NCBI RefSeq assembly: GCF_017751145.1
Contig: NZ_CP046640.1
Coordinates: forward strand, 1,096,137 to 1,160,136
Direction of reading: 5' to 3'
Source: Iocasia fonsfrigidae
GTDB lineage: Bacteria > Bacillota > Halanaerobiia > Halanaerobiales > DTU029
DNA: 64,000 nucleotides
Shown: in pieces, positions 1-64,000 of the stretch
Layout: every line of letters starts with the position of its first letter
Position numbering within the stretch: position 1 is the first letter of the stretch
Made by a program: the position numbers and the translations under genes
The notes under the pieces: model-generated
What the model was told of the DNA's origin: nothing
Databases searched by the model: none
The model's input: the letters and a program-made list of their open reading frames with translations, nothing else

Positions 1-561
1 GCTGCCTGCAGTAGTGGTGGTATTATCAATTATATCATGAAATCCAACGGCAGTTTTTACAGAATCCTGATCGCACCTGTGAGTAGAAACTCTATTGTGC
101 TGGGGCAAATGCTGGAGGCAGTACTGGTTTCCTTCCTGGAAGTAGTAATTTTATGTGTTGTAGGCTTTTTTTTCTCAGTAAAGGTGGCATCGGGTATCGC
201 TGGAATTTTACTCATGATATTACTGGTTTTTATGACAGCGTTTTTCATGTCAGGTCTTACCTATTCTATTAGTCTCTTTCTGCCAAATGAAGTAATCTAT
301 GAGACGATAATGAATGCGATTGTGCTGCCTATCTTTTTTTTGAGCCCAGCCCTTTTTCCTACTGAAAATTTATCAGGTGGATTGGCTGTAGCTGTAACAC
401 TAAATCCATTTACACATATTATTAACGCTCTGCGTAGTCTGATACTTGGCGAGACAATTTTATTAGGGGAAATTCTCCCTGTTATTGTACTATTTATAGT
501 GATGTGCTGCTGCAGTTTTGGACTGGCAAAGTGGAGATTAAAAAAAGAGATGGCCCATTAA
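1..561 (+). CDS. ABC-2 type transporter permease, 3' part
   Basis: The reading frame is open from base 1, so the gene begins before the window; 186 residues are visible. Hydrophobic segments alternate with short polar loops, and the GNNxxEVIYETIMNA-like loop followed by a hydrophobic FLSPALFP stretch and NPFTHIINALR fits the C-terminal half of ABC-2 permeases of the NodJ/DrrB kind. It would form the membrane channel of an ATP-driven exporter whose ATPase is presumably encoded just upstream. It ends in a Lys/Arg-rich tail. Its last 81 bp before the tail (457-537) recur at 1675-1755 after the toxin-antitoxin pair. The substrate cannot be told. Confidence 0.8.
   Translation, partial: AACSSGGIINYIMKSNGSFYRILIAPVSRNSIVLGQMLEAVLVSFLEVVILCVVGFFFSVKVASGIAGILLMILLVFMTAFFMSGLTYSISLFLPNEVIYETIMNAIVLPIFFLSPALFPTENLSGGLAVAVTLNPFTHIINALRSLILGETILLGEILPVIVLFIVMCCCSFGLAKWRLKKEMAH
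457..537 (+). repeat. Direct repeat, copy 1 (tail of ABC permease)
   Basis: This 81-bp stretch inside the permease gene aligns without gaps to 1675-1755, with about four mismatches. The two copies bracket the MntA/HepT pair. Confidence 0.9.
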
Positions 562-802
562 TTTGGATTTAAGTTAAGAGGCGGGTTTGAAATATTATAA
601 ATCTAAGAATGAATAAAAATAATCTAAGAGAATAATAAACAAAGAAATAGCTTCAAATAAAATATTAAGTTGCTAAAATTAGGAGAGTCAGTTATAATAA
701 AAGAAAAGAAATTATTGGTGATAAGCACTGCTAATTATGATTAATAATAGGTAGACTAAGTAATATTTTAATTGACAAACGAAAAAACAAGGGGAAAATA
801 TT

Positions 803-1186
803 ATGATTTCTAAAGCGGAAAAAATTATTATAATAGATTTTTTAGAACAAAAACTGTCTCCTGAATTAATTTATGTATTTGGTTCTTATTCTAAAAATAA
901 TGAGAGAAAAGATAGTGATATTGATATAGCTTTTTTATCTGAAAATGAAGTTGATGAATATCAAATATTCTTATTTGCTCAAAAGTTAGCTGATAAATTT
1001 AAAAAAGAAGTAGATTTAATTGATATTAAACAAGCATCTACTGTTTTTAAAATCCAAATTATACAGGGTAAGTTAATATATAATGCTAATAATTATAAAA
1101 AGATGGAATTTGAATTAAAAACTTTAAGAGAGTATGCTAATCTCAATGAAAAAAGAAAAGAAGTGCTGGAAGGTGTATGGGGGTGA
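803..1186 (+). CDS. mntA: MntA-type nucleotidyltransferase antitoxin
   Basis: 127 residues with the minimal nucleotidyltransferase signature GSX10DXD: G27-S28 then D39-x-D41, with a further acidic residue in the VDLIDI strand. In characterised MntA-HepT (type VII) systems this protein AMPylates a tyrosine of HepT and so neutralises it; that activity is inferred from the family. The start ATG follows AAGGGGA at about 8 nt. The partner gene begins 6 bp after the stop, the usual cassette arrangement. The pair is very AT-rich and flanked by a duplicated permease fragment, suggesting recent insertion. Confidence 0.9.
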   Translation: MISKAEKIIIIDFLEQKLSPELIYVFGSYSKNNERKDSDIDIAFLSENEVDEYQIFLFAQKLADKFKKEVDLIDIKQASTVFKIQIIQGKLIYNANNYKKMEFELKTLREYANLNEKRKEVLEGVWG

Positions 1187-1192
1187 CTTCTA

Positions 1193-1642
1193 TTGGTTGA
1201 TGATGTATTAATTAATAAAAAACAAACGATAAATCGTTGTATCAAAAGAATTAATGAAGTTTATGATAATAATTTTGATAATTTAAAGGATTATACAAAA
1301 CAGGATTCAATTATATTAAATATTCAGCGCTTATGTGAAGTTGCTATTGATATTGCAATGCATGTAATTGCGGAATTTAAATTAGGAGTACCACAAAGTA
1401 GTCGGGAAGCTTTTACAATATTAAATAAGGAAGGAATTATTGATAAAGATTTATCAAATAAACTTAAAGCTATGGTTGGTTTCCGAAATCTAGCAGTTCA
1501 TGATTATCAGAAATTGAATTTAAAAATAGTAAAATCAATAATAGAAAAACACTTAGAAGATATAAAAAAATTTGCAGAAATTATAAAAATTGAGGTAAAA
1601 AATAGAAAAGAAATAACTAAAGAGGAAGATGAGGACAAATAA
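1193..1642 (+). CDS. hepT: HepT-type RNase toxin (HEPN domain)
   Basis: 149 residues, mostly helical, carrying the HEPN ribonuclease motif RX4HXY: R98, H103, Y105 in FRNLAVHDYQ. In the family this motif cleaves RNA, and the Tyr is the residue modified by MntA. I use the TTG start at 1193 because no ATG or GTG is in frame between the mntA stop and the conserved N-terminus. The tail is Lys/Glu-rich. Co-transcription with mntA is likely from the 6-bp gap. All catalytic residues are present, so the toxin looks functional. Confidence 0.88.
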   Translation: MVDDVLINKKQTINRCIKRINEVYDNNFDNLKDYTKQDSIILNIQRLCEVAIDIAMHVIAEFKLGVPQSSREAFTILNKEGIIDKDLSNKLKAMVGFRNLAVHDYQKLNLKIVKSIIEKHLEDIKKFAEIIKIEVKNRKEITKEEDEDK

Positions 1643-1674
1643 TTATATTAAATCAAGACTTTAAATATACTCTG

Positions 1675-1755
1675 ATTTTATTAGGGGAAATTCTCTCTGT
1701 TATTGTACTATTTATATTGATGTGCTACTGCAGTTTTGGACTGGCAAGGTGGAGA
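1675..1755 (+). repeat. Direct repeat, copy 2 (orphan permease tail)
   Basis: 81 bp matching 457-537 with four substitutions and no gaps, standing alone after hepT. It is followed by a terminator, which was probably the original terminator of the ABC transporter operon before the toxin-antitoxin pair was inserted. Confidence 0.9.
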
Positions 1756-1770
1756 AATGTTTTTCTATCA

Positions 1771-1798
1771 ATCCTTACTCAATGAGTAAGGATTTTTT
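1771..1798 (+). terminator. Rho-independent terminator
   Basis: Eleven-base arms (ATCCTTACTCA and its complement) around one base, followed by a T run. It closes the ABC permease/mntA/hepT stretch. Confidence 0.85.
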
Positions 1799-1871
1799 AA
1801 AAGAAGTCTGAAAAAAATCCGGTGTTTTTGCTGACCGCTATTAATATATTTGATGAATAATATAAAAATAC

Positions 1872-1935
1872 TTGACTAAATTAGTAATAAATGATATCTT
1901 ATAATTCACAAAATACCATGTACGGGTACCCTGTA
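1872..1935 (+). promoter_or_regulatory. copZ promoter with CsoR-like operator
   Basis: TTGACT (1872-1877), 17 bp, TATCTT (1895-1900), with a TATAAT nearby at 1900. From 1913 to 1935 lies a 23-bp site reading ATACC, four bases, then TACGGGTACC and GTA at the end. It is almost the same as the site at 15402-15424 before copA, so CsoR (18036-18311) is the likely repressor. Confidence 0.65.
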
Positions 1936-1978
1936 GAAACAGATAGTAGATGGAAAATCTTGATAGGGGGTGATAGAT

Positions 1979-2188
1979 ATGCAGAAAACCATCAAAATTG
2001 AAGGAATGAGCTGTAGGCATTGTGAAAACCATGTAAAGAAAGAATTAGAGGCTGTCTGTGGTGTTACCTCAGCTAATGTTAGTGCTGATAAAGGTACGGC
2101 AGTAGTAGAATTGGCTCATGAAGTAGATGAAGTAAAATTTAAGGCTGCTGTAGAAGAAGCAGGCTATGAATTTGTTGAAGTTAAATAA
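1979..2188 (+). CDS. copZ: Copper chaperone, HMA domain
   Basis: A 69-residue single heavy-metal-associated domain with the metal site GMSCRHC (C12, C15), the usual CopZ size. It would carry Cu(I) in the cytosol and hand it to the CopA ATPase at 15464. An upstream GTG at 1970 is in frame, but AGGGGG at 1964-1969 is spaced correctly only for the ATG at 1979. The operator before it matches that of copA, so both should answer to the same CsoR even though 13 kb separates them. A strong terminator follows. Confidence 0.88.
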   Translation: MQKTIKIEGMSCRHCENHVKKELEAVCGVTSANVSADKGTAVVELAHEVDEVKFKAAVEEAGYEFVEVK

Positions 2189-2247
2189 TTAGATGAATAT
2201 TTGATGAATACTTAAGGAAAATTCAACCTATATCTTATTAAAGATAA

Positions 2248-2288
2248 AAAGATAATCTCTGTTCTTAAAATAGAGATTATCTTTTTTT
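2248..2288 (+). terminator. Rho-independent terminator after copZ
   Basis: Perfect 12-bp stem AAGATAATCTCT/AGAGATTATCTT with an 11-nt loop, then seven T. Confidence 0.88.
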
Positions 2289-2336
2289 ATTTCGTTTACG
2301 GAATCTCTGCCAATAATATAATTGAATATAATTTGT

Positions 2337-2405
2337 TTGACAAGTACTAATATTTATGATATTATATCTCTAATATGATTACTAATATGATTAGTAATAT
2401 GATTA
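2337..2405 (+). promoter_or_regulatory. Promoter and palindromic operator of the UroD/ABC operon
   Basis: TTGACA (2337-2342), 17 bp, TATTAT (2360-2365). Just downstream, ATTACTAAT (2378-2386) and ATTAGTAAT (2390-2398) form a perfect 9-bp inverted repeat around ATG. The wider stretch is three near-copies of TAATATGATTA at a 12-bp period. The position suits a repressor roadblock; the GntR protein at 6673 is the likely binder (inference). Confidence 0.7.
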
Positions 2406-2425
2406 AAATATGAAAGGAGAAAATT

Positions 2426-3400
2426 ATGAATAAGAGGGAGAGAGTAATTGCAGCAATTGAGGGAAAAAAAATTGATCAAATTCCTTCATGTTTTTCTTTA
2501 CATTTCAAGGAAGAGGAGTCTTTTGGAGAAAAAGGTGTTAATGCACATATAAAATTTTTTAAAGAAACTGATACAGACATAATTAAAATAATGAATGAAA
2601 ATTTAATTCCATATGCAGGTGATATAAAAACGCCTGAAGACTGGAAAAAAATAAAAACGATATCACTAAAAGATGAATTTATGCAAAAACAAATTGATTT
2701 TGTTAAAAGAATATTAGAACGATTGGATAAAATTGATTCTAATGTATTTAAAATTGGGACGTTACATGGGACGGTAGCATCAGTTATTCACCCGATAATG
2801 GATAAATATGGGTATGAAAAATCCCGAGAATTAGTATGTGAGCATTTAAGAGAAAATCGAGTTTATATATTGGATGCATTAAAGCGGGTAACAGAGGGTA
2901 TGAGTCTATTGGCGGAAAAATATATTTCCTTGGGGTTAGATGCTGTTTACTATGCGGCTTTAGGGGGGGAAAATTACTATTTTACAGATGGAGAATTTTT
3001 AGAGTATATTGCACCTTTAGATAAAATAATTTTGAAAAATATTAAGAGAAGTAAGGGGTATGTGATTTTACATATTTGTAAAGATGATTTAAATTTAAAT
3101 AGATATATTTCATATCCTGAAGATGTAGATATTGATATTATAAATTGGAGTGTTCATGAAGGGGGGGTATCATTAAAAGAAGGGAAAAAAATATTTGGTG
3201 ATATAACTATTATGGGTGGTTTGGAGAACAGGTCTGGAGTTTTGGTAGATGGTAAGCAGGAGGAAATAGAGGAGGAAGTAAAGAATATAATTAAAGGCTT
3301 TGGTAGAGAAAGATACATTTTAGGTGCAGACTGTACATTGCCAACAGAAATTTCTTACGAACGCATAGCTACTGCAGTTAAGGCAGCTAGAATTAATTAA
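2426..3400 (+). CDS. UroD/MtaA-family zinc methyltransferase-like protein
   Basis: 324 residues of the uroporphyrinogen decarboxylase fold family. It carries the zinc-thiolate pattern of the MtaA/CmuA methyltransferase branch: H216-x-C218 (HIC) and C303 (GADCTLP). Such enzymes move a methyl group between a corrinoid and a thiol. It lacks heme-pathway neighbours, so true UroD activity is unlikely. No corrinoid protein is encoded in the window, so the methyl donor is unknown. It is the first gene of an operon with a sugar-type ABC importer and an L-cysteine desulfidase, suggesting a methylated or sulfur-containing substrate (inference). Good AAAGGAGA site before the ATG. Confidence 0.75.
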   Translation: MNKRERVIAAIEGKKIDQIPSCFSLHFKEEESFGEKGVNAHIKFFKETDTDIIKIMNENLIPYAGDIKTPEDWKKIKTISLKDEFMQKQIDFVKRILERLDKIDSNVFKIGTLHGTVASVIHPIMDKYGYEKSRELVCEHLRENRVYILDALKRVTEGMSLLAEKYISLGLDAVYYAALGGENYYFTDGEFLEYIAPLDKIILKNIKRSKGYVILHICKDDLNLNRYISYPEDVDIDIINWSVHEGGVSLKEGKKIFGDITIMGGLENRSGVLVDGKQEEIEEEVKNIIKGFGRERYILGADCTLPTEISYERIATAVKAARIN

Positions 3401-3426
3401 AACCCAAAAGAAGAGAGGAATAAAAA

Positions 3427-4788
3427 ATGAAAAAATTTTTTTCTTTATTATTAGTATGTTCAATTTTATTATCTAGTTTTGTTATAGTATTTTCTAATGT
3501 AAATACTGTAGCCAGTGCATCTTCAAATAAATATCCGGAAGGAACAATTGAAATATATGGTTATGGCCAACCCCAATATTTTCTTAAGTATTACCGTCCA
3601 TGGTTAGAAAGAAATAGGGATATTGCCCCAAAGGTAAGTATCGATATTGTACAGACAGAAGGGGCAGCAGATGTTAGAGAAAAACTGACAATGAGTTATG
3701 TTGCAGGAGCATATGATGATTTACCAGATGCATTTTATATTGACCCAGTCAATTTAGTTAACTTAGCAGATGGAGGACTAGTACAGGACGTAACTGATTT
3801 TGTATCTTCGCTAACAGATAAATTAGTTGATAATGCTGCAAATGATGCAACAATCAATGGCTCAATTTATGCTCTGCCAGAGTCAGTAAGACCACAAATG
3901 CTCTATTATAATCAAAAGATATTTAATGAGTATAATATTGACCCTGAGCGAATGAATACAATAGAAGGATATATCGAAGTTGGTAGAGAATTAAAAGAAA
4001 AAAGTAATGGTAAGGTTTATCTGTCATATATTGATCCAGGGAGTAGGACTTGGAGATATTATGGCAGGAGGGGTTTAATGCCACAAGCTAAGGCTAAAAT
4101 TTGGGATGATAATGGTTATCCTATTATTGATACAGATCCCGGTGCTAGATTAGCATTTGAAGCCTTAGATACGATGTATTCTGAGGGATTGTTGTTAAAA
4201 ACAGCAATTTTTCAACCGGCACTATATGATGCAGTTAATAATGGTGAAATTGCAACATTTTATATAGGTGCATTTTGGGATGAATTTTTAAGGAAAAATT
4301 GTACAGAGACATTAGGCGATTGGAGAGTAATGCCTGCTCCCGTCTTTAAAAGTATTAATCTTAGGGGGGCACCAGTATCACAATATATTGCAATTGTAGA
4401 TAAACCGAACGCTGTGTATAGTGGTTTAATTAAAAAAATGTGGTATGATTTCACTTTTGATATAGAACACAAGGAAAAATGGGTAAGGTCAATGGTAAGA
4501 CTCGATGCCCCTTATGCTAATCCCATTTCTGTAGAGATGTTGAAAGATGAATTTTGGGAAGAACCATCTATTTTTTATGGTGGTCAGTCTTTTAGGAAAA
4601 TGGAAAAAATAGCTTTAAGAAATGGAGCGCCTAATCTGGTAGTAACAGCACAAGATGCAGAGGCCGATATTATAATAAGTAATGAACTAGAAAAATATGT
4701 GGCTGGAGTTCAAACTATAGATGAAGCTATTAAAGCTATGGGTGAAAACTTAAGAAATAAAATTGGAAAAGTAGAAGTTATTAAGTAA
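3427..4788 (+). CDS. ABC transporter extracellular solute-binding protein (family 1)
   Basis: 453 residues with a signal peptide (KK, hydrophobic core, cleavage likely near VASA-SS) and no lipobox cysteine. The body resembles family 1 sugar/oligosaccharide-binding proteins, including the DAFYIDP and MLYYNQKIFNEYNIDPE regions typical of that fold. It would capture the substrate for the two permeases downstream. A 16-bp hairpin follows the gene, a common way to give the binding protein more mRNA than the permeases. No lipid anchor is visible, which is unusual for a Gram-positive protein of this kind, so it may stay anchored by an uncleaved signal or sit in a periplasm. Confidence 0.85.
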   Translation: MKKFFSLLLVCSILLSSFVIVFSNVNTVASASSNKYPEGTIEIYGYGQPQYFLKYYRPWLERNRDIAPKVSIDIVQTEGAADVREKLTMSYVAGAYDDLPDAFYIDPVNLVNLADGGLVQDVTDFVSSLTDKLVDNAANDATINGSIYALPESVRPQMLYYNQKIFNEYNIDPERMNTIEGYIEVGRELKEKSNGKVYLSYIDPGSRTWRYYGRRGLMPQAKAKIWDDNGYPIIDTDPGARLAFEALDTMYSEGLLLKTAIFQPALYDAVNNGEIATFYIGAFWDEFLRKNCTETLGDWRVMPAPVFKSINLRGAPVSQYIAIVDKPNAVYSGLIKKMWYDFTFDIEHKEKWVRSMVRLDAPYANPISVEMLKDEFWEEPSIFYGGQSFRKMEKIALRNGAPNLVVTAQDAEADIIISNELEKYVAGVQTIDEAIKAMGENLRNKIGKVEVIK

Positions 4789-4800
4789 GATATAAAATAA

Positions 4801-4835
4801 ATATTACAGGGTTTTATTTTAAAACCCTGTAATAT
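4801..4835 (+). terminator. Intercistronic hairpin (partial terminator or mRNA stabiliser)
   Basis: Perfect 16-bp stem starting ATATTACAGGG with a 3-nt loop, followed by only a weak T stretch. It sits between the binding protein and the first permease and probably lowers, not stops, downstream expression. Confidence 0.75.
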
Positions 4836-4864
4836 AGATTTTTACTTTCTTGGGGAGGGTTAGC

Positions 4865-5740
4865 ATGAGATTAATAAATACATTAAGAAAACACAAAGTT
4901 CCTTATTTATTTATTCTTCCATTTTTTATTTTATTTTCGATATTTCAATTATATCCGATTGTATGGACGGTTTGGGTAAGTTTAACAAAATGGAATGGGA
5001 TTAAACAACCAGTTTTTATTGGTTTAAATAATTACAATCTTTTATTGAATGACTATATGTTTACTGATGCCTTCTTCAATACAGTAGTTTATTGGGTAAC
5101 TGGTGTTATTTTTATTATTATTCTGTCATTAGGTATAGCCTCTTTGTTAAATTACAATAATTTAAAAGGAAAAGGTTTTTTTAAAGTTGTCACTTTTTTA
5201 CCGAATGTTTCGGCAGCAATTGCTATTGGAATAATCTTTAGTATGCTTTTTGATAAGAACATAGGAATTATTAATGAAGTAATCAGTTTATTTGGTATAA
5301 ATAAAATTGGCTGGTTAACAACGGTTAAGTATTCTAAGATACCAGTAATTATACTTAACATATGGCGTAATACTCCCTGGTTTACACTAATAATCTTGTC
5401 TGGATTACTGAATATTCCTGAGGAATATTATGAAGCAGCTCGAATAGATGGTGCAAATAAAATACAACAATTTTTTAAAATTACATTACCTAACTTAACT
5501 GATATTTTGTTTTTTTGTTTTATTATCTTAACAGTTAATTCATGGAAAATTTTTAATGAATCGTATATTTTGAAAGGGCCAAGTACATCAAATATGTCAC
5601 TTTTTCAATATATGTATCAATCAGGCTTTACAGCATTTAAAATGGGATATGCATCAGCCATAGGAGTTGTTTTGATTATCATTTTAGCAATTGTATCAGT
5701 AGTTCAATTTATCTTGATGAGAAAGAATTCTGAGATTTAA
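4865..5740 (+). CDS. Sugar-type ABC transporter permease (MalF-like)
   Basis: 291 residues, six predicted membrane segments, with the EAA loop EEYYEAARIDGANKIQQFFK that docks the ATPase. A TTG at 4850 is in frame, but GGGGAGGG at 4852-4859 is placed for the ATG at 4865. CUT1-type systems pair two permeases with a shared ATPase (MsmK/UgpC-like) often encoded elsewhere; none is present in this operon. Partner of the next gene, 14 bp downstream. Confidence 0.9.
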   Translation: MRLINTLRKHKVPYLFILPFFILFSIFQLYPIVWTVWVSLTKWNGIKQPVFIGLNNYNLLLNDYMFTDAFFNTVVYWVTGVIFIIILSLGIASLLNYNNLKGKGFFKVVTFLPNVSAAIAIGIIFSMLFDKNIGIINEVISLFGINKIGWLTTVKYSKIPVIILNIWRNTPWFTLIILSGLLNIPEEYYEAARIDGANKIQQFFKITLPNLTDILFFCFIILTVNSWKIFNESYILKGPSTSNMSLFQYMYQSGFTAFKMGYASAIGVVLIIILAIVSVVQFILMRKNSEI

Positions 5741-5754
5741 GGGAGGCTCAAACT

Positions 5755-6591
5755 ATGGGATATATAAAGGCAAGAAAGGGTAATATTATAGTATATATTT
5801 TATTAGGGGTTATTACTTTTATTAGTTTGTTTCCAATAATTTGGATGTGTATTATAGCATTTAAAGGAACTGGTGAAAGTATTAGTGGATTTAATTCTCT
5901 TTGGATTAATAATCCTACATTAAAAAATTTCAAGAATGTATTTGAAGTGATTCCTATTTTAAGTAGTTTATACAATAGTATTTTCACAACAGTAATGGGG
6001 ACAATTACCACATTATTCTTTTGTTCTTTAGCAGGTTATGGATTTGCAAAATATCAATTTCCAGGGAGAGATTTTTTATTCTACTTTATTGTTGCAACAT
6101 TACTTGTTCCACCGGAAGTTGGATCAATACCGTTATTTATTATCATGAGAAGATTACATTTAATAAACAGTTTATGGTCAGTTATAATTCCTAAGGCTGC
6201 TACAGCGATTGGTATTTTTTACATGAGGCAATATATAATAAATATACCTACTGAAGTAATTGAATCAGCCCGAATTGATGGAAGTAGTGAGTTTGGAATT
6301 TATCTAAAAATTATTGTTCCAATGATTAAGCCAGCATTAGCTACTTGGACACTATTAACGGTTATTGCTCGTTGGAATGATTTCTTTTGGCCATTGATTT
6401 TTTTGCGTTCCACTGTAAAACATACATTAATGGTGTCGATATCCCTATTGCCAGTTAGTGATGGCCTTTCAACACCTTGGCCTGTTATTATGGCTGGAAC
6501 GACCTTTGCAATAATACCAGTGGTAGTTGTTTATATATTTCTACAAAGGTTTTTAAAATCTGGTATAAGTGCTGGTGCGGTTAAAGGCTAA
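5755..6591 (+). CDS. Sugar-type ABC transporter permease (MalG-like)
   Basis: 278 residues, six membrane segments, EAA loop TEVIESARIDGSSEFGIYLK and the conserved PMIKPALATW stretch that follows it. It forms the channel with the 4865-5740 permease. GGGAGG precedes the ATG. There is no ATP-binding gene next to it, so energy must come from an ATPase encoded outside the window. Confidence 0.9.
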   Translation: MGYIKARKGNIIVYILLGVITFISLFPIIWMCIIAFKGTGESISGFNSLWINNPTLKNFKNVFEVIPILSSLYNSIFTTVMGTITTLFFCSLAGYGFAKYQFPGRDFLFYFIVATLLVPPEVGSIPLFIIMRRLHLINSLWSVIIPKAATAIGIFYMRQYIINIPTEVIESARIDGSSEFGIYLKIIVPMIKPALATWTLLTVIARWNDFFWPLIFLRSTVKHTLMVSISLLPVSDGLSTPWPVIMAGTTFAIIPVVVVYIFLQRFLKSGISAGAVKG

Positions 6592-6672
6592 GATTCAATT
6601 AAATGATGTTGTTTATTAAGCTTTGAGGTTTTAAAAAAATAAAAATAAAAGAAAGTGGTGTGGTAATATATT

Positions 6673-7323
6673 ATGGCCAAAAAAATAACTAAGAATCTCA
6701 AAAAAAAGATATATAATAGCATATATAATGATATTGTCCGTGGCAAATATACAATACAAACTATTTTAACAGAAAAAGAATTAACAGAAAAATATGAAGT
6801 AAGCAAATCGCCGGTACGTGAAGCTTTAATTGAGCTATGTAATGATCAAGTTTTAATAAGCATTCCTCGAAAAGGTTATCAAATAGCTCAAATTGTGCCT
6901 AAAGAATTATATGATGCAATTGAACTTAGAGAAATAATTGAAATATCATCATTAAGAAAAACAATAAAAATTATTAATAATGAAATTTTAAACGAACTTA
7001 ATAATTATATTGATCAAACTGTTAAAATTAGAGATGAACATGATGCATTGAAACATTGGAAAAGAAATATTGGATTTCATCTTTTATTATGTAGTTATAG
7101 TGATAATAAGTGGATGTATGATACAATTAAATCTATTTTAAGTTTTTGTACAAGGGGAGCTATACAATTTTATTCAAAAATATGGGCGAAAAATAATAAA
7201 ATTTTCGAAGAAAATGTCCGATCACATTTAAACTTACTCAAAGCTATAGAAGACAAAGATTATCAACTAGCTGAAGATCTTTTAGTAGAAGATATTTATG
7301 CAATGAAGAAAATTTTATTTTGA
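6673..7323 (+). CDS. GntR-family transcriptional regulator (FCD type)
   Basis: 216 residues. The N-terminal winged helix (TEKELTEKYEVSKSPVREALIELC, roughly residues 38-60) is followed by an all-helical C-terminal half that fits the FCD ligand-binding domain. It lies inside the operon it most likely controls, between the permeases and the desulfidase. The perfect inverted repeat at 2378-2398 is the best candidate operator. FCD regulators usually sense a small acid that is the pathway substrate or intermediate. Confidence 0.82.
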   Translation: MAKKITKNLKKKIYNSIYNDIVRGKYTIQTILTEKELTEKYEVSKSPVREALIELCNDQVLISIPRKGYQIAQIVPKELYDAIELREIIEISSLRKTIKIINNEILNELNNYIDQTVKIRDEHDALKHWKRNIGFHLLLCSYSDNKWMYDTIKSILSFCTRGAIQFYSKIWAKNNKIFEENVRSHLNLLKAIEDKDYQLAEDLLVEDIYAMKKILF

Positions 7324-7367
7324 TGCAGAAAATTTAAGGTACATATACTTGCAATGGGGAGGGTGAA

Positions 7368-8639
7368 ATGAGTCTTAAAGAGAGAGAAATAGGAGATTAT
7401 ATTAATATTTTAAAAGAAGAACTTATACCAGCATTAGGATGTACAGAGCCAATTGCTATTGCTTATGCTGCTGCTAAAGCAAGGGAAGTTTTAAACCAAG
7501 AGCCTATAGAGGTTGAAGTCAAGTGTAGTGGAAATATTTTCAAAAATGTTAAAGGAGTAATTGTTCCAAATTCAGGCAATCTCAAAGGAATTAAGGCTGC
7601 TGCGGTAATCGGGGTAATTGGTGGAAAAGCGGAAAAAAAATTAGAAGTACTAAGTAATGTAGCCGAAGAAGATATAAAAGAAACAAAAAGGTTACTCAAA
7701 ACAAACTACTGTTCAGTAAAGTTGTTAAAAAGTAAAGCTGATTTGCATATTATTGTATCTGTAAGGTCAAAGACTGATACAGCATTAGTTGAGCTTATCG
7801 AAACCCATACAAATATTATTAAGATAAAAAATAATGGTAAAATAATTTTTAACAAACCATTTATCAAAAAGAATAATAATAACAGTATAGAATGTTCACC
7901 ATTAACAGTAAAGAAAATAATACAATTTGCTGATACTGTTTCTATTAAAGAGGTGGAGAAGATTATTGAAAGACAAATAGATTTAAACAGTAAAATTTCT
8001 AAAGCGGGACTTACTAATAAATATGGAATGAATATTGGCTTAAATCTAATAAAGTATAGAGGAGATAATATCAAAACAAGAGCCAAAGCCTTTGCAGCCG
8101 CCGGGTCAGATGCTCGAATGAATGGCTGTCTTCTACCAGCTGTTATTAATTCTGGCAGTGGTAATCAAGGTATTACTACTTCTTTACCAGTTATAGAATA
8201 TGCGAAATATTTAAAAGTTGAAAAAGAAGTTTTAATACGAGCTTTAATAATTAGTAATCTTATTGCAATACATATAAAAGAAAAAATCGGTAGATTATCC
8301 GCTTTTTGTGGTGCTGTTAGTGCTGCATGTGGAAGTGGGGCAGCTATCACCTATTTATACAATGGAACATATGAACAAATATCTTCTACAATAATAAATA
8401 CATTAGGAAATGTTTCAGGGATAATTTGTGATGGTGCAAAACCTTCATGTGCTGCTAAGATTGCTTCAGCTGTTGATGCTGCCATAATGGCTCATGATTT
8501 GACAATGTCTAATCAAACTATTCAAGTAGGTGATGGAATCATTCAGAATGATATTGAAAAAACAATTGATGTTATAGGTCATATAGGGGGAAATGGCATG
8601 AAAAAGACGGATGAAACAATCTTAGAAGCTATGTTGTAA
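7368..8639 (+). CDS. L-cysteine desulfidase (CdsB/CyuA family)
   Basis: 423 residues of the L-cysteine desulfidase/UPF0597 family, related to iron-sulfur serine dehydratases. The cysteine motifs expected to hold the [4Fe-4S] cluster and active site are present: ALGCTEP (C25), FCGAVSAACGSGAA and ICDGAKPSCAAK. The family reaction is cysteine to pyruvate, ammonia and sulfide, and the cluster makes it oxygen-sensitive. It is the last gene of the UroD/ABC operon, 44 bp after the GntR gene with a GGGGAGGG site. A close variant acting on another amino- or thiol-acid is possible. Confidence 0.82.
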   Translation: MSLKEREIGDYINILKEELIPALGCTEPIAIAYAAAKAREVLNQEPIEVEVKCSGNIFKNVKGVIVPNSGNLKGIKAAAVIGVIGGKAEKKLEVLSNVAEEDIKETKRLLKTNYCSVKLLKSKADLHIIVSVRSKTDTALVELIETHTNIIKIKNNGKIIFNKPFIKKNNNNSIECSPLTVKKIIQFADTVSIKEVEKIIERQIDLNSKISKAGLTNKYGMNIGLNLIKYRGDNIKTRAKAFAAAGSDARMNGCLLPAVINSGSGNQGITTSLPVIEYAKYLKVEKEVLIRALIISNLIAIHIKEKIGRLSAFCGAVSAACGSGAAITYLYNGTYEQISSTIINTLGNVSGIICDGAKPSCAAKIASAVDAAIMAHDLTMSNQTIQVGDGIIQNDIEKTIDVIGHIGGNGMKKTDETILEAML

Positions 8640-8679
8640 ACCTCACCAAAGTTTGACAAGAACCTTAGATAAATTCAAC

Positions 8680-8708
8680 TTGACAGTTCGTTCTGATGGT
8701 GGTATATT
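8680..8708 (+). promoter_or_regulatory. Candidate promoter in the 8640-8889 gap
   Basis: TTGACA (8680-8685), 17 bp, TATATT (8703-8708). It could serve the membrane protein at 8890. The same bases also read as a short peptide-like stretch (LTVRSDGGILNNS), so the match may instead be a gene remnant. Confidence 0.35.
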
Positions 8709-8889
8709 AAATAACAGTTTAATATTATTGTGTGGCTTAGGTACTGAAGTATGAAATTAAAGCTGAATTTTTGAGGAGATGTTTTCTTGAATATCTCATC
8801 ATTGCTTCATTAGTCAAGCTTAATCATTTAAAATCAATGGTAATAAAATAGCTATTTATAAATATTATTATGTTAAAGCTGGTGTTGTT

Positions 8890-9498
8890 ATGAATGGTTC
8901 TTACATAAAAAAGCGAATTGTCGAGTTTTTTGGTATTTTGTTGTTTGTTACTGTAATCTTGCAAGTCTTTTTTATAGACCTCCTTGTTTTAAAAAATTTT
9001 ATTACGGAAAATTCCCTTACTGAAATTGCTCAAGAATTAATTTTGGGCATAATTATAAGCCTATTTATTTATATTGCTTGGCTATGCCCCAAATTAAAAT
9101 ATGGTATGCTCGTCATAGCGGGTTTTTTTGCCTGTTTGTTAATTAGGGAAATGGATTTTCTAACCGATAAAATCTCCATTTCGTGGTTTTATTTTGTACT
9201 TGCCGTTGTTTTAGGTTGCCTTTTTTTAGCTATTAAATATTATGAAAGTGTTATATACGGATTAAATGACTTTTGTAAGAGTGATAGTTATTATATTATG
9301 GTTTGCGGCCTGATATTGATTTTTAGTTTTGCCAGACTGATGGGCATGAAAATACTATGGCGTAATTTATTAGGTACAGCATATGTCCGGGTAGTGAAAA
9401 ATGCGGTAGAAGAAGGAAGTGAATTAGTAGGCTATTTACTTTGTCTGGTTTCTGCTAGTAAATACACAGGTTCTGTTTTGCGAAAGCATGGATCTTGA
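8890..9498 (+). CDS. Membrane protein of unknown function
   Basis: 202 residues with about five to six hydrophobic segments, a short basic N-terminus (KKR) and a conserved-looking cytosolic stretch NAVEEGSELVGYLLCL near the end. No catalytic motif is recognised. The ribosome site before the ATG is weak. It stands alone between the desulfidase operon and a broken RhiA-like gene on the other strand, so context gives no clue. Confidence 0.6.
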   Translation: MNGSYIKKRIVEFFGILLFVTVILQVFFIDLLVLKNFITENSLTEIAQELILGIIISLFIYIAWLCPKLKYGMLVIAGFFACLLIREMDFLTDKISISWFYFVLAVVLGCLFLAIKYYESVIYGLNDFCKSDSYYIMVCGLILIFSFARLMGMKILWRNLLGTAYVRVVKNAVEEGSELVGYLLCLVSASKYTGSVLRKHGS

Positions 9499-9526
9499 AC
9501 TAAAGTTGATTATCACGACGACTGAA

Positions 9527-10059
9527 CTAGTTATCATCCAAAATACTTCCAAAACCTGACATACCTATACCAACAGAAGCCTCTTCACCTGGGATTAATC
9601 CACTTTCTTCTATAATTAACTCCCCGGAGTGTATTGAATCAGTAACTTGATTTTTAAATAAGTAACTATATTTATTTTTATCCAGCTCTATTTTTTATTA
9701 TTTGCTTTAATATCTGTATCCACAATTTGTGTTGCTTTAAAAATGACTTCTGGCTTTAAATCCCCTTCTTCTGACCATACAAAATTATAATTAACATTCC
9801 AGCCGAATTCCACTTCAGTGTTTGGATTAGATCCCTTTGTGAACCAGGCAAGCCTCATAGCACCCATTTCTTCTAAATCAGGTTGTTTTTGATAAACAGC
9901 TAGATCACCTTTAAATGTTCCTTCATTTTTTACGGTCAATTTGTATTCTTTAAAAAAAAGAGTTAATAGCATCTGGATTATCAGCAGGATTTGTTACTCC
10001 ACTTTTCCTGAGTTTTTCTATACTTATTATAACAATATTAAAATCGTCAATTTTCCCAT
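9527..10059 (-). pseudogene. RhiA-like protein, two frameshifts
   Basis: Three pieces on the minus strand join into one protein. The N-terminal piece (ATG at 10059) contains SGVTNPADNPDAINSFF. The middle piece (9972-9688) has YKLTVKNEGTFKGDLAVYQ, LAWFTKG, FVWSEEGDLKP. The C-terminal piece ends EASVGIGMSGFG (stop at 9527-9529). The order and motifs match the RhiA family first known from rhizobia, as I remember it. Piece 1 to 2 needs one T removed from a T8 run; piece 2 to 3 needs one A added to an A6 run. It is either a recent pseudogene, a phase-variable gene, or a pair of homopolymer sequencing errors. Function of RhiA is not established. Confidence 0.65.
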
Positions 10060-10198
10060 TGATTGTTCAAATAGCTAACATGTTAGTCGCATTAGTATTA
10101 ATGGGTTATGGAATAATGAGAATTATAAAAATAATAAGGATAAAATCTTAAGATTCAGATGATTATTCTTTAATTTTACAACTTTTCAACCCTAACCC

Positions 10199-10213
10199 CT
10201 TATACCATATAAG
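10199..10213. promoter_or_regulatory. Small palindrome upstream of the flavodoxin gene
   Basis: CTTATA-CCA-TATAAG about 90 bp before the flavodoxin start; a possible operator, with no other support. Confidence 0.25.
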
Positions 10214-10303
10214 TAATGAGGTTCAGATATTTTTATTAAGCAGGTGGAAATTAAGATAAGTAGAACTATATTATCTAAAATAAAATTAGGAGGTAGAAAA
10301 ATC

Positions 10304-10777
10304 ATGAAAAATCTTGTTTTATACTATTCATTAAATGGTAATACTGATTTTGTAGCTAAAAAATTGGCAGAAAAACTAGATGCAGATATTGTTATGCTCG
10401 AGCCTATTAAAGGTTATCCTAAAGGATTTGTGAAATATATTATAGGTGGTTTTCAGTCATTATTTAAAATTAAAGTAGCTATTCAACCTATAGAAGTAAA
10501 TTTAGCAGATTATGATCAAATAGTAATTGGTTCCCCTGTCTGGGCTAGTAGTATGACCCCACCTATCAGGAGTTTGCTGACGGATAATCAAATTGAGGGT
10601 AAAAATGTTGTATTATTTTGCACATATCAGGGCCAGGCTGGTAAAGTTTTTGATCATATAGAAGAATTAATAGGGAAAAATAATATTATTGATAGACTTG
10701 AATTTAAAAATCCATTAAAAAAGAGGGAAACTACAATTAAAAATATAGAGAACTGGACAGTTAATACGACAGGATAA
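10304..10777 (+). CDS. Flavodoxin family protein
   Basis: 157 residues. The N-terminal YYSLNGNTDFVAKKLAEKL is the FMN phosphate-binding loop, IVIGSPVWASSMTPPI is the second flavin loop, and FCTYQGQAGKVF the third. It should bind FMN and carry electrons in the cytosol. The frame is open from 10244, but AGGAGGT at 10289 fits only the ATG at 10304. It is monocistronic; the redox partner is unknown. Confidence 0.85.
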   Translation: MKNLVLYYSLNGNTDFVAKKLAEKLDADIVMLEPIKGYPKGFVKYIIGGFQSLFKIKVAIQPIEVNLADYDQIVIGSPVWASSMTPPIRSLLTDNQIEGKNVVLFCTYQGQAGKVFDHIEELIGKNNIIDRLEFKNPLKKRETTIKNIENWTVNTTG

Positions 10778-10943
10778 TATGCTTAAACTTGCAGAGATGA
10801 TATTAGTAAGTTAAATATCTTAATTGCACCTTATAACTATATATGGTAATGTAAAAAAGAGATGTTTCATTAAGTAATAGTTAGAATCTATATAGAGTCT
10901 TCTTACCAATACTTATTCATATTAAAAAAAGGAGGAAAACCAA

Positions 10944-11789
10944 ATGAAAATGGAAGAAAGGGCATCAGAAACAGCAATGATAACGGCCTCCCTGCGGGCT
11001 TTATCAAATTATGAGGAAGAAGAAAGGATTAGGAGTAATGATAATATTGCAGAATGTTTTTTACCTGAAGAAAGAAAAACAGTTTTGAAAGAAAAGAGAG
11101 AAAGGGAAAAGATAAAAGCACAAATTCCAAAAGGCCTTTATGAATATGTGATTTCAAGAACTAAATATATAGACAGAGTTCTTCTTGATGCTGTAAAAAA
11201 TGATACTGTTCAAGTGGTGTTTCTAGGTGCGGGATATGATAGTAGAGCATATAGATTAAATGCTTTACTCCGAAATACAAAAATATTTGAAGTTGATGCT
11301 AAACCAACACAGGAATATAAGATTTCGCTGCTGCATAAGTTCGGAATCGAGATAAGCAAGAACATAAGATATGTGGCAGTAAATTTTGAAAAAGACGAAT
11401 TATTTAAAAAGATTTATGAGAGTGGCTATGATGCTCAAGAAAAGACATTATTTATTTGGGAGGGTGTTACGTTCTATCTGTCTGAAAGGACAGTGATAAA
11501 AACGATGAAAAAGATTAGAGAGAATACGATTATAGGGAGCAGAGTCTGCTTTGACTTTCAAACAATAAGCAGCGAAAGTGACTTAATAAACACAGGAATC
11601 AAGGAAGAGGAAATAAAATTTGGGATAGAGACTGATAAAATTGAATCATTTGTCTCTGAGAATGGCTATGCTATTGTTGAACACATCAATTCAACTGATA
11701 TGGAGAAAGAGTTTTTGACATTGGAGAATGGCAATTTGTTTGGGAAGATTATGCCGATAATGAATTTTCTCTTGATTGAACTCAAATGA
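10944..11789 (+). CDS. LCM-family SAM-dependent methyltransferase
   Basis: 281 residues matching the leucine carboxyl methyltransferase-like family: TASLRA near the N-terminus, SAM-binding VVFLGAGYDSRAYRL (about residues 91-105), the acidic EVDAKPTQEYK, and the LFIWEGVTFYLSE motif. Family members methylate carboxyl or hydroxyl groups of small molecules or peptides; the substrate here is unknown. Strong GGAGGAAAACC site before the ATG. Monocistronic. Confidence 0.8.
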   Translation: MKMEERASETAMITASLRALSNYEEEERIRSNDNIAECFLPEERKTVLKEKREREKIKAQIPKGLYEYVISRTKYIDRVLLDAVKNDTVQVVFLGAGYDSRAYRLNALLRNTKIFEVDAKPTQEYKISLLHKFGIEISKNIRYVAVNFEKDELFKKIYESGYDAQEKTLFIWEGVTFYLSERTVIKTMKKIRENTIIGSRVCFDFQTISSESDLINTGIKEEEIKFGIETDKIESFVSENGYAIVEHINSTDMEKEFLTLENGNLFGKIMPIMNFLLIELK

Positions 11790-11867
11790 TTTTGTCCTTA
11801 CAGGATACACAATTCTTATATTTCAAGCACTTTTATAGGAATTAAATAATATTAGGGGATGGTCGAT

Positions 11868-12062
11868 ATGATTAAACGCATTGTTGTGACATTTATAATC
11901 TTGTTAGTATTAACGACAGCAGTGACGGCTCAGTTTGATAAGGAAAAAGAAGTATTGTTTAAATTATTTAATACAGAGGAAAATAAAGTGGAAATACTAT
12001 TTGATAAGTCCTTTTTAAATCAGGTATCCGCTAATCAGCTTATTGGGATATTGAAGCAGTAG
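11868..12062 (+). CDS. Short exported protein, possibly truncated
   Basis: 64 residues: a signal-like N-terminus (KR then a hydrophobic core ending TAVTAQ) and a short tail, LFNTEENKVEILFDKSFLNQVSANQL, resembling the N-terminal domain that precedes some beta-lactamase-like serine hydrolases. The catalytic domain is missing, so this may be the stump of a longer gene. An overlapping frame continues briefly past the stop. The start at 11868 is preferred over 11859, because TAGGGG abuts the latter. Confidence 0.4.
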   Translation: MIKRIVVTFIILLVLTTAVTAQFDKEKEVLFKLFNTEENKVEILFDKSFLNQVSANQLIGILKQ

Positions 12063-12106
12063 AGGAACTTGTTAAATTAATATATATATGTTAAACTTAA
12101 AGGGCA

Positions 12107-12148
12107 CTGTTCGAAAACAGGGGATATTTAGCTGAAATTTTCGAACAG
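12107..12148. repeat. 11-bp inverted repeat
   Basis: CTGTTCGAAAA (12107-12117) and its exact complement (12138-12148) with a 20-nt loop. It lies in the 316-bp gap before the ABC-F gene. There is only a short T run after it, so it may be a small mobile-element remnant or a weak terminator. Confidence 0.5.
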
Positions 12149-12303
12149 ACTTTTAAATGAGAAATTTAAGAAAGGGTGAAATTTACTTAAAATCATGCGT
12201 ATCAGTACTTTAACCATTCAGTAACTTAAAATTATTTAATTAGGTTGGTTAGAGTATTGAAACTATATATTTCCATATATTTACAAATAATAAACTATTG
12301 GTG

Positions 12304-12378
12304 ATCTCTGCTTTCTGGTCAGTATTCTAACCAACCAGTATATCCTGGTGTGAATACGGCTAAAAAGGAGAGATTTTT
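12304..12378 (+). repeat. Leader-like repeat, copy 1 (before ABC-F gene)
   Basis: 75 bp ending in the ABC-F ribosome site. It aligns without gaps to 45598-45672 (about three quarters identical), and its last third also to 46878-46920. The conserved core reads TGAATACGGCT then GGAGAGATTTTT. Only this copy precedes a gene. Confidence 0.7.
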
Positions 12379-14046
12379 ATGTTATTAATAGAAACTAAAG
12401 AAGTGAATAAATGGATAGGTGCCAGACAATTATTAAAGGATATATCTTTTAACATATATCAAGGAGATAAAGTTGGTTTTGTTGGACGTAATGGAACAGG
12501 GAAATCGACCTTATTAAAAATAATTAGTGGTCAGGATAAGGAGTATCAAGGTCAGATTATTATAAATACCAGGGTGGGTTATCTACCCCAGTATTATAAT
12601 TACCCGGCAGCTCAGACTGTGGAAGAGTTTTTCACAGAGGTAAGCTATGATTACGGTAGTTTTCTCCGTTTGATGAAAGAGTTTGGCTTTGAAACAGATT
12701 TTCTGGACCGGCAGATTGGAAATTGTAGTGGTGGTGAACAGACTAAACTCCAGTTAATAAGGTTGTTAATTAAAGAACCGGCCTTATTAATACTCGATGA
12801 ACCTACCAATCACCTGGATATTGAGGCCAGGGACTGGTTAGCTAATTTCTTAAATAAATTCAAGGGTGGAATAATACTGGTCTCCCATGATAGGTATTTT
12901 CTGGATCAGGTAGTAAAAGAAGTCTGGGAATTAGAAGACGCGGAACTTAAAGAATATACAGGTAATTATAGTGATTACCAGAAACAGAGGGAAGTAGAAC
13001 TGGAAAGGGAAAAAAGAGAATATCAAAAATATCAGGCAGAGAAAAAAAGTTTAAAAGCGGCAATACAAAAACAGCAGCAGTTTGTTAATAAGGGTGATAA
13101 GGGAAGGAAAAAGACAGATTCTTTTGCGAAAATGTTAAAAGGAATAGATAAGAAAAGGGCAGGTCGTATGGCCCAAAAAACTAAGAGTTTAAAAATGCAG
13201 CTGGAACAACTCGATAAAAAAGAAAAACCATTTGAATATAAAGAAATAAATCCTGAGTTTGAGAATAGAGAATTACACAGTCAAATTATGATTCAGGGTA
13301 AAGGGGTAGGCAAAAGTTTTCAATCAGAACCGGTCTTTAAGGACCTGAATTTTACTATCTCCAGAGGGAGTAAAATTGCTCTCTTAGGTAAAAATGGTAT
13401 CGGAAAGACTATATTGTTAAAATTGATTCTCGGTCAGCAAAAACCTACTACTGGTGAGATATTTCGAACCGGTGCTTTAGAAATAGGGTATTTTTCACAA
13501 AAAATGGCCGATCTCCATGGTCAAGATACAGTTCTAAAAGAATTACAGGAGAAACTACCTGATAGGTCAGAGGAGCTAATTAGGACATTTCTGGGTTCCA
13601 TGCTTTTTAAAGGTGAAGATGTTTTTAAGAAAATAGGTGATCTCAGTATTGGAGAAAGGGTCAGGGTAGCTTTTACAATTCTATTACTGAGTAAAGCTAA
13701 TTTTTTACTTCTTGATGAACCTTTAAATCACCTTGATATAGTCTCCCGGGAAAGGATAGAAGCAGCACTTAAGGAATACCCGGGCTCTTTCCTGATTGTC
13801 ACTCATGATAGGTATTTTGCCAGAAAGATTGCAAATGAAATCTGGGAATTAAGTAATAATGGCCTGGAATGTTTTCAGGGGAACTACAATGATTTTCTTA
13901 AATATAAACAAGGAGAGTTTAAAGTTGGCCTGGAATTAGAAGATGAATTAATAAAAATGAAAAGGGCAGAATTGATAGCCCGGCTTGAACAAGCCAGAGA
14001 TGCAGAGGAGATTGCCAGAATAGAAAGCCAGCTAGAGCAGCTTTAA
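12379..14046 (+). CDS. ABC-F family ATPase (possible ribosome-protection type)
   Basis: 555 residues with two ATPase domains and no membrane segments. Domain 1: Walker A GRNGTGKST, signature CSGGEQ, Walker B LLILDEPTNHLD. A charged coiled linker follows (about residues 200-290). Domain 2: GKNGIGKT, LSIGERVRV, LLLDEPLNHLD. A short coiled tail ends in IESQLEQL. ABC-F proteins act on ribosomes, some giving resistance to drugs that bind the large subunit, others helping translation. The 300-bp upstream leader may mediate drug-sensed attenuation, but I cannot show that. The Walker A of domain 2 has T then I in place of the usual S/T-T. Confidence 0.9.
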   Translation: MLLIETKEVNKWIGARQLLKDISFNIYQGDKVGFVGRNGTGKSTLLKIISGQDKEYQGQIIINTRVGYLPQYYNYPAAQTVEEFFTEVSYDYGSFLRLMKEFGFETDFLDRQIGNCSGGEQTKLQLIRLLIKEPALLILDEPTNHLDIEARDWLANFLNKFKGGIILVSHDRYFLDQVVKEVWELEDAELKEYTGNYSDYQKQREVELEREKREYQKYQAEKKSLKAAIQKQQQFVNKGDKGRKKTDSFAKMLKGIDKKRAGRMAQKTKSLKMQLEQLDKKEKPFEYKEINPEFENRELHSQIMIQGKGVGKSFQSEPVFKDLNFTISRGSKIALLGKNGIGKTILLKLILGQQKPTTGEIFRTGALEIGYFSQKMADLHGQDTVLKELQEKLPDRSEELIRTFLGSMLFKGEDVFKKIGDLSIGERVRVAFTILLLSKANFLLLDEPLNHLDIVSRERIEAALKEYPGSFLIVTHDRYFARKIANEIWELSNNGLECFQGNYNDFLKYKQGEFKVGLELEDELIKMKRAELIARLEQARDAEEIARIESQLEQL

Positions 14047-14066
14047 AAGTTAATAAATTTACTACC

Positions 14067-14216
14067 ATGGCCATTGAAATGGTTACAAAGATAGGTTTAA
14101 TGATCTTGCTGCCATGTTTAATGGCTATTTTTGAACCCAGGCGGGCAGTTGAATTAATAACTGGTCTAGTAAACTACTGGATTAAGTATTATGTGTCCCT
14201 CTGTATAAACAAATAA
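14067..14216 (+). CDS. Possible 49-residue membrane peptide
   Basis: A small open frame (ATG 14067, TAA 14214) with one hydrophobic helix (IGLMILLPCLMAIF) and codon use like its neighbours. No ribosome site is visible before it. It lies in the gap between the ABC-F and DUF3231 genes. It may be a remnant. Confidence 0.22.
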   Translation: MAIEMVTKIGLMILLPCLMAIFEPRRAVELITGLVNYWIKYYVSLCINK

Positions 14217-14264
14217 TAGTATGATGATACTATTGATAAAGACTAAAAATAAGGAGAAATGATA

Positions 14265-15227
14265 ATGTTATTTAGCAAGCAGAAAAAAAGTGAGAAACAA
14301 TCTCAACTTAGTGTAGCGGAGGTTCACCGTATTTGGGCAAAAGCAAAATTAAGATATGTGACACTAAATCATATTCAATTACTTTCTAATTTTGTTCATG
14401 ATAAAGATTTTAAATTAATAATTGATAAGATATACAAAACCTTTCAAAAACAAGTAAATCAACTTGAAAAAGAACTTAATAAATATTCTATAAAAAGTCC
14501 CCAACCTAATAAGACTGGAGTATCAGCATCTGGGAACTCAGATATATTAAGGGATCAGGATGTAGCAGAGGTTGTTTATACTTTTTTACAATTTGCTGTT
14601 TCAAGATGTATGAAATCTTTTTATGATACATTATTTAATGATGAATTTAGAGAATTATTGATGAAAATTACTAAAGAAAATGTTAATCTTTTCTTTATGT
14701 TAGTAGATTATATGAAACCAAAGGGTTGGTTAGAAAATCCTCCTCTATATCCTGTAACAAAAACTAATGAAATTGTTGCAGCTAATGAAATTTGGGAGTT
14801 ATGGCATCATTTATATTTTAGATATATAAATATATATCAAACTAAAGTCTATATAAATCAGGTTGTAGACAAGGAATTTAAAATAATTCTTAATACAGGT
14901 CTAAAATTATTAAAAAAACAGGCAGGAGTAATAGAAGAAATTTTGCTCACTCATGGTGTAACATTACCTGCTAAATTTTCTGAAAACATTCCTGATTCTG
15001 AAAGTAAGAATGAATTTAGCGATGATTTCATATTTAATATTTTATTATATAATATGGAAAATACTGCGGTTGTTCATGGTTTTGCCCTGCAAGAATTGGT
15101 TATAAATGATAATTTGGAAACTTTCTTTAGAGAGCTTTTATTTGATGAAATAAATTTGTTAAATAATTTAATAAGGTATGGTAAGGTAAAAGGATGGATT
15201 CCCTTAGTTCCAGTCTATAGACCATAA
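14265..15227 (+). CDS. DUF3231 family protein (two repeats)
   Basis: 320 residues with two homologous helical halves, each ending in a similar stretch: KPKGWLENPPLYP near residue 160 and KVKGWIPLVPVY at the C-terminus. This is the pattern of DUF3231, a ferritin-like or spore-coat-like helical family of unknown role in Firmicutes. The ATG at 14259 is too close to AAGGAG; 14265 is well spaced. A 7-bp inverted repeat AATAGTA/TACTATT (14215-14234) lies just upstream. A hairpin at 15291 follows. Confidence 0.82.
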   Translation: MLFSKQKKSEKQSQLSVAEVHRIWAKAKLRYVTLNHIQLLSNFVHDKDFKLIIDKIYKTFQKQVNQLEKELNKYSIKSPQPNKTGVSASGNSDILRDQDVAEVVYTFLQFAVSRCMKSFYDTLFNDEFRELLMKITKENVNLFFMLVDYMKPKGWLENPPLYPVTKTNEIVAANEIWELWHHLYFRYINIYQTKVYINQVVDKEFKIILNTGLKLLKKQAGVIEEILLTHGVTLPAKFSENIPDSESKNEFSDDFIFNILLYNMENTAVVHGFALQELVINDNLETFFRELLFDEINLLNNLIRYGKVKGWIPLVPVYRP

Positions 15228-15290
15228 AGGAGATAATATGGACTATAGGAAATACAGATGATATCGGTTTACTACTTTACACTTAATTAT

Positions 15291-15314
15291 GGGCTATATA
15301 TCTATATATAGCCC
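15291..15314 (+). terminator. Hairpin after the DUF3231 gene
   Basis: GGGCTATATA and its complement around a 4-nt loop; the T tract after it is poor. Confidence 0.5.
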
Positions 15315-15361
15315 CGTTTATATCTATTTTGTGGTACAGCCTGGCTGCTGTTTATATTTAC

Positions 15362-15424
15362 TTGACAAACTAAAATAAAAATGGTATATTGTGTACACAT
15401 GATACCTCATAGGGGTACCAAGTA
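15362..15424 (+). promoter_or_regulatory. copA promoter with CsoR-like operator
   Basis: TTGACA (15362-15367), 17 bp, TATATT (15385-15390). At 15402-15424 lies ATACC, four bases, TAGGGGTACC, two bases, GTA, nearly identical to the copZ site at 1913-1935. Its position over the start region suits repression by CsoR, encoded just downstream of copA. Confidence 0.75.
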
Positions 15425-15463
15425 TATAATGATTTGTGATAACATATACGGAGGTGTAAGATA

Positions 15464-17953
15464 ATGGCAGGCAAAGGAATAGATTTAAAGAAAGTAACAT
15501 TAAGATTAGAGGGTATGAGTTGTGCCAGCTGTGCTCAGACCGTAGAAAAGGCTTTAAATAAGGCTAAAGGGGTTCATCAGGCACAGGTGAATTTTGCAGC
15601 TGAAAAAGCCTATGTAGAATATGAATCATCTATAATAGATGAGAGAAAATTAGCTGAAATAGTACGGGCAACAGGGTATGATGTAAAAGAAGAAAGAGAA
15701 AAAGTGATACTTAAGATTGGTGGTATGACCTGTGCCAGTTGTGCCGCGGCAGTCGAAAAAGCCTTAAATAAAACAGATGGGGTATATGAGGCCGGTGTGA
15801 ATATTGCCTCAGAAAAAGGCACAGTAGAATATGACCCTTCTGTACTCTCGAGAGAGGATTTTAATGAGATTGTAACTGCAACTGGGTATGAGGTTGTGGG
15901 TTTTGAAGGTGATGAAACTACTAGTAGTGATGAAGAAAAGGATTTAAAGAAGGTTCAAGATGCCCAAAATAAAATGTGGGGCACCTGGGTTTTTACAATA
16001 CCCATCATTCTCTGGATGATTCCTGAAATGGTCTGGGGTATAGCCTGGCCCAATATGGTAATATTTGATTTGGGTATGATAATATTAGCAATTCCACCTT
16101 TGTTTATATATGGGAGAAAAACTTTTATAACCGCTTATAGAGCAGTAAGTCACGGTAGCGCCAATATGGATGTACTAATAGCAATAGGAACAGGAGCAGC
16201 TTTTCTTACTGGTCCGGCAGTATTCTTTACACCAATTGCCAATTATGCAGGTGTTTCAGCGATGATTATGGCCTTTCATTTGACAGGTAGGTATATTGAA
16301 GAAACAGCCAAAGGCCGTGCTTCCCAGGCAATTAAAAAGTTACTTGAACTGGGAGCTAAGACAGCTACTATTATTGTAGATGGTGAAGAAAAAGAAGTAG
16401 CAATAGAGGATGTCCAACCAGGTAATATTATGTTAATCAAGCCTGGCGAGAAAATTCCTACGGATGGTGAAATAGTAGAAGGTAAGACTACAGTCGATGA
16501 ATCAATGGCTACTGGTGAATCAATGCCTATTGAAAGAACTATTGGTGATGAAGTAATTGGTGCCACAGTAAATCAAAACGGTATGATAAAAGTAAAAGCT
16601 ACTAAAGTAGGTAAAGACACATTCTTATCACAGGTAGTTAAAATGGTAGAAGAAGCACAGGGAACCAAGGTTCCTATTCAGGAGTTTGCTGATAGAATCA
16701 CGGGGATATTTGTGCCAACGGTTTTGATTATTGCTGCAGTAACATTTATACTATGGCTGTTATTCCCGGATATATTCCGCAGTGTTGGATTCTGGGCGCA
16801 AAGCTTTTTACCCTGGGTTAATCCAACATTAGGGGTATTTACTCTGGCTATCTTTGCAACTATTGCGGTATTAGTTATTGCCTGTCCCTGTGCTCTAGGA
16901 CTGGCGACACCAACAGCCCTGATGGTAGGTAGTGGAATAGGTGCAGAAAATGGGGTCTTAATCCGTAAAGGTGAGGCAATTCAAATAATGAAGGATGTCC
17001 ATACTATTGTTTTTGATAAAACAGGTACTATAACAAAAGGTAAACCTGAGGTTACTGATTTGGTAACTGTCAATGGAAGCAGTGAAGAAGAACTACTTCA
17101 ACTGGCAGCCAGTGTTGAATCAGGCTCTGAACACCCCCTTGGGGTAGCAATAGTAAATGGTGCTAGAGACAGAGAGCTGGAGCTTAAAGCCATAGAAGAC
17201 TTTGGAGCTGTGACGGGTAAAGGTGTTAAAGCCAAAATTGACGGTAAGGATATACTGGTAGGGAGCCGTAGGCTAATGGAAGAAACAGGGATAGATCCAG
17301 GTGAATTAGAAAATGAGATGGTACGTCTGGAGGAAGAAGCCAAGACTGCTATGCTAGTGGCCTCTGAAGATAAGCTGCTGGGTATAGTTGCGGTAGCTGA
17401 TGCTTTGAAAGAAGATTCAGTAAATGCTATTCATGAATTAAAGAAATTAGGATTGGAGACCGCAATGATTACTGGTGATAATGAAAGAACAGCAAAGGCA
17501 ATTGCCAAAGAAGTGGGCATTGATCATGTTGTAGCAGAGGTTCTTCCTGATGGTAAAGTAGATGAGGTAATGAAACTACAGGATGAGTTTGGTATAATTG
17601 CGATGGTTGGGGATGGTATCAATGATGCCCCAGCTTTAACCCAGGCCAATGTTGGTATAGCTATTGGTACTGGAACAGATATCGCCATTGAATCATCAGA
17701 TATTACCTTGGTTCGCGGGGATTTATCGGCGGTTATTACAGCTGTAAAACTCTCCAGAGCGACTTTCAGGAAAATAAAACAAAATCTCTTTTGGGCCTTT
17801 ATCTACAATACTATAGCTATTCCATTTGCTATATTAGGGTTACTACATCCAGTTATAGCAGAAATAGCAATGGCTACCAGTTCTATCAGTGTAATTACTA
17901 ATGCCAATATGCTGCGCAGGGTTGATGTTAAACCTAGTTATGAACAAGACTGA
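15464..17953 (+). CDS. copA: Copper-exporting P-type ATPase
   Basis: 829 residues. Two N-terminal HMA domains (GMSCASC near residue 18, GMTCASC near residue 88) are followed by membrane helices, the TGES actuator loop, the CPC ion site in IACPCALGLATP, the phosphorylation loop DKTGT, HP of the nucleotide domain (SEHPLG) and the GDGINDAPA hinge. This is a complete P1B-1 Cu(I) exporter. GGAGGTGT precedes the ATG. It is followed after 82 bp by csoR, and its promoter carries a CsoR-like operator shared with copZ. Confidence 0.95.
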   Translation: MAGKGIDLKKVTLRLEGMSCASCAQTVEKALNKAKGVHQAQVNFAAEKAYVEYESSIIDERKLAEIVRATGYDVKEEREKVILKIGGMTCASCAAAVEKALNKTDGVYEAGVNIASEKGTVEYDPSVLSREDFNEIVTATGYEVVGFEGDETTSSDEEKDLKKVQDAQNKMWGTWVFTIPIILWMIPEMVWGIAWPNMVIFDLGMIILAIPPLFIYGRKTFITAYRAVSHGSANMDVLIAIGTGAAFLTGPAVFFTPIANYAGVSAMIMAFHLTGRYIEETAKGRASQAIKKLLELGAKTATIIVDGEEKEVAIEDVQPGNIMLIKPGEKIPTDGEIVEGKTTVDESMATGESMPIERTIGDEVIGATVNQNGMIKVKATKVGKDTFLSQVVKMVEEAQGTKVPIQEFADRITGIFVPTVLIIAAVTFILWLLFPDIFRSVGFWAQSFLPWVNPTLGVFTLAIFATIAVLVIACPCALGLATPTALMVGSGIGAENGVLIRKGEAIQIMKDVHTIVFDKTGTITKGKPEVTDLVTVNGSSEEELLQLAASVESGSEHPLGVAIVNGARDRELELKAIEDFGAVTGKGVKAKIDGKDILVGSRRLMEETGIDPGELENEMVRLEEEAKTAMLVASEDKLLGIVAVADALKEDSVNAIHELKKLGLETAMITGDNERTAKAIAKEVGIDHVVAEVLPDGKVDEVMKLQDEFGIIAMVGDGINDAPALTQANVGIAIGTGTDIAIESSDITLVRGDLSAVITAVKLSRATFRKIKQNLFWAFIYNTIAIPFAILGLLHPVIAEIAMATSSISVITNANMLRRVDVKPSYEQD

Positions 17954-18035
17954 CCATATTGATAATTTTAAACTAAAGTAGGGTTAAAATGTCTTATTAG
18001 GGTATAGAGTATAAGAATTTTGAGGGAGGATTTAT

Positions 18036-18311
18036 ATGAATTCATTATGTGAACCAGATAAAAAAGATTTAGATATGAGACTAAAAAAAATAGAAGGTCA
18101 GGTACGGGGTATTCAAAGAATGATTGATGAGGATAAGTATTGTGTGGATATCTTAACCCAGATTAATGCGGTCAGAGGGGCCTTGAAAAAAGTTGGTCTT
18201 AAAATTCTTGATAGACACACACATGGATGCGTACAGCGAGCTATCAAAAATGAAGAAGGCGATGCAATTATTAATGAACTAATGGATGTATTAACTAAAT
18301 TTACCAACTAA
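18036..18311 (+). CDS. csoR: Copper-sensing repressor CsoR
   Basis: 91 residues, helical DUF156 family. The Cu(I) ligands C36, H61 and C65 are in place (KYCVDIL and HTHGCV), at the same numbers as in the well-studied mycobacterial protein as I recall it. That separates it from the RcnR and FrmR branches. When copper binds, CsoR leaves DNA and copA/copZ are expressed. A GGGAGGA site precedes the ATG, and a terminator follows. Confidence 0.93.
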   Translation: MNSLCEPDKKDLDMRLKKIEGQVRGIQRMIDEDKYCVDILTQINAVRGALKKVGLKILDRHTHGCVQRAIKNEEGDAIINELMDVLTKFTN

Positions 18312-18330
18312 TAATGTGAATTTTAAGAAT

Positions 18331-18365
18331 ACAGGCCCTATCTTAAATGATGGGGTCTGTTTTTG
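18331..18365 (+). terminator. Rho-independent terminator of copA-csoR
   Basis: A 12-bp stem with two G-U pairs (ACAGGCCCTATC opposite GATGGGGTCTGT), 6-nt loop, then a T run. Confidence 0.82.
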
Positions 18366-18505
18366 TTATGTAAAAAAGTAATATAAAGCAATTTTATTCA
18401 AGAAAAAAGCTATTATGTTATATATAATAATTATAATCATATCTTTAAAATTAAATATGACTATATTACAAATATTTATTAGTATAAAGAAGGGGGATAA
18501 TTTAT

Positions 18506-19093
18506 ATGGTTTCAATGTTTTTATATGTATTAGGGGTTATGTATTCACCAGGGCCTGTTAATTTATTGGGAATTAATATTGGTTTGAACGATAGAATAAA
18601 TAAATCTATAGGATTTTTTATGGGTGTTGGATTATCAATGTTTATTTACTGTTTTTTATTTGGTATAGGTGGAGAAAAGGTCATAAAAGAGGATTATTTG
18701 ATATATTTTAGTATCGCTGGTTCTATTTATATTTTGTATTTAGCCTTTAAGCTGTGGACTCACAATAATAAAGTTGAGGGTGATTCTAAAGAGGCAATTT
18801 TGGGTTTTGAAAACGGGTTTGTAATACAGGTATTCAATCCAAAGGCCATATTAGCAACTTTACCAATTGCTACAGTTTATTTTCCCAGTAATAATATTAA
18901 GGGCTTTAATATTTTCATTATCTCATTTATAATTGGAGTACTTGCTTTTTTTGCTCCTTTTACTTATTCTTTAATTGGAAAATTTTTAAGCAGCTTTATT
19001 AAAAAGAGGGTATTTTTTTCTGTTTTCAACAAAGTTATGTCCGTAATTTTGTTATTAGTAGCTGTATCTATATTATGGGAATATGTATTTTAA
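18506..19093 (+). CDS. LysE/RhtB-family amino acid exporter
   Basis: 195 residues, about six membrane helices, with the family motif SPGPVNLLGINIGLN near the N-terminus and the conserved QVFNPKA in the middle. These proteins export amino acids or related small metabolites. An AraC regulator follows on the same strand, a frequent pairing in which the regulator controls the exporter. Good GAAGGGGGA site before the ATG. Confidence 0.85.
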   Translation: MVSMFLYVLGVMYSPGPVNLLGINIGLNDRINKSIGFFMGVGLSMFIYCFLFGIGGEKVIKEDYLIYFSIAGSIYILYLAFKLWTHNNKVEGDSKEAILGFENGFVIQVFNPKAILATLPIATVYFPSNNIKGFNIFIISFIIGVLAFFAPFTYSLIGKFLSSFIKKRVFFSVFNKVMSVILLLVAVSILWEYVF

Positions 19094-19174
19094 GTCCTAT
19101 AATTTTGTTTAGAATAATATTTTGTTATAATGTTATCAGGGAAGTTTACAATGAACAAAGGAGCCAGTGAAAAA

Positions 19175-19990
19175 ATGTTTAACTTTTTGGAAATAAAGGC
19201 GCTAACAGGGGTTTCTTTACTGGAAGCCCAAATGTATGATTTTACTTATAAAAAACATAGCCATAAGGAATATGCCATTGCCATAACCAGAAGGGGGATT
19301 CAAAGTTTTCATTGTGAAGGTCATTTATATAAAGTCTCTAAGAACGGTATAATTACTATAAATCCTGGAGAAGTTCATGACGGCTATTCAGAATTAAAAT
19401 CCGGTTTAGAGTATCAGATAGTTTATATTGATGCTGAGATAATTAATAAAACTGTGCGGGAAATGTATGGTAATAGTTTTAGTTATTTTCATTTTAATGA
19501 GACAGTTCATTATGACAACCAGCTTTCATATAAATTAGTAGATTTATTCAGGGCAATAAATGAGGGAAATAATAATTTCCTGGAAGTCCACACAAAGTTT
19601 TACGATGCGATTGCAGGCTTATTATTGAGGTATGGAGAATTGTCTAAAAATCCGGTCAGCATTAAAAAAGATAATTTTTTAATAAAAAGAGCCTGTGAAT
19701 ACATTGATAGTAATGCCCACAGAAATATATTACTGGATGATATAGCGGAAGAAATAAATTTATCTCCTTATTATTTTTCCAGATTGTTTAGAAAAACAAC
19801 CGGATTAACGCCCCATAATTATTTAAATCAGCGTAGGGTTGAAATAGCTAAAAAGATAATAAATAAGGACATATCTTTATCTAAAGTAGCAGTAATGGCT
19901 GGTTTTTCAGACCAAAGCCATATGAACCGTCGTTTTAAGGAGAGATACGGGATTACTCCTGGCCAGTATAAGAAGGCTATTAGTGATTAA
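19175..19990 (+). CDS. AraC-family transcriptional regulator
   Basis: 271 residues: an N-terminal cupin (KHSHKEYAIAITRRG...NPGEVHDG, the AraC_binding fold) and a C-terminal double HTH (LDDIAEEINLSPYYFSRLFRK and SLSKVAVMAGFSDQSHMNRRFK). The frame extends up to an ATG at 19130, but that codon overlaps a TATAAT box at 19126. AAAGGAG at 19157-19163 supports the ATG at 19175. It probably regulates the adjacent LysE-type exporter. Confidence 0.85.
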   Translation: MFNFLEIKALTGVSLLEAQMYDFTYKKHSHKEYAIAITRRGIQSFHCEGHLYKVSKNGIITINPGEVHDGYSELKSGLEYQIVYIDAEIINKTVREMYGNSFSYFHFNETVHYDNQLSYKLVDLFRAINEGNNNFLEVHTKFYDAIAGLLLRYGELSKNPVSIKKDNFLIKRACEYIDSNAHRNILLDDIAEEINLSPYYFSRLFRKTTGLTPHNYLNQRRVEIAKKIINKDISLSKVAVMAGFSDQSHMNRRFKERYGITPGQYKKAISD

Positions 19991-19999
19991 AAATGAGCT

Positions 20000-20290
20000 A
20001 TACAGTTACTTGAATCATTACTCTTTATTAAATTAATGTATTCAGGCCTTCCTATTAAGCGTATTGCTAAAAAAGATGCTGTATATTTATAATTGTGCTC
20101 GAATCAGCCTGCTTCTTCGCCGGGCCCCACATGGTTTGTTAAGGGTTAATCAGATAAAATAGTAAATTCAGATGCAAGCGGTCAAAGTCCTAAATTTCAT
20201 TGGGCTAAAGGCCGTTTAGTTTTTTGTTTTTTTAAATAAGTTAAGCAAGTCGGATTTATTAGTAAGCAAAACATTATTTTACCTAATATA
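20000..20290. other. Gap between convergent genes
   Basis: No complete gene. A short hairpin CTAAA-GGCCG-TTTAG followed by TTTTTT near 20205-20225 could terminate the AraC transcript. Around 20100-20140 there is a small GC-rich patch unlike its surroundings, perhaps a decayed gene piece; I cannot identify it. Confidence 0.4.
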
Positions 20291-20297
20291 TGCTAAA

Positions 20298-21467
20298 TTA
20301 GTTTTCTAATTTAGTATATTGAACAGGTATTTTCTTTAAGCAGAATAAAAAAATCATGGAAATTATTGTCGCAATAAAAAATGGCGCTTTGATATCCTGT
20401 AAATTGAATATATTTTTTATAAGATCTAAGATTATTGGGGAAAGAAACTGACCTAAATATAGCATTGAAACCATCAAAGCCATGGCAGCAGGCGCTTTTT
20501 CCTTCACAATATTCAAAGAGATTTGTAAATTTAGCAGTGGTACTATTATCCCAAAGCCAATTCCAATAGCCAGTAAAGCAAGAATGATAGCATAGACGTT
20601 GTTGGTGAAACTTAAGATTAAATATCCTAAAAATAGCATAAAAATTGCCAGATATTTTGTCTTATCAGCAAATTTCTTAATAATCTTACTTAAGATCATC
20701 CCGGCCAGAAAAGCGAATATATTTTGAATCGACATTAAAACTCCGATTAAAGAAGTTGGTATCAGTCTCTGTTTAGTCATTATTATGGAAAAATTAGCAG
20801 GCAGGGCATAGAAAATTAACATTACTATAAACATAGCAGAGATATGTGGCAAAATTTTAAGAGTACTGCTTTTATCCAGACTACTCCTGGAGCTTTTGAT
20901 GTTTACAGCTGGCAAAAAGATAATAACCATCACCATTACCAGTAAACCTAATAAATAAACAATAAAACTATAACGCCAATTTATAGCAACCAGCAAACCT
21001 GAAACAGCCAGAGCAATAACTCCCCCTATATTATTCATCGCCGAAGAATAACCCATTAAAGTTGACTGCTCATTTTTATCAAATAAATAAGAGATTAAGC
21101 CGGTTGATAAAGGCATTATTAAGCCAACACCTATTCCTAAAATTATACGAAAAACTAATAATAAATAGATATTGTTAACCAGACCAGCACAGCAACCTCC
21201 TACAATATATAAAATCAGACCCAGGATAGCTATTGATTTTGTTGAAAATTTATTAGCAATTAAACTAAACAATAATGAAGTTAAAATAATAAATAATGAA
21301 GGTATGGTTATTATTAATTTAATCAATAAAGGAGCGGCATTATGAAAATAGTTAGCAATTGGTCCTAAAGCAGGTGAAACAGCAGCACCAGACATAACAG
21401 TTATTAAAGATAATGATAGGATTGTCAGCTTAATTTTATTGTTATCTTTGTTTTCAATTTTACTCAT
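20298..21467 (-). CDS. MFS drug/metabolite exporter (DHA1-like)
   Basis: 389 residues with twelve hydrophobic segments. The motif between helices 2-3 is degenerate (IANKFSTKSIAILG), and RIILGIGVGLIMPLSTGLISYLF matches helices 4-5 of proton-driven exporters. GAAAGGAGAAAACT precedes the ATG. The gene begins inside the end of a decayed marR-like frame (ATGAGTAA overlap), so this exporter was once downstream of and likely controlled by a MarR regulator. Confidence 0.85.
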   Translation of the reverse strand: MSKIENKDNNKIKLTILSLSLITVMSGAAVSPALGPIANYFHNAAPLLIKLIITIPSLFIILTSLLFSLIANKFSTKSIAILGLILYIVGGCCAGLVNNIYLLLVFRIILGIGVGLIMPLSTGLISYLFDKNEQSTLMGYSSAMNNIGGVIALAVSGLLVAINWRYSFIVYLLGLLVMVMVIIFLPAVNIKSSRSSLDKSSTLKILPHISAMFIVMLIFYALPANFSIIMTKQRLIPTSLIGVLMSIQNIFAFLAGMILSKIIKKFADKTKYLAIFMLFLGYLILSFTNNVYAIILALLAIGIGFGIIVPLLNLQISLNIVKEKAPAAMALMVSMLYLGQFLSPIILDLIKNIFNLQDIKAPFFIATIISMIFLFCLKKIPVQYTKLEN

Positions 21468-21660
21468 AGTTTTCTCCTTTCGTTACTGAAAGAGCATTTT
21501 GGGACATCGTTTTTAGTCTTTCAATTATTGTATTTATTTCTTCTTCCTCCATATTTTTAGCTAGAATATCGGTCCAATTAGCAAGTTTTTTATTAAATAG
21601 CTAATGCATCATTAAATTTATCTTCATCTATAATGTTTTTTGTCACAAGGAAAAAAATAA
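21460..21660 (-). pseudogene. MarR-family regulator, C-terminal remnant
   Basis: Two minus-strand frames read FFLVTKNIIDEDKFNDALAI (ending at a stop) and LFNKKLANWTDILAKNMEEE plus LKTMSQNAL, joined by a frameshift. The second piece looks like the C-terminal helix of MarR proteins. Its stop overlaps the MFS start codon, the usual marR-exporter layout. The winged-helix half is missing, so it cannot bind DNA. The exporter is probably derepressed. Confidence 0.5.
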
Positions 21661-21662
21661 AA

Positions 21663-22484
21663 TCAGTAGACATGACTCTCAATGAATTTAATCAATACTT
21701 TATTAAATTCATCTTTCTGATCATAGAATGAACCATGTCCACTGTATTCAAATGGTACAAGTTTAGAATTTCTAATCATTTTCTGCTGTATCTCACCTAA
21801 TTGGAAAGGAACAACCTGGTCATGAATACCGTGAATAATTAATGTTGGAATATTTATTTTTTCCAGATCAGCAAACAGTACTTCTTTTATCCAGGTATTT
21901 GCAACAGCTGCCGTTGCCCAACCTGCTGCCTGTAATCCTAACTGGAAAAACCAGTCTAAAAAGGCTGCTGAGGTATGTTGAAAGAAAAACATATTAGCAA
22001 AATTCCTCAGCATTTCTGGTCGGTCTGTATAGGTGTCCTGTATAATTTGCAGAACTGTTTCTTCTGGTAAACCATAAGTAAAGTTAGGGCGCCTGATAAG
22101 ACTGGGTGCTGCTGCAGCAAAAAGTGCTAGTTTGGATACACCATAGCCTTTATGCCGTCCCATATATCTAACAGCTATTGCCCCTCCAGTGGAATGACCT
22201 GCTAAAGTAAAATTATATAATCCTAGTTCATCTACTACACACCTGACATCATCAGCCAGAGTGTCATAATCATAACCCCAAAAAGGCTTATCCGAATCGC
22301 CAAACCCTCTTGTATCTATTCCTATACACCTATATCCCATCTTTGGAAGCTGGTCATATTGATATTCGAATAGTCTGTGACTTCCGGGCCAACCGTGTAA
22401 AAATAAGATTATCTTATTAGCTCTGGGATTAATATCCTGTACATATATTTTTACCTTTGATTTTGTTGTAACATAATATCCCAT
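21663..22484 (-). CDS. Alpha/beta hydrolase
   Basis: 273 residues. Oxyanion region FLHGWPGSHRLFEYQ, nucleophile elbow GHSTGG, an acidic residue in HGIHDQVVP, and catalytic His in YSGHGSFYD make a full triad of the non-heme chloroperoxidase/epoxide hydrolase-like group. The frame is open to 22571, but AGGAGG at 22491-22496 fixes the ATG at 22484. The substrate is unknown. It lies just upstream of the marR remnant and exporter on the same strand. Confidence 0.82.
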   Translation of the reverse strand: MGYYVTTKSKVKIYVQDINPRANKIILFLHGWPGSHRLFEYQYDQLPKMGYRCIGIDTRGFGDSDKPFWGYDYDTLADDVRCVVDELGLYNFTLAGHSTGGAIAVRYMGRHKGYGVSKLALFAAAAPSLIRRPNFTYGLPEETVLQIIQDTYTDRPEMLRNFANMFFFQHTSAAFLDWFFQLGLQAAGWATAAVANTWIKEVLFADLEKINIPTLIIHGIHDQVVPFQLGEIQQKMIRNSKLVPFEYSGHGSFYDQKDEFNKVLIKFIESHVY

Positions 22485-22610
22485 TGTATTTCCTCCTGTA
22501 AAATTTATTATTAATAGATTATTCAATTGAATATAAATTAGTGTCTTATGTATTTTAAAATTTCCAGACAAGCTAAGTCTTTTTGCGAGGAAGATGAATA
22601 ATATTCTCCT

Positions 22611-22721
22611 CTTTCTTTTTAGTGTAGAATTTAAGCCTCAGGGGTTTTGTCTAACGTCAAAGTGTGTGAAAACCAAATGAAAAAATGGTATAATTAATAT
22701 AATAATAAATTTTCTAGTGAT
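22611..22721 (+). repeat. Promoter-bearing repeat, copy A
   Basis: Shares AACGTCAAAGTGTGTGAAAA and an extended -10 (TGGTATAAT, near 22687) with 33265-33367 and 39044-39105. It lies just before the methyltransferase gene and probably provides its promoter. Confidence 0.75.
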
Positions 22722-22768
22722 TAAAATCAAATATGAACAAAATCCCACCTAGAAAAGAGTGATAATAC

Positions 22769-23581
22769 ATGGTATTTAGTAATTTACAAATGTATCAAAG
22801 AAGCAATAATTTTATCTGGACTGATGAATATATATCTAAGAATATGTTAACTGCTCATCTTGATTTAAATAGTAATGGAGCTAGTAGAAATATTAATACT
22901 ATAAAGAAGACAATCAAATGGATAGAATCTAAACTAGCAAAAGAAGCCAAGATATTAGATTTAGGCTGTGGACCAGGCTTATATGCTTCATTATTATCAA
23001 AAAAAGGATATTTAGTTACCGGAATTGATATATCACAACGCTCAATATCTTATGCAAAAAAGAAAGCTATCGAAGAAAATTTACAAATAAATTATTTTCG
23101 TAAGGATTATATTAATGATGATATAGGTACTGGATATGATGCTGTGATCTGTATTTATTGTGATTTTGGTGCTTTAATTCCTGATGAACAGAAAGTTTTA
23201 TTGAAAAAAATTTATAATAGCTTGAAAGATGGTGGGGTTTTTATATTTGATGTATTTCAACAAGGATTATGTGAAAACAAACAGGAGAAGAGAGATTGGC
23301 ATTATTCGGATGGAGGAAATTTCTGGTCTAATAATCCACATTTATTACTAGAAGAGGTAAAGCATTTTAGTGAACAAAGAGTTTGGGGAACAAGGACAAT
23401 AATAATCGAAGAGAATAAAAAGCCTAGAGAATATATTACTTGGGATCATTATTATTCTAAAAGTAAAATACAAGAGTTATTGAATAAAAATAAATTTAAA
23501 ATTATATCTGTCAGTACTGATTTGATTGCTAAAAATGAGTTTGCTAGTAATGATGTTATTTTTGTTGAAGCTAAAAAATAA
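22769..23581 (+). CDS. Class I SAM-dependent methyltransferase
   Basis: 270 residues. SAM-binding motif I is ILDLGCGPGLYASLL (about residue 65), the acidic loop is GIDIS, and motif IV-like YDAVICIYCDFGAL follows. The C-terminal half, with HYYSKSKIQELL, fits small-molecule methyltransferases of the Methyltransf_25/11 type. Substrate unknown. Expression is probably from repeat copy A. A terminator follows at 23673. Confidence 0.8.
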   Translation: MVFSNLQMYQRSNNFIWTDEYISKNMLTAHLDLNSNGASRNINTIKKTIKWIESKLAKEAKILDLGCGPGLYASLLSKKGYLVTGIDISQRSISYAKKKAIEENLQINYFRKDYINDDIGTGYDAVICIYCDFGALIPDEQKVLLKKIYNSLKDGGVFIFDVFQQGLCENKQEKRDWHYSDGGNFWSNNPHLLLEEVKHFSEQRVWGTRTIIIEENKKPREYITWDHYYSKSKIQELLNKNKFKIISVSTDLIAKNEFASNDVIFVEAKK

Positions 23582-23672
23582 CGTGGGCGTAAGGGTATTT
23601 GATTTCCCTATCTTATAATTATCATCTTTCTAACCAATAAGGAGAATAATAGAATGTTAAATAGCTTTTTTT

Positions 23673-23701
23673 ACCGCTGTCTTTTAAGACAGCGGTTTTT
23701 G
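23673..23701 (+). terminator. Rho-independent terminator
   Basis: CCGCTGTCTT and its complement around TT, then a T run; ends the methyltransferase transcript. Confidence 0.88.
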
Positions 23702-23741
23702 CATATATAATTTAAATTACACTTAAATTGCACTATTTTTA

Positions 23742-23824
23742 TTGATTGTATGTTAATTACATGTTATAATTATTCATAATATACTTTTTTATAACAAAAA
23801 CCTAACATGAATAGGTTTTTTGTT
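23742..23824 (+). promoter_or_regulatory. amtB promoter and leader hairpin
   Basis: TTGATT (23742-23747), 17 bp, TATAAT (23765-23770). Some 25 nt downstream of the expected start lies a terminator-like hairpin, AAAAACCTA/TAGGTTTTT (23796-23820) plus more T. It lies between the promoter and the amtB start codon, so it could be an attenuator. Confidence 0.6.
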
Positions 23825-23867
23825 TTTATTTTATTATATAATTTTAAATTTATGGGGTGATTAAAAA

Positions 23868-25244
23868 ATGGAATCTATGGTGGTTATGGATACTTTGTGG
23901 GTGTTGATTGCAGGGATGCTGGTATTTTTTATGAATCTGGGATTTGCAATGGTTGAGACAGGTTTTACTCGTGCTAAAAACAGTGTTAATATTTTATCTA
24001 AAAACTTTATTGTTTTTGCTGTTTCTTCATTAGGATTTCTAGTTTTAGGTTGGGGATTAATGTTTGGTGATGGTAATGGATTTATGGGACTAAAAGGTTT
24101 ATTCTTCTTGACTGGTCTTGATAATTCACCTAATATTGGTGATGCATATAATGGTGTATATTCCGCTATCTCCTGGACTGGTGTTCCTTTATTAGCTAAA
24201 TTTTTCTTTCAATTAGTATTTTGTGGTACAGCTGCGACTATTGTATCTGGTGCTGTGGCTGAAAGAATTAAATATCATGCCTTTGCTATATTTGTGTTTT
24301 TTATGGCAATATTTGTTTACCCTATTATAGGACATTGGATCTGGGGTGGCGGCTGGTTATCTGGTCTTTGTATGCTGGATTTTGCTGGTTCCACAGTTGT
24401 ACATTCAGTGGGTGGTTGGGCTGCATTGGCTGGTGTACTTATCCTGGGCCCTCGCTTTGGAAAATATAATGATGATGGCAAACCCATTCCAATTCCCGGG
24501 CATAATTTACCTATTGCCAATATTGGTGTATTTGTTCTATGGTTAGGATGGTTTGGATTTAATCCTGGTTCTACCATGGCAGCTGACCCGGTCTCAATTT
24601 CTCATATTGTGATGACCACTAATACAGCTGCGGTTGCTGCTATCCTTAGTTCTACAATAATTTCCTGGATTTTATTAGGAAAACCTGATTTAGGTATGAC
24701 ATTAAATGGCTGTTTAGCAGGTTTGGTTGCTGTAACAGCCGGGTGTGCTTTTGTGAGTCTTAGTAGTGCATTAATAATAGGCTTTATTGCGGGAATATTA
24801 GTGGTGCTTTCAGTAATATGGTTTGATCATATTAAAATAGATGACCCAGTTGGTGCCATATCAGTCCATCTAATAAATGGAGTATTTGGAACACTGGCTG
24901 TTGGTTTATTTGCTCAGGATGGTATAGGGGGCGTATCTTCTCCTAATGGATTGTTCTATAGTGGTGGATTTTCTTTATTACTTTCTCAATTCACTGGTAT
25001 AATTGCAACAGCATTTTATGTATTCTTGATTTCTCTTATCTTCTGGTTTATTCTTAAATCAACGATTGGTATTAGGGTAAGTCTTCATGAAGAAATTCAG
25101 GGACTTGATATCGGCGAACATGGTAACACAGCTTATCCTGAATTTTTATCTAGAAAACCTATTTATTCTGCTATCGGTATAGACCAGGGTGAAGGTTCTT
25201 CAACTGTGATTAAATCTATTGATAAAAAGGAGAATATAAAATGA
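23868..25244 (+). CDS. amtB: Ammonium transporter
   Basis: 458 residues, about eleven membrane helices. Family landmarks are present: NLGFAMVETGFTRAKN near the N-terminus, the pore histidines in VVHSVGGWAAL and ISVHLINGVFGTL, and GWFGFNPGS. It takes up ammonium under nitrogen limitation. The stop overlaps the start of the PII gene by four bases (ATGA), so the two are co-translated and the PII protein is the likely gate of this channel. Confidence 0.95.
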   Translation: MESMVVMDTLWVLIAGMLVFFMNLGFAMVETGFTRAKNSVNILSKNFIVFAVSSLGFLVLGWGLMFGDGNGFMGLKGLFFLTGLDNSPNIGDAYNGVYSAISWTGVPLLAKFFFQLVFCGTAATIVSGAVAERIKYHAFAIFVFFMAIFVYPIIGHWIWGGGWLSGLCMLDFAGSTVVHSVGGWAALAGVLILGPRFGKYNDDGKPIPIPGHNLPIANIGVFVLWLGWFGFNPGSTMAADPVSISHIVMTTNTAAVAAILSSTIISWILLGKPDLGMTLNGCLAGLVAVTAGCAFVSLSSALIIGFIAGILVVLSVIWFDHIKIDDPVGAISVHLINGVFGTLAVGLFAQDGIGGVSSPNGLFYSGGFSLLLSQFTGIIATAFYVFLISLIFWFILKSTIGIRVSLHEEIQGLDIGEHGNTAYPEFLSRKPIYSAIGIDQGEGSSTVIKSIDKKENIK

Positions 25245-25579
25245 AATATATGATTGCTATTATTCGACCAGAAAAATTAGAAAAAGTTAGGCAGGCGTTA
25301 AAAAAAGTAGGCTGTTCAGGTTTAATGGTCTCTGAAATTGAGGGTCATGGGAAACAAAAAGGAATTGTTCAGCAGTGGAGAGGTGAAAAATTTCAGTTAG
25401 AAATGATTCCTAAAATAAAATTAGAAATTATGATGATGGACGAAGATCTAGATACTATTAAAAGAGCTATCACAGATAATGCCCATACAGGTGAAATTGG
25501 AGATGGTAAGATATTTGTAGTAGATCTAGCCAATGCCATTAGAATAAGGACGGGAGAAGAAGGAGAAATCGCTTTATAG
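25241..25579 (+). CDS. glnK: Nitrogen regulatory PII protein, non-uridylylatable type
   Basis: 112 residues, the standard PII length. The T-loop reads KGIVQQWRGEKFQLEMIPK: position 51, the tyrosine modified by GlnD in many bacteria, is phenylalanine, and position 46 is tryptophan. The later part keeps TGEIGDGKIFV and AIRIRTGE, the ATP/2-oxoglutarate region. It should sense adenylates and 2-oxoglutarate and block AmtB, but not by uridylylation. Translationally coupled to amtB. Confidence 0.92.
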   Translation: MKYMIAIIRPEKLEKVRQALKKVGCSGLMVSEIEGHGKQKGIVQQWRGEKFQLEMIPKIKLEIMMMDEDLDTIKRAITDNAHTGEIGDGKIFVVDLANAIRIRTGEEGEIAL

Positions 25580-25606
25580 TATTTAGAAGAGATCAGTTTA
25601 CATATG

Positions 25607-25639
25607 AAGATAGCTTGGAATTTCCAGGCTATCTTTTTT
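25607..25639 (+). terminator. Rho-independent terminator of amtB-glnK
   Basis: AAGATAGCTTGGA opposite TCCAGGCTATCTT, then six T. Confidence 0.88.
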
Positions 25640-25659
25640 ATTGACACACCTAAAAGTTA

Positions 25660-25697
25660 TTGACATTGTTCCATAGTTCGAGTATAATAGAACTATG
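25660..25697 (+). promoter_or_regulatory. arsR-type promoter, operator and leaderless start
   Basis: TTGACA (25660-25665), 17 bp, TATAAT (25683-25688). Transcription should begin at about 25695, which is the A of the ATG. CATAGTTC (25672-25679) and GAACTATG (25690-25697) form a perfect 8-bp inverted repeat around the -10 box, a good autorepressor site. Confidence 0.75.
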
Positions 25698-26009
25698 ATG
25701 AATAAAAAAGTTGATTTAGTTAAAATATTTAAAGCCCTTTCCAGTGAAAAAAGGTATCATCTTTTTAAGATGTTATATGAATGGTATAAATCCAGCGGCT
25801 GTACTGACCTTGAATCATCTTTTGATGAAGGAATAGAGAAGTGTTTCAGTAAGGCTTGCTGTTGTATGGATTTGTCCCGTTCAACTATTTCCTACCATTT
25901 TAAGGAACTTCATAATGCAGGTTTGATAACATATACCCGTAATGGCCGCTGTTTTATTTGTAAAATCAATTTAGAAGCAGTAGAAGCTGTCAGGAAATTT
26001 CTTAAATAA
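25695..26009 (+). CDS. ArsR-family winged-helix regulator
   Basis: 104 residues with the ArsR helix-turn-helix SRSTISYHFKELHNAGL and wing YTRNGRCFICKI. A cysteine-rich stretch before the recognition helix (KCFSKACCCMDLS) could bind metal or sense thiol oxidation, but it is not the textbook ArsR CVC site. There is no ribosome site and the ATG falls at the predicted transcript start, so the mRNA appears leaderless. It precedes gshA and an ABC exporter, which it may control. Confidence 0.82.
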   Translation: MMNKKVDLVKIFKALSSEKRYHLFKMLYEWYKSSGCTDLESSFDEGIEKCFSKACCCMDLSRSTISYHFKELHNAGLITYTRNGRCFICKINLEAVEAVRKFLK

Positions 26010-26129
26010 TTATTAAAAGGTAGGGATTATATTAAATTATTTTAAAGACACTTATATAATAGTATATTTAAATGTTCGATTGTTATAAAACATTAGAAAC
26101 ATAAATTAATAATATATGTGGAGGAAATT

Positions 26130-27590
26130 ATGAACTGGAACTTTTCATTAATGTTAGATAAATTTTCTGAGTATAGTAAAAGCAAGTTATTATTAGAAGG
26201 CAAATGGGGATTGGAGAAGGAATCACAGAGGGTTACTGAATTCGGTGATCTTGCCTTAACAGATCACCCTACTGTATTTGGTGATAAGCTAGAAAATCCC
26301 TATATTACTACTGATTTTTCAGAATGTCAATTGGAATTGATTACACCACCAGCTAAATCCATCGAAGAAGCATATCAACACCTAAAAAACATACAATTAG
26401 AAGTTGAAAAAGAAATCAAGGGAGAACTGCTGTGGCCCTTAAGTATGCCACCCAGGCTTCCTGATGAAGAACAGATACCAATAGCCAGGTTTAATAATTC
26501 TAGAGAAGGTAGAAAAAAAGAAATATATAGAAATGGTCTGGCACTGCGTTATGGGAAAAAAAGACAGATGATTTCTGGACTTCACTATAATTTCTCTTTA
26601 AGTGATGGAATGCTGGAATTTCTACATAAATCTTTTGGTAAGGACGAAGAAAGGCGTTCTTTTAAAAACGAAATATATTTTACGATAATTAGAAATTACT
26701 TGAGATATCGCTGGTTATTAATTTATCTTTTTGGTGCATCTCCAGTTGCTCATCCTACTTATTATTCCGTAATTTATCAGGAATTACAATTAATTAAAGA
26801 TTGTTGTCCAGAATGTTGTAATGTTATTAATGAATATGAGCAGCAGTTTTCAACATCTTTGAGAGTAAGCCGTTTTGGGTATTCTAATCCATATCCCAGT
26901 AAGTATAATATTTACTTTAATAGTATAGAAGAATACCTATTAAAGCTGCGAAAACTGCTTTCATTGAAGAGTGAAAAATATAGGAAACTTGGTATCTATA
27001 AGGATGAAAAGCAATTACAGTTGAATGATAATCTGTTGCAGACAGAGAGTGAATTCTACTGTTCGATCCGTCCAAAACAGATAAATAAAAAAGATGAAAC
27101 AATGTTAAATTCACTGAAAGAGAGAGGAGTCGAGTATTTGGAAGTACGAATATTGGACTTAAACCCCTTTGATAAAGTAGGCATCAATCTTGATCAGTTA
27201 TATTTTTTACAGGTATTTATGTTATTCTGTCTTTTTGAAGAAAACAAAATAATTACTAAATCTGAATTACATAAAATCAATAATAATCATAATTTATCAG
27301 CCCTGTGTGGTAGGAATCCTGACTTAGAACTTTATAAATATAACGATAAAAAAATACCTTTACAGGAATGGGGGAGAGAGATATTTAAAAAACTAAGGCT
27401 TATTGCTCTGTGTATGGATGAGAATTCTTCTGAAAATAAATATCAGTTTGCTGTTGAGAATGAATTAGAAAAAATAACAAATTCATCTTTACTTCCCTCA
27501 TCATTAATTCTTAAGGAAATGAAAGAAAATAGGGAGAGTTATCTGGAGTTTGGAATAAGAAGGGCTGTCAGTAATAAGCAGGCAAAATAA
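26130..27590 (+). CDS. gshA: Glutamate-cysteine ligase
   Basis: 486 residues of the gamma-proteobacterial-type glutamate-cysteine ligase family: LEGKWGLEKESQRV, the substrate region YITTDFSECQLELITPP, SGLHYNFSLSD, and VEYLEVRILDLNPF are all recognisable. It joins Glu and Cys to gamma-glutamylcysteine. There is no gshB or fused ATP-grasp domain here, so the product may be gamma-glutamylcysteine itself. The frame extends to a GTG at 26118, but GGAGG at 26120-26124 sets the ATG at 26130. The ABC exporter genes follow after 19 bp. Confidence 0.88.
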   Translation: MNWNFSLMLDKFSEYSKSKLLLEGKWGLEKESQRVTEFGDLALTDHPTVFGDKLENPYITTDFSECQLELITPPAKSIEEAYQHLKNIQLEVEKEIKGELLWPLSMPPRLPDEEQIPIARFNNSREGRKKEIYRNGLALRYGKKRQMISGLHYNFSLSDGMLEFLHKSFGKDEERRSFKNEIYFTIIRNYLRYRWLLIYLFGASPVAHPTYYSVIYQELQLIKDCCPECCNVINEYEQQFSTSLRVSRFGYSNPYPSKYNIYFNSIEEYLLKLRKLLSLKSEKYRKLGIYKDEKQLQLNDNLLQTESEFYCSIRPKQINKKDETMLNSLKERGVEYLEVRILDLNPFDKVGINLDQLYFLQVFMLFCLFEENKIITKSELHKINNNHNLSALCGRNPDLELYKYNDKKIPLQEWGREIFKKLRLIALCMDENSSENKYQFAVENELEKITNSSLLPSSLILKEMKENRESYLEFGIRRAVSNKQAK

Positions 27591-27609
27591 AGAAAGAGGT
27601 AATAGTTTA

Positions 27610-28512
27610 ATGTTAGTAATAAAAAACCTATCAAAAACATATGCCAATGGTAAAATAGAGGCTTTAAAGAATGTTAATTTGAGTATAGAGGAAGGGGAAT
27701 TTACAGCATTATTAGGCCAGAACGGTGCTGGCAAAAGCACCTTAATAAATATCTTAGCAGGGAATGTGAAAAAAAGTAGTGGTACTGTTCAGATTGGAAG
27801 ATATGATTTAGATAGTGATGAACTTGCAACTAAAAGAATAATTGGTGTTGTTCCTCAGGAAGTTGCCCTAGATACTTTTTTTACAGTTAAAGAAATACTA
27901 GAAATACAATCAGGGTATTTTGGAATCAAAAATAATAATCAATATATAGATGAGTTATTAGAGATCTTATCATTACAGGACAAAAAACGTGCCAGTATCC
28001 GTGGACTTTCTGGCGGTATGAGACGGAGACTGCTAATAGCCAAAGCCCTTGTCCATCAACCTAAAATTCTTATCTTAGATGAACCGACTGCTGGGGTTGA
28101 TGTTGATTTACGTAACTCTATGCATGAATTTTTAGAGAAACTTCATCAACTGGGCATTACTATCATTTTAACGACCCATTATCTTGAAGAGGCCGAAAAG
28201 CTGTGTAAACGGGTAATTATCATCGATAAAGGGCGAATCATTAAGGATGAACCCAAAGAGGAATTACTGGAGAATTACTCAACAAATATATCATTAGAAA
28301 TTGATTTTGATAAAGAGCTTGGTAAGGATGATATTAGATTTTTAAATAAATACAATCCCAGAGTTGTTAAGACAAGAGTTTATCTTGATATATTAAAAAA
28401 AGATTTAACAAAACTATTTCGGGATATGACTGAAATGGAGCTGGAGTTTAATAATATTAATGTTAAGAAACAGAGTTTACAGGATGTATATCTCAGTCTG
28501 GTTAAAGAATAG
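27610..28512 (+). CDS. ABC transporter ATPase (CcmA/DrrA-like)
   Basis: 300 residues: Walker A GQNGAGKST, signature LSGGMRRRL, Walker B ILILDEPTAGVD, switch H in THYLEEAE, and a C-terminal extension of about 80 residues typical of DrrA-type exporters. It partners the permease that follows 10 bp later. It lies in one run with gshA, so thiol or metal-conjugate export is conceivable, but no direct evidence shows that. Confidence 0.9.
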   Translation: MLVIKNLSKTYANGKIEALKNVNLSIEEGEFTALLGQNGAGKSTLINILAGNVKKSSGTVQIGRYDLDSDELATKRIIGVVPQEVALDTFFTVKEILEIQSGYFGIKNNNQYIDELLEILSLQDKKRASIRGLSGGMRRRLLIAKALVHQPKILILDEPTAGVDVDLRNSMHEFLEKLHQLGITIILTTHYLEEAEKLCKRVIIIDKGRIIKDEPKEELLENYSTNISLEIDFDKELGKDDIRFLNKYNPRVVKTRVYLDILKKDLTKLFRDMTEMELEFNNINVKKQSLQDVYLSLVKE

Positions 28513-28522
28513 GAGGTCAATT

Positions 28523-29299
28523 ATGACATTATTTTATAATAGAATTGGTTTTATGACACTGTTGATGAGAGAGGTTCGTAGATTCATGAAAGTTCCAATC
28601 CAGACTATACTATCACCATTGCTGTCAAATATACTTTACTTAGGGATATTTGGAGGAATGATGAGAACAAGGCAGGTGGGAGTAGAAGGAGTAAATTACC
28701 TATTATTTATTGTGCCGGGACTGGCTACTATGGGGGCAATTATGGCAGCCTTTCAGAACCCTTCATTTTCTATAATATCACATAAGTATCAAAATACTAT
28801 ACAGGATCTAAACAGTTACCCTATTTCTAATATAGAAAAATCCCTGGCCTTTATCCTGGGAGGAACCATTAGAGGACTTCTGGTTGGTTCATTAACCTAC
28901 ACAGCAACAGCAATTTTTGTTGGTTTTAAAATAGAATCTCCAGTTGATTTCTTTATCATGTTATGTGTAACATCTTTTATTTTCGCTTCATTAGGCCTAA
29001 TTTCTGGGCTGTTAATAGAAAGCTTTGAACGCTTGAATTTTATGTTATCTATTGTAATTACCCCATTATCGTACTTAGGTGGTGTATTTTTTGAAGTCTC
29101 TAAGCTGCCCGGTATTCTATCATTCTTTAAATTTATAAACCCTATTTTTCCACTTATTAATATTACCCGCTATACCTATCTGGGTGTATCTGAAGGAAAC
29201 ATATTACTGCATTTTATTATGGTGGTGGTTTTTGTAAGTGGTTTGTTTACAACTGCAACTATAACTTTAGCGAAAGGTTATGGAACAAAAGTAACATGA
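28523..29299 (+). CDS. ABC-2 type transporter permease (NodJ-like)
   Basis: 258 residues, about six membrane segments, with the ABC-2 landmarks PLLSNILYLGIFGG at the start of helix 1 and PLSYLGGVFFEVSKLP near the end. AGGAGG at 28511-28516 supports the ATG at 28523; the longer frame from 28460 would overlap the ATPase gene. It is the channel of the exporter whose ATPase is just upstream. Confidence 0.88.
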   Translation: MTLFYNRIGFMTLLMREVRRFMKVPIQTILSPLLSNILYLGIFGGMMRTRQVGVEGVNYLLFIVPGLATMGAIMAAFQNPSFSIISHKYQNTIQDLNSYPISNIEKSLAFILGGTIRGLLVGSLTYTATAIFVGFKIESPVDFFIMLCVTSFIFASLGLISGLLIESFERLNFMLSIVITPLSYLGGVFFEVSKLPGILSFFKFINPIFPLINITRYTYLGVSEGNILLHFIMVVVFVSGLFTTATITLAKGYGTKVT

Positions 29300-29470
29300 T
29301 CTTCCAGTCTGGTTTGACGTATAATGGCATATATTAATGAAAATTTTTTTAAAAAATGTTATGAACGGAGGATAAGGAAGAGAACTAAAGGGAAGATATA
29401 AAGAAAGATACCTGCCAAAAAAGCTGTTGATTTTGCATTAGAATAATGTAAATATGCCAGTATAAAAAAA

Positions 29471-29911
29471 TTACTTGCCCTGAAGATAATCAGAATTCTC
29501 AAAATAAGTCTGCTTATCATAGATCCTTCCAATGCCAATTAATCTGCCATCAATATCTTCGATGACAAATTCATAGCTGCCGTAATCTGTTTTTTGTGGT
29601 TTAGATATTATATTCACATCATTGGCAAGAAATTCTTGATATAATATATCCACACCCTCTACAGCAGTAGGGTCTATGTAGGCATCATAACCGGCACCGT
29701 GTCTTTTACTATTTGATTTAACCTCCCCGAATTTAGCCTGAACAATTATGAATTCGATGGAATCCCTATATATTGTTGCGAAGTTATCGATTTTATCATA
29801 GTGTTCGGCATATGTAAATCCCAGTTGTTCAACATAAAATTTCACAGTCTTTTTAACATCTTGAGAAATAAAAACAGGACATAAATTTACGAGTTTAGCT
29901 TGATCTGTCAT
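29471..29911 (-). CDS. VOC-superfamily protein (glyoxalase/bleomycin-resistance fold)
   Basis: 146 residues with the two beta-alpha-beta-beta-beta modules of the fold: CPVFISQDVKKTVKFYVEQLGF and the C-terminal YGSYEFVIEDIDGRLIGIGR. Some members bind metals and open rings or isomerise thiol adducts, others bind bleomycin-type drugs. The metal ligands are not all obvious here. GAAAGGGGA precedes the ATG. The gene stands alone between two exporter operons. Confidence 0.78.
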   Translation of the reverse strand: MTDQAKLVNLCPVFISQDVKKTVKFYVEQLGFTYAEHYDKIDNFATIYRDSIEFIIVQAKFGEVKSNSKRHGAGYDAYIDPTAVEGVDILYQEFLANDVNIISKPQKTDYGSYEFVIEDIDGRLIGIGRIYDKQTYFENSDYLQGK

Positions 29912-30150
29912 TAATAAATCCCCTTTCTATACTGATTCTTCTTAATTATATCAATTATGAGAAGGAATTGCCACATTCCTGTAAAATTGTAATGTATTCA
30001 TTAGATCTTGCAGAATATGAAGAATTACAGCATAAGGTAAATTGGAAGTTATAGTTATTAACAAGTACTGATGTTGCAAGAAAATTAAAAAAAGCAGGAG
30101 TTGATTTAATATATGGTCTGCTAATCTACATTAATTACAAGCTGAGGTAA

Positions 30151-30242
30151 TTGACAAATATTTGAAGAGGAGGTATAATAGGAATGGAGTTATGAAGAAT
30201 ATTTTTTTGCATAACAATGACCGAAAATAAAAAACGGTCATT
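30151..30242 (+). promoter_or_regulatory. Promoter and candidate TetR operator
   Basis: Consensus promoter TTGACA (30151-30156), 17 bp, TATAAT (30174-30179). In the leader, AATGACCG (30216-30223) and CGGTCATT (30235-30242) form an 8-bp inverted repeat with an 11-bp spacer, of a kind typical of TetR proteins. Confidence 0.7.
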
Positions 30243-30264
30243 TGGTCTAAGAAAGGGGATACCT

Positions 30265-30870
30265 ATGCCTAGACACTTTTCAACACAGGAACAAAAAATG
30301 ATTAGAAATAAATTGATAGAAAAAGGAAAAGAGTTAATAGCTATCTTTGGTCTAAAAAAGACGACTATATCTGATCTGACTAAGGCAGTAGGCATATCAA
30401 AGGGGAGTTTTTACAATTTCTTTGCTTCTAAAGAGGAACTATTATTTACTATTTTTAAATTGGAAGGGAATAAGCTGAGAAAAAAGATTAGTCAAGAGAT
30501 TCTAAATAGTTCCAGGGATGCAGCTAAAAGTATAAAGGAATTAATAAAGCTCATCTTAAAAGAGATGGATGATAATCCTATTATTAATAGGATTTACAAC
30601 TCTGATGATTTAAACTATGTCTATCAGAAGTTGAGTCAGGAGCAGTGGAAGGAAAATAGAGAGTTATCAGTTGATGCGCTTATTCCAGTTATAGAGATCT
30701 GGCAAAAAGAAGCCAGGATAATAGAAAAAGATCCAGAGCTTATTATCAGTGTAATCAGAGCGGTTGTTTTTATTAGTCTACATAAAAAAGAGATTGGTGA
30801 AGAGATCTATCCTGAAACTATAGATTTATTGATTGACATTGTAACTAAAGGATTAACTATGAGGAGGTAG
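30265..30870 (+). CDS. TetR-family regulator
   Basis: 201 residues. The N-terminal HTH reads TTISDLTKAVGISKGSFYNFF; the C-terminal ligand domain is helical and unassigned. An in-frame ATG lies at 30217, but it sits inside the palindrome; AAAGGGG at 30252-30258 fits the ATG at 30265. Its stop is 4 bp before the ABC ATPase start, so regulator and exporter are one operon, probably autorepressed and induced by a toxic compound. Confidence 0.85.
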   Translation: MPRHFSTQEQKMIRNKLIEKGKELIAIFGLKKTTISDLTKAVGISKGSFYNFFASKEELLFTIFKLEGNKLRKKISQEILNSSRDAAKSIKELIKLILKEMDDNPIINRIYNSDDLNYVYQKLSQEQWKENRELSVDALIPVIEIWQKEARIIEKDPELIISVIRAVVFISLHKKEIGEEIYPETIDLLIDIVTKGLTMRR

Positions 30871-30874
30871 AAAG

Positions 30875-31726
30875 ATGATTGAGGTTAAAGATTTACATTT
30901 CACTTATCCAGGTAACTCTAATGAAACAATTAGAGGAATAAGCTTTAATATCAGTAAGGGAGAGATATTTGGGTTTTTGGGACCAAGTGGAGCTGGAAAG
31001 AGTACAACTCAGAAGATTATCATTGGTCTGCTTAGGGATTATCAAGGTCAGGTTAAGGTGATGGATCAGGAAATTAGGGATTGGGGTAAAGATTATTATG
31101 AGAGGATCGGTATTTCCTTTGAACTGCCAAGCTTATATAATAAATTGACAGCTATGGAGAATCTGAGTTTTATTGCTTCTTTATATAATTACAAGAAGAC
31201 AGATTTCATGGAGTTATTAGAAATGGTGGGATTAAGTGATCAGGCTGATATTAAAGCAGCTAATTTCTCTAAAGGGATGAAGATGAGATTGAATTTTGCA
31301 AGAGCCTTTGTCCATCAGCCAGAACTTATCTTTTTAGATGAGCCGACTTCAGGGTTAGACCCTGTTAATGCTAAGAAGATCAAAGAAATAATATTAGACA
31401 AAAAAAAAGAAGGGAAGACTATCTTTCTGACTACCCATAATATGACTGTAGCTGATGAATTGTGTGATAGAGTCGCTTTTATAGTTGATGGGCAGATTAA
31501 GTTAATAGATTCGCCAAAGGAATTAAAAATCAAAAGGGGAAAGAAGCTAGTGAGAGTAGAATATTACCAGGGGAAAAAGACCTTAAGCCAGGAGTTTCCC
31601 TTAGAGAAAATTGGAGAGAACCATGAGTTTAATAAGTTATTGAAGTCTAAGGAGATTAAGACAATTCACACCCAGGAAGCCAGTTTAGATGATATTTTTA
31701 TTGAGACTACTGGGAGGAATTTATAA
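30875..31726 (+). CDS. ABC exporter ATPase
   Basis: 283 residues: Walker A GPSGAGKST, signature FSKGMKMRL (a degenerate LSGG), Walker B LIFLDEPTSGLD, and H-loop TTHNM. It resembles ATPases of the fluoroquinolone-export type three-gene systems. The next gene starts at the last base of its stop region (TAATG), so the genes are coupled. AGGAGGT lies in the end of the TetR gene. Confidence 0.88.
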   Translation: MIEVKDLHFTYPGNSNETIRGISFNISKGEIFGFLGPSGAGKSTTQKIIIGLLRDYQGQVKVMDQEIRDWGKDYYERIGISFELPSLYNKLTAMENLSFIASLYNYKKTDFMELLEMVGLSDQADIKAANFSKGMKMRLNFARAFVHQPELIFLDEPTSGLDPVNAKKIKEIILDKKKEGKTIFLTTHNMTVADELCDRVAFIVDGQIKLIDSPKELKIKRGKKLVRVEYYQGKKTLSQEFPLEKIGENHEFNKLLKSKEIKTIHTQEASLDDIFIETTGRNL

Positions 31727-32427
31727 TGAGAAGATTATGGGCTAATATTAAGGGAGATATCATTTTACAGATTAAATATGGTTTTTACGGGGTTTATGTA
31801 GTGTTAATTCTATTTTATATATTTATTTTAAAGTTTTTATCAATTAAGCTCTCAACATTTTTATTACCCTTAATTATTTTTTCTGATCCAGCTTTATTGG
31901 GGTTTTATTTTATTGGAGGATTAATTTTATTAGAAAAAGATGAAAATACTCTAGACTATCTGCTTGTAACCCCTTTAAGAATTAGAGAGTATTTGATTTC
32001 CAAGATGGTTTCCCTGACCGTATTGGCTTTATTAGCCAGTGTAATTATTGTTATATTTAGTTATGGTACTATATTCAACTGCTTATTATTGCTTAGTGGT
32101 ATAGTTTTGACTTCTTTTTTCTATGTTCTAATTGGATTTGTTGCCGTAGCCAGGTTTAATACAGTAAATGATTATATATTCAGTTCAGTACTTTATATGA
32201 TACTTTTGAATTACCCTTTGTTTGAGTACCTTGGTTTATATAAAAGTTATCTCTCTTATTTTTCTCCTGCCAAGGCATCCTTATTATTGATTGTTGGTGC
32301 TTTTACTGGGGTGGAGGTCTGGCAGCTTATCTATGCTATAGCTTATTTGATAGTAGCTATTATTATAGTCTATCATTTTGCTTATAAATCTTTTTACCGG
32401 TTTTTCGTTTTAAAAGGGGGTAAATGA
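31726..32427 (+). CDS. ABC exporter permease 1
   Basis: 233 residues, about six membrane segments, with a conserved-looking LEKDENTLDYLLVTPLRIREYLISKM loop of ABC-2 permeases (cytosolic coupling helix). It overlaps the ATPase stop and is followed after 4 bp by a second, distinct permease; a heterodimeric channel is likely. Confidence 0.85.
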   Translation: MRRLWANIKGDIILQIKYGFYGVYVVLILFYIFILKFLSIKLSTFLLPLIIFSDPALLGFYFIGGLILLEKDENTLDYLLVTPLRIREYLISKMVSLTVLALLASVIIVIFSYGTIFNCLLLLSGIVLTSFFYVLIGFVAVARFNTVNDYIFSSVLYMILLNYPLFEYLGLYKSYLSYFSPAKASLLLIVGAFTGVEVWQLIYAIAYLIVAIIIVYHFAYKSFYRFFVLKGGK

Positions 32428-32431
32428 TAAG

Positions 32432-33142
32432 ATGAAGAAGATCTTAGCTGTTTTTCAAAATGATTTAAAGAATATTACCCGTGAGCTAATGTTAATTTAT
32501 ATTATGTTTATACCTGTACTCTTTGCCATATTAATTCGCTATGGAGTGCCTATTTTAAGAGAAGAGTTTCTTGAAAAATTTGATTTAATAAATTACTATC
32601 CTCTAATTACTGGATACTATATTCTACTTGTTCCAGTTTTAATAGGGATAGTGGCTGGCTTCTTAGTATTAGATGAACGTGATGAAGGAATAGTGCAGGT
32701 TTTGATTTTAACACCTTTATCCAAGAAAGGTTATCTTATCTATAGAATTTTTATGCCAATGTTGATTAGTTTGTTTTATATCTTAATTCTTACGCCAGTT
32801 TTAGGCTTAGTAGCAGTTTCAATAAGAAGTCTAATAATACTAGGTTTATTGAGTATGTTAGAATCTCCAATTACAGCATTATTTTTAACAGCTTTTGCCG
32901 GGAATAAAGTAGAAGGGCTTGCCTTTTCTAAAGGTTTAGGATTGTTAATGCTGCTTCCTTTACTTAGATTTACTAAATCAAAATGGACTATTTTAGCAGC
33001 ATTAATCCCATTTTATTGGCCGGTTCAAGGCTTTTTAGTAATTGGGGAGCAGGGGTTTTACTTTAGCATTCTGGCAGGATTTTTAGTTCATTTATTGTTT
33101 TTATTTATCTTGGTAAAGAAATTTAAAGCTAGATTAATCTAA
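32432..33142 (+). CDS. ABC exporter permease 2
   Basis: 236 residues, about six membrane segments, with DERDEGIVQVLILTPLSKKGYLI, the same coupling loop as in permease 1. The two permeases and the ATPase form one exporter controlled by the TetR protein at the head of the operon. No terminator is obvious after the gene. Confidence 0.85.
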   Translation: MKKILAVFQNDLKNITRELMLIYIMFIPVLFAILIRYGVPILREEFLEKFDLINYYPLITGYYILLVPVLIGIVAGFLVLDERDEGIVQVLILTPLSKKGYLIYRIFMPMLISLFYILILTPVLGLVAVSIRSLIILGLLSMLESPITALFLTAFAGNKVEGLAFSKGLGLLMLLPLLRFTKSKWTILAALIPFYWPVQGFLVIGEQGFYFSILAGFLVHLLFLFILVKKFKARLI

Positions 33143-33264
33143 TGAGTTTATTAGCATATTATTGAATATCAAATTATAAGTATAAATCAAGAAATAAGAA
33201 TTTTTGTTGTCAGTTATCTACGTAATTCAAATTGGATAAATTATTTTACTCAAAGTATCCCCAT

Positions 33265-33367
33265 CTTTCTTTTTAGTTTAACCCTTAAGAGTTTTACCTA
33301 ACATCAAAATGTGTGAAAATTAAATAAAAAAATGGTATAATTAGTATAATAATAAATTAACTAGTAA
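33265..33367 (+). repeat. Promoter-bearing repeat, copy B
   Basis: About 100 bp similar to 22611-22721, including the extended -10 TGGTATAAT. The stretch ATTATGTTGAAGCTTAAAAA at about 33416-33435 resembles the 3' end of the methyltransferase that follows copy A, so a related gene may have been lost from between. Confidence 0.65.
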
Positions 33368-33554
33368 TCATCATTCTTTTTTAGGGGAATTTTGTACTTA
33401 ACATATTTGACTTCTATTATGTTGAAGCTTAAAAAATTATTAACTTTAAGCCAATGATTAAAAATTCTCATATACCAAGTGAAAAAGTATGTCGTGATCT
33501 TTTAAAGGCCCTGTCAACATTTAAATAATTTTATTATTGAAAGGAAGATTTTCT

Positions 33555-34199
33555 ATGAAAAGATTATTCAAAATGATACCAATGTTTGTTATGGTTGTGT
33601 TGCTGGCGGATTTATTCATTGTATTAGCCCTCCCTGACATTGCATTAGCTGCAAAATCCAATTTAGAACTGAAAATCAGAGCTGCCGATGTTGAAGTTGT
33701 ATCTACTACGACCAGTGAAGTCGCTGCCGACTATGAGAGTAGCGTTTACACTGTTACGATCAACGAGAAAAACGGCAACTGGACAGTAAGTATTTTCAGC
33801 AAGATAGGAAACAACATCGGCCAAAATCCTATCAAACTCTATCTGCCTGATCTAGATTATGGAAATATAACTCTTGATATTGATAGTGCGTCTTTTCAGT
33901 GCAGAGCTATCAAGTTTGGTGACATTATCGCTACAATCAGTAATTCATCCATTGATTACGTTCTGCCTCGTGGCTTTAGCGGTTCTTTTAAAGCTGGAGT
34001 TGCGAACAGTAATTTTGAGTTGACTTCTAAAGACAAATATAAGGACAGTAAGGTTACTATAACTAACGGTGGCAGTGCTGTTATTAGCCTGCCGCACTAC
34101 TTCACAAAGAAGGGTTGGACTGCCACTTACACCAACGGAACACAGGCAAACGTAATTGAAGTTATAAGCTCTGATTACGGGTATATTGAAATTAAATAG
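33555..34199 (+). CDS. Secreted beta-strand-rich protein of unknown function
   Basis: 214 residues with a signal peptide (MKRLFK, long hydrophobic core, likely cleavage after IALAA). The mature part is mostly beta, with SNLELKIRAADVEVVSTT and short repeating strand-turn units that resemble DUF4097-type beta solenoids. The in-frame TTG at 33537 is rejected, because AAAGGA at 33540 serves the ATG at 33555. The third codon positions are richer in G and C than in neighbours (many GCC, ATC, AAC), which hints at transfer. Confidence 0.6.
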   Translation: MKRLFKMIPMFVMVVLLADLFIVLALPDIALAAKSNLELKIRAADVEVVSTTTSEVAADYESSVYTVTINEKNGNWTVSIFSKIGNNIGQNPIKLYLPDLDYGNITLDIDSASFQCRAIKFGDIIATISNSSIDYVLPRGFSGSFKAGVANSNFELTSKDKYKDSKVTITNGGSAVISLPHYFTKKGWTATYTNGTQANVIEVISSDYGYIEIK

Positions 34200-34416
34200 A
34201 CTGCTTTTAACTAGAGCCTCTACGTAGTGTAAACTTAGTTAACTTTACAGCTGCAGGGGGAACTTGTATCAATGCAGATTTGTTAAGAAATGGAGTGAAT
34301 TGATTATAATAATATTATTAAAATAATAGATTATGACCTAACATACTGTTATATAGTTATTTGTTTAAATAATACTTATTATAGTTGAAAAACAAACTAT
34401 AAATTAATAGATTTAG

Positions 34417-34467
34417 TTGACAGAAAGCAGAATCTTTTTTATAATAGAAGTGTACTCATATGGTATA
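34417..34467 (+). promoter_or_regulatory. rrf2 promoter with autoregulatory site
   Basis: TTGACA (34417-34422), 17 bp, TATAAT (34440-34445). Just after the start lies TGTACT-CATAT-GGTATA (34451-34467), the same TRTACT-N5-RGTAYA layout as the two sites before cooS. Confidence 0.72.
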
Positions 34468-34493
34468 CTTAGAATTATTAAAGAAGGGAGGAA

Positions 34494-34910
34494 ATGATGA
34501 AGTTAACACAGGCTACAGACTATGCTTTTAGATTAGTATTATATTTAGCAAAGAATAAAGAAGAAGTTGTGGAAGCAAAGTATATCTCTGAGGCAGAAAA
34601 GATACCCAGACGTTTTTTACTTAAGATTGCCAGGCAATTAATCCAGGCTGGAATTATTGAATCTTACCGGGGTCAGAATGGTGGTTATAAAATAGCCAGA
34701 GATCCAGCTGAGATTACCCTCAAGGATGTAGTGCTTGCTATCGAAGGGAGTATAATAATTAACAAATGTCAGGAAGATCCTGAGTTTTGCAACCGGAAGG
34801 CCCAGGGCTTTTGTGCGATCCATTGTTGTTTGAATTCAATACTGGCTGTAATGGAAAAAGAATTTGAAAAATATACTTTTGCTACTTTACTTAATTATAA
34901 TAGGAATTAA
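34494..34910 (+). CDS. Rrf2-family regulator, probable Fe-S sensor
   Basis: 138 residues. The N-terminal winged helix begins MKLTQATDYAFRLVLYLA, and RFLLKIARQLIQAGIIESYRGQNGGYKIA is the recognition helix and wing. The cysteine segment KCQEDPEFC...FCAIHCCL provides at least three ligands for an iron-sulfur cluster, as in IscR/NsrR/RsrR relatives. It sits just before the cooS-like operon, and the same palindrome occurs at its own promoter and twice before cooS, so it likely controls both. Confidence 0.87.
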   Translation: MMKLTQATDYAFRLVLYLAKNKEEVVEAKYISEAEKIPRRFLLKIARQLIQAGIIESYRGQNGGYKIARDPAEITLKDVVLAIEGSIIINKCQEDPEFCNRKAQGFCAIHCCLNSILAVMEKEFEKYTFATLLNYNRN

Positions 34911-34959
34911 GTTTGCAAGATAATTCTTTTGTATTTATATTGTAGTTGTAATTTATCCA

Positions 34960-35018
34960 ATAGTATACTAAATTAGTACACTATAAATTTTTAGCTTAAA
35001 CTATACTAAAACAGTATA
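34960..35018 (+). promoter_or_regulatory. Two Rrf2-type operators before cooS
   Basis: Site 1: ATAGTATACTAA meets ATTAGTACACTAT (34960-34984), a 25-bp near-perfect palindrome. Site 2: TATACT-AAAAC-AGTATA (35002-35018). Both are TATACT-N5-AGTAYA, 38 bp apart, a helical-phase spacing close to 3.6 turns. No clear promoter could be fixed in the 34911-35234 gap; TTGTAG at 34940 with TATACT at 34964 is possible. Confidence 0.72.
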
Positions 35019-35234
35019 CAAATGTTTTCTAATTCCAGTTTAGCCTTAGTTAAAAGGTTTTAAACCGCTTGCTTTTGTGAATAAATTATCACAGAAATAT
35101 TAATCTGCTAATCTTGGTTTGTTAAATAAGTAACAGCTGAGATAAGGACTATCCAGGGTGATTGGAAAAATTGCTTGCTGGTTCAAAAGTAGAGAAACAG
35201 GGTGTTTTAAATCAAATTTTAGGAGGAGTTTTTA

Positions 35235-37118
35235 ATGAATCCATGTCAAATGTGTAAAACTGCTGATCTTAAATTAGCTGAATTTATGAAAAAAAGTGTT
35301 CGGGTAGAGACGGCTTTTCAGCGGGAACCGAAACAGGCGGTAAAATGTGGTTTCGGTCTGCAGGGGGTCTGCTGCCGCCTATGTGCGAATGGTCCCTGTC
35401 GGGTTACCCCTGATTCACCACGTGGTGTCTGTGGGGCAGATAGTGATACAATAGTGGCCCGTAATTTTTTGCGGGCCGTAGCGGCCGGTGCAGCCTGTTA
35501 TCTACATATAGTAGAAAACACAGCCCGAAACCTGAAAGAGTTGGGTTTAGGTAATTATAAAACAGAAATAAAAGGAGAGACTACCCTGGATGAACTGGTT
35601 AAAAAGTTTGATCTTAAGGGAGAAGATAGTAAGCACAAAGCAGTTGCGCTAGCAGACAGGGTTTTAGCAGACTTATATAAACCAAGATACCAGGAGATGG
35701 AATTAGTAAAGAAAATGGCCCTGCCAGCCAGATATGAAAACTGGCAGAAATTAGCTATACTCCCTGGGGGCGCTAAATCAGAGGTATTTGATGCACTGAT
35801 TAAAACAAGTACCAATCTATCCAGTGATCCGGTCGATATGTTGTTACATGCTTTAAGATTAGGAATAGCTACTGGTCTTTATGGTTTAACACTAAGCAAT
35901 AAATTAAATGATATTATGCTGGGTGAGGCTAAAATTAGGCCGGCCCGGGTTGGTTTCCGGGTAGTTGATCCTGATTATATTAATATTATGCCGACCGGCC
36001 ATCAGCACTCACTCTTTGCTGTCTTGCAGGAAAGATTACTTAGTCCGGAAGTTAAGGAAAAGGCTCAGGCTGCTGGAGCAAAAGGATTTAAACTAATCGG
36101 CTGTACCTGTGTCGGTCAGGATTATCAGTTGCGGGGAGAACATTATCAAGAGATATATGCTGGCCATGCCGGAAACAACTTTACCAGCGAAGCTTTACTG
36201 GCTACCGGTGGTATTGATCAGATAGTTTCAGAGTTTAACTGTACTATCCCTGGCTTGGAACCAATCGCAAGCGAGTTTATGGTTGATCAGGTCTGTATTG
36301 ATGATGTGGCGAAAAAAGCTAATGCTGACCAGCTGCAGTTTGATCCAGCCCGGGCTACTGAGCTGGCTGATGAGATTATTGACAGAGCAGTTAACAGTTA
36401 TCAACAACGGAGGGACCAGGTCGAGATACAAATTCCGGTAGAACATGGTTATGATGATGTAATTACCGGGGTTAGTGAAAATTCTTTGAAAAAGTTTCTG
36501 GGTGGCACTTACCAGCCCTTAATTGATCTTTTAGCCAGTGGGAAAATTAAGGGAGTAGCTGGAGTTGTAGGCTGTTCTAATTTAACAGCTAAGGGTCATG
36601 ATGTTTTTACCGTTGAGTTGACCAAAGAACTGATTAAACGTGATATTCTGGTTCTGTCAGCTGGTTGTACTACCGGTGGACTGGAGAACTGTGGGCTGGT
36701 TTCTCCTGGGGCAGCTGAGCTGGCTGGTGATAACCTACGGGCGGTTTGTGAAAATCTGGGCATTCCACCAGTGCTTAATTTTGGGCCCTGTCTGGCAATC
36801 GGTAGACTGGAACTGGTAGTTAGTGAACTGGCAGAGATGTTGCAGGTTGATATACCACAATTACCGGTGGTCTTATCTGCACCGCAGTGGCTGGAAGAAC
36901 AGGCCCTGGCTGACGGGGCTTTTGGGCTGGCTCTTGGTCTTCCTTTACACCTGGCTTTACCACCCTTTGTCAGTGGCAGCAAAGTCGTGACCAAAACCTT
37001 GATGGATGATCTAAAAGGACTGACTGGTGGCCGTTTGCTAGTCGAGGGAGATGTTACTGCAGCTGCTCAGGAACTGGAAAAGATTATTATTGAGCGCCGT
37101 CAGGCACTTGGTTTATAA
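35235..37118 (+). CDS. cooS: Carbon monoxide dehydrogenase-like catalytic protein (CooS family)
   Basis: 627 residues, the normal CooS length. The B and D cluster cysteines are complete: C38, C46, C47, C50, C55, C66. The C-cluster ligands are also in place: H256, C292, C336, C447, C478, C519. By my recalled alignment to the Carboxydothermus enzyme, the base His93 falls on Y89 and the acid Lys563 (EKAVAI motif) on Q556 (EEQALAD). Both are thought essential for CO/CO2 turnover, so activity on CO is uncertain. Two extra N-terminal cysteines (CQMC) are present. GC content is clearly above the surrounding genes. AGGAGG precedes the ATG. First gene of an operon with a ferredoxin and a flavoprotein. 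Confidence 0.85.
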   Translation: MNPCQMCKTADLKLAEFMKKSVRVETAFQREPKQAVKCGFGLQGVCCRLCANGPCRVTPDSPRGVCGADSDTIVARNFLRAVAAGAACYLHIVENTARNLKELGLGNYKTEIKGETTLDELVKKFDLKGEDSKHKAVALADRVLADLYKPRYQEMELVKKMALPARYENWQKLAILPGGAKSEVFDALIKTSTNLSSDPVDMLLHALRLGIATGLYGLTLSNKLNDIMLGEAKIRPARVGFRVVDPDYINIMPTGHQHSLFAVLQERLLSPEVKEKAQAAGAKGFKLIGCTCVGQDYQLRGEHYQEIYAGHAGNNFTSEALLATGGIDQIVSEFNCTIPGLEPIASEFMVDQVCIDDVAKKANADQLQFDPARATELADEIIDRAVNSYQQRRDQVEIQIPVEHGYDDVITGVSENSLKKFLGGTYQPLIDLLASGKIKGVAGVVGCSNLTAKGHDVFTVELTKELIKRDILVLSAGCTTGGLENCGLVSPGAAELAGDNLRAVCENLGIPPVLNFGPCLAIGRLELVVSELAEMLQVDIPQLPVVLSAPQWLEEQALADGAFGLALGLPLHLALPPFVSGSKVVTKTLMDDLKGLTGGRLLVEGDVTAAAQELEKIIIERRQALGL

Positions 37119-37143
37119 ACTGGGTTTGTTAAAGGAGAGATAA

Positions 37144-37689
37144 ATGATGAAGAGAATAGTTATTGATCAGGACTTATGTCAGGCCTGTAAAAGCTGTGTG
37201 CTGGCCTGTATGCTTAAAAATAGTGAACTGAATTCACTACTGGAGCTGGATTTGACTGATCCCCGCAATCAGGCCTGTAATAAGATTGTTCTCAACCGGG
37301 GCGGCCAGGTAATTCCCCTGTTTTGCCGCCACTGTGATGAGGCTGCCTGTCTGGAAGCCTGCATGTCCGGGGCTTTACAGAGGGATGAAGAGACTGGCCA
37401 TATTAGCTGTGCTCAGGAACAGTGTGCAGGTTGCTGGATGTGTGTAATGTCCTGTCCTTATGGTCTGATTTTTCCCGGGGTGAGAAATAGAATTAAGGTG
37501 ACAGATACAGAAAGGGAAACTGACGATGAGTATGAAAGTAAAACTGGAAATAAAAATAAATTTGTGGATGAGGTAGCCAACAAATGTGATATGTGTGCTG
37601 GCCGGGATGAACCGTCCTGTGTCGCTAATTGTCCCACTGGAGCGATTAAATTAATTGAAGTGGAGACCAGGCAGGGGGTGCTAAGATGA
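37144..37689 (+). CDS. cooF: CooF-like iron-sulfur protein
   Basis: 181 residues with four cysteine-rich cluster motifs: CQACKSCVLAC, FCRHCDEAACLEAC, CAGCWMCVMSCP and CDMCAGRDEPSCVANCP, fit for four [4Fe-4S] clusters. In CODH clusters this protein passes electrons from CooS to a partner. Here the partner is the flavoprotein encoded immediately downstream with a 4-bp overlap. AAAGGAGA precedes the ATG at 37144; a second ATG follows directly. Confidence 0.9.
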   Translation: MMKRIVIDQDLCQACKSCVLACMLKNSELNSLLELDLTDPRNQACNKIVLNRGGQVIPLFCRHCDEAACLEACMSGALQRDEETGHISCAQEQCAGCWMCVMSCPYGLIFPGVRNRIKVTDTERETDDEYESKTGNKNKFVDEVANKCDMCAGRDEPSCVANCPTGAIKLIEVETRQGVLR

Positions 37690-38942
37690 GACATTTAATT
37701 ATTGGTAGTAGTGCTGCCGGAATAAGTGCTGCCAGGACTATTAGAAAATTAGATCCTGCTGCGGAAATAACTATTATTTCTAAAGATGAGACAATATATT
37801 CTCGCTGTTTATTACATCATTTTATTAGTGGGGCTAGATCTGAGGATAGACTTGCCTTTATTCCAGCTGATTTTATGGTTAAGAAGCAGATCGACTGGAA
37901 GAAAGGCCAGGAAGTTGTCCGGGTTATAGCAGCAGAAAAACTTGTGGAAACAAAGAAGGGAGAAAAGTACGGTTATGACAAATTGTTAATTGCTACTGGC
38001 TCTAGAGCGTTCTTACCTCCTATTGCTGGTCTTCGTCAAGGAAAGCAGGTCTATACCTTGCGTGATCTTCAGGATGCTAAAAAGATTAAAGAGATGAGCC
38101 AGGATAAGCAGCAGATAGCAATTATTGGGGCTGGCTTAATTGGTATCGATCTGGCTACAAGCTTAAAAACCTCTGCTAATCAGGTGGCAGTGATTGAACT
38201 GGCCCCCCATATTTTGCCCCTGCAGTTAGATCAGCAGGCAGCCGCTAATTATGAAAAATTATTTAACTCACAGGGAATTGAAATATATACTAATAATAGC
38301 GTAAATGAGGTTATTCTGGATCAGCATGATAATGTTGTTGAACTGGTTTTGCAGGATGGGAGCAGTCTGAAAACTGATTTAATTCTTGTGGCTACTGGAG
38401 TCAGGACAAATGTTTCGCTGGTGGACGGAACAGGGGTTAAGATAGATAAAGGAATTCTGGTTGATGAGCATCAAGAAAGTTCTAGCAAGGATATCTATGC
38501 CGCCGGTGATGTCTGTCAGTCCTATGAGGTATTCCAGGGAGAAAAAAGTCTGACTCCGATCTGGCCAGTGGCAGTCAAACAGGGTGAGACAGCGGCTTAT
38601 AATATGGTAGGGTTGGAAAAAAGATTAACTGACAATTTTGCCAGCAAAAATTCAATGCGCTTTGCTGGTCTATCGACAATTAGTTATGGTCTGGTAGAGT
38701 CACCTGATAATAGCTACCAAATACAGGTCAGGACTGAGCGAAACTGTTATCAGAAGGTAATCTACAAAGATGGGATTATCTATGGAGCGCTTATTCAAGG
38801 AGAGCTTGAAAATGCCGGGGTTCTTGGTAAATTAATTAAAGATAAGATAGCTGTCGACGATTATCTCGATAATATTTTCACCTTAAGCTATGCTGATTTT
38901 TTTGCACAGCAGGAAGATGCTAGTTTTAGCTATAAAATTTAA
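37686..38942 (+). CDS. FAD-dependent NAD(P) oxidoreductase
   Basis: 418 residues of the pyridine-nucleotide disulfide/NADH oxidase family. FAD-binding GSSAAGISAAR at the N-terminus, NAD-binding IIGAGLIGIDLA near residue 145, and YAAGDVC near residue 277. A cysteine in YSRCLLHHF occupies the place of the redox cysteine of CoA-disulfide reductases. CooS-CooF-flavoprotein triplets occur in several clostridia and would link the cluster protein to NAD(P)H. Overlaps cooF by 4 bp and ends in a terminator. Confidence 0.87.
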   Translation: MRHLIIGSSAAGISAARTIRKLDPAAEITIISKDETIYSRCLLHHFISGARSEDRLAFIPADFMVKKQIDWKKGQEVVRVIAAEKLVETKKGEKYGYDKLLIATGSRAFLPPIAGLRQGKQVYTLRDLQDAKKIKEMSQDKQQIAIIGAGLIGIDLATSLKTSANQVAVIELAPHILPLQLDQQAAANYEKLFNSQGIEIYTNNSVNEVILDQHDNVVELVLQDGSSLKTDLILVATGVRTNVSLVDGTGVKIDKGILVDEHQESSSKDIYAAGDVCQSYEVFQGEKSLTPIWPVAVKQGETAAYNMVGLEKRLTDNFASKNSMRFAGLSTISYGLVESPDNSYQIQVRTERNCYQKVIYKDGIIYGALIQGELENAGVLGKLIKDKIAVDDYLDNIFTLSYADFFAQQEDASFSYKI

Positions 38943-38957
38943 GCAGCCATACCTACT

Positions 38958-38992
38958 AACCAGACCATTGAGATAATGGTCTGGTTTTTTTT
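38958..38992 (+). terminator. Rho-independent terminator of the cooS operon
   Basis: AACCAGACCATT and its complement around GAGATA, then eight T. Confidence 0.92.
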
Positions 38993-39043
38993 GAGGTGTG
39001 GCTTGGAGAGAAAGGGGAAAACACCATATATGATGTTATTATA

Positions 39044-39105
39044 AAACGTCAAAGTGTGTGAAAACCAAGTAAAAAATGGTATAATTAATGTAATAATAAA
39101 TTAAG
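39044..39105 (+). repeat. Promoter-bearing repeat, copy C
   Basis: AACGTCAAAGTGTGTGAAAA, then TGGTATAAT and TAATAATAAATTAA, matching copies at 22611 and 33265. It precedes the HEAT-like gene and probably drives it. Confidence 0.75.
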
Positions 39106-39184
39106 CAAACTCAAATATGTTAGAGCACACAGTTTCTGGACAAGCTAAAATATATTTTAGTATAAATATAGTGGGGAGGTTAAT

Positions 39185-39730
39185 ATGGATAAGGATATTG
39201 AAAGACTGTTTAAAGATATTAATTCGAAAGATAATCATGTAAGACTAAAGGCTTTAAATCAATTACTTAAAATTACAGATAATACTGTGGATTGGTTTGA
39301 TGATGTATATCTAGAATTAGTAGAGAAGTTAAGCAATAATAATTCTTACCAGAGATCTATTAGTATACTGCTCCTTTGTAATTTAGCTAAGAGTGATAAG
39401 AATAATAAGGTTGCTGGATTATTAAGCGATATACTAACACATACCTATGATAAAAAATTTATAACTTCAAGACAATGTATTCAAAACATATGGAAAATTG
39501 CTATTTTAGATAAAAAATATGAAACCCAAATAGTGAATCATTTAAACCAACAATATATAACTTGCAAAGATGAAAAACATTTTAATCTTATTCGTCAGGA
39601 TATTATCGAGACTTTAAATAAGATTTACAAAAAAAATTTAGATGAAGATTTAAAGGAAAAAATTTTAAAGTTAATTGAAATAGAAGAGGTTGAAAAATAT
39701 AGAAGGGGATATACAAAAATACTCCATTAA
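39185..39730 (+). CDS. HEAT-repeat-like protein
   Basis: 181 residues, all helical, with weak repeats of about 40 residues (DNHVRLKALNQLLKI; YQRSISILLLCNLAK) suggesting a HEAT/ARM-like solenoid. Such proteins bind other proteins or nucleic acid. No enzyme motif. GGGGAGGT precedes the ATG. No linked gene on the same strand. Confidence 0.55.
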   Translation: MDKDIERLFKDINSKDNHVRLKALNQLLKITDNTVDWFDDVYLELVEKLSNNNSYQRSISILLLCNLAKSDKNNKVAGLLSDILTHTYDKKFITSRQCIQNIWKIAILDKKYETQIVNHLNQQYITCKDEKHFNLIRQDIIETLNKIYKKNLDEDLKEKILKLIEIEEVEKYRRGYTKILH

Positions 39731-39777
39731 CATAAACCTTCGCCAGAGAAAATATAATGTTCATTTTCATCAAAGTA

Positions 39778-39882
39778 TTCTCTTAATATCTCAGTTATTA
39801 CTGTAATCAATATTTGCTAAGTCACTTACAAATTCCTTGCAGGAAATTAATGTTAAAATTAAATACCAGTGTATTATAACTA
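39778..39882 (+). repeat. GCAGGAAATTAATG repeat, copy 1
   Basis: Shares TCAATATTTGCTAAGT and TTGCAGGAAATTAATGT with 49953-50070, and TTAAAATTAAATACCAGTGT with 52665-52751. Relative to the longest copy, the middle has been deleted between two AAATTAATG repeats. Confidence 0.7.
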
Positions 39883-39915
39883 TTGTAAAGCGAAATATAA
39901 AAACATGTTAGAAAT

Positions 39916-39955
39916 TAAAAACCTCCGCATTTTAAAAATGTGCGGAGGCTTTTTA
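39916..39955. terminator. Bidirectional terminator
   Basis: CCTCCGCA (39922-39929) and TGCGGAGG (39941-39948), with A/T runs on both sides; it serves the HEAT-like gene and the convergent XRE gene. Confidence 0.85.
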
Positions 39956-39971
39956 CAATTTGCATTTTCAT

Positions 39972-40439
39972 TTATTTTTCATCATTCTCCAAAAAAGTCC
40001 TCTTCAATTCAACAGTTATCCAGCCCCTTGTATCCCGATCAGCTTTTTGATATTTTTTCTTAAGGAGATTTAAGATTTCTGTAAAATCAGACCTGTCCTG
40101 CTTGTCATTAAGATCACCTGCATCATTTTCAAGTTCAGCTAAAATATTTAATAAGGCCTCTCTGGCTTCTTCTTTAGGGAAATAGTTTGCATATTTCCTT
40201 ATAATCTCTTCTAAAGATTTCTTCATGGGACCTTTCCCAGTTTTAATCCATTTCTGATTTATCCCGAACTCGTTACAAACATTAGATATTAATTGATTTG
40301 AAGGGTTATTGTTATAATTTTCTAGTGCACCAATAGTAGATCTACTTATATTTAAACGGTTTGCAAAACTTTCTTGTGTTAAATCAAATGAATTTCTAAC
40401 TTTTTTAATTCTGTCATTAATAACAAATTCGTCATTCAA
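39972..40439 (-). CDS. XRE-family transcriptional regulator
   Basis: 155 residues. N-terminal HTH_3 domain: RIKKVRNSFDLTQESFANRLNISRSTIGALENYNNNPSNQLI. The phrase FGINQKWIKTGKGPM is typical of phage-type repressors that follow this HTH. The C-terminal half is helical and acidic. AAAGGAAG lies 8 nt before the TTG at 40439, which starts the conserved domain; longer readings add a hydrophobic non-conserved stretch. Likely a repressor left by or serving a mobile element. Confidence 0.72.
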   Translation of the reverse strand: MNDEFVINDRIKKVRNSFDLTQESFANRLNISRSTIGALENYNNNPSNQLISNVCNEFGINQKWIKTGKGPMKKSLEEIIRKYANYFPKEEAREALLNILAELENDAGDLNDKQDRSDFTEILNLLKKKYQKADRDTRGWITVELKRTFLENDEK

Positions 40440-40730
40440 TGGTTTGACTTCCTTTCGAAAAAGAATAAAATACACAAAAAATAACATTATAATATAAGTA
40501 TAAAGTTATTTATTATACAAAAACTGAGATACATATATATTGAATGTCATAATAAATACGACAATAAAATTTAATATAAGAAGAAAGGAGGTTTACTAAG
40601 AACTAAAATAACAGTATTCAGTCGGCTCTGTTACTGTTATAAAATACTATTTAATTATATCACAGCAGTATATTCATGTAAATTTTACCGCATTATTTAA
40701 CTTAAGGTCATAGTTTAAAATATAAATATA
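40440..40730. other. Gap between two XRE genes
   Basis: Holds a 9-bp inverted repeat, ATAACAGTA (40608-40616) and TACTGTTAT (40632-40640), and an orphan AGAAAGGAGGT at 40581-40591 with no start codon after it. A similar orphan ribosome-site sequence lies at 40992-41002. No gene seen. Confidence 0.5.
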
Positions 40731-40949
40731 TTATTCATGGCTTTCATCTGGAACATAAGTCAGCAGATCTCCTACCTGGCAGTCAAAGAATTTACAGATG
40801 GTGTCCAGGGTCTCAGAAGAAAAGCGAGTTACTTTCTGGTTGTACCAGTTGGAGATTGTATTTTTATCTAATCCAGTTTGTTTACTGAGTTCTATCATGG
40901 ACTTAATACCATGTTCAGCCATTAAAATTGCCAAACGATTTTTTATCAT
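40731..40949 (-). CDS. Small XRE (Cro/CI-like) regulator
   Basis: 72 residues, a lone helix-turn-helix domain: SMIELSKQTGLDKNTISNWYNQKV, then FSSETLDTICKFFDCQVGDLLTY, the usual ending of YozG-like proteins. It binds DNA and may repress itself. AAAGGA lies about 13 nt before the ATG, a little far. No partner gene is visible. Confidence 0.8.
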   Translation of the reverse strand: MIKNRLAILMAEHGIKSMIELSKQTGLDKNTISNWYNQKVTRFSSETLDTICKFFDCQVGDLLTYVPDESHE

Positions 40950-41029
40950 AATTAAGTATCATTCCTTTAGTTATCCCTGATTCTTTCTAAATAGAAAGGA
41001 GGTATCCATCTATTAATCCAGGTAAAAAG

Positions 41030-41050
41030 AGAACAGCTGCCAGCTGTTCT
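41030..41050. other. Hairpin between XRE gene and small gene
   Basis: AGAACAGCT-GCC-AGCTGTTCT. No T run follows. It may be a regulator site. Confidence 0.4.
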
Positions 41051-41148
41051 GTAAGCTTATTCCATTAATAATTATACCATATGGACAGGTTTTTGTAAAT
41101 TTGTGGTAGAGGTGTTTTACTGGAGTATGGTTCCCGGGAGGGGTTGCT

Positions 41149-41295
41149 GTGCAAAGAGGAGAGGAACGACAGGAAGGTCTACCAGAATATCAACCGGGAG
41201 ATAAGATCTACAAGTTATTTAACCACAATATAGTAATAATAAGGGGAAAAGATGAGGAGTTTATCATTAAAATTGTCAAGTTGAAAAAAGAATAA
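41149..41295 (+). CDS. Small 48-residue protein
   Basis: GTG start at 41149 with CGGGAGGGG 7 nt upstream, and stop at 41293-41295. The product is hydrophilic and looks like a small beta domain (PEYQPGDKIYKLFNHNIVII then FIIKIVKLKKE). Good ribosome site, coding-like codon use and a terminator directly behind support a real gene. No family recognised. Confidence 0.5.
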   Translation: MQRGEERQEGLPEYQPGDKIYKLFNHNIVIIRGKDEEFIIKIVKLKKE

Positions 41296-41317
41296 AGGTG
41301 TTTGACCTGGGGCCCTG

Positions 41318-41350
41318 GGCCGGGAATTTATTTTTCCGGTCTATTTTTTT
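41318..41350 (+). terminator. Rho-independent terminator
   Basis: GGCCGGGAA opposite TTTCCGGTC, then seven T; follows the 48-residue gene. Confidence 0.78.
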
Positions 41351-41438
41351 ATCTTAATAGAGGGGAGGGGATAAGTAATATAGTCTAAGTTTGGTAAGTA
41401 TAATTCGAAATCTTTAATTAAAATGGGAGGAAAAAATA

Positions 41439-42482
41439 ATGTTGAAAAAGGGAATTTTACTTTTTACACTGTTGATATTATTAGTTTCTGTATTAGCAGG
41501 TGGTGTTTTGGCTGAGGATAAAGAAGTATATGAAATGAAATTTGGTGTTTCTAACCCACCGAAGGAATACCATCATTCCTGGACCCCCTATATAGTCTTT
41601 AAAAATGAAGTTGAATTAAGGTCTAATGGCCGCTTACAGGTCAAAATCTTTCCCGGGGGACAGCTGGGTAGTATTGAATCAATGGTAAACCAGGTGAGGA
41701 TGGGTGCAATTGAGGCCACAGAACCGTCTGATGGACACCTGGCCAGCATTTATCCAAATATTCAAGTATTTTCTATACCGTATCTTTTTTCCAACCGCAT
41801 GGTTGCCTGGGAAGTATTGGGTGGGCCATTTGGTCAAAAAATGATTGAAGATATGGCGCAAAAAACCGGATTAAGGGCTTTATTCTGGAGTGAAAATGGT
41901 GGTTTCCGGCATTATTCTAATGATAAAAGACTAGTTAAAACCCCCGCTGATATGAAGGGCTTAAAGATTAGAACAATGAACATACCTTTACATATGAAAA
42001 TAGTTGAAGACCTGGGTGCCAGTCCTACCCCAATATCCTGGAATGAACTATATACAGCACTGCAGACAGGTGTTGTAGATGGACAGGAGAACTCTGTGGC
42101 TACATTTCTGGTTCCTAAACTGGAAGAAGTACAGAAATATATTATTCTCGATGGGCATGTATACGGTGTTAATTCTATAGTTCTTAATGAAGAATGGTAT
42201 CAGGGCTTACCAGATGATTTAAAAGAGATTATCCATCAATCAGCTCAGATTGCCTTGTCCGTTAACCACGGGTTGACAGTTGCCAGAGAAGTAAAAGGTA
42301 TTGAATATTTGAAAGAAAAGGGAGTCCAGATTTATCGGCCTACCCTGGAAGAGAAAGTATTATTTAAAGAGAAGACACAGCAGTCGGCAATTGACTGGTT
42401 AAATAATAATCTTGATCCAGACTGGGTTAAGGGAATTTTGGAGGCAACAGAAAAGGCAGAGAAGGAATTAGGGTTGAATTAA
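41439..42482 (+). CDS. dctP: TRAP transporter solute-binding protein
   Basis: 347 residues with a cleavable signal peptide (MLKKG, hydrophobic, cleavage likely after VLAE). DctP landmarks: RLQVKIFPGGQLGS near residue 65, LKIRTMNIPLHMKIVEDLGASPTPISWNELYTALQTGVVDGQEN in the middle with the Arg that binds the substrate carboxylate. It captures an organic acid. The enolase-superfamily enzyme at the end of this operon suggests a sugar acid. Confidence 0.92.
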   Translation: MLKKGILLFTLLILLVSVLAGGVLAEDKEVYEMKFGVSNPPKEYHHSWTPYIVFKNEVELRSNGRLQVKIFPGGQLGSIESMVNQVRMGAIEATEPSDGHLASIYPNIQVFSIPYLFSNRMVAWEVLGGPFGQKMIEDMAQKTGLRALFWSENGGFRHYSNDKRLVKTPADMKGLKIRTMNIPLHMKIVEDLGASPTPISWNELYTALQTGVVDGQENSVATFLVPKLEEVQKYIILDGHVYGVNSIVLNEEWYQGLPDDLKEIIHQSAQIALSVNHGLTVAREVKGIEYLKEKGVQIYRPTLEEKVLFKEKTQQSAIDWLNNNLDPDWVKGILEATEKAEKELGLN

Positions 42483-42555
42483 TATTACCCGGTACCTTAG
42501 TTCTCCAGGGGAATTACTCCTGGAGAACCTATCTTCTTTAAGTTAGGAGGAAAAT

Positions 42556-43068
42556 ATGAAGAGATTATTGGATTCTGTTTGTTATATATCTATTTTACTG
42601 ACAAATTTTATTACTAAAATGCTCCTGTCAGTCATGGTTTCTATCACCTTTATACTGGTAATTTCCAGGTTTATTTTTGCTTATTCCTTCCCCTGGGTTG
42701 AAGAATTAACAAGGTATTTAATGGTATGGCTGGTGCTGTTGGGGGCAGCAGTTGTTTTAAGGACAGATAGACATATTAGTGTTAATTTCTTTAGTGATTA
42801 TTTTTCTAAAACTCTAAAAACCATATTAAATATTATTTTTCAGCTTCTGATTATAGGCTATCTGGTGATACTGACTGTTGTAGGATATAGGGCAGCTAAT
42901 ATGATGTGGATACTCAAATCACCCAGTATGGGTTTTCCCTTATTCTGGGTCTATCTAGCTTTGCCAGTAAGTTCAGTAATGATGATAGTTTATGCCGTCA
43001 ATCAGATTATAGATTATGTTAGTGGTTTAATAAATAAATCAGCAAATAAAGGGGGGTGTGAGGGTTGA
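42556..43068 (+). CDS. dctQ: TRAP transporter small permease
   Basis: 170 residues, four membrane helices, with the DctQ motif WVEELTRYLMVWLVLLGAAVVLR. It partners DctM. AGGAGG precedes the ATG and the stop overlaps the dctM start. Confidence 0.9.
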   Translation: MKRLLDSVCYISILLTNFITKMLLSVMVSITFILVISRFIFAYSFPWVEELTRYLMVWLVLLGAAVVLRTDRHISVNFFSDYFSKTLKTILNIIFQLLIIGYLVILTVVGYRAANMMWILKSPSMGFPLFWVYLALPVSSVMMIVYAVNQIIDYVSGLINKSANKGGCEG

Positions 43069-44354
43069 CTCTTCCTGTATTTATTGGCTTATTTCTTATT
43101 TTGCTCTTTCTGGGATTACCTGTAGGTTTTGTAATGGCAATAAGTTCAGTTATCTATTTTGTTTTTTCTGGTGATGCAAATTTTTTATCAATGCTGCCGG
43201 AGAAACTTTTTAGCGGGCTTAATGTTTATGTTTTAACAGCGATTCCCTTTTTTATGTTAGCCGGAGATATAATGAATGAATCCGGTATTTCCAAAAGACT
43301 AATTAAATTTTCCAACATGGTTGTCGGCAGGTTTCGTGGTGGCCTGGCTCAGGTAAATGTGCTGGCCAGTATAATTTTTGCCGGCATTACAGGTGTTGCT
43401 CTAGGTGATATAGCAGCCTTGGGAAGTGTCTTCATACCAAGTATGGTTAAGGAAGGTTATGATAAGAAGTTTGCTACTGCTGTGACGGCTGCTTCTTCCT
43501 TAGTAGGTCCAATCATTCCTCCAAGTACTATCACTGTTTTATATGCCGCCACGATGAGTACCTCTGTAGGGGCTATGTTTGCCGGGTCAATCATCCCGGG
43601 GGTTTTAATTGGACTCTCTGATATGATAATTGTAAAATTATTGGCTGATAAACGACAATATCCTAAAGTTGAAGTAGAGGTTACACCAACCCGGTTTTTT
43701 ACAGGGCTAAAGGATGCTATTCTGGCGATTATTATGCCCGTTATTATCATTGGTGGAATCTTAACTGGTGTCTTTACCCCGACAGAAGCTGCGGCAGTTT
43801 CAGTTATATATGCCTTATTCGTGGGAATTTTCCTTTTTAAATCAATTGGACGTAAAGAATTATCGGCAACCTTAAAGAAATCAATTTTAGGTTCTGCCAA
43901 GTTATTCTTAATTATCGCCGGGGCATCTATTATTTCCTGGGTTTTTGGTATAGAAAATGTATCAGCTGTGGCTGAACATGTTTTTAAATCAATAACTACA
44001 AATTTCTATCTACTGGTGATTATCATTAACCTATTTTTTATATTCATGGGAATGTGGATGGATGCAGGGGCTTCAATATTACTATTTGCCCCGGTAATAG
44101 CCCCTCTGGCAGTAGATATTGGGCTTCATCCAGTTCAATTCGGTATTATGTTAATTGTCAATTTGAATATTGGTTTATGTACTCCCCCTCTGGGCAATAT
44201 TCTATTTGCAGCAGCAGATATGGCCGAGCTGGATACTGCTACCTTAAGTAAAGAGTTGTTACCTTTTTTGTTGATTAATTTTATTATAATCTTACTGGTG
44301 GGATTTATTCCAGAACTGAGCTTATATATTCCCAGATTGCTGGGTTTAATTTAA
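43065..44354 (+). CDS. dctM: TRAP transporter large permease
   Basis: 429 residues, about twelve membrane segments. Typical DctM stretches: AIPFFMLAGDIMNESGIS, GIALGDIAALGSVFIPSM-like segment, PPSTITVLYAATMSTSVGAMF and NLNIGLCTPPLGN. It uses a sodium or proton gradient to import the acid held by DctP. I keep the TTG at 43065 as start, since GGGGGTGTGAGG lies just before it. It overlaps dctQ by 4 bp. Confidence 0.92.
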   Translation: MTLPVFIGLFLILLFLGLPVGFVMAISSVIYFVFSGDANFLSMLPEKLFSGLNVYVLTAIPFFMLAGDIMNESGISKRLIKFSNMVVGRFRGGLAQVNVLASIIFAGITGVALGDIAALGSVFIPSMVKEGYDKKFATAVTAASSLVGPIIPPSTITVLYAATMSTSVGAMFAGSIIPGVLIGLSDMIIVKLLADKRQYPKVEVEVTPTRFFTGLKDAILAIIMPVIIIGGILTGVFTPTEAAAVSVIYALFVGIFLFKSIGRKELSATLKKSILGSAKLFLIIAGASIISWVFGIENVSAVAEHVFKSITTNFYLLVIIINLFFIFMGMWMDAGASILLFAPVIAPLAVDIGLHPVQFGIMLIVNLNIGLCTPPLGNILFAAADMAELDTATLSKELLPFLLINFIIILLVGFIPELSLYIPRLLGLI

Positions 44355-44368
44355 TGGAGGTGTTTGTT

Positions 44369-45562
44369 TTGAAGATTACCGACCTTTATTGTATCAGATA
44401 TGAAGGAAGTAAAGAAAAGAAGGGAGAGTATTATGAGGAAAGATTGGTCAGACCTGTTGATATATACGAAGAGTTTCGCTCTGCTGACTGGTCTGAGCAG
44501 ACTAATTTGCCTGTAGAGAGGGAAGATAGTTTACTTATTCGTGGTATTTTTCTATATATTGAGACTGATATAGGTATTAAGGGTATTTTTGGTCCTCTCG
44601 ACAAAAGTCCCGCCCTGATTGTTTTGAGTATGAAAGAACTGCTAATAGGGCAGAACCCGCTGGCAACCCAAAAGTTATGGGATTTAATGTACCGCTCTGC
44701 TGTACATGGGCGTAAAGGAATCAGTATGATGGCAATTAGTGCGATTGATTGTGCGTTGTGGGATTTGAAGGGCAAGTACTTTGATCAGCCAGTTTACCGG
44801 CTTTTAGGTGGGCCAGTTAGGGAGAAGTTACCTGTTTATGCTTCAATGTTAGGCTTCTCGCTTGAACCGGAACTGGTGAAAAAAAGAGTAAAAGATTATC
44901 GTGTTCTTGGTTTTGCTGGTCAGAAATGGTTTTTCCGGCATGGGCCTGCTTCCGGGCAAAAAGGTTTTGAAAATAATCTGGAACTTGTCCAGACAGCCAG
45001 GGAAGCTGCTGGTGATAATTATAACTTGATCTTTGATGCCTGGATGGGCTGGGATGTTTCCTATACACTACGGATGATAAAGTCAATTGAAAAATATCAA
45101 CCTCTCTGGCTAGAAGAACCCCTGATGGCTGATAAGCTTGACCGTTTGAAAGAAATAACAGCTAATTCCAGTATAGATATAGCTGGTGGTGAGCATGAGT
45201 ATACCCGCTGGGGGTTTCAGGAGATAATGAAAAAAGGTGCTTTAAATATTATTCAGCCGGATACGATGTGGGCAGGTGGAATTACTGAAATGATGAATAT
45301 CTGTTCACTGGCTTCTGTATATGATATACCTCTGATACCACATGGTGAATCTTTTGCTGCTAACATTCATCTAACTGCTGCCCAATCCCCGGCCCTGGTT
45401 CCGTTAGTAGAATATCTGGTCAAATGGAATGAGGGATGGCAGTATTTTTTGAAAGACCCAATTACTGTTAAAGATGGTTTTGTTAAACTTGACCACAGGC
45501 CTGGTCTGGGTTTAGTTATAGATGATGAAAAGGTTGAAAATGAGGTAAGATTAAAGTATTAG
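44369..45562 (+). CDS. Enolase-superfamily dehydratase, L-rhamnonate dehydratase-like
   Basis: 397 residues of the mandelate racemase/muconate lactonising branch. The metal ligands are D in DAWMGWD, E in WLEEPL and E in GGEHEYTRWGF. The KWFFRHGP stretch and QPDTMWAGGITE with PHGES match L-rhamnonate dehydratases as I remember them. It would remove water from a sugar acid imported by the TRAP system. ATG 44354 has no ribosome site; GGAGG at 44356-44360 fits the TTG at 44369, which starts MKITDLYC. An internal piece (44713-44819) is duplicated at 46773-46879. Confidence 0.82.
   Translation: MKITDLYCIRYEGSKEKKGEYYEERLVRPVDIYEEFRSADWSEQTNLPVEREDSLLIRGIFLYIETDIGIKGIFGPLDKSPALIVLSMKELLIGQNPLATQKLWDLMYRSAVHGRKGISMMAISAIDCALWDLKGKYFDQPVYRLLGGPVREKLPVYASMLGFSLEPELVKKRVKDYRVLGFAGQKWFFRHGPASGQKGFENNLELVQTAREAAGDNYNLIFDAWMGWDVSYTLRMIKSIEKYQPLWLEEPLMADKLDRLKEITANSSIDIAGGEHEYTRWGFQEIMKKGALNIIQPDTMWAGGITEMMNICSLASVYDIPLIPHGESFAANIHLTAAQSPALVPLVEYLVKWNEGWQYFLKDPITVKDGFVKLDHRPGLGLVIDDEKVENEVRLKY
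44713..44819 (+). repeat. Gene fragment duplicated at 46773-46879 (source copy)
   Basis: 107 bp inside the enolase-superfamily gene, matching the other copy with three mismatches and no gap. Confidence 0.9.
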
Positions 45563-45597
45563 TAAAAAAACTATACATATTTATAAAATAATAAATT

Positions 45598-45672
45598 ATC
45601 TCTGCTTTTCAACTGTTATTTTAAGCAACTAATATGTCCAGGTATGAATACAGCTGAAGAGGAGAGATTTTT
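45598..45672 (+). repeat. Leader-like repeat, copy 2
   Basis: Ungapped match to the ABC-F leader at 12304-12378, ending in GAGGAGAGATTTTTT, but no start codon or gene follows. Confidence 0.7.
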
Positions 45673-45684
45673 TACTCATTTATC

Positions 45685-45948
45685 TTAGTCTTCATTTTCC
45701 ATTAGTTGTTTGTGATAAATTTTGGTAGTATTTGACTCGCTTTCTGTTTCGGCTTCTCCTAATTTTTGATATAATTCTAGTAAGACATTTTGTTTTTCAT
45801 AAAGAGCTTGACTTATAACCGGGGCTATATAGATAACAACTATATAACCTTTGCTGTTTTTGGTTAAAAAAACTGGTTGACCTTCTTTATGACATAGTTT
45901 TGAAATTTAGTGATCAACGTCATAATAACAATATATTGTCGGTTTCAA
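45685..45948 (-). pseudogene. Phd/YefM-type antitoxin remnant
   Basis: The minus strand reads ISKLCHKEGQPVFLTKNSKG then YIVV, and later NVLLELYQKLGEAETES, the pattern of Phd/YefM antitoxins. The N-terminal part (KPTIYCYYDVDH) is cut off by an in-frame TAA just before ISKLC. No toxin gene is beside it. A decayed antitoxin. Confidence 0.6.
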
Positions 45949-46060
45949 CCAAAACAAGAGATATCTAAGGTTGCTGAAGTTTAATCATAGTTTAACTGAC
46001 AAATCTGGAAATAGACAAAAAACTGAAAATAAAAAAGAGCATGAGAACGGAGTTGATAAA

Positions 46061-46717
46061 ATGGATGGCAAAAGTAACCGTAAAAGGTCAAATACTAAAA
46101 AATGGAATAATATGTTAACTTATTATAATAACTCAAATGTATGTGTTGTTGTTCTTCATGAAATTTATGGAGTTAATCAACACATAAAGACTATGTGCAA
46201 ATATTTAGCGGATTATGAATTTGATGTTCTTTGTCCAAATTTATTACAGACAGATGATTATTATGATTATACTGATGAAAAAAGTGCCTATCATAATTTT
46301 AAAGAGAAGATAGGATTTTCAGTAGCAGAAAAAAAGATAAAGAAGTTGTTATCTAAAATTAGAGATAAATATAAGTTCATTATATTAGTTGGATTTAGTA
46401 TAGGAGCAACGATAGCCTGGTTGTGTAGTAATGATGAATATATTTGTGATCTTATAATCGGGTATTATGGTTCAAGAATTAGAGATTATACAGAAGTAAC
46501 TCCAAAATGTCCAGTTATGCTATTTTTTCCGAAAAGAGAAAAATCATTTAACATAGATAATTTAATCGAACAGTTAAAAGATAATAGGAGTATTATAGTT
46601 CGTCAATTTCAAGCAGATCATGGATTTAGTGACCCTTATTCAGATAAATACTGCAAAGATTCAGCAAAAAAAGCAGAACAAGAAATGATTGAATTTATAC
46701 AAAACTATATTAATTAA
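46061..46717 (+). CDS. Dienelactone hydrolase-like protein
   Basis: 218 residues, alpha/beta hydrolase fold. VVVLHEIYGVNQHIK is the family's first strand and oxyanion loop, GFSIGATIAW the nucleophile elbow (Ser where dienelactone hydrolase has Cys), and ADHGFSDPYS holds the catalytic His. Substrate unknown. The frame is open from 45971, but CGGAG at 46048 favours the ATG at 46061. It lies between the two leader-repeat copies and may have come in with them. Confidence 0.72.
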   Translation: MDGKSNRKRSNTKKWNNMLTYYNNSNVCVVVLHEIYGVNQHIKTMCKYLADYEFDVLCPNLLQTDDYYDYTDEKSAYHNFKEKIGFSVAEKKIKKLLSKIRDKYKFIILVGFSIGATIAWLCSNDEYICDLIIGYYGSRIRDYTEVTPKCPVMLFFPKREKSFNIDNLIEQLKDNRSIIVRQFQADHGFSDPYSDKYCKDSAKKAEQEMIEFIQNYIN

Positions 46718-46772
46718 TAAAGCAGATACTTAATTATAACTATATGTAGTACATGTAGACAATGTATTTCCA

Positions 46773-46879
46773 TAAAGGAATCAGTATGATGGCAATTAGT
46801 GCGATAGATTGTGCGTTGTGGGATTTGAAGGGCAAGTATTTTGATCAGCCAGTTTACCGGCTTTTAGGTGGGCTAGTTA
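46773..46879 (+). repeat. Duplicated enolase-gene fragment
   Basis: Copy of 44713-44819 (three mismatches). Both ends are abrupt, and its right end abuts leader-repeat copy 3. Confidence 0.9.
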
Positions 46880-46920
46880 TATGTCCTGGTGTGAATACAG
46901 TTGAAGAGGAGAGATTCTTT
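46878..46920 (+). repeat. Leader-like repeat, copy 3
   Basis: ATGTCCTGGTGTGAATACAG then TTGAAGAGGAGAGATTCTTTT, matching copies at 12304 and 45598. No gene follows. Confidence 0.7.
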
Positions 46921-47031
46921 TATTTTATTACTAAATAATAGGACTTTATAATTGACAAACATATAAAAGTTGTAATACAATTTATATAAATTAGTAAAAT
47001 ATTACAATATAATAATTCAGCATCATTTATC

Positions 47032-47060
47032 TTGACTTTTTAAGATTGTTATATTATAAT
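47032..47060 (+). promoter_or_regulatory. metG promoter
   Basis: TTGACT (47032-47037), 17 bp, TATAAT (47055-47060), 25 to 30 bp before the T-box leader. Confidence 0.75.
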
Positions 47061-47084
47061 TTTCAACAAAATAAATAAAAAGTT

Positions 47085-47375
47085 ATATAGCGATGAAAAG
47101 ATAGAGTAAACTGATGTATCTTTTACAGAGAACCCAGTTAGGTGAGAGTGGGTAAAGAAAATTTAGTTGAAAATGGTCTGGGAGCTGTGCATCGAATCCA
47201 ATGTAGGTAGTAGATTGTACCGGTTAATTTGCACCCGTTACAGTGCTAGAGTATAAACATAAATATATGTCGTACTTGAAGAGGTTAATACCGTGAGGTT
47301 ATTAACAAACTGAGGTGGTACCACGGGAATCAAACTCTCGTCCTCTAGTAATATATACTAGGGGGTGAGAGTTTT
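47085..47375 (+). promoter_or_regulatory. T-box riboswitch of metG
   Basis: Stem I is bounded by CGATG (47091-47095) and CATCG (47190-47194). GAGAACCCAGTTAGGTGAGA is the conserved AG-rich apical part. ATG at 47173-47175 sits where the specifier is expected, fitting methionine. The T-box sequence TGAGGTGGTACCACGG is at 47311-47326. The terminator (CTCTCGTCCTCTAGTA opposite TACTAGGGGGTGAGAG, then T) ends at about 47375. Uncharged tRNA-Met would turn on metG. Confidence 0.93.
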
Positions 47376-47425
47376 TTATTTATCTTTTTTAAAATTCTTT
47401 ATTACTTTTGAAAGGGGTATAAAAT

Positions 47426-49060
47426 ATGAGTGTTTTTATCGGTGGTGCCTGGCCTTATGCCAATGGTTCTCTACACTTAGGACATATAGCGAGTTTATTA
47501 CCAGGTGATATACTTGCTAGATATTATAGATTAAAGGGTGAAGATGTTTTATATGTCTCAGGAAGTGATTGTCATGGAACCCCTATTGCCTTGCGGGCCA
47601 ATAATGAAAATATTGCTCCTGAGGATATAACAAATAGATATCATCAGGAATTTAGAGATTGTTTCAGAAAACTTGGATTTACTTATGATTTATACACTAG
47701 AACAGACCAACCTGTTCATTATTCGATAGTACAGAAAATATTTCGTCAGCTTCTGGAAAAAGATTATATCTATAAAAAAGGGATAGAACAGTTATTTTGT
47801 GAAAATTGTAATCAGTATCTCCCTGACCGATATGTAGAAGGTATCTGTCCTATTTGTGGTGCTATTGCCAGAGGTGACCAGTGTGATACATGTTCAAGTT
47901 TAATTGAACCCCTTGAATTGAAAGAAAGAGTTTGTAAATTATGTGGTGGAGAACCAGTCGTGAAAGGGACTGAGCAGTTCTATTTTGCACTAGCGAAATT
48001 TGGAAATCAGTTGAATGATATTTTAGCTAAAAGCCCATCTGAATGGCGTGATAATGCTATTAAATTAACAAAAAGGTATCTGCAGGAAGGGTTAAAAGAT
48101 AGAGCTGTTACCAGAGATTTATCCTGGGGAATAAGTGTACCAATTAAAGAATATGAAGAGAAAAAAATATATGTTTGGATTGAAGCAGTTTTAGGATATT
48201 TGTCAGCTAGTATGCAGTGGGCAGAAGAGACAAATAGTGACTGGCAAAGATACTGGGGAGAAGATGTAACAGCATATTATGTTCATGGTAAGGATAATAT
48301 ACCTTTTCATACACTTATTCTACCTGCATTGCTTTTGGGTATTGGTAATTTACATTTACCCGACAAGATTATTTCAAGTGAGTATTTAACTATAGAAGGA
48401 AGAAAATTATCAACCAGTAAGAATTGGGCAGTATGGGTGCCTTGTATGTTGGAAAGGTATAATCCAGATTCAATTAGGTATTATCTTTCAATTAATGGTC
48501 CAGAAAAAAGGGATTGTAATTTTTCCTGGGAAGAATTCATTAATAGTCATAATGGAGAATTACTTGCTGCCTATGGAAATTTTGTAAATAGGACATTAGT
48601 CTTTGTAGAGAAGTATTATGATTCTAAAGTCCCTGCTTCTAATATTAATTCTGAAATAAAGAGAAGAATAATTGCTTTATATGAACAAGTTGGTAATTTA
48701 ATTGAAAAAGGAGAGTTTAAAGAATCCTTAGAAAGCATATTTTCTTTTATAAGAAGGATGAACAAATATTTTGATGAGGAAAAACCATGGATTAGTGTTA
48801 AAGAAAATATGAGTCTATGTAAAAATACTATTTATACATGTGTACAGAGTATTATTAACCTATCTAATTTACTGAACCCATTTTTGCCTTTTTCATCTCA
48901 AAAGCTCAGAGATATGATGAATTTAGATAAGGCTAAGTGGTCATATATAGAGCTAGAGGCAAAAAGCCCTATCCGGGATATAAAAATATTGTTTAAGAGA
49001 ATAGATAAAGAACGGATTAAAGAAGAAAGACAGAGATTATTAATGAATGGAGTAGAATAA
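47426..49060 (+). CDS. metG: Methionyl-tRNA synthetase
   Basis: 544 residues. Signature [12 protein letters not shown] at the N-terminus, zinc knuckles [24 protein letters not shown] and CKLCGG (four-cysteine double knuckle), and the KMSKS-like loop KLSTSKN. The C-terminal tRNA-binding (EMAP/Trbp-like) domain of many Firmicute MetRS, about 100 residues, is absent. Charges tRNA-Met in the cytosol. Controlled by the T-box leader upstream. Confidence 0.95.
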
Positions 49061-49417
49061 AAATTGAGTCCTGGGTTAAAGATATTCATATCTTGATGTA
49101 AATACTATTTTTGCTATAACATATTATATATTTGAACAAGCAAATTTATTATTTTTTTGAGAATTATTGATTGCAGTTGAAATTAATTTAGGAAAGGGTT
49201 ATAATTGAAGTGAATTTTCAGGGCAGGGTGAAATTAGTATAGTCATTTTAAGTTCAATTAATTTGTAAAATATAGAACAGTATCGTAATTTATAAAAACC
49301 AGGAATGGCACAGCGAATTATTGCTGTGCCTGCATTATATGTGGTAGTTACACTTTTGTTTAAGTGACTATGATTTATTAGGTAAAAATGAGGAAATCAA
49401 AAACTTAGGAGGAAAAA
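49061..49417. other. Gap after metG
   Basis: AT-rich, no gene. One hairpin, GGCACAGC-8 nt-GCTGTGCC (49307-49330), without a T run. Confidence 0.5.
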
Positions 49418-49870
49418 ATGAGTATTAAATACGTTCATACAAATATTATTGCTCGTGATTGGAAAAAATTATCTCAATTTTATATTAACGTTTTTGATTG
49501 TAAACCTTTATATCCAGAAAGAGACCTTTCAGGTAAATGGATAGATAAGATGACAAATATTAATAATGTTAATATAAAGGGTATACATTTAAGATTACCA
49601 GGTTATGAAAATGGACCAACTTTAGAAATTTTTGAATATAAACCTCAAAAATTAAGGAATAGTGAGAGTGAAATAAATGATCAGGGTTTTGGTCATATAG
49701 CATTTCATGTTGATGCAGTAGATGATGTATTAGAAAAGGTATTACAGAATGGTGGGAAAAAACTGGGTCAAATTATTAAAAAAGATTATAGTGAACTTGG
49801 AATTTTAACAGCAGTGTATGCACAAGATCCAGAGGGGAATTTTATAGAAATACAAAATTGGAGTAAATAG
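49418..49870 (+). CDS. VOC-family protein (lactoylglutathione lyase-like)
   Basis: 150 residues with two paired modules: VHTNIIARDWKKLSQFYINVFDC and GFGHIAFHVDAVDDVLEKVLQNG...YAQDPEGNFIEIQNW. Metal-binding candidates are the first H, an E in LEIFEY, H in GHIAFHV and the final E, as in metal-dependent members. The substrate is unknown. AGGAGG precedes the ATG. Monocistronic. Confidence 0.82.
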   Translation: MSIKYVHTNIIARDWKKLSQFYINVFDCKPLYPERDLSGKWIDKMTNINNVNIKGIHLRLPGYENGPTLEIFEYKPQKLRNSESEINDQGFGHIAFHVDAVDDVLEKVLQNGGKKLGQIIKKDYSELGILTAVYAQDPEGNFIEIQNWSK

Positions 49871-49952
49871 GTTGTTGATGGAAACAGAGGTATATGTAGA
49901 TGAACATAGGATTCGATTTATCTGTAAAAATTGCTCTAGATGATGGGGAAAT

Positions 49953-50070
49953 TTCTCTTAATACCTCAGTTATTAATGTAATCAATATTTGCTAAGTTAC
50001 TTACAAATTCCTTGCAGGAAATTAATGTATTTTATTGAAGTTTATATAATGGTGTAGAAAAACAATATTG
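49953..50070 (+). repeat. GCAGGAAATTAATG repeat, copy 2
   Basis: Matches 39778 in its first half and 52665 in its second (TTGAAGTTTAT, GGTGTAGAAAA). Confidence 0.65.
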
Positions 50071-50098
50071 CAATTTCAAAAAAGTGGGAGTGTTCTTA

Positions 50099-50227
50099 GT
50101 GGATATTACTTTTTGTGGTGGTGCCAGAGAAGTGGGTGCTAGCTGTGCTGTAATTAATACTTATATCTATAATATACTTAATATATCAGAAAAGATTCAA
50201 AATGCTAAATTTTACTATATAATTTGA
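50099..50227 (+). pseudogene. Beta-CASP/MBL-fold hydrolase, N-terminal stump
   Basis: Begins at a GTG after GGGAG and reads VDITFCGGAREVGASCAVIN, the first strands of MBL-fold RNA-processing exonucleases. Unrelated sequence follows and it stops within 43 codons. No metal-binding HxHxDH motif remains, so it is a dead fragment. Confidence 0.5.
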
Positions 50228-50314
50228 ATATCCACAGTTACTTTGGTAGAATATAAATAAGATGTTATGTATCTAAAAAGAGATTCTTAAATATCTCTTG
50301 TGGAGGTTTATTAT

Positions 50315-52087
50315 ATGCAAAACCCATTAAAACAAATACCTATCGGCGTAGATAATTTTAAAGAAATTATTGAAAGAGAAGGATATTTTGTAGATAAAAC
50401 TTTATTTATTAAAGATATTATTGAAAACATAAGTAAAGTAATCCTTCTTACTCGTCCACGTAGGTTTGGAAAAACCTTAAATTTTAGCATGTTGAAATGT
50501 TTTCTGGAGATTCCAGAATGTAGAAAACTTGAAAACGAGGATAAAGATTACTTATATCTATTTGAGAACCTAAAAATATCTGAAGATGAAAGATTCATAA
50601 AAAAGAATTTTGGACAATATCCAGTTCTAAATTTTTCATTTAAGAAGATAAAAGCAAATAATTGGCAGGATGCAGAATATTTATTTAAAGAAGAAATTTC
50701 CAGGGAATATCATCGTCATAGTTATTTATTGGATGATGATATAATAGAATCTTCTGGTATTAGAAAGAAATACGAACGGATTATGAATATGGAAGGACAA
50801 ATTATAGAATATACAGCAGCTATAGCTGATTTAACAAAATATCTTAATAAATATTATTTTAAAAAGCATTACAACAAAAAAGTAATTGTTTTAATTGATG
50901 AATATGATACACCTTTACATTATGCGAAATTAAATGGCTATTATAATGAAATGTTAAATGTTATGCGGGCTTTAATGGTTGATGGTATGAAGAGTAATAA
51001 TAATCTTGAAAAAGCTATTGTTACTGGAATTATGAAAATATCTCAGGAAAGTATTTTTAGCTCTTTTAATAATCCAGAAATAGCTACAGTAAATAGTAAG
51101 TATTGTGCTGACCAATTTGGATTTACTGAGACTGAGGTTTTGGCAATGCTTAAATATTATGGATTAGAGCAATATCAGCAGACTATTCAGGAGTGGTATA
51201 ATGGGTATCTCTTTGGAAATAAGACAGTAATTTATAACCCCTGGAGTATCTTAAGTTTTATTAAAGCAGATGATCATCTTCCTAAAGCTTATTGGATAAA
51301 TACTGGAGATACAACACTGATAAAAAGATGTCTGCAGTTAGATCAAGTTAAGGGTAAAGAATATATCCAGAAACTTTATCAGGGGAAAACTCTGGAAATG
51401 GAAGTGGAAGAGAATATTATTTATGAAGATGTTTTCAACAATGTAGACAAAGCCTTTAGTTACTTACTACATGCCGGGTATTTGAAAGCCAGGCAGAGTG
51501 AGAGGGGAGATGAAAAATTTCTTTTAAGTATACCTAATCGGGAAGTAGCTACAATCTATAAAAACATATTAAAGAACTGGTTTACTGTAGAACAAAAAAC
51601 CAACTTTTTTATTAGTGATATGTTTAAACATCTATTATCAATGGATATAGAAAAATTCGAAAATGATCTAGGTTCATTACTTCTCACAGTAAGTAGTTAT
51701 TATGATACAGCTAGTGTTAATAGACAGATAAAAATGACTGCCAAAAGAGAAGAAACAGAAAGATTTGAAAATTTTTATCATGGTCTTATGCTAGGTCTTA
51801 TGGTGAATATAGTGGATGACTATTATATTGAAAGTAATAAGGAATATGGACTGGGAAGACCGGACATAGTGATTTTGCCCAAAGATATCAATAAAACAGG
51901 ATATATTATGGAATTTAAAAATGTGTTTGTATCGTCAGATAAAAAGGTAGAAGATGCTGCCAGGGAGGCACTAGAGCAGATAGAGGAGAAGAAATATGAA
52001 GAAGGTTTGAAAAAGACAGGAGTTAAAAAGTTTATTAAGATAGGGCTTGGGTTTAAGGGGAAAGAAGTAAAAGTAGAGATAAATTAA
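50315..52087 (+). CDS. AAA-ATPase / PD-(D/E)XK family protein
   Basis: 590 residues of the common family with an N-terminal AAA-ATPase-like domain and C-terminal PD-(D/E)XK nuclease-like domain. The N-terminus has KQIPIGVDNFKEIIE and FVDKT, then RPRRFGKT as a Walker A variant near residue 55; VIVLIDEYDTPLH is the Walker B. The C-terminal GRPDIVILP...YIMEFKNVF carries the D and ExK of a nuclease core. Role unproven; often linked to mobile or defence DNA. GGAGGT fits the ATG at 50315. Confidence 0.83.
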   Translation: MQNPLKQIPIGVDNFKEIIEREGYFVDKTLFIKDIIENISKVILLTRPRRFGKTLNFSMLKCFLEIPECRKLENEDKDYLYLFENLKISEDERFIKKNFGQYPVLNFSFKKIKANNWQDAEYLFKEEISREYHRHSYLLDDDIIESSGIRKKYERIMNMEGQIIEYTAAIADLTKYLNKYYFKKHYNKKVIVLIDEYDTPLHYAKLNGYYNEMLNVMRALMVDGMKSNNNLEKAIVTGIMKISQESIFSSFNNPEIATVNSKYCADQFGFTETEVLAMLKYYGLEQYQQTIQEWYNGYLFGNKTVIYNPWSILSFIKADDHLPKAYWINTGDTTLIKRCLQLDQVKGKEYIQKLYQGKTLEMEVEENIIYEDVFNNVDKAFSYLLHAGYLKARQSERGDEKFLLSIPNREVATIYKNILKNWFTVEQKTNFFISDMFKHLLSMDIEKFENDLGSLLLTVSSYYDTASVNRQIKMTAKREETERFENFYHGLMLGLMVNIVDDYYIESNKEYGLGRPDIVILPKDINKTGYIMEFKNVFVSSDKKVEDAAREALEQIEEKKYEEGLKKTGVKKFIKIGLGFKGKEVKVEIN

Positions 52088-52157
52088 CCAAGTTCAGTAT
52101 AGAAATAAAAAGTTACCTAGCCCTTTCTTTAGTGAAATTATTAATTTGTTTTCTTAT

Positions 52158-52188
52158 AATTCCCGGGAAATTCGGGAGTTTTTTTATT
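52158..52188 (+). terminator. Rho-independent terminator
   Basis: TCCCG and CGGGA arms extended by A/T pairs, 7-nt loop, then T run. Confidence 0.7.
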
Positions 52189-52276
52189 TTGGGGAAATTT
52201 TTTAAAAATTTTAGTTCTAAAGGCTTAATCCAGAATTTATAATGCATATAAAAATATAATATAATACTAATGTTAA

Positions 52277-52504
52277 TTACATAGTGATTTTGAACCCCAA
52301 AAGTTTGGTTCTCCAGATACTAAAAAAAGTCATGAATTTTTTAAGAGCTTTATAACTGAAAAAGACGAAGCAAAAGAAAAAGCAGAGAAGGAAAAAGAAG
52401 AACAAAAGAAAAGGGAAGAAGAAAGGATATTGCTGGCCAAAGAAAAAGAATGGAAAGAAGCCAAGTATAAAAAGGAAAGAGAGAAGATGAGAAAAGAGGG
52501 ATAG
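52277..52504 (+). pseudogene. C-terminal remnant of a coiled-coil protein
   Basis: An open frame without a start codon, preceded by an in-frame stop: DFEPQKFGSPDTKKSHEFFK, then a strongly charged Lys/Glu coiled coil and a stop. It looks like the tail of a lost gene. A terminator follows at 52512-52540. Confidence 0.4.
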
Positions 52505-52511
52505 GATGATG

Positions 52512-52540
52512 ACCAGGGCTGCCTGGTTATTTTTTATTTT
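52512..52540 (+). terminator. Rho-independent terminator
   Basis: ACCAGG-GCTG-CCTGGT then a T-rich tail. Confidence 0.8.
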
Positions 52541-52664
52541 ATGGCTAGTTTTGTCGAATATAAAGGATTTATTAATATTATGCTGAAATAAACATAGTAA
52601 AATAGTAAAAAAGACTTAATATAAATAATTAAAAATGTTGGTTGTATAATTAATATACCTATTC

Positions 52665-52751
52665 TTACAGATTTTTTGCAGGAAATTAATGTATTTTGGT
52701 GAAGTTTATTAATGATGTAGAAAATTAATGTTAAAATTAAATACCAGTGTA
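52665..52751 (+). repeat. GCAGGAAATTAATG repeat, copy 3
   Basis: The most complete copy: GCAGGAAATTAATGTATTTT, then GTGAAGTTTATTAATG and TTAAAATTAAATACCAGTGT. It lies just before the hsdS tail. Confidence 0.7.
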
Positions 52752-52780
52752 TGATATATGGAAGAGAGGAAGCAATAAAT

Positions 52781-52954
52781 ATGGTAAACTTTCAGGACAT
52801 AGTAGAATATTTCGACAAAGAAACAAACAAAACAGACATTCTCATAGATAAAATACTCCAGCAAATTTCTAACCTAAAAGAATATAACCAGGCCCTTATA
52901 TCCAATGCCATAACTGGCAAGATAGATATCAGGGAGGTTTATCAGAATGAGTGA
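52781..52954 (+). pseudogene. hsdS: Type I restriction specificity subunit, C-terminal remnant
   Basis: 57 residues matching the last helix of HsdS: KILQQISNLKEYNQALISNA then ITGKIDIRE. Both target-recognition domains are gone. It may still be translated (GAGAGGA before ATG 52781) and keeps the start of the next gene overlapping its stop by 8 bp. It marks the left edge of a lost type I system. Confidence 0.75.
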
Positions 52955-53858
52955 TTTAAAGCTGTTTAATATTAGAAACGGAGTTCAGGAATTAAAGGGA
53001 GAGTCTGTAGCTTTGGAGAAATCCCTGCAGAATTTATTAGAAGCTAATCTTAGTGATTTTTTAGGAGTTCGTTTTTTAGCATCTGAATATTCTACTGGTG
53101 AAATTCATGGTGGTAGAATGGATACCATAGGTATTGATGAAAATAACTGCCCGGTAATTATTGAATATAAACGGTCTATGAATCAGAATGTTATCAATCA
53201 GGGTTTATATTATCTTGACTGGTTAATGGATCATAAGGCTAGCTTTAAACTGATGGTTATGGAGAGATTAGGAGCAGATATAGCTAAGGAGATTGAATGG
53301 TCTTCACCCAGGTTATTATGTATTGCAGGTGATTTCACTAAATTTGATGAACACGCTGTTAGACAGATAAACCGGAATATTGAACTGATAAGATATAAAA
53401 AATATGAAGATGAACTGCTGTTATTAGAACTGGTGAATGCTAGTTCTGGTACTACTGATGTTATTTCTAATACCGAAACCGGTATTGTGGAGAAAAAGAA
53501 ATATAAAACTGTAACAGATTATTTGAATCAATCAGATGAGAAGCTTACAGACCTTTATGAAAATATAAGAGAATTTCTTTTAAATCTGGGTAATGATGTT
53601 CAGGAGAAAACCCTACAATATTATATTGCCTTTAAACGTTTTCATAATTTTGCTTGTCTGGTAATACAGCCTAAAACCAATAACATACTGGTTTATCTAA
53701 AAGTTAATCCAAAATCCATAGAACTGGAAGAAGGTTTTACCAGGGATATGACTGGAATTGGGCATGTAGCTCCAGGTGATTTAGAGGTAACTCTTTATAA
53801 TAATGAAGATTTTGATAAAGCCAAGGATTTATTTGTGAGAAGTTATGAGGGGAGTTGA
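52947..53858 (+). CDS. NucS-like nuclease / DUF5655 protein
   Basis: 303 residues. The first half carries a PD-(D/E)XK-like core (GRMDTIGIDE, PVIIEYKRS), as in DUF91/NucS-type proteins. The second half (IREFLLNLGNDVQEKTLQYYIAFKRFHNFACLVIQPK) matches the DUF5655 domain. Such proteins occur beside type I restriction genes; exact role unknown. It is coupled to the hsdS remnant and followed by a broken hsdR start. Confidence 0.72.
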   Translation: MSDLKLFNIRNGVQELKGESVALEKSLQNLLEANLSDFLGVRFLASEYSTGEIHGGRMDTIGIDENNCPVIIEYKRSMNQNVINQGLYYLDWLMDHKASFKLMVMERLGADIAKEIEWSSPRLLCIAGDFTKFDEHAVRQINRNIELIRYKKYEDELLLLELVNASSGTTDVISNTETGIVEKKKYKTVTDYLNQSDEKLTDLYENIREFLLNLGNDVQEKTLQYYIAFKRFHNFACLVIQPKTNNILVYLKVNPKSIELEEGFTRDMTGIGHVAPGDLEVTLYNNEDFDKAKDLFVRSYEGS

Positions 53859-53953
53859 TTTCAGTGGTGGTATATCATAGGGAAAAGATCTTTAAAGAAG
53901 CCATAGAAAAATAGGTCTTAGAGCATGGTTATGAAAAGGGATATTTAAAATGA
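53855..53953 (+). pseudogene. hsdR 5' remnant
   Basis: Starts at a TTG overlapping the stop of the nuclease gene and reads VVYHREKIFKEAIEK, then a TAG, then VLEHGYEKGYLK and a stop. This is the N-terminal helix of type I restriction subunits. It is cut off by an IS3 remnant. Confidence 0.55.
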
Positions 53954-53977
53954 TTATTCCTGACCCCATATATTTTT

Positions 53978-54476
53978 TATAATTCCAGAAGAAGAATAGG
54001 ACGAATAATGAAAAAATATGGTCTGATTTCAAAGTATACCATGAAGCAATACAAGCTTCATTCAACTAAATGTAATGAAGATAAAATAGCAAATATTGTT
54101 AAAAGAAAGACTGCATCCCTTGCTATTAAGGCTTTTTCTAGTATCCATAGACCGCTTAATGAAATTAACATTTTACATACTGATAGATAATGAATTCAAA
54201 AATAATGCTATAGATCAACAACTTTTAAATACATTTAATATTGATCGTTCTTTAAGTAAAAAAGGTTGCCCCTATGATAATGCTGTTGCAGAAGCTGCTT
54301 TTAAAGTAGTAAAGACAGAGTTTGCTTTTGATAGAATATTTACTAACTTTGAGGAATTGAAATATGAGCTATTTGATTATGTTAACTGGTATAATAACCA
54401 TAGAATACATGGGTCATTAGATTATCTTACCCCTGTAGAATATAGGATGTTAATGTCCGAGAAAAAAGTGTGCTAA
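53978..54476 (+). pseudogene. IS3-family transposase remnant (IS150 type)
   Basis: The first frame gives RRRIGRIMKKYGLISKYTMK (HTH_21 end) running to HTDR; after a one-base shift the second continues NEFKNNAID...KKGCPYDNAVAEAAFKVVK...YNNHRIHGSLDYLTPVEYR, the end of the integrase core. The middle, with the first catalytic Asp, is deleted. Inactive. Confidence 0.85.
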
Positions 54477-54482
54477 AAAGGG

Positions 54483-54690
54483 TTGACAATCCAGTTATTT
54501 ATCATATGTTCTATAATAAGGTCTACATTATCAATAATCTCATCTTTAAGGCCAATGATTTCTTTGAATTTATCTATACAAACAAAATTCCCATAAGAAG
54601 TCACAGTATTATTATCAAAATCAAAATGAAGCAATTCTTTTTTTAAAGAATTTATCCTGTTATAACAGGAAGCATAGCAATTTAGGTTAA
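54483..54690 (-). pseudogene. Transposase N-terminal remnant (possibly IS1380-like)
   Basis: The minus strand reads LKKELLHFDFDNNTVTSYGN then IDKFKEIIGLKDEI, an N-terminus seen in some IS1380/IS4-like transposases. It is truncated where the IS3 remnant begins. Family assignment is tentative. Confidence 0.4.
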
Positions 54691-54873
54691 ATACTTTCCG
54701 ATTTCAGGTTTAAGTTATTTAAATTATAGAAATTAATAAATACAAACTACAGTGATCTAATATTAGGAGAAATAATAATTCTTGAAAGACAGAAAAACTA
54801 TTGAATTTAATAACAATCAATATATTATAAAATATTATAAAAATAATATAAAATATTAAAGAGGGTGTTTAAA

Positions 54874-57633
54874 GTGAATAAACAAGAATTAGCAGCAAAA
54901 ATCTGGGAAACGGCTAATGAGTTACGTGGAAGCATGGAAGCGAGTGAATATAAGGACTATATTCTAGGATTTATATTTTACAAATACCTATCAGAAAAAG
55001 AAGTTAACTTTTTATTAGGCAAAGGTTTCGAAAAAGAAGATATTGAGGATCTTAAAGAGAATGATGACGAAGATGTTAATTGGATATCTAATAATTTAGG
55101 TTATTTCATTGAACCAAAGCACTTATTTCAAACATGGATTAAAAGTGGGTCTGACTTTACTGTTGATAATGTTAGAACAGCCCTATCTGCATTTAATAGA
55201 AACATTAATCCAAATAAGAAAAAAATATTTGGGGGAGTACTTAATACTTTAGAACAGGGTCTTTCTAAATTAGGTGATACTGCTACAAGCCAAACAAAGG
55301 CTATTAGACAACTAGTAAGTCTTGTAAATGATGTTCCTACAAATAATCGAAAATATGATACCTTAGGTTATATCTATGAATACTTAATCAGTCAGTTTGC
55401 AGCAGGTGCAGGAAAAAAAGCTGGTGAATTTTATACTCCTCACGAAGTTTCTCTTGTGATGGCTGAGATCGTAGCAGAACATTTAAAAGATCAAGAAACA
55501 ATTCAAATCTATGACCCTACTAGTGGTTCTGGCTCACTACTCCTTAATATTGGACAAGCTATTAGCAAATATATTGATAATCCAAATAAGATTAAGTATT
55601 ATGCACAGGAAAAGATTCATAGCACTTATAACTTAACTCGTATGAATCTAGTAATGCATGAAGTATTACCAGATAATATGGTAATTAGAAATGGAGATAC
55701 CCTAGAAAGAGACTTTCCATATTTTGAAGATAGTGATCCTGAAGGGACTTACGAGCCAATTTTTGTAGATGCTGTAGTTTCAAATCCACCTTATAGTCAA
55801 CGGTGGGATCCTGCTGACAAAGGACATGACCCCCGTTTTTCTTCCTATGGTTTGGCACCAAAGAGTAAGGCAGATTATGCATTTTTACTCCACAGCTTAT
55901 ATCACCTAAAAAGAGAAGGGATATTAACAATCATTCTTCCCCATGGTGTACTATTCCGTGGAGGTGAAGAAGAAAATATTCGAAAAAAATTAATTGATAA
56001 TATAGATGCAATTATAGGATTACCCCCAAATATCTTTTTCGGAACAGGGATACCAACTATTATTATGGTTTTAAAAAAGAAAAAAGGTAACGATAATATA
56101 CTCTTTATAGATGCTTCCAAAGGTTTCAAAAAACACGGGAGTAAAAATGTATTACAATCATCAGATATTAAGCGGATTGTGGATACTGTTATTGAACGTG
56201 AAAATGTAGAAAAGTATGCACGCCTGGTATTCATAGATGACATTATTAAAAATGAATACAACCTAAATATTACTCGTTATATTAGCTCAGATGAAGATGA
56301 TGAAGAATGGGATGTTTATGCAACTATGCTTGGTGGTATTCCTAAAACCGAATTAAAAAAATATAGCAATATTTGGGGAGCGATGCCTAACTTATATAAT
56401 GATTTATTTGATGAAAAAAATCAGAAATATGTTGAATTAAAGTCTGGTAATGTTCGGGATTTAATTAAAAATTCACGCGACTCAAATGAGTTTAAATCGA
56501 AATTCAATAGTAAATTTAGTGATTATAGTGATTTTCTATCGGAACAATTGATTGAAAATGCTATGGATATAAAACTAGCTATAAAAAAAGAGGTTTTAGT
56601 TAAGGATTTATTTAATCGATTTAAGACTATTCCTTTAATTGATAGGTACATAGCTTATCAAATCTTTGATGATACATGGAAGATAATAGCTAATGATTTA
56701 GAGAGTATGCAACAAGAGTCATTTGATGCTTTAAGAGCTGTCGATCCAAATATGGTTATGAAAACGAAAAAAGGGAAAAAGGTAGAAGAGCAAGACGGGT
56801 GGAAGGGGCGTATTATCCCCTTTGAAGTAGTTCAAAATAGCATATTGAAAGAAGAAAAAAATGAAGTAGATAGACTAGAATCTCGACAAATGGATATTCA
56901 AGAAGAACTTACAAACATTATTAATACACTTTCAGAAGAGGAAGGTGAATATAGTGTTTTAAATGATAAAAATGATAAGTTTCTAATTAATGATACTAAA
57001 GCAGCATTAAATGAGTTATTTGAAGAAATAGAAACTCCTGAGCTAAATGCATTAAATAAATATAATGAGTTGTATAGTAACGAAAGTACTTCTGTTTTGC
57101 TGGAATTCATTAATAATCATAATGAGATTAATTGGGATTCAATGAGGAAAAAGAAAGATGGCACACCATATATAAACGAATTAAGAGATTATATTCTGAC
57201 ACTACAGAAAAACTACGAGTTTCCTGAAGACTCCTTTGGAGCAAAACTATCAGCTGCCGTTTCTTTAATTGATGAAGAAAAGCAAGTAAAAAAAGATTTT
57301 AAGGAAAAAACAAATGGACTACACATGTTAACAAAGAAGACTATTGAAGAACTTACAGATGAAGAAGCTAAAGATATGCTTAAGTTAAAGTGGATTGAAC
57401 CTTTAGTAAATTCTCTTTTAGAACTTCCTAATAAACTTATTGATGATATAGCAGAAAGCTTGTCTAACCTTAATAAAAAATATGAAGATACGCTTATAGA
57501 TATTGAAGATAAAATAGATTCTTCCTCAAGAAAATTAAATACTTACCTAAATGAATTAACTGGAAGCGAGTTTGATATAAAAGGATTAAGTGAGTTTAAG
57601 AAGTTATTAAGTGGTGATAATGATGGGAGATAA
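54874..57633 (+). CDS. hsdM: Type I restriction-modification DNA methyltransferase, long form
   Basis: 919 residues against about 500 to 550 for classical HsdM. The N-terminal helical domain (WETANELRGSMEASEYKDYI) and methyltransferase motifs are intact: DPTSGSGSLLL at about 214 and NPPY at 304 (adenine-N6 type). The C-terminal 350 or so residues are rich in Glu/Lys helices and probably coiled coils. GAGGG at 54861-54865 fits the GTG at 54874 better than that at 54865. The stop overlaps the hsdS start. Confidence 0.93.
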   Translation: MNKQELAAKIWETANELRGSMEASEYKDYILGFIFYKYLSEKEVNFLLGKGFEKEDIEDLKENDDEDVNWISNNLGYFIEPKHLFQTWIKSGSDFTVDNVRTALSAFNRNINPNKKKIFGGVLNTLEQGLSKLGDTATSQTKAIRQLVSLVNDVPTNNRKYDTLGYIYEYLISQFAAGAGKKAGEFYTPHEVSLVMAEIVAEHLKDQETIQIYDPTSGSGSLLLNIGQAISKYIDNPNKIKYYAQEKIHSTYNLTRMNLVMHEVLPDNMVIRNGDTLERDFPYFEDSDPEGTYEPIFVDAVVSNPPYSQRWDPADKGHDPRFSSYGLAPKSKADYAFLLHSLYHLKREGILTIILPHGVLFRGGEEENIRKKLIDNIDAIIGLPPNIFFGTGIPTIIMVLKKKKGNDNILFIDASKGFKKHGSKNVLQSSDIKRIVDTVIERENVEKYARLVFIDDIIKNEYNLNITRYISSDEDDEEWDVYATMLGGIPKTELKKYSNIWGAMPNLYNDLFDEKNQKYVELKSGNVRDLIKNSRDSNEFKSKFNSKFSDYSDFLSEQLIENAMDIKLAIKKEVLVKDLFNRFKTIPLIDRYIAYQIFDDTWKIIANDLESMQQESFDALRAVDPNMVMKTKKGKKVEEQDGWKGRIIPFEVVQNSILKEEKNEVDRLESRQMDIQEELTNIINTLSEEEGEYSVLNDKNDKFLINDTKAALNELFEEIETPELNALNKYNELYSNESTSVLLEFINNHNEINWDSMRKKKDGTPYINELRDYILTLQKNYEFPEDSFGAKLSAAVSLIDEEKQVKKDFKEKTNGLHMLTKKTIEELTDEEAKDMLKLKWIEPLVNSLLELPNKLIDDIAESLSNLNKKYEDTLIDIEDKIDSSSRKLNTYLNELTGSEFDIKGLSEFKKLLSGDNDGR

Positions 57634-58864
57634 AATACCAGAATTAAGATTTAATGGATTTGAGGATAAATGGGAGGAACATCTGTTTAAAGACTTTACT
57701 AAACTCTCTCAAGGACTTCAAATAGCTATTGATAAGCGTTTCACTGAACCGGGCAAAAATAGAGAGTTTTATATTACAAATGAATTTTTAAAACCAGAAA
57801 GTAAAACAAGATACTATATAGAATCACCATCAATAAACGTAGTGGCTAATAAAGAAGATGTTTTAATGACTAGAACTGGAAATACGGGAGAAATAGTTAC
57901 TGATGTTAAAGGGGCTTTTCATAATAATTTCTTTAAAATTGACTATTGTAGGACTGTCGTGAAAAAGAATTTTTTATATTATTTTCTCAATTCATCTCGT
58001 ATACAAAAAGAAATACTTGCTAGAGCTGGTTCATCTACTATACCAGATTTAAATCATAATGATTTTTATAAAATTGTCGCTTTTTTACCATCTCTTGCCG
58101 AACAAAACAAAATTGGCTACCTCTTTAAAGAACTTGACCAAAGCATCAACTACGAACAACAAAAATTAAAGAAATTAAAACAATTAAAGCTGGCTATGTT
58201 ACAAAAGATGTTTCCTAAAGAAGGAGAGAAAATACCAGAAATAAGGTTTAATGGATTTGAAGGAGATTGGGATGAGGCATTACTTGGAGAGTGTGGGGAA
58301 ACTTATACAGGACTTTCTGGGAAAACCAAAAATGACTTTGGGCATGGAAATGCAGAATATGTAACATATTTAAGCGTTTTTAACAATCCTATTTTATATA
58401 AAAATGGCACAGATAGAATTGAAATTGATTCAAATCAAAATGAAGTAATGTTTGGAGATGTAATATTCACGATTTCATCAGAAACACCTGGAGAGGTCGG
58501 AATGGCTTCTGTTTGGCATCAGAAGCGGAAAAATATTTATTTAAATAGTTTTTGTTTTGGCTACAGACCACAGGAAGAATTCAACAACTTTTATTTAGGC
58601 TACGTTCTTCGAACTAATTTAGTCAGGTCACAATTTATAAAACTTGCTCAAGGAGTATCACGATATAATATTTCAAAACATAAAGCTATGAATATAGAAT
58701 TTCCAATTACTTCTATTAAAGAACAAGAAAAAATCGGAAAGTTTTTTAAAGAACTTGATGAAAATATTACTTCTCATCAAAATAAACTGAAAAAGCTTAA
58801 ACAATTTAAACAAGCAATGCTTCAGAAGATGTTTGTAGCTAATGAGGGGAGGAGTAATAATTGA
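57620..58864 (+). CDS. hsdS: Type I restriction specificity subunit
   Basis: About 414 residues with two target-recognition domains, each opened by the same phrase: IPELRFNGFEDKWEE and IPEIRFNGFEGDWDE. Each closes with a conserved helix: LKKLKQLKLAMLQKMFPKE and LKKLKQFKQAMLQKMFVA. Both halves intact, so a bipartite site is expected. Start could be 57620 or 57623; the ribosome site is poor, in keeping with coupling to hsdM (14-bp overlap). Confidence 0.92.
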   Translation: MMGDKIPELRFNGFEDKWEEHLFKDFTKLSQGLQIAIDKRFTEPGKNREFYITNEFLKPESKTRYYIESPSINVVANKEDVLMTRTGNTGEIVTDVKGAFHNNFFKIDYCRTVVKKNFLYYFLNSSRIQKEILARAGSSTIPDLNHNDFYKIVAFLPSLAEQNKIGYLFKELDQSINYEQQKLKKLKQLKLAMLQKMFPKEGEKIPEIRFNGFEGDWDEALLGECGETYTGLSGKTKNDFGHGNAEYVTYLSVFNNPILYKNGTDRIEIDSNQNEVMFGDVIFTISSETPGEVGMASVWHQKRKNIYLNSFCFGYRPQEEFNNFYLGYVLRTNLVRSQFIKLAQGVSRYNISKHKAMNIEFPITSIKEQEKIGKFFKELDENITSHQNKLKKLKQFKQAMLQKMFVANEGRSNN

Positions 58865-61800
58865 TATTTAAAGATGAACGTTCATTCGAAGATGCTTTAA
58901 TAAATTTATTGACTAGTCAAAAAGGCTGGGATGATGTCTTAAATAATCCCAACGAAGAAGATTTAATTAATAATTGGGCAGAAATCCTTTTTAATAATAA
59001 TAAAGAACAGGATAGGCTTAATAATGTACCTTTAAATCGTTCTGAAATGAACCAGATTCTAGAACAAATAAACTCTCTAGCTTCTCCACTTAAGAAAAAT
59101 GAATTTATCAATGGCAAATCTGTATCGATAAAGCGGGAAAATGAAAAAGATACCCTTCATTTTGGCAAAGAAGTTAGTTTAAAGATATATGATAGACAAG
59201 AGATTGCAGCAGGTCAGAGTTATTATCAAATCGCTAGACAACCTCGTTTTACCAAAAAATCCCCTTTATTAAGTGAGCGAAGAGGAGATTTTATGCTTCT
59301 TATTAATGGCATGCCTGTTATTCATGTAGAGTTAAAAAGAAGTAGTACTCCAATAAGTAAGCCTATTCACCAAATTAAACAATATATGTATGAACAAGTT
59401 TTTATAGGAATATTTTCACTAATTCAAGTTTTTGTTGCTATGACTCCAGATGAGACAGTTTATTTTGCAAATCCTGGTGAAGCGGAGTTGTTTAATAAAG
59501 ATTATTTCTTCCGCTGGGCTGATTTTAATAATGAACCTGTTAATGATTGGAAGCAGATTGCTGACACAATACTATCTATTCCTATGGCTCATCAAATAAT
59601 AGGTTTCTATACAATACCAGACTCTTCAGATAATACACTTAAGGTAATGCGGAGTTATCAAATTTATGCTGCTAGAGAGATTGCAAATCGTGTAGTAAAA
59701 ATTGATTGGCATGAAAAAGATCAATTGGGTGGATACATCTGGCATACCACAGGTTCTGGTAAAACACTTACCAGCTTTAAATCCGCACAATTAATTGCAT
59801 CATCTGGGGAAACAGATAAAGTAGTTTTTCTTATGGATAGAATTGAATTAGGCTCACAATCCTTAGCTGAATTTAAAGGCTTTGCAGAATTGGAAGACGA
59901 AATACATGGAACTGATTCTACTCTTGATTTGATAAGCAAGTTGAAAAGTGATAATCCTACTGAAACCTTGATAGTGACCTCTATACAAAAAATGTCTAAT
60001 ATTAAATCAGATGGAATAAAATATGCTGAATTAAGGGCAATTCAATCAAAAAGAATAGTAATTATTATAGATGAAGCTCACCGTTCAACCTTTGGTGAAA
60101 TGTTAGCAAGAATTAAATTCGAAACCTTTCCTGATGCAATTTACTTTGGATTTACAGGAACCCCTATCCATGAAGAAAACATGAGAAAAGATAGTACCAC
60201 AGCAACTATTTTTGGAGATGAGTTACACAGATATAGTTTAGTAGATGGGATACGGGATAAAAATGTACTAGGTTTTGATGCAACAAAAGTAGCCACTTTT
60301 AAGGATATCACAATAAGAAGAGAAGTAGCACTAATGAAAGCAAAAGCCAATAATGAAGTAGATGCTGTCAATGATCCAGTAAAGTCTAAAATATATTATA
60401 AATACATGGATGAAAAACAGGTACCAATAGTGGGTTATTATAATGAAAATGGAATCTATATCAGCGGAATTGAAGATTATATTCCTATGTCGCAATATAG
60501 AAGAGTTGAACACCAACAAGAAGTAACTAGAGATATATTAGAAAACTGGATAAGATTAAGTAGGAATGGAAAGTTTCATGCTTTACTTGCAACATCATCT
60601 ATTATAGAGGCAATAGAATATTACCGAATATTAAAGGATAATCCTTTAGGAGTTAAGGTGACTGCTTTATTTGATAAAAACTTTGATTATACTGGAGATA
60701 CTATATTTAAACAAGATGGTTTAGTAGAAATAATAGAAGATTATAACACCATGTACGGTCAAGATTTCTCTATACCAAAGCAAGCCCAATTTAAGAAAGA
60801 TATTACCTTAAGATTGGCACATAAGTATCCTTATCATAATATTGATAGAGATAATCAAATAGATATTGTAATTGTGGTGGATCAATTACTTACAGGCTAT
60901 GATTCTAAATATATAAATACGTTATATTTAGATAAAGTCACAGAATATGCTAATATTATACAAGCATTTTCAAGGACAAATAGACTTATGGGATCTGAAA
61001 AGCCCTTCGGAATTATTCGTTACTATCGGAAAGTACACACAATGGAAAAAAATATTAAAAAAGCAGTTAAACTATATTCTGGTGACAAGGAAATAGGATT
61101 ATTTGTGGAGAAACTGGGGAGTAACTTACTTGCGATGAATAGAATTTATGAAGATATAAAAAGTGTTTTTGAATCAAATGGGATTCATAATTTTGAAAAA
61201 TTACCTGATTCCGATGTAGCTAAACAAAAGTTTGCTGATTTATTTAAAGAATTTAATACTCTCTTAGAAGCTGCATTAATCCAAGGGTTTAATTGGGAAA
61301 AAAATGAATACTTCTGTGAAGTTAAACCAGGAGAGCCTAAGGTAAAAATTTCTATACTTTCTGACAAGCAAGTATATCAAGCATGGTTACTACGATACAA
61401 AGAACTTGGTGGAGGAGAAGGCGGTGGAACTGGAGTTGATAATATCCCCTTTGATATAGATTATGAAATAGTAGAAAAGGATTCTGAAAGAATTGATTAT
61501 GATTACCTTAATGCAAACTTTAGAAAATACATTAGATTAAGAAAAGATAAAAGTGATCCTGAGGAGTTAGATAGAGTTATTAATGATCTACATCGTTTCT
61601 TTTTAACTTTAACTAAGGAACAACAGAAATATGCTGATATGGTATTATACGATCTTCAAAACGGAGCTCTAATTGTAGAAGATGATAAAGAATTTATGGA
61701 TTATATTAATGAATATCAATCAAAAATAGAATATAATCAAATTCAAAATATAGTCAATTCCTTTGGATTAGACAATTCATTATTAAATAACATGTTAAAT

Positions 61801-62022
61801 TTAAGATTAACAGATAAAACTATAAATGAATTTGGGCGGTTTGATAAATTAATGGATTCAGTTGATATAAAAACAACTAGAAAGTGGTTTGAAGAACAAC
61901 TTGGTCATAAAATGAAACTTCGAGAAGTATATTCAAAAATAGATCAATTATTAAGAGATTTTATTATAGGAGGTGGTTTTGATATAGAGGAATATATTCG
62001 TATTGATATTGACAAGAATTAG
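58861..62022 (+). CDS. hsdR: Type I restriction endonuclease subunit
   Basis: 1053 residues. N-terminal nuclease motif (GDFMLLINGMPVIHVELKR), helicase Walker A TTGSGKT with K301, DEAH-type box IIIDEAHRSTFG (D404), FGFTGTPI, and QAFSRTNRL (motif VI). It translocates and cuts DNA lacking the HsdM mark. The TTG start overlaps the hsdS stop by 4 bp, with GGGGAGGAG correctly spaced. Complete and apparently active. Confidence 0.94.
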   Translation: MIFKDERSFEDALINLLTSQKGWDDVLNNPNEEDLINNWAEILFNNNKEQDRLNNVPLNRSEMNQILEQINSLASPLKKNEFINGKSVSIKRENEKDTLHFGKEVSLKIYDRQEIAAGQSYYQIARQPRFTKKSPLLSERRGDFMLLINGMPVIHVELKRSSTPISKPIHQIKQYMYEQVFIGIFSLIQVFVAMTPDETVYFANPGEAELFNKDYFFRWADFNNEPVNDWKQIADTILSIPMAHQIIGFYTIPDSSDNTLKVMRSYQIYAAREIANRVVKIDWHEKDQLGGYIWHTTGSGKTLTSFKSAQLIASSGETDKVVFLMDRIELGSQSLAEFKGFAELEDEIHGTDSTLDLISKLKSDNPTETLIVTSIQKMSNIKSDGIKYAELRAIQSKRIVIIIDEAHRSTFGEMLARIKFETFPDAIYFGFTGTPIHEENMRKDSTTATIFGDELHRYSLVDGIRDKNVLGFDATKVATFKDITIRREVALMKAKANNEVDAVNDPVKSKIYYKYMDEKQVPIVGYYNENGIYISGIEDYIPMSQYRRVEHQQEVTRDILENWIRLSRNGKFHALLATSSIIEAIEYYRILKDNPLGVKVTALFDKNFDYTGDTIFKQDGLVEIIEDYNTMYGQDFSIPKQAQFKKDITLRLAHKYPYHNIDRDNQIDIVIVVDQLLTGYDSKYINTLYLDKVTEYANIIQAFSRTNRLMGSEKPFGIIRYYRKVHTMEKNIKKAVKLYSGDKEIGLFVEKLGSNLLAMNRIYEDIKSVFESNGIHNFEKLPDSDVAKQKFADLFKEFNTLLEAALIQGFNWEKNEYFCEVKPGEPKVKISILSDKQVYQAWLLRYKELGGGEGGGTGVDNIPFDIDYEIVEKDSERIDYDYLNANFRKYIRLRKDKSDPEELDRVINDLHRFFLTLTKEQQKYADMVLYDLQNGALIVEDDKEFMDYINEYQSKIEYNQIQNIVNSFGLDNSLLNNMLNLRLTDKTINEFGRFDKLMDSVDIKTTRKWFEEQLGHKMKLREVYSKIDQLLRDFIIGGGFDIEEYIRIDIDKN

Positions 62023-62428
62023 GGATAGTATGTAAAAAAACAAAAAGAGTAGGATTTTTATAATTTAATTTGAATAATACACACAATTTTTACGAGTTAA
62101 GAAAAGAACATTAATCTAATCTTTTTGATCCAAAAAATACCTAGATTTTAATTCATAAAAATAATAGCTAGCTAAAAAAATGGAATAAATTTTTTCTGAA
62201 ATATTTTTATATAAGGAATAAGCAATAATTTTTCTTTAATGTGATGAAAAATAGAGATAATATCACAAATGTTCAATGAATATCCCCTTATATTTCATTG
62301 AAATATAAATAATATTGTCGATAATAAAGGATATAAAATATTTTTGTATAACTTTTATATTAAAGAATATTTCGGTAGTGCTATTTATATATAAAATAAT
62401 TTGAAGAATAATAATTGAGGTTGGTATT
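62023..62428. other. AT-rich gap before ligA
   Basis: About 400 bp, very AT-rich, with no gene, repeat or clear promoter found. Confidence 0.5.
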
Positions 62429-64000
62429 ATGTATGAAGCAATTAAAATTAAAATGAAAAAATTAAGAGAAAAAGTTCGTCATCATGAATATAAATACTAT
62501 GTTCTAGACTCACCTGAAATATCTGATGCAGAGTTCGATCAATTGGTGAGAGAGTTACAAAATTTTGAGGAAGAATATCCAGAATTAATAACCCCAAATT
62601 CACCTACTCAACGAGTGGGAGGAGAACTGCTTGATAGCTTTGAGAAGGTGGAACATACAGTACCCATGCTCAGCTTGAGCAATGCCTTTAATGATGGCGA
62701 ACTAAGGGAATTTGCATACAGGGTTTATAAATTAGTCGGAACAAAGGATATTGAATTTGTAATTGAACATAAAATAGATGGATTATCAGTAATACTTACA
62801 TATGAGAAAGGATTACTTACAGTAGGGGCTACCCGTGGTAATGGTGTTATTGGGGGAAATGTCACCGAGAATATAAAGACCATCAGGTCTATACCATTGA
62901 GTCTTCCTGAAGAACTTTCCGCTGAAATAAGAGGAGAAGTCTATATCAGTAAGTCTGATTTTGAGTATATCAACAATAAGAGATTTGATGAAGGAGAAGA
63001 GCCTTTTGCCAATCCCAGAAATGCTGCAGCTGGTTCCATCAGACAACTGGATCCGCGTATTGCTGCAGAAAGATCATTATCAATGCTTGCCTATGATTTG
63101 GTCAGTATTGAAGGACAGGAGTTTGATACACATACTGATGCAATGGAATTTCTCAAGGGAATGGGGTTTAAGGTAAACTGGTATCACAAATGTAAGAATA
63201 TTGATGATGTTATTGAATTATGTAATCAATGGACAGAGGAGAGGGATAATCTTCCCTATGAAATCGATGGACTTGTTATAAAAGTAAATAATCTCGACTT
63301 AAGAGAACAGCTTGGTACTACTGCCAAGAGTCCGTGCTGGGCAATAGCTTTTAAGTTCTCTTTTCATCAGAAGACCACAGTTGTCAAGGATATTATCATT
63401 TCTGTAGGGCGTACTGGAGAATTGACCCCTATTGCAATTCTGGGTCCTGTTTGTCTGGAAGGATTTACAGTCAGCAGGGCAACTTTACATAATGAAGATG
63501 AGATAAAAAGAAAAGATGTCAGGATTGGTGATCATGTTTTGGTGCGGAAAGCTGGAGGAGTTATCCCAGAGGTAGTAAAGATTATAGAAGAAAAAAGGAA
63601 TGGAAGTGAAGAGGTCTTTAAAATGCCGGATAGGTGTCCTGAGTGTGGTGCTATGGTTTTAAGACAGGGAGAAGGACCCTTTATCTGGTGTATTAATAAT
63701 TCTTGTATTGCTCAGCGTCGGGATTGTATTTTACATTTTATATCACGGAAGGCTATGAATATTAAAGGAGTTGAATACGAATTAATTGATCAACTTATAG
63801 AAGGAAGTATAATTGAGGATTATGCAGATCTTTACTTACTAACTATTAATGATCTTATAAATATTGGAAATTTGAATTACCAGTTAGCGATAAATATTAT
63901 TAATGCTATAGAAAAAAGTAAAACGAGACCACTACAGAATCTTGTATTTGCTTTGGGAATAAAACAAGTTGGAGTAGGGATTGCCAGAATTTTGGCAACA
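62429..64000 (+). CDS. ligA: NAD-dependent DNA ligase, 5' part
   Basis: 524 codons are open and run off the window; LigA is usually about 670 residues. The N-terminal Ia domain (YKYYVLDSPEISDAEFD), the AMP-linked lysine K115 in EHKIDGLSV, the nucleotidyltransferase motif with TRGNG, and the zinc finger CPECGAMV...WCINNSC are visible. It should seal nicks in replication and repair. The HhH and BRCT domains lie beyond the window. GAGG is spaced to the ATG at 62429. Confidence 0.96.
   Translation, partial: MYEAIKIKMKKLREKVRHHEYKYYVLDSPEISDAEFDQLVRELQNFEEEYPELITPNSPTQRVGGELLDSFEKVEHTVPMLSLSNAFNDGELREFAYRVYKLVGTKDIEFVIEHKIDGLSVILTYEKGLLTVGATRGNGVIGGNVTENIKTIRSIPLSLPEELSAEIRGEVYISKSDFEYINNKRFDEGEEPFANPRNAAAGSIRQLDPRIAAERSLSMLAYDLVSIEGQEFDTHTDAMEFLKGMGFKVNWYHKCKNIDDVIELCNQWTEERDNLPYEIDGLVIKVNNLDLREQLGTTAKSPCWAIAFKFSFHQKTTVVKDIIISVGRTGELTPIAILGPVCLEGFTVSRATLHNEDEIKRKDVRIGDHVLVRKAGGVIPEVVKIIEEKRNGSEEVFKMPDRCPECGAMVLRQGEGPFIWCINNSCIAQRRDCILHFISRKAMNIKGVEYELIDQLIEGSIIEDYADLYLLTINDLINIGNLNYQLAINIINAIEKSKTRPLQNLVFALGIKQVGVGIARILAT

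Follow-up and report, generated by a model that had tools for sequence, protein, structure and literature searches.

Clade C of the CODH family

The CODH-like proteins of clade C are described as keeping all residues of the C-cluster while replacing both acid-base residues: in every group of the clade, Tyr stands in place of the His and Gln in place of the Lys (Inoue 2019, Table 2, PMC6344411). Group C-1 has an additional N-terminal Cys motif, and the gene neighbourhood of groups C-1 and C-2 contains an FNOR, a CooF (COG0437) and an NsrR/IscR-like regulator of COG1959 (PMC6344411). The same source assigns to C-1 a CooS of C. ljungdahlii that is accompanied by FNOR and CooF (PMC6344411).

What do these proteins do? 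In C. difficile, cooS (CD0174-0176) is activated by sigma-B with a log2FC of 8.3 and has been linked to aerobic and nitrosative stress (PMC7494833). The clade C operon of C. ljungdahlii is reported to be upregulated on O2 (PMC6344411), and cooS-1 and cooS-2, both non-ACS cooS genes of this species, are down on syngas (PMC5640608). The CooS of T. kivui, which Bohm and Land 2026 assign to clade C and call divergent, oxidises CO at 13.9 U/mg with MV and at 0.5 U/mg with ferredoxin, and the organism cannot do without it when growing on CO (PMC8683389), although the much more active AcsAB of the host strain could contribute to this CO activity. In C. autoethanogenum, deletion of the clade C gene has been reported in the literature to alter growth.

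A group C-1 CooS in Iocasia fonsfrigidae

The window analysed here, a stretch of 64,000 nucleotides of Iocasia fonsfrigidae DNA, carries a cooS gene on its forward strand (35235..37118) that encodes 627 amino acids without internal stops. The product scores 789 bits against TIGR01702, the anaerobic CODH catalytic subunit (cut-off 478), and 493 bits against the Pfam Prismane family (PF03063), and solved CooS-type CODHs match it with 235-372 bits. A full-length match to the hybrid cluster protein (HCP) was not found, the TIGR01703 score being 24.4 bits against a cut-off of 360.8.

It is virtually certain that this protein is a clade C, group C-1 CooS, encoded in an operon of the order Rrf2-cooS-cooF-FNOR. 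It shows the Tyr/Gln pair, the C-cluster, the type II D-cluster, the N-terminal Cys residues, the tree placement and the gene context of that group. In a maximum-likelihood tree, it falls together with the CooS proteins of C. ljungdahlii and C. difficile in a clade with 100/100 support, and the clade C branch stands apart both from the enzymes of clades E/F and from CODH-V; the placement runs via the C. ljungdahlii and C. difficile proteins rather than reference accessions of Inoue's set. In common with group C-1, the window CooS has the full set of ligands and the D-cluster type, the Tyr/Gln pair, C4 and C7, and a neighbourhood of FNOR, CooF and COG1959. There is no difference of substance from group C-1, other than that the window's host lacks both a CODH of the His/Lys type and an ACS. 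The class of the window CooS has thus already been described (Inoue 2019).

Identity to the clade loci is 60-74%. The nearest match, at 74%, comes from another family of the same class, and among the 38 genomes of the host's order, the clade C gene is found in the window genome only. No relatives were found on viral contigs.

Cluster ligands and catalytic positions

The ligands of the B-, D- and C-clusters, which a sequence-only reading of the gene had placed at twelve positions, all align in register with those of solved CODHs. The C-cluster set of one His and five Cys is complete (H256, C292, C336, C447, C478 and C519), the D-cluster is of type II (C-X7-13-CC, here C38-X7-C46-C47), and C4 and C7 form the N-terminal motif of 2-4 Cys.

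The catalytic columns were aligned with four solved structures (6t7j, 6ytt, 6vwy and 6elq). The column of the catalytic His (AAHSDH to ACYLHI) falls on Y89 and that of the catalytic Lys (SEKAVAI to EEQALAD) on Q556, while the Ile567 column of the EKAVAI motif falls on D560. The acid-base His and Lys of the catalytically competent Ni-CODHs of clades A/E/F are, therefore, absent, as the sequence-only reading had supposed when it matched His93, Lys563 and Ile567 to these same residues and proposed that the clusters were kept and the proton machinery lost. Among 96 aligned clade sequences, Y89, Q556 and E554 are present in all 96 and D560 in 95, the remaining one having Asn; it follows that Tyr and Gln are not a sequencing accident. 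The possibility that His93 had been misaligned was also rejected, since the solved CODHs and the 96 clade members agree on the column. Further changes affect the next His of the HSDH run, which is Ile or Val in clade C, and the Asp of the DGW motif, which corresponds to T213, invariant in an alignment of 15 sequences.

The active CODHs of clades E/F (6ytt, 6t7j, 6vwy, 6elq and CODH-II) share with the window CooS the fold and the B-, D- and C-cluster ligands, including Cys295. In contrast, they have the His, the Lys, the Ile and the DGW Asp, a Ser or His at the position of E554, and often a CooC in the operon.

The operon and its regulator

All features of the operon lie on the forward strand. 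A promoter-like site, TTGACA-17-TATAAT (34417..34445; a consensus match only, 12/12), precedes the gene for an Rrf2-family regulator (34494..34910; PF02082 / TIGR00738). Downstream of cooS are the genes for a CooF-like multi-[4Fe-4S] ferredoxin (37144..37689; PF13247 and others; HydN/AegA/DmsB-like) and for an FNOR-type FAD/NAD(P) oxidoreductase (37686..38942; PF07992 and PF18267; PadH/NirB-like); the FNOR gene and the end of cooF share 4 bases. An intrinsic terminator with a 13-bp stem followed by T6 (38958..38986) closes the operon.

The regulator carries a putative Fe-S ligand set, Cys92-Cys99-Cys107-His110. Among the clade loci, the three Cys are each found in 61/61 regulators and the His in 57/61. 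In E. coli IscR, three Cys are followed by a His three residues past the last one, and the set in the window is presumably IscR-like. Three copies of a candidate operator accompany the gene. Box 1, AGTGTACTCATATGGTATAC (34449..34468), lies 3 bases downstream of the -10 element and has 2 mismatches to the pattern AGTATACTNNNNNAGTATAC, while box 2, AGTATACTAAATTAGTACAC (34962..34981), and box 3, ACTATACTAAAACAGTATAC (35000..35019), lie between the Rrf2 gene and cooS with 1 mismatch each. Box 2 is conserved upstream of cooS across the clade. Of 60 Rrf2-cooS intergenic regions, 45 contain the pattern with no more than three mismatches, against a mean best match of 5.9 mismatches in shuffled sequences; of 36 loci that have no adjoining Rrf2 gene, 8 contain it. 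In the organism's own genome, no sites other than boxes 2 and 3 before cooS match with at most one mismatch. A wide Rrf2 regulon was not found there, matches at up to three mismatches being as many as for a reversed-pattern control. The conserved box probably ties the clade C operon to its Cys3His Rrf2 regulator, a link that is new here.

Between window positions 35000 and 39000, GC is 40-47% across cooS-cooF-FNOR and 26-33% on either side. The raised GC may reflect transfer or simply the gene class; it is no proof of recent transfer, since the host's own HCP and D-1 cooS genes likewise exceed the window in GC. Downstream of the operon (39185-39730), a 181-aa protein has no Pfam or NCBIfam match.

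Other loci and host genomes

How constant is this operon? CooF and FNOR are kept in 56 of 80 named clade C loci. Where they are missing, the Rrf2 gene lies directly upstream of cooS in 19 of 20 loci examined, and the flanks are unrelated. These 19 loci are bare Rrf2-cooS pairs, which have been recognised here for the first time. Thus, Rrf2-cooS is the core unit, and the electron route through CooF and FNOR is not universal. A different arrangement is seen in the C. difficile group (L083, L085, L086 and other Peptostreptococcaceae), where cooS-cooF-FNOR has neither an adjoining Rrf2 gene nor a box; in this group, the literature attributes regulation to sigma-B (PMC7494833).

The host genome, a single contig of 3.93 Mb, contains exactly three PF03063 genes: an HCP gene, an orthologue of CODH-V, and the cooS gene of the window. 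The CODH-V orthologue (1012358-1014175) scores 850 bits to 7b7q, has Tyr, Glu295 and Lys, and belongs to clade D-1. None of the PF03063 genes encodes a CODH of the His/Lys type, and the acetyl-CoA synthase CdhC was not found in the genome. Two non-classical CODH types, clade C and CODH-V, coexist with HCP in a host without an active-type CODH.

Of 19 genomes with a clade C gene, 11 have a His/Lys-type CODH with a full C-cluster. Six are without one, a further genome has just a clade B-like and a D-2-like gene, and the last, 84% complete, could not be assigned. CdhC is missing from 11 of the 19, including all seven without a CODH of the clade A/E/F type. The six clade C genomes with neither a His/Lys-type CODH nor an acetyl-CoA synthase are a new observation. 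Together with the seventh, they argue against a mere accessory role of clade C beside an active CODH, an explanation that is not upheld across the 19 genomes.

E554 and the active-site pocket

Two residues before Q556 lies E554, which the sequence-only reading had overlooked. It aligns with Glu494 of HCP and with Glu556 of CODH-V, which ligate the hybrid cluster of these proteins, Glu556 through Fe (PMC9311411). The residue is invariant in clade C, and the aligned sequences of clade D type have a Glu as well; in this column, Ser or His stands in the active CODHs of known structure, and Ala or Asn in a few other CODH-like genes. The text of Inoue 2019 mentions a Glu at this position for D-1 only (PMC6344411). 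Judging from the alignment, the hybrid-type Glu is kept in clade C too, which is new here. Clade C thus brings together all the CODH ligands, the Glu of hybrid type and the Tyr of HCP and CODH-V, but has Gln for their Lys.

Is the protein then a member of the CODH-V branch, as the sequence-only reading suggested? With CODH-V of Carboxydothermus hydrogenoformans (CooS-V, clade D-1; PDB 7b7q), it shares the fold, the Tyr at His93 and the Glu at Glu556. However, CODH-V, which is marked by a hybrid [4Fe-3S-nO] cluster and the turnover of hydroxylamine, has Glu for Cys295, keeps the Lys and has another type of D-cluster, whereas the window CooS has C292 and Q556; the two are 34% identical and occupy separate branches of the tree. 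The exchange of Cys295 for Glu in CODH-V is thought to be a prerequisite for the hybrid cluster (PMC9311411). Since the window protein retains this Cys as C292, it may hold a Ni-bearing C-cluster. HCP (hydroxylamine reductase; PDB 1e2u) likewise shares PF03063, the Glu494 position and the Tyr at the His position, but it has Glu268 where the window CooS has Cys, and keeps the Lys.

An AlphaFold2 model built from 15 sequences (pLDDT 82, pTM 0.86; the N-terminal cluster region, residues 31-55, is poorly modelled) has CODH-V as its top PDB match (TM 0.93), followed by CODH-II (0.92), with other CODHs at 0.89-0.92. As a prediction, it confirms the CODH fold and does not discriminate between functions.

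Membership of the window CooS in CODH-V was rejected because of the retained Cys295, the Gln at the Lys position and the tree, and would be very improbable also in view of the separate CODH-V orthologue in the host genome; the Tyr and Glu shared with CODH-V and HCP and the top rank of CODH-V among the structural matches speak for it, the other CODHs following closely. The window CooS may nonetheless have a similar chemistry. Of the sequence-only reading, the ligands, the acid-base loss and the link to a ferredoxin and a flavoprotein (CooF and FNOR in the same operon) have held, while the CODH-V branch has to be given up, and so does the notion of an undescribed enzyme, the combination of Tyr/Gln, full C-cluster and FNOR/CooF/Rrf2 context having been published for C-1/C-2 (Inoue 2019).

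Related combinations occur elsewhere in the family. A group of CooS proteins with 38-43% identity (L034-L044), D-3/D-4-like, combines Tyr at the His position with the full Cys set, the Lys and a Glu of the hybrid type; in several of them, CooF and FNOR follow downstream. Three D-2-like proteins (L005, L192 and L193) have Asn at the catalytic His position together with the full Cys set, the Lys and the hybrid-type Glu.

What is the function of the clade C operon?

A stress-related redox enzyme fits the clade C operon better than ordinary CO metabolism. The best explanation, although it is a roughly even call, is an NAD(P)H-linked redox enzyme of oxidative or nitrosative stress that is fed via FNOR and CooF. 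An Fe-S-bearing Rrf2 repressor, acting at the box that overlaps the start site, would hold the operon down, and damage to its cluster by O2, NO or Fe-S stress would open it. Electrons would then pass from NAD(P)H to the FNOR flavin, the CooF clusters, the D- and B-clusters and finally the active-site cluster, which might reduce a small oxidised species such as NO, hydroxylamine, peroxide or similar. With Tyr/Gln for His/Lys and E554 beside the full C-cluster set, the site would be tuned away from fast CO/CO2 exchange. E554 and the stress-type regulation lend some support to the idea of hybrid-cluster-like redox chemistry. In favour of this explanation are also the stress responses of the C. 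difficile and C. ljungdahlii relatives and the lack of ACS and of a His/Lys-type CODH in the host; the retained Cys295, the CO oxidation by T. kivui CooS and the loci without CooF/FNOR weigh against it.

Ranked next, and clearly less probable, is a slow but genuine Ni,Fe-CODH that oxidises CO or reduces CO2, with Tyr/Gln costing rate, and whose electrons pass through CooF-FNOR to NAD(P) and on to oxygen detoxification, a route that has been proposed for C. ljungdahlii. The full C-cluster ligands with Cys295 kept are consistent with it, as are the weak CO activity of T. kivui CooS-CooF1, essential for growth on CO, and the linkage of CooF-FNOR also with active CODH clades. However, the whole clade has other residues in place of the acid-base pair and of the DGW Asp, and mutations of the acid-base catalysts are reported to lower CO oxidation (PMC6344411); moreover, cooS-1 and cooS-2 of C. 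ljungdahlii go down on syngas, and the window's own genome has no ACS. A redox or gas sensor or modulator, forming a two-gene unit with Rrf2 to which CooF/FNOR would be an optional output, is more doubtful still. Bohm and Land suggest that clades C and D might sense redox state or act as modulators, and the bare Rrf2-cooS pairs in unrelated flanks point the same way, but the full chain of electron-transfer clusters and the CooF-FNOR operon in most named loci argue for turnover. Autoregulated Rrf2 units are, furthermore, commonly enzyme operons.

The stress-linked reductase can be taken one step further, though tentatively: clade C might be a third catalytic type of the prismane/CODH family, in which the His and five Cys of CODH are joined by E554 and Tyr/Gln in a reductase of reactive N/O species, under an Fe-S-sensing Rrf2 and independent of CO metabolism.

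Significance

E554, the Rrf2 box, the bare Rrf2-cooS units and the genomes without a His/Lys-type CODH make the question of function testable, and the seven-residue ligand set and the genomes with clade C as their sole CooS offer clean test systems. Clade C proteins occur widely among the Clostridia, gas-fermenting acetogens and C. difficile among them. They carry the annotation of CO dehydrogenases even though their function is not settled; should they be stress reductases, many of these annotations, and the metabolic models built with them, would be wrong.
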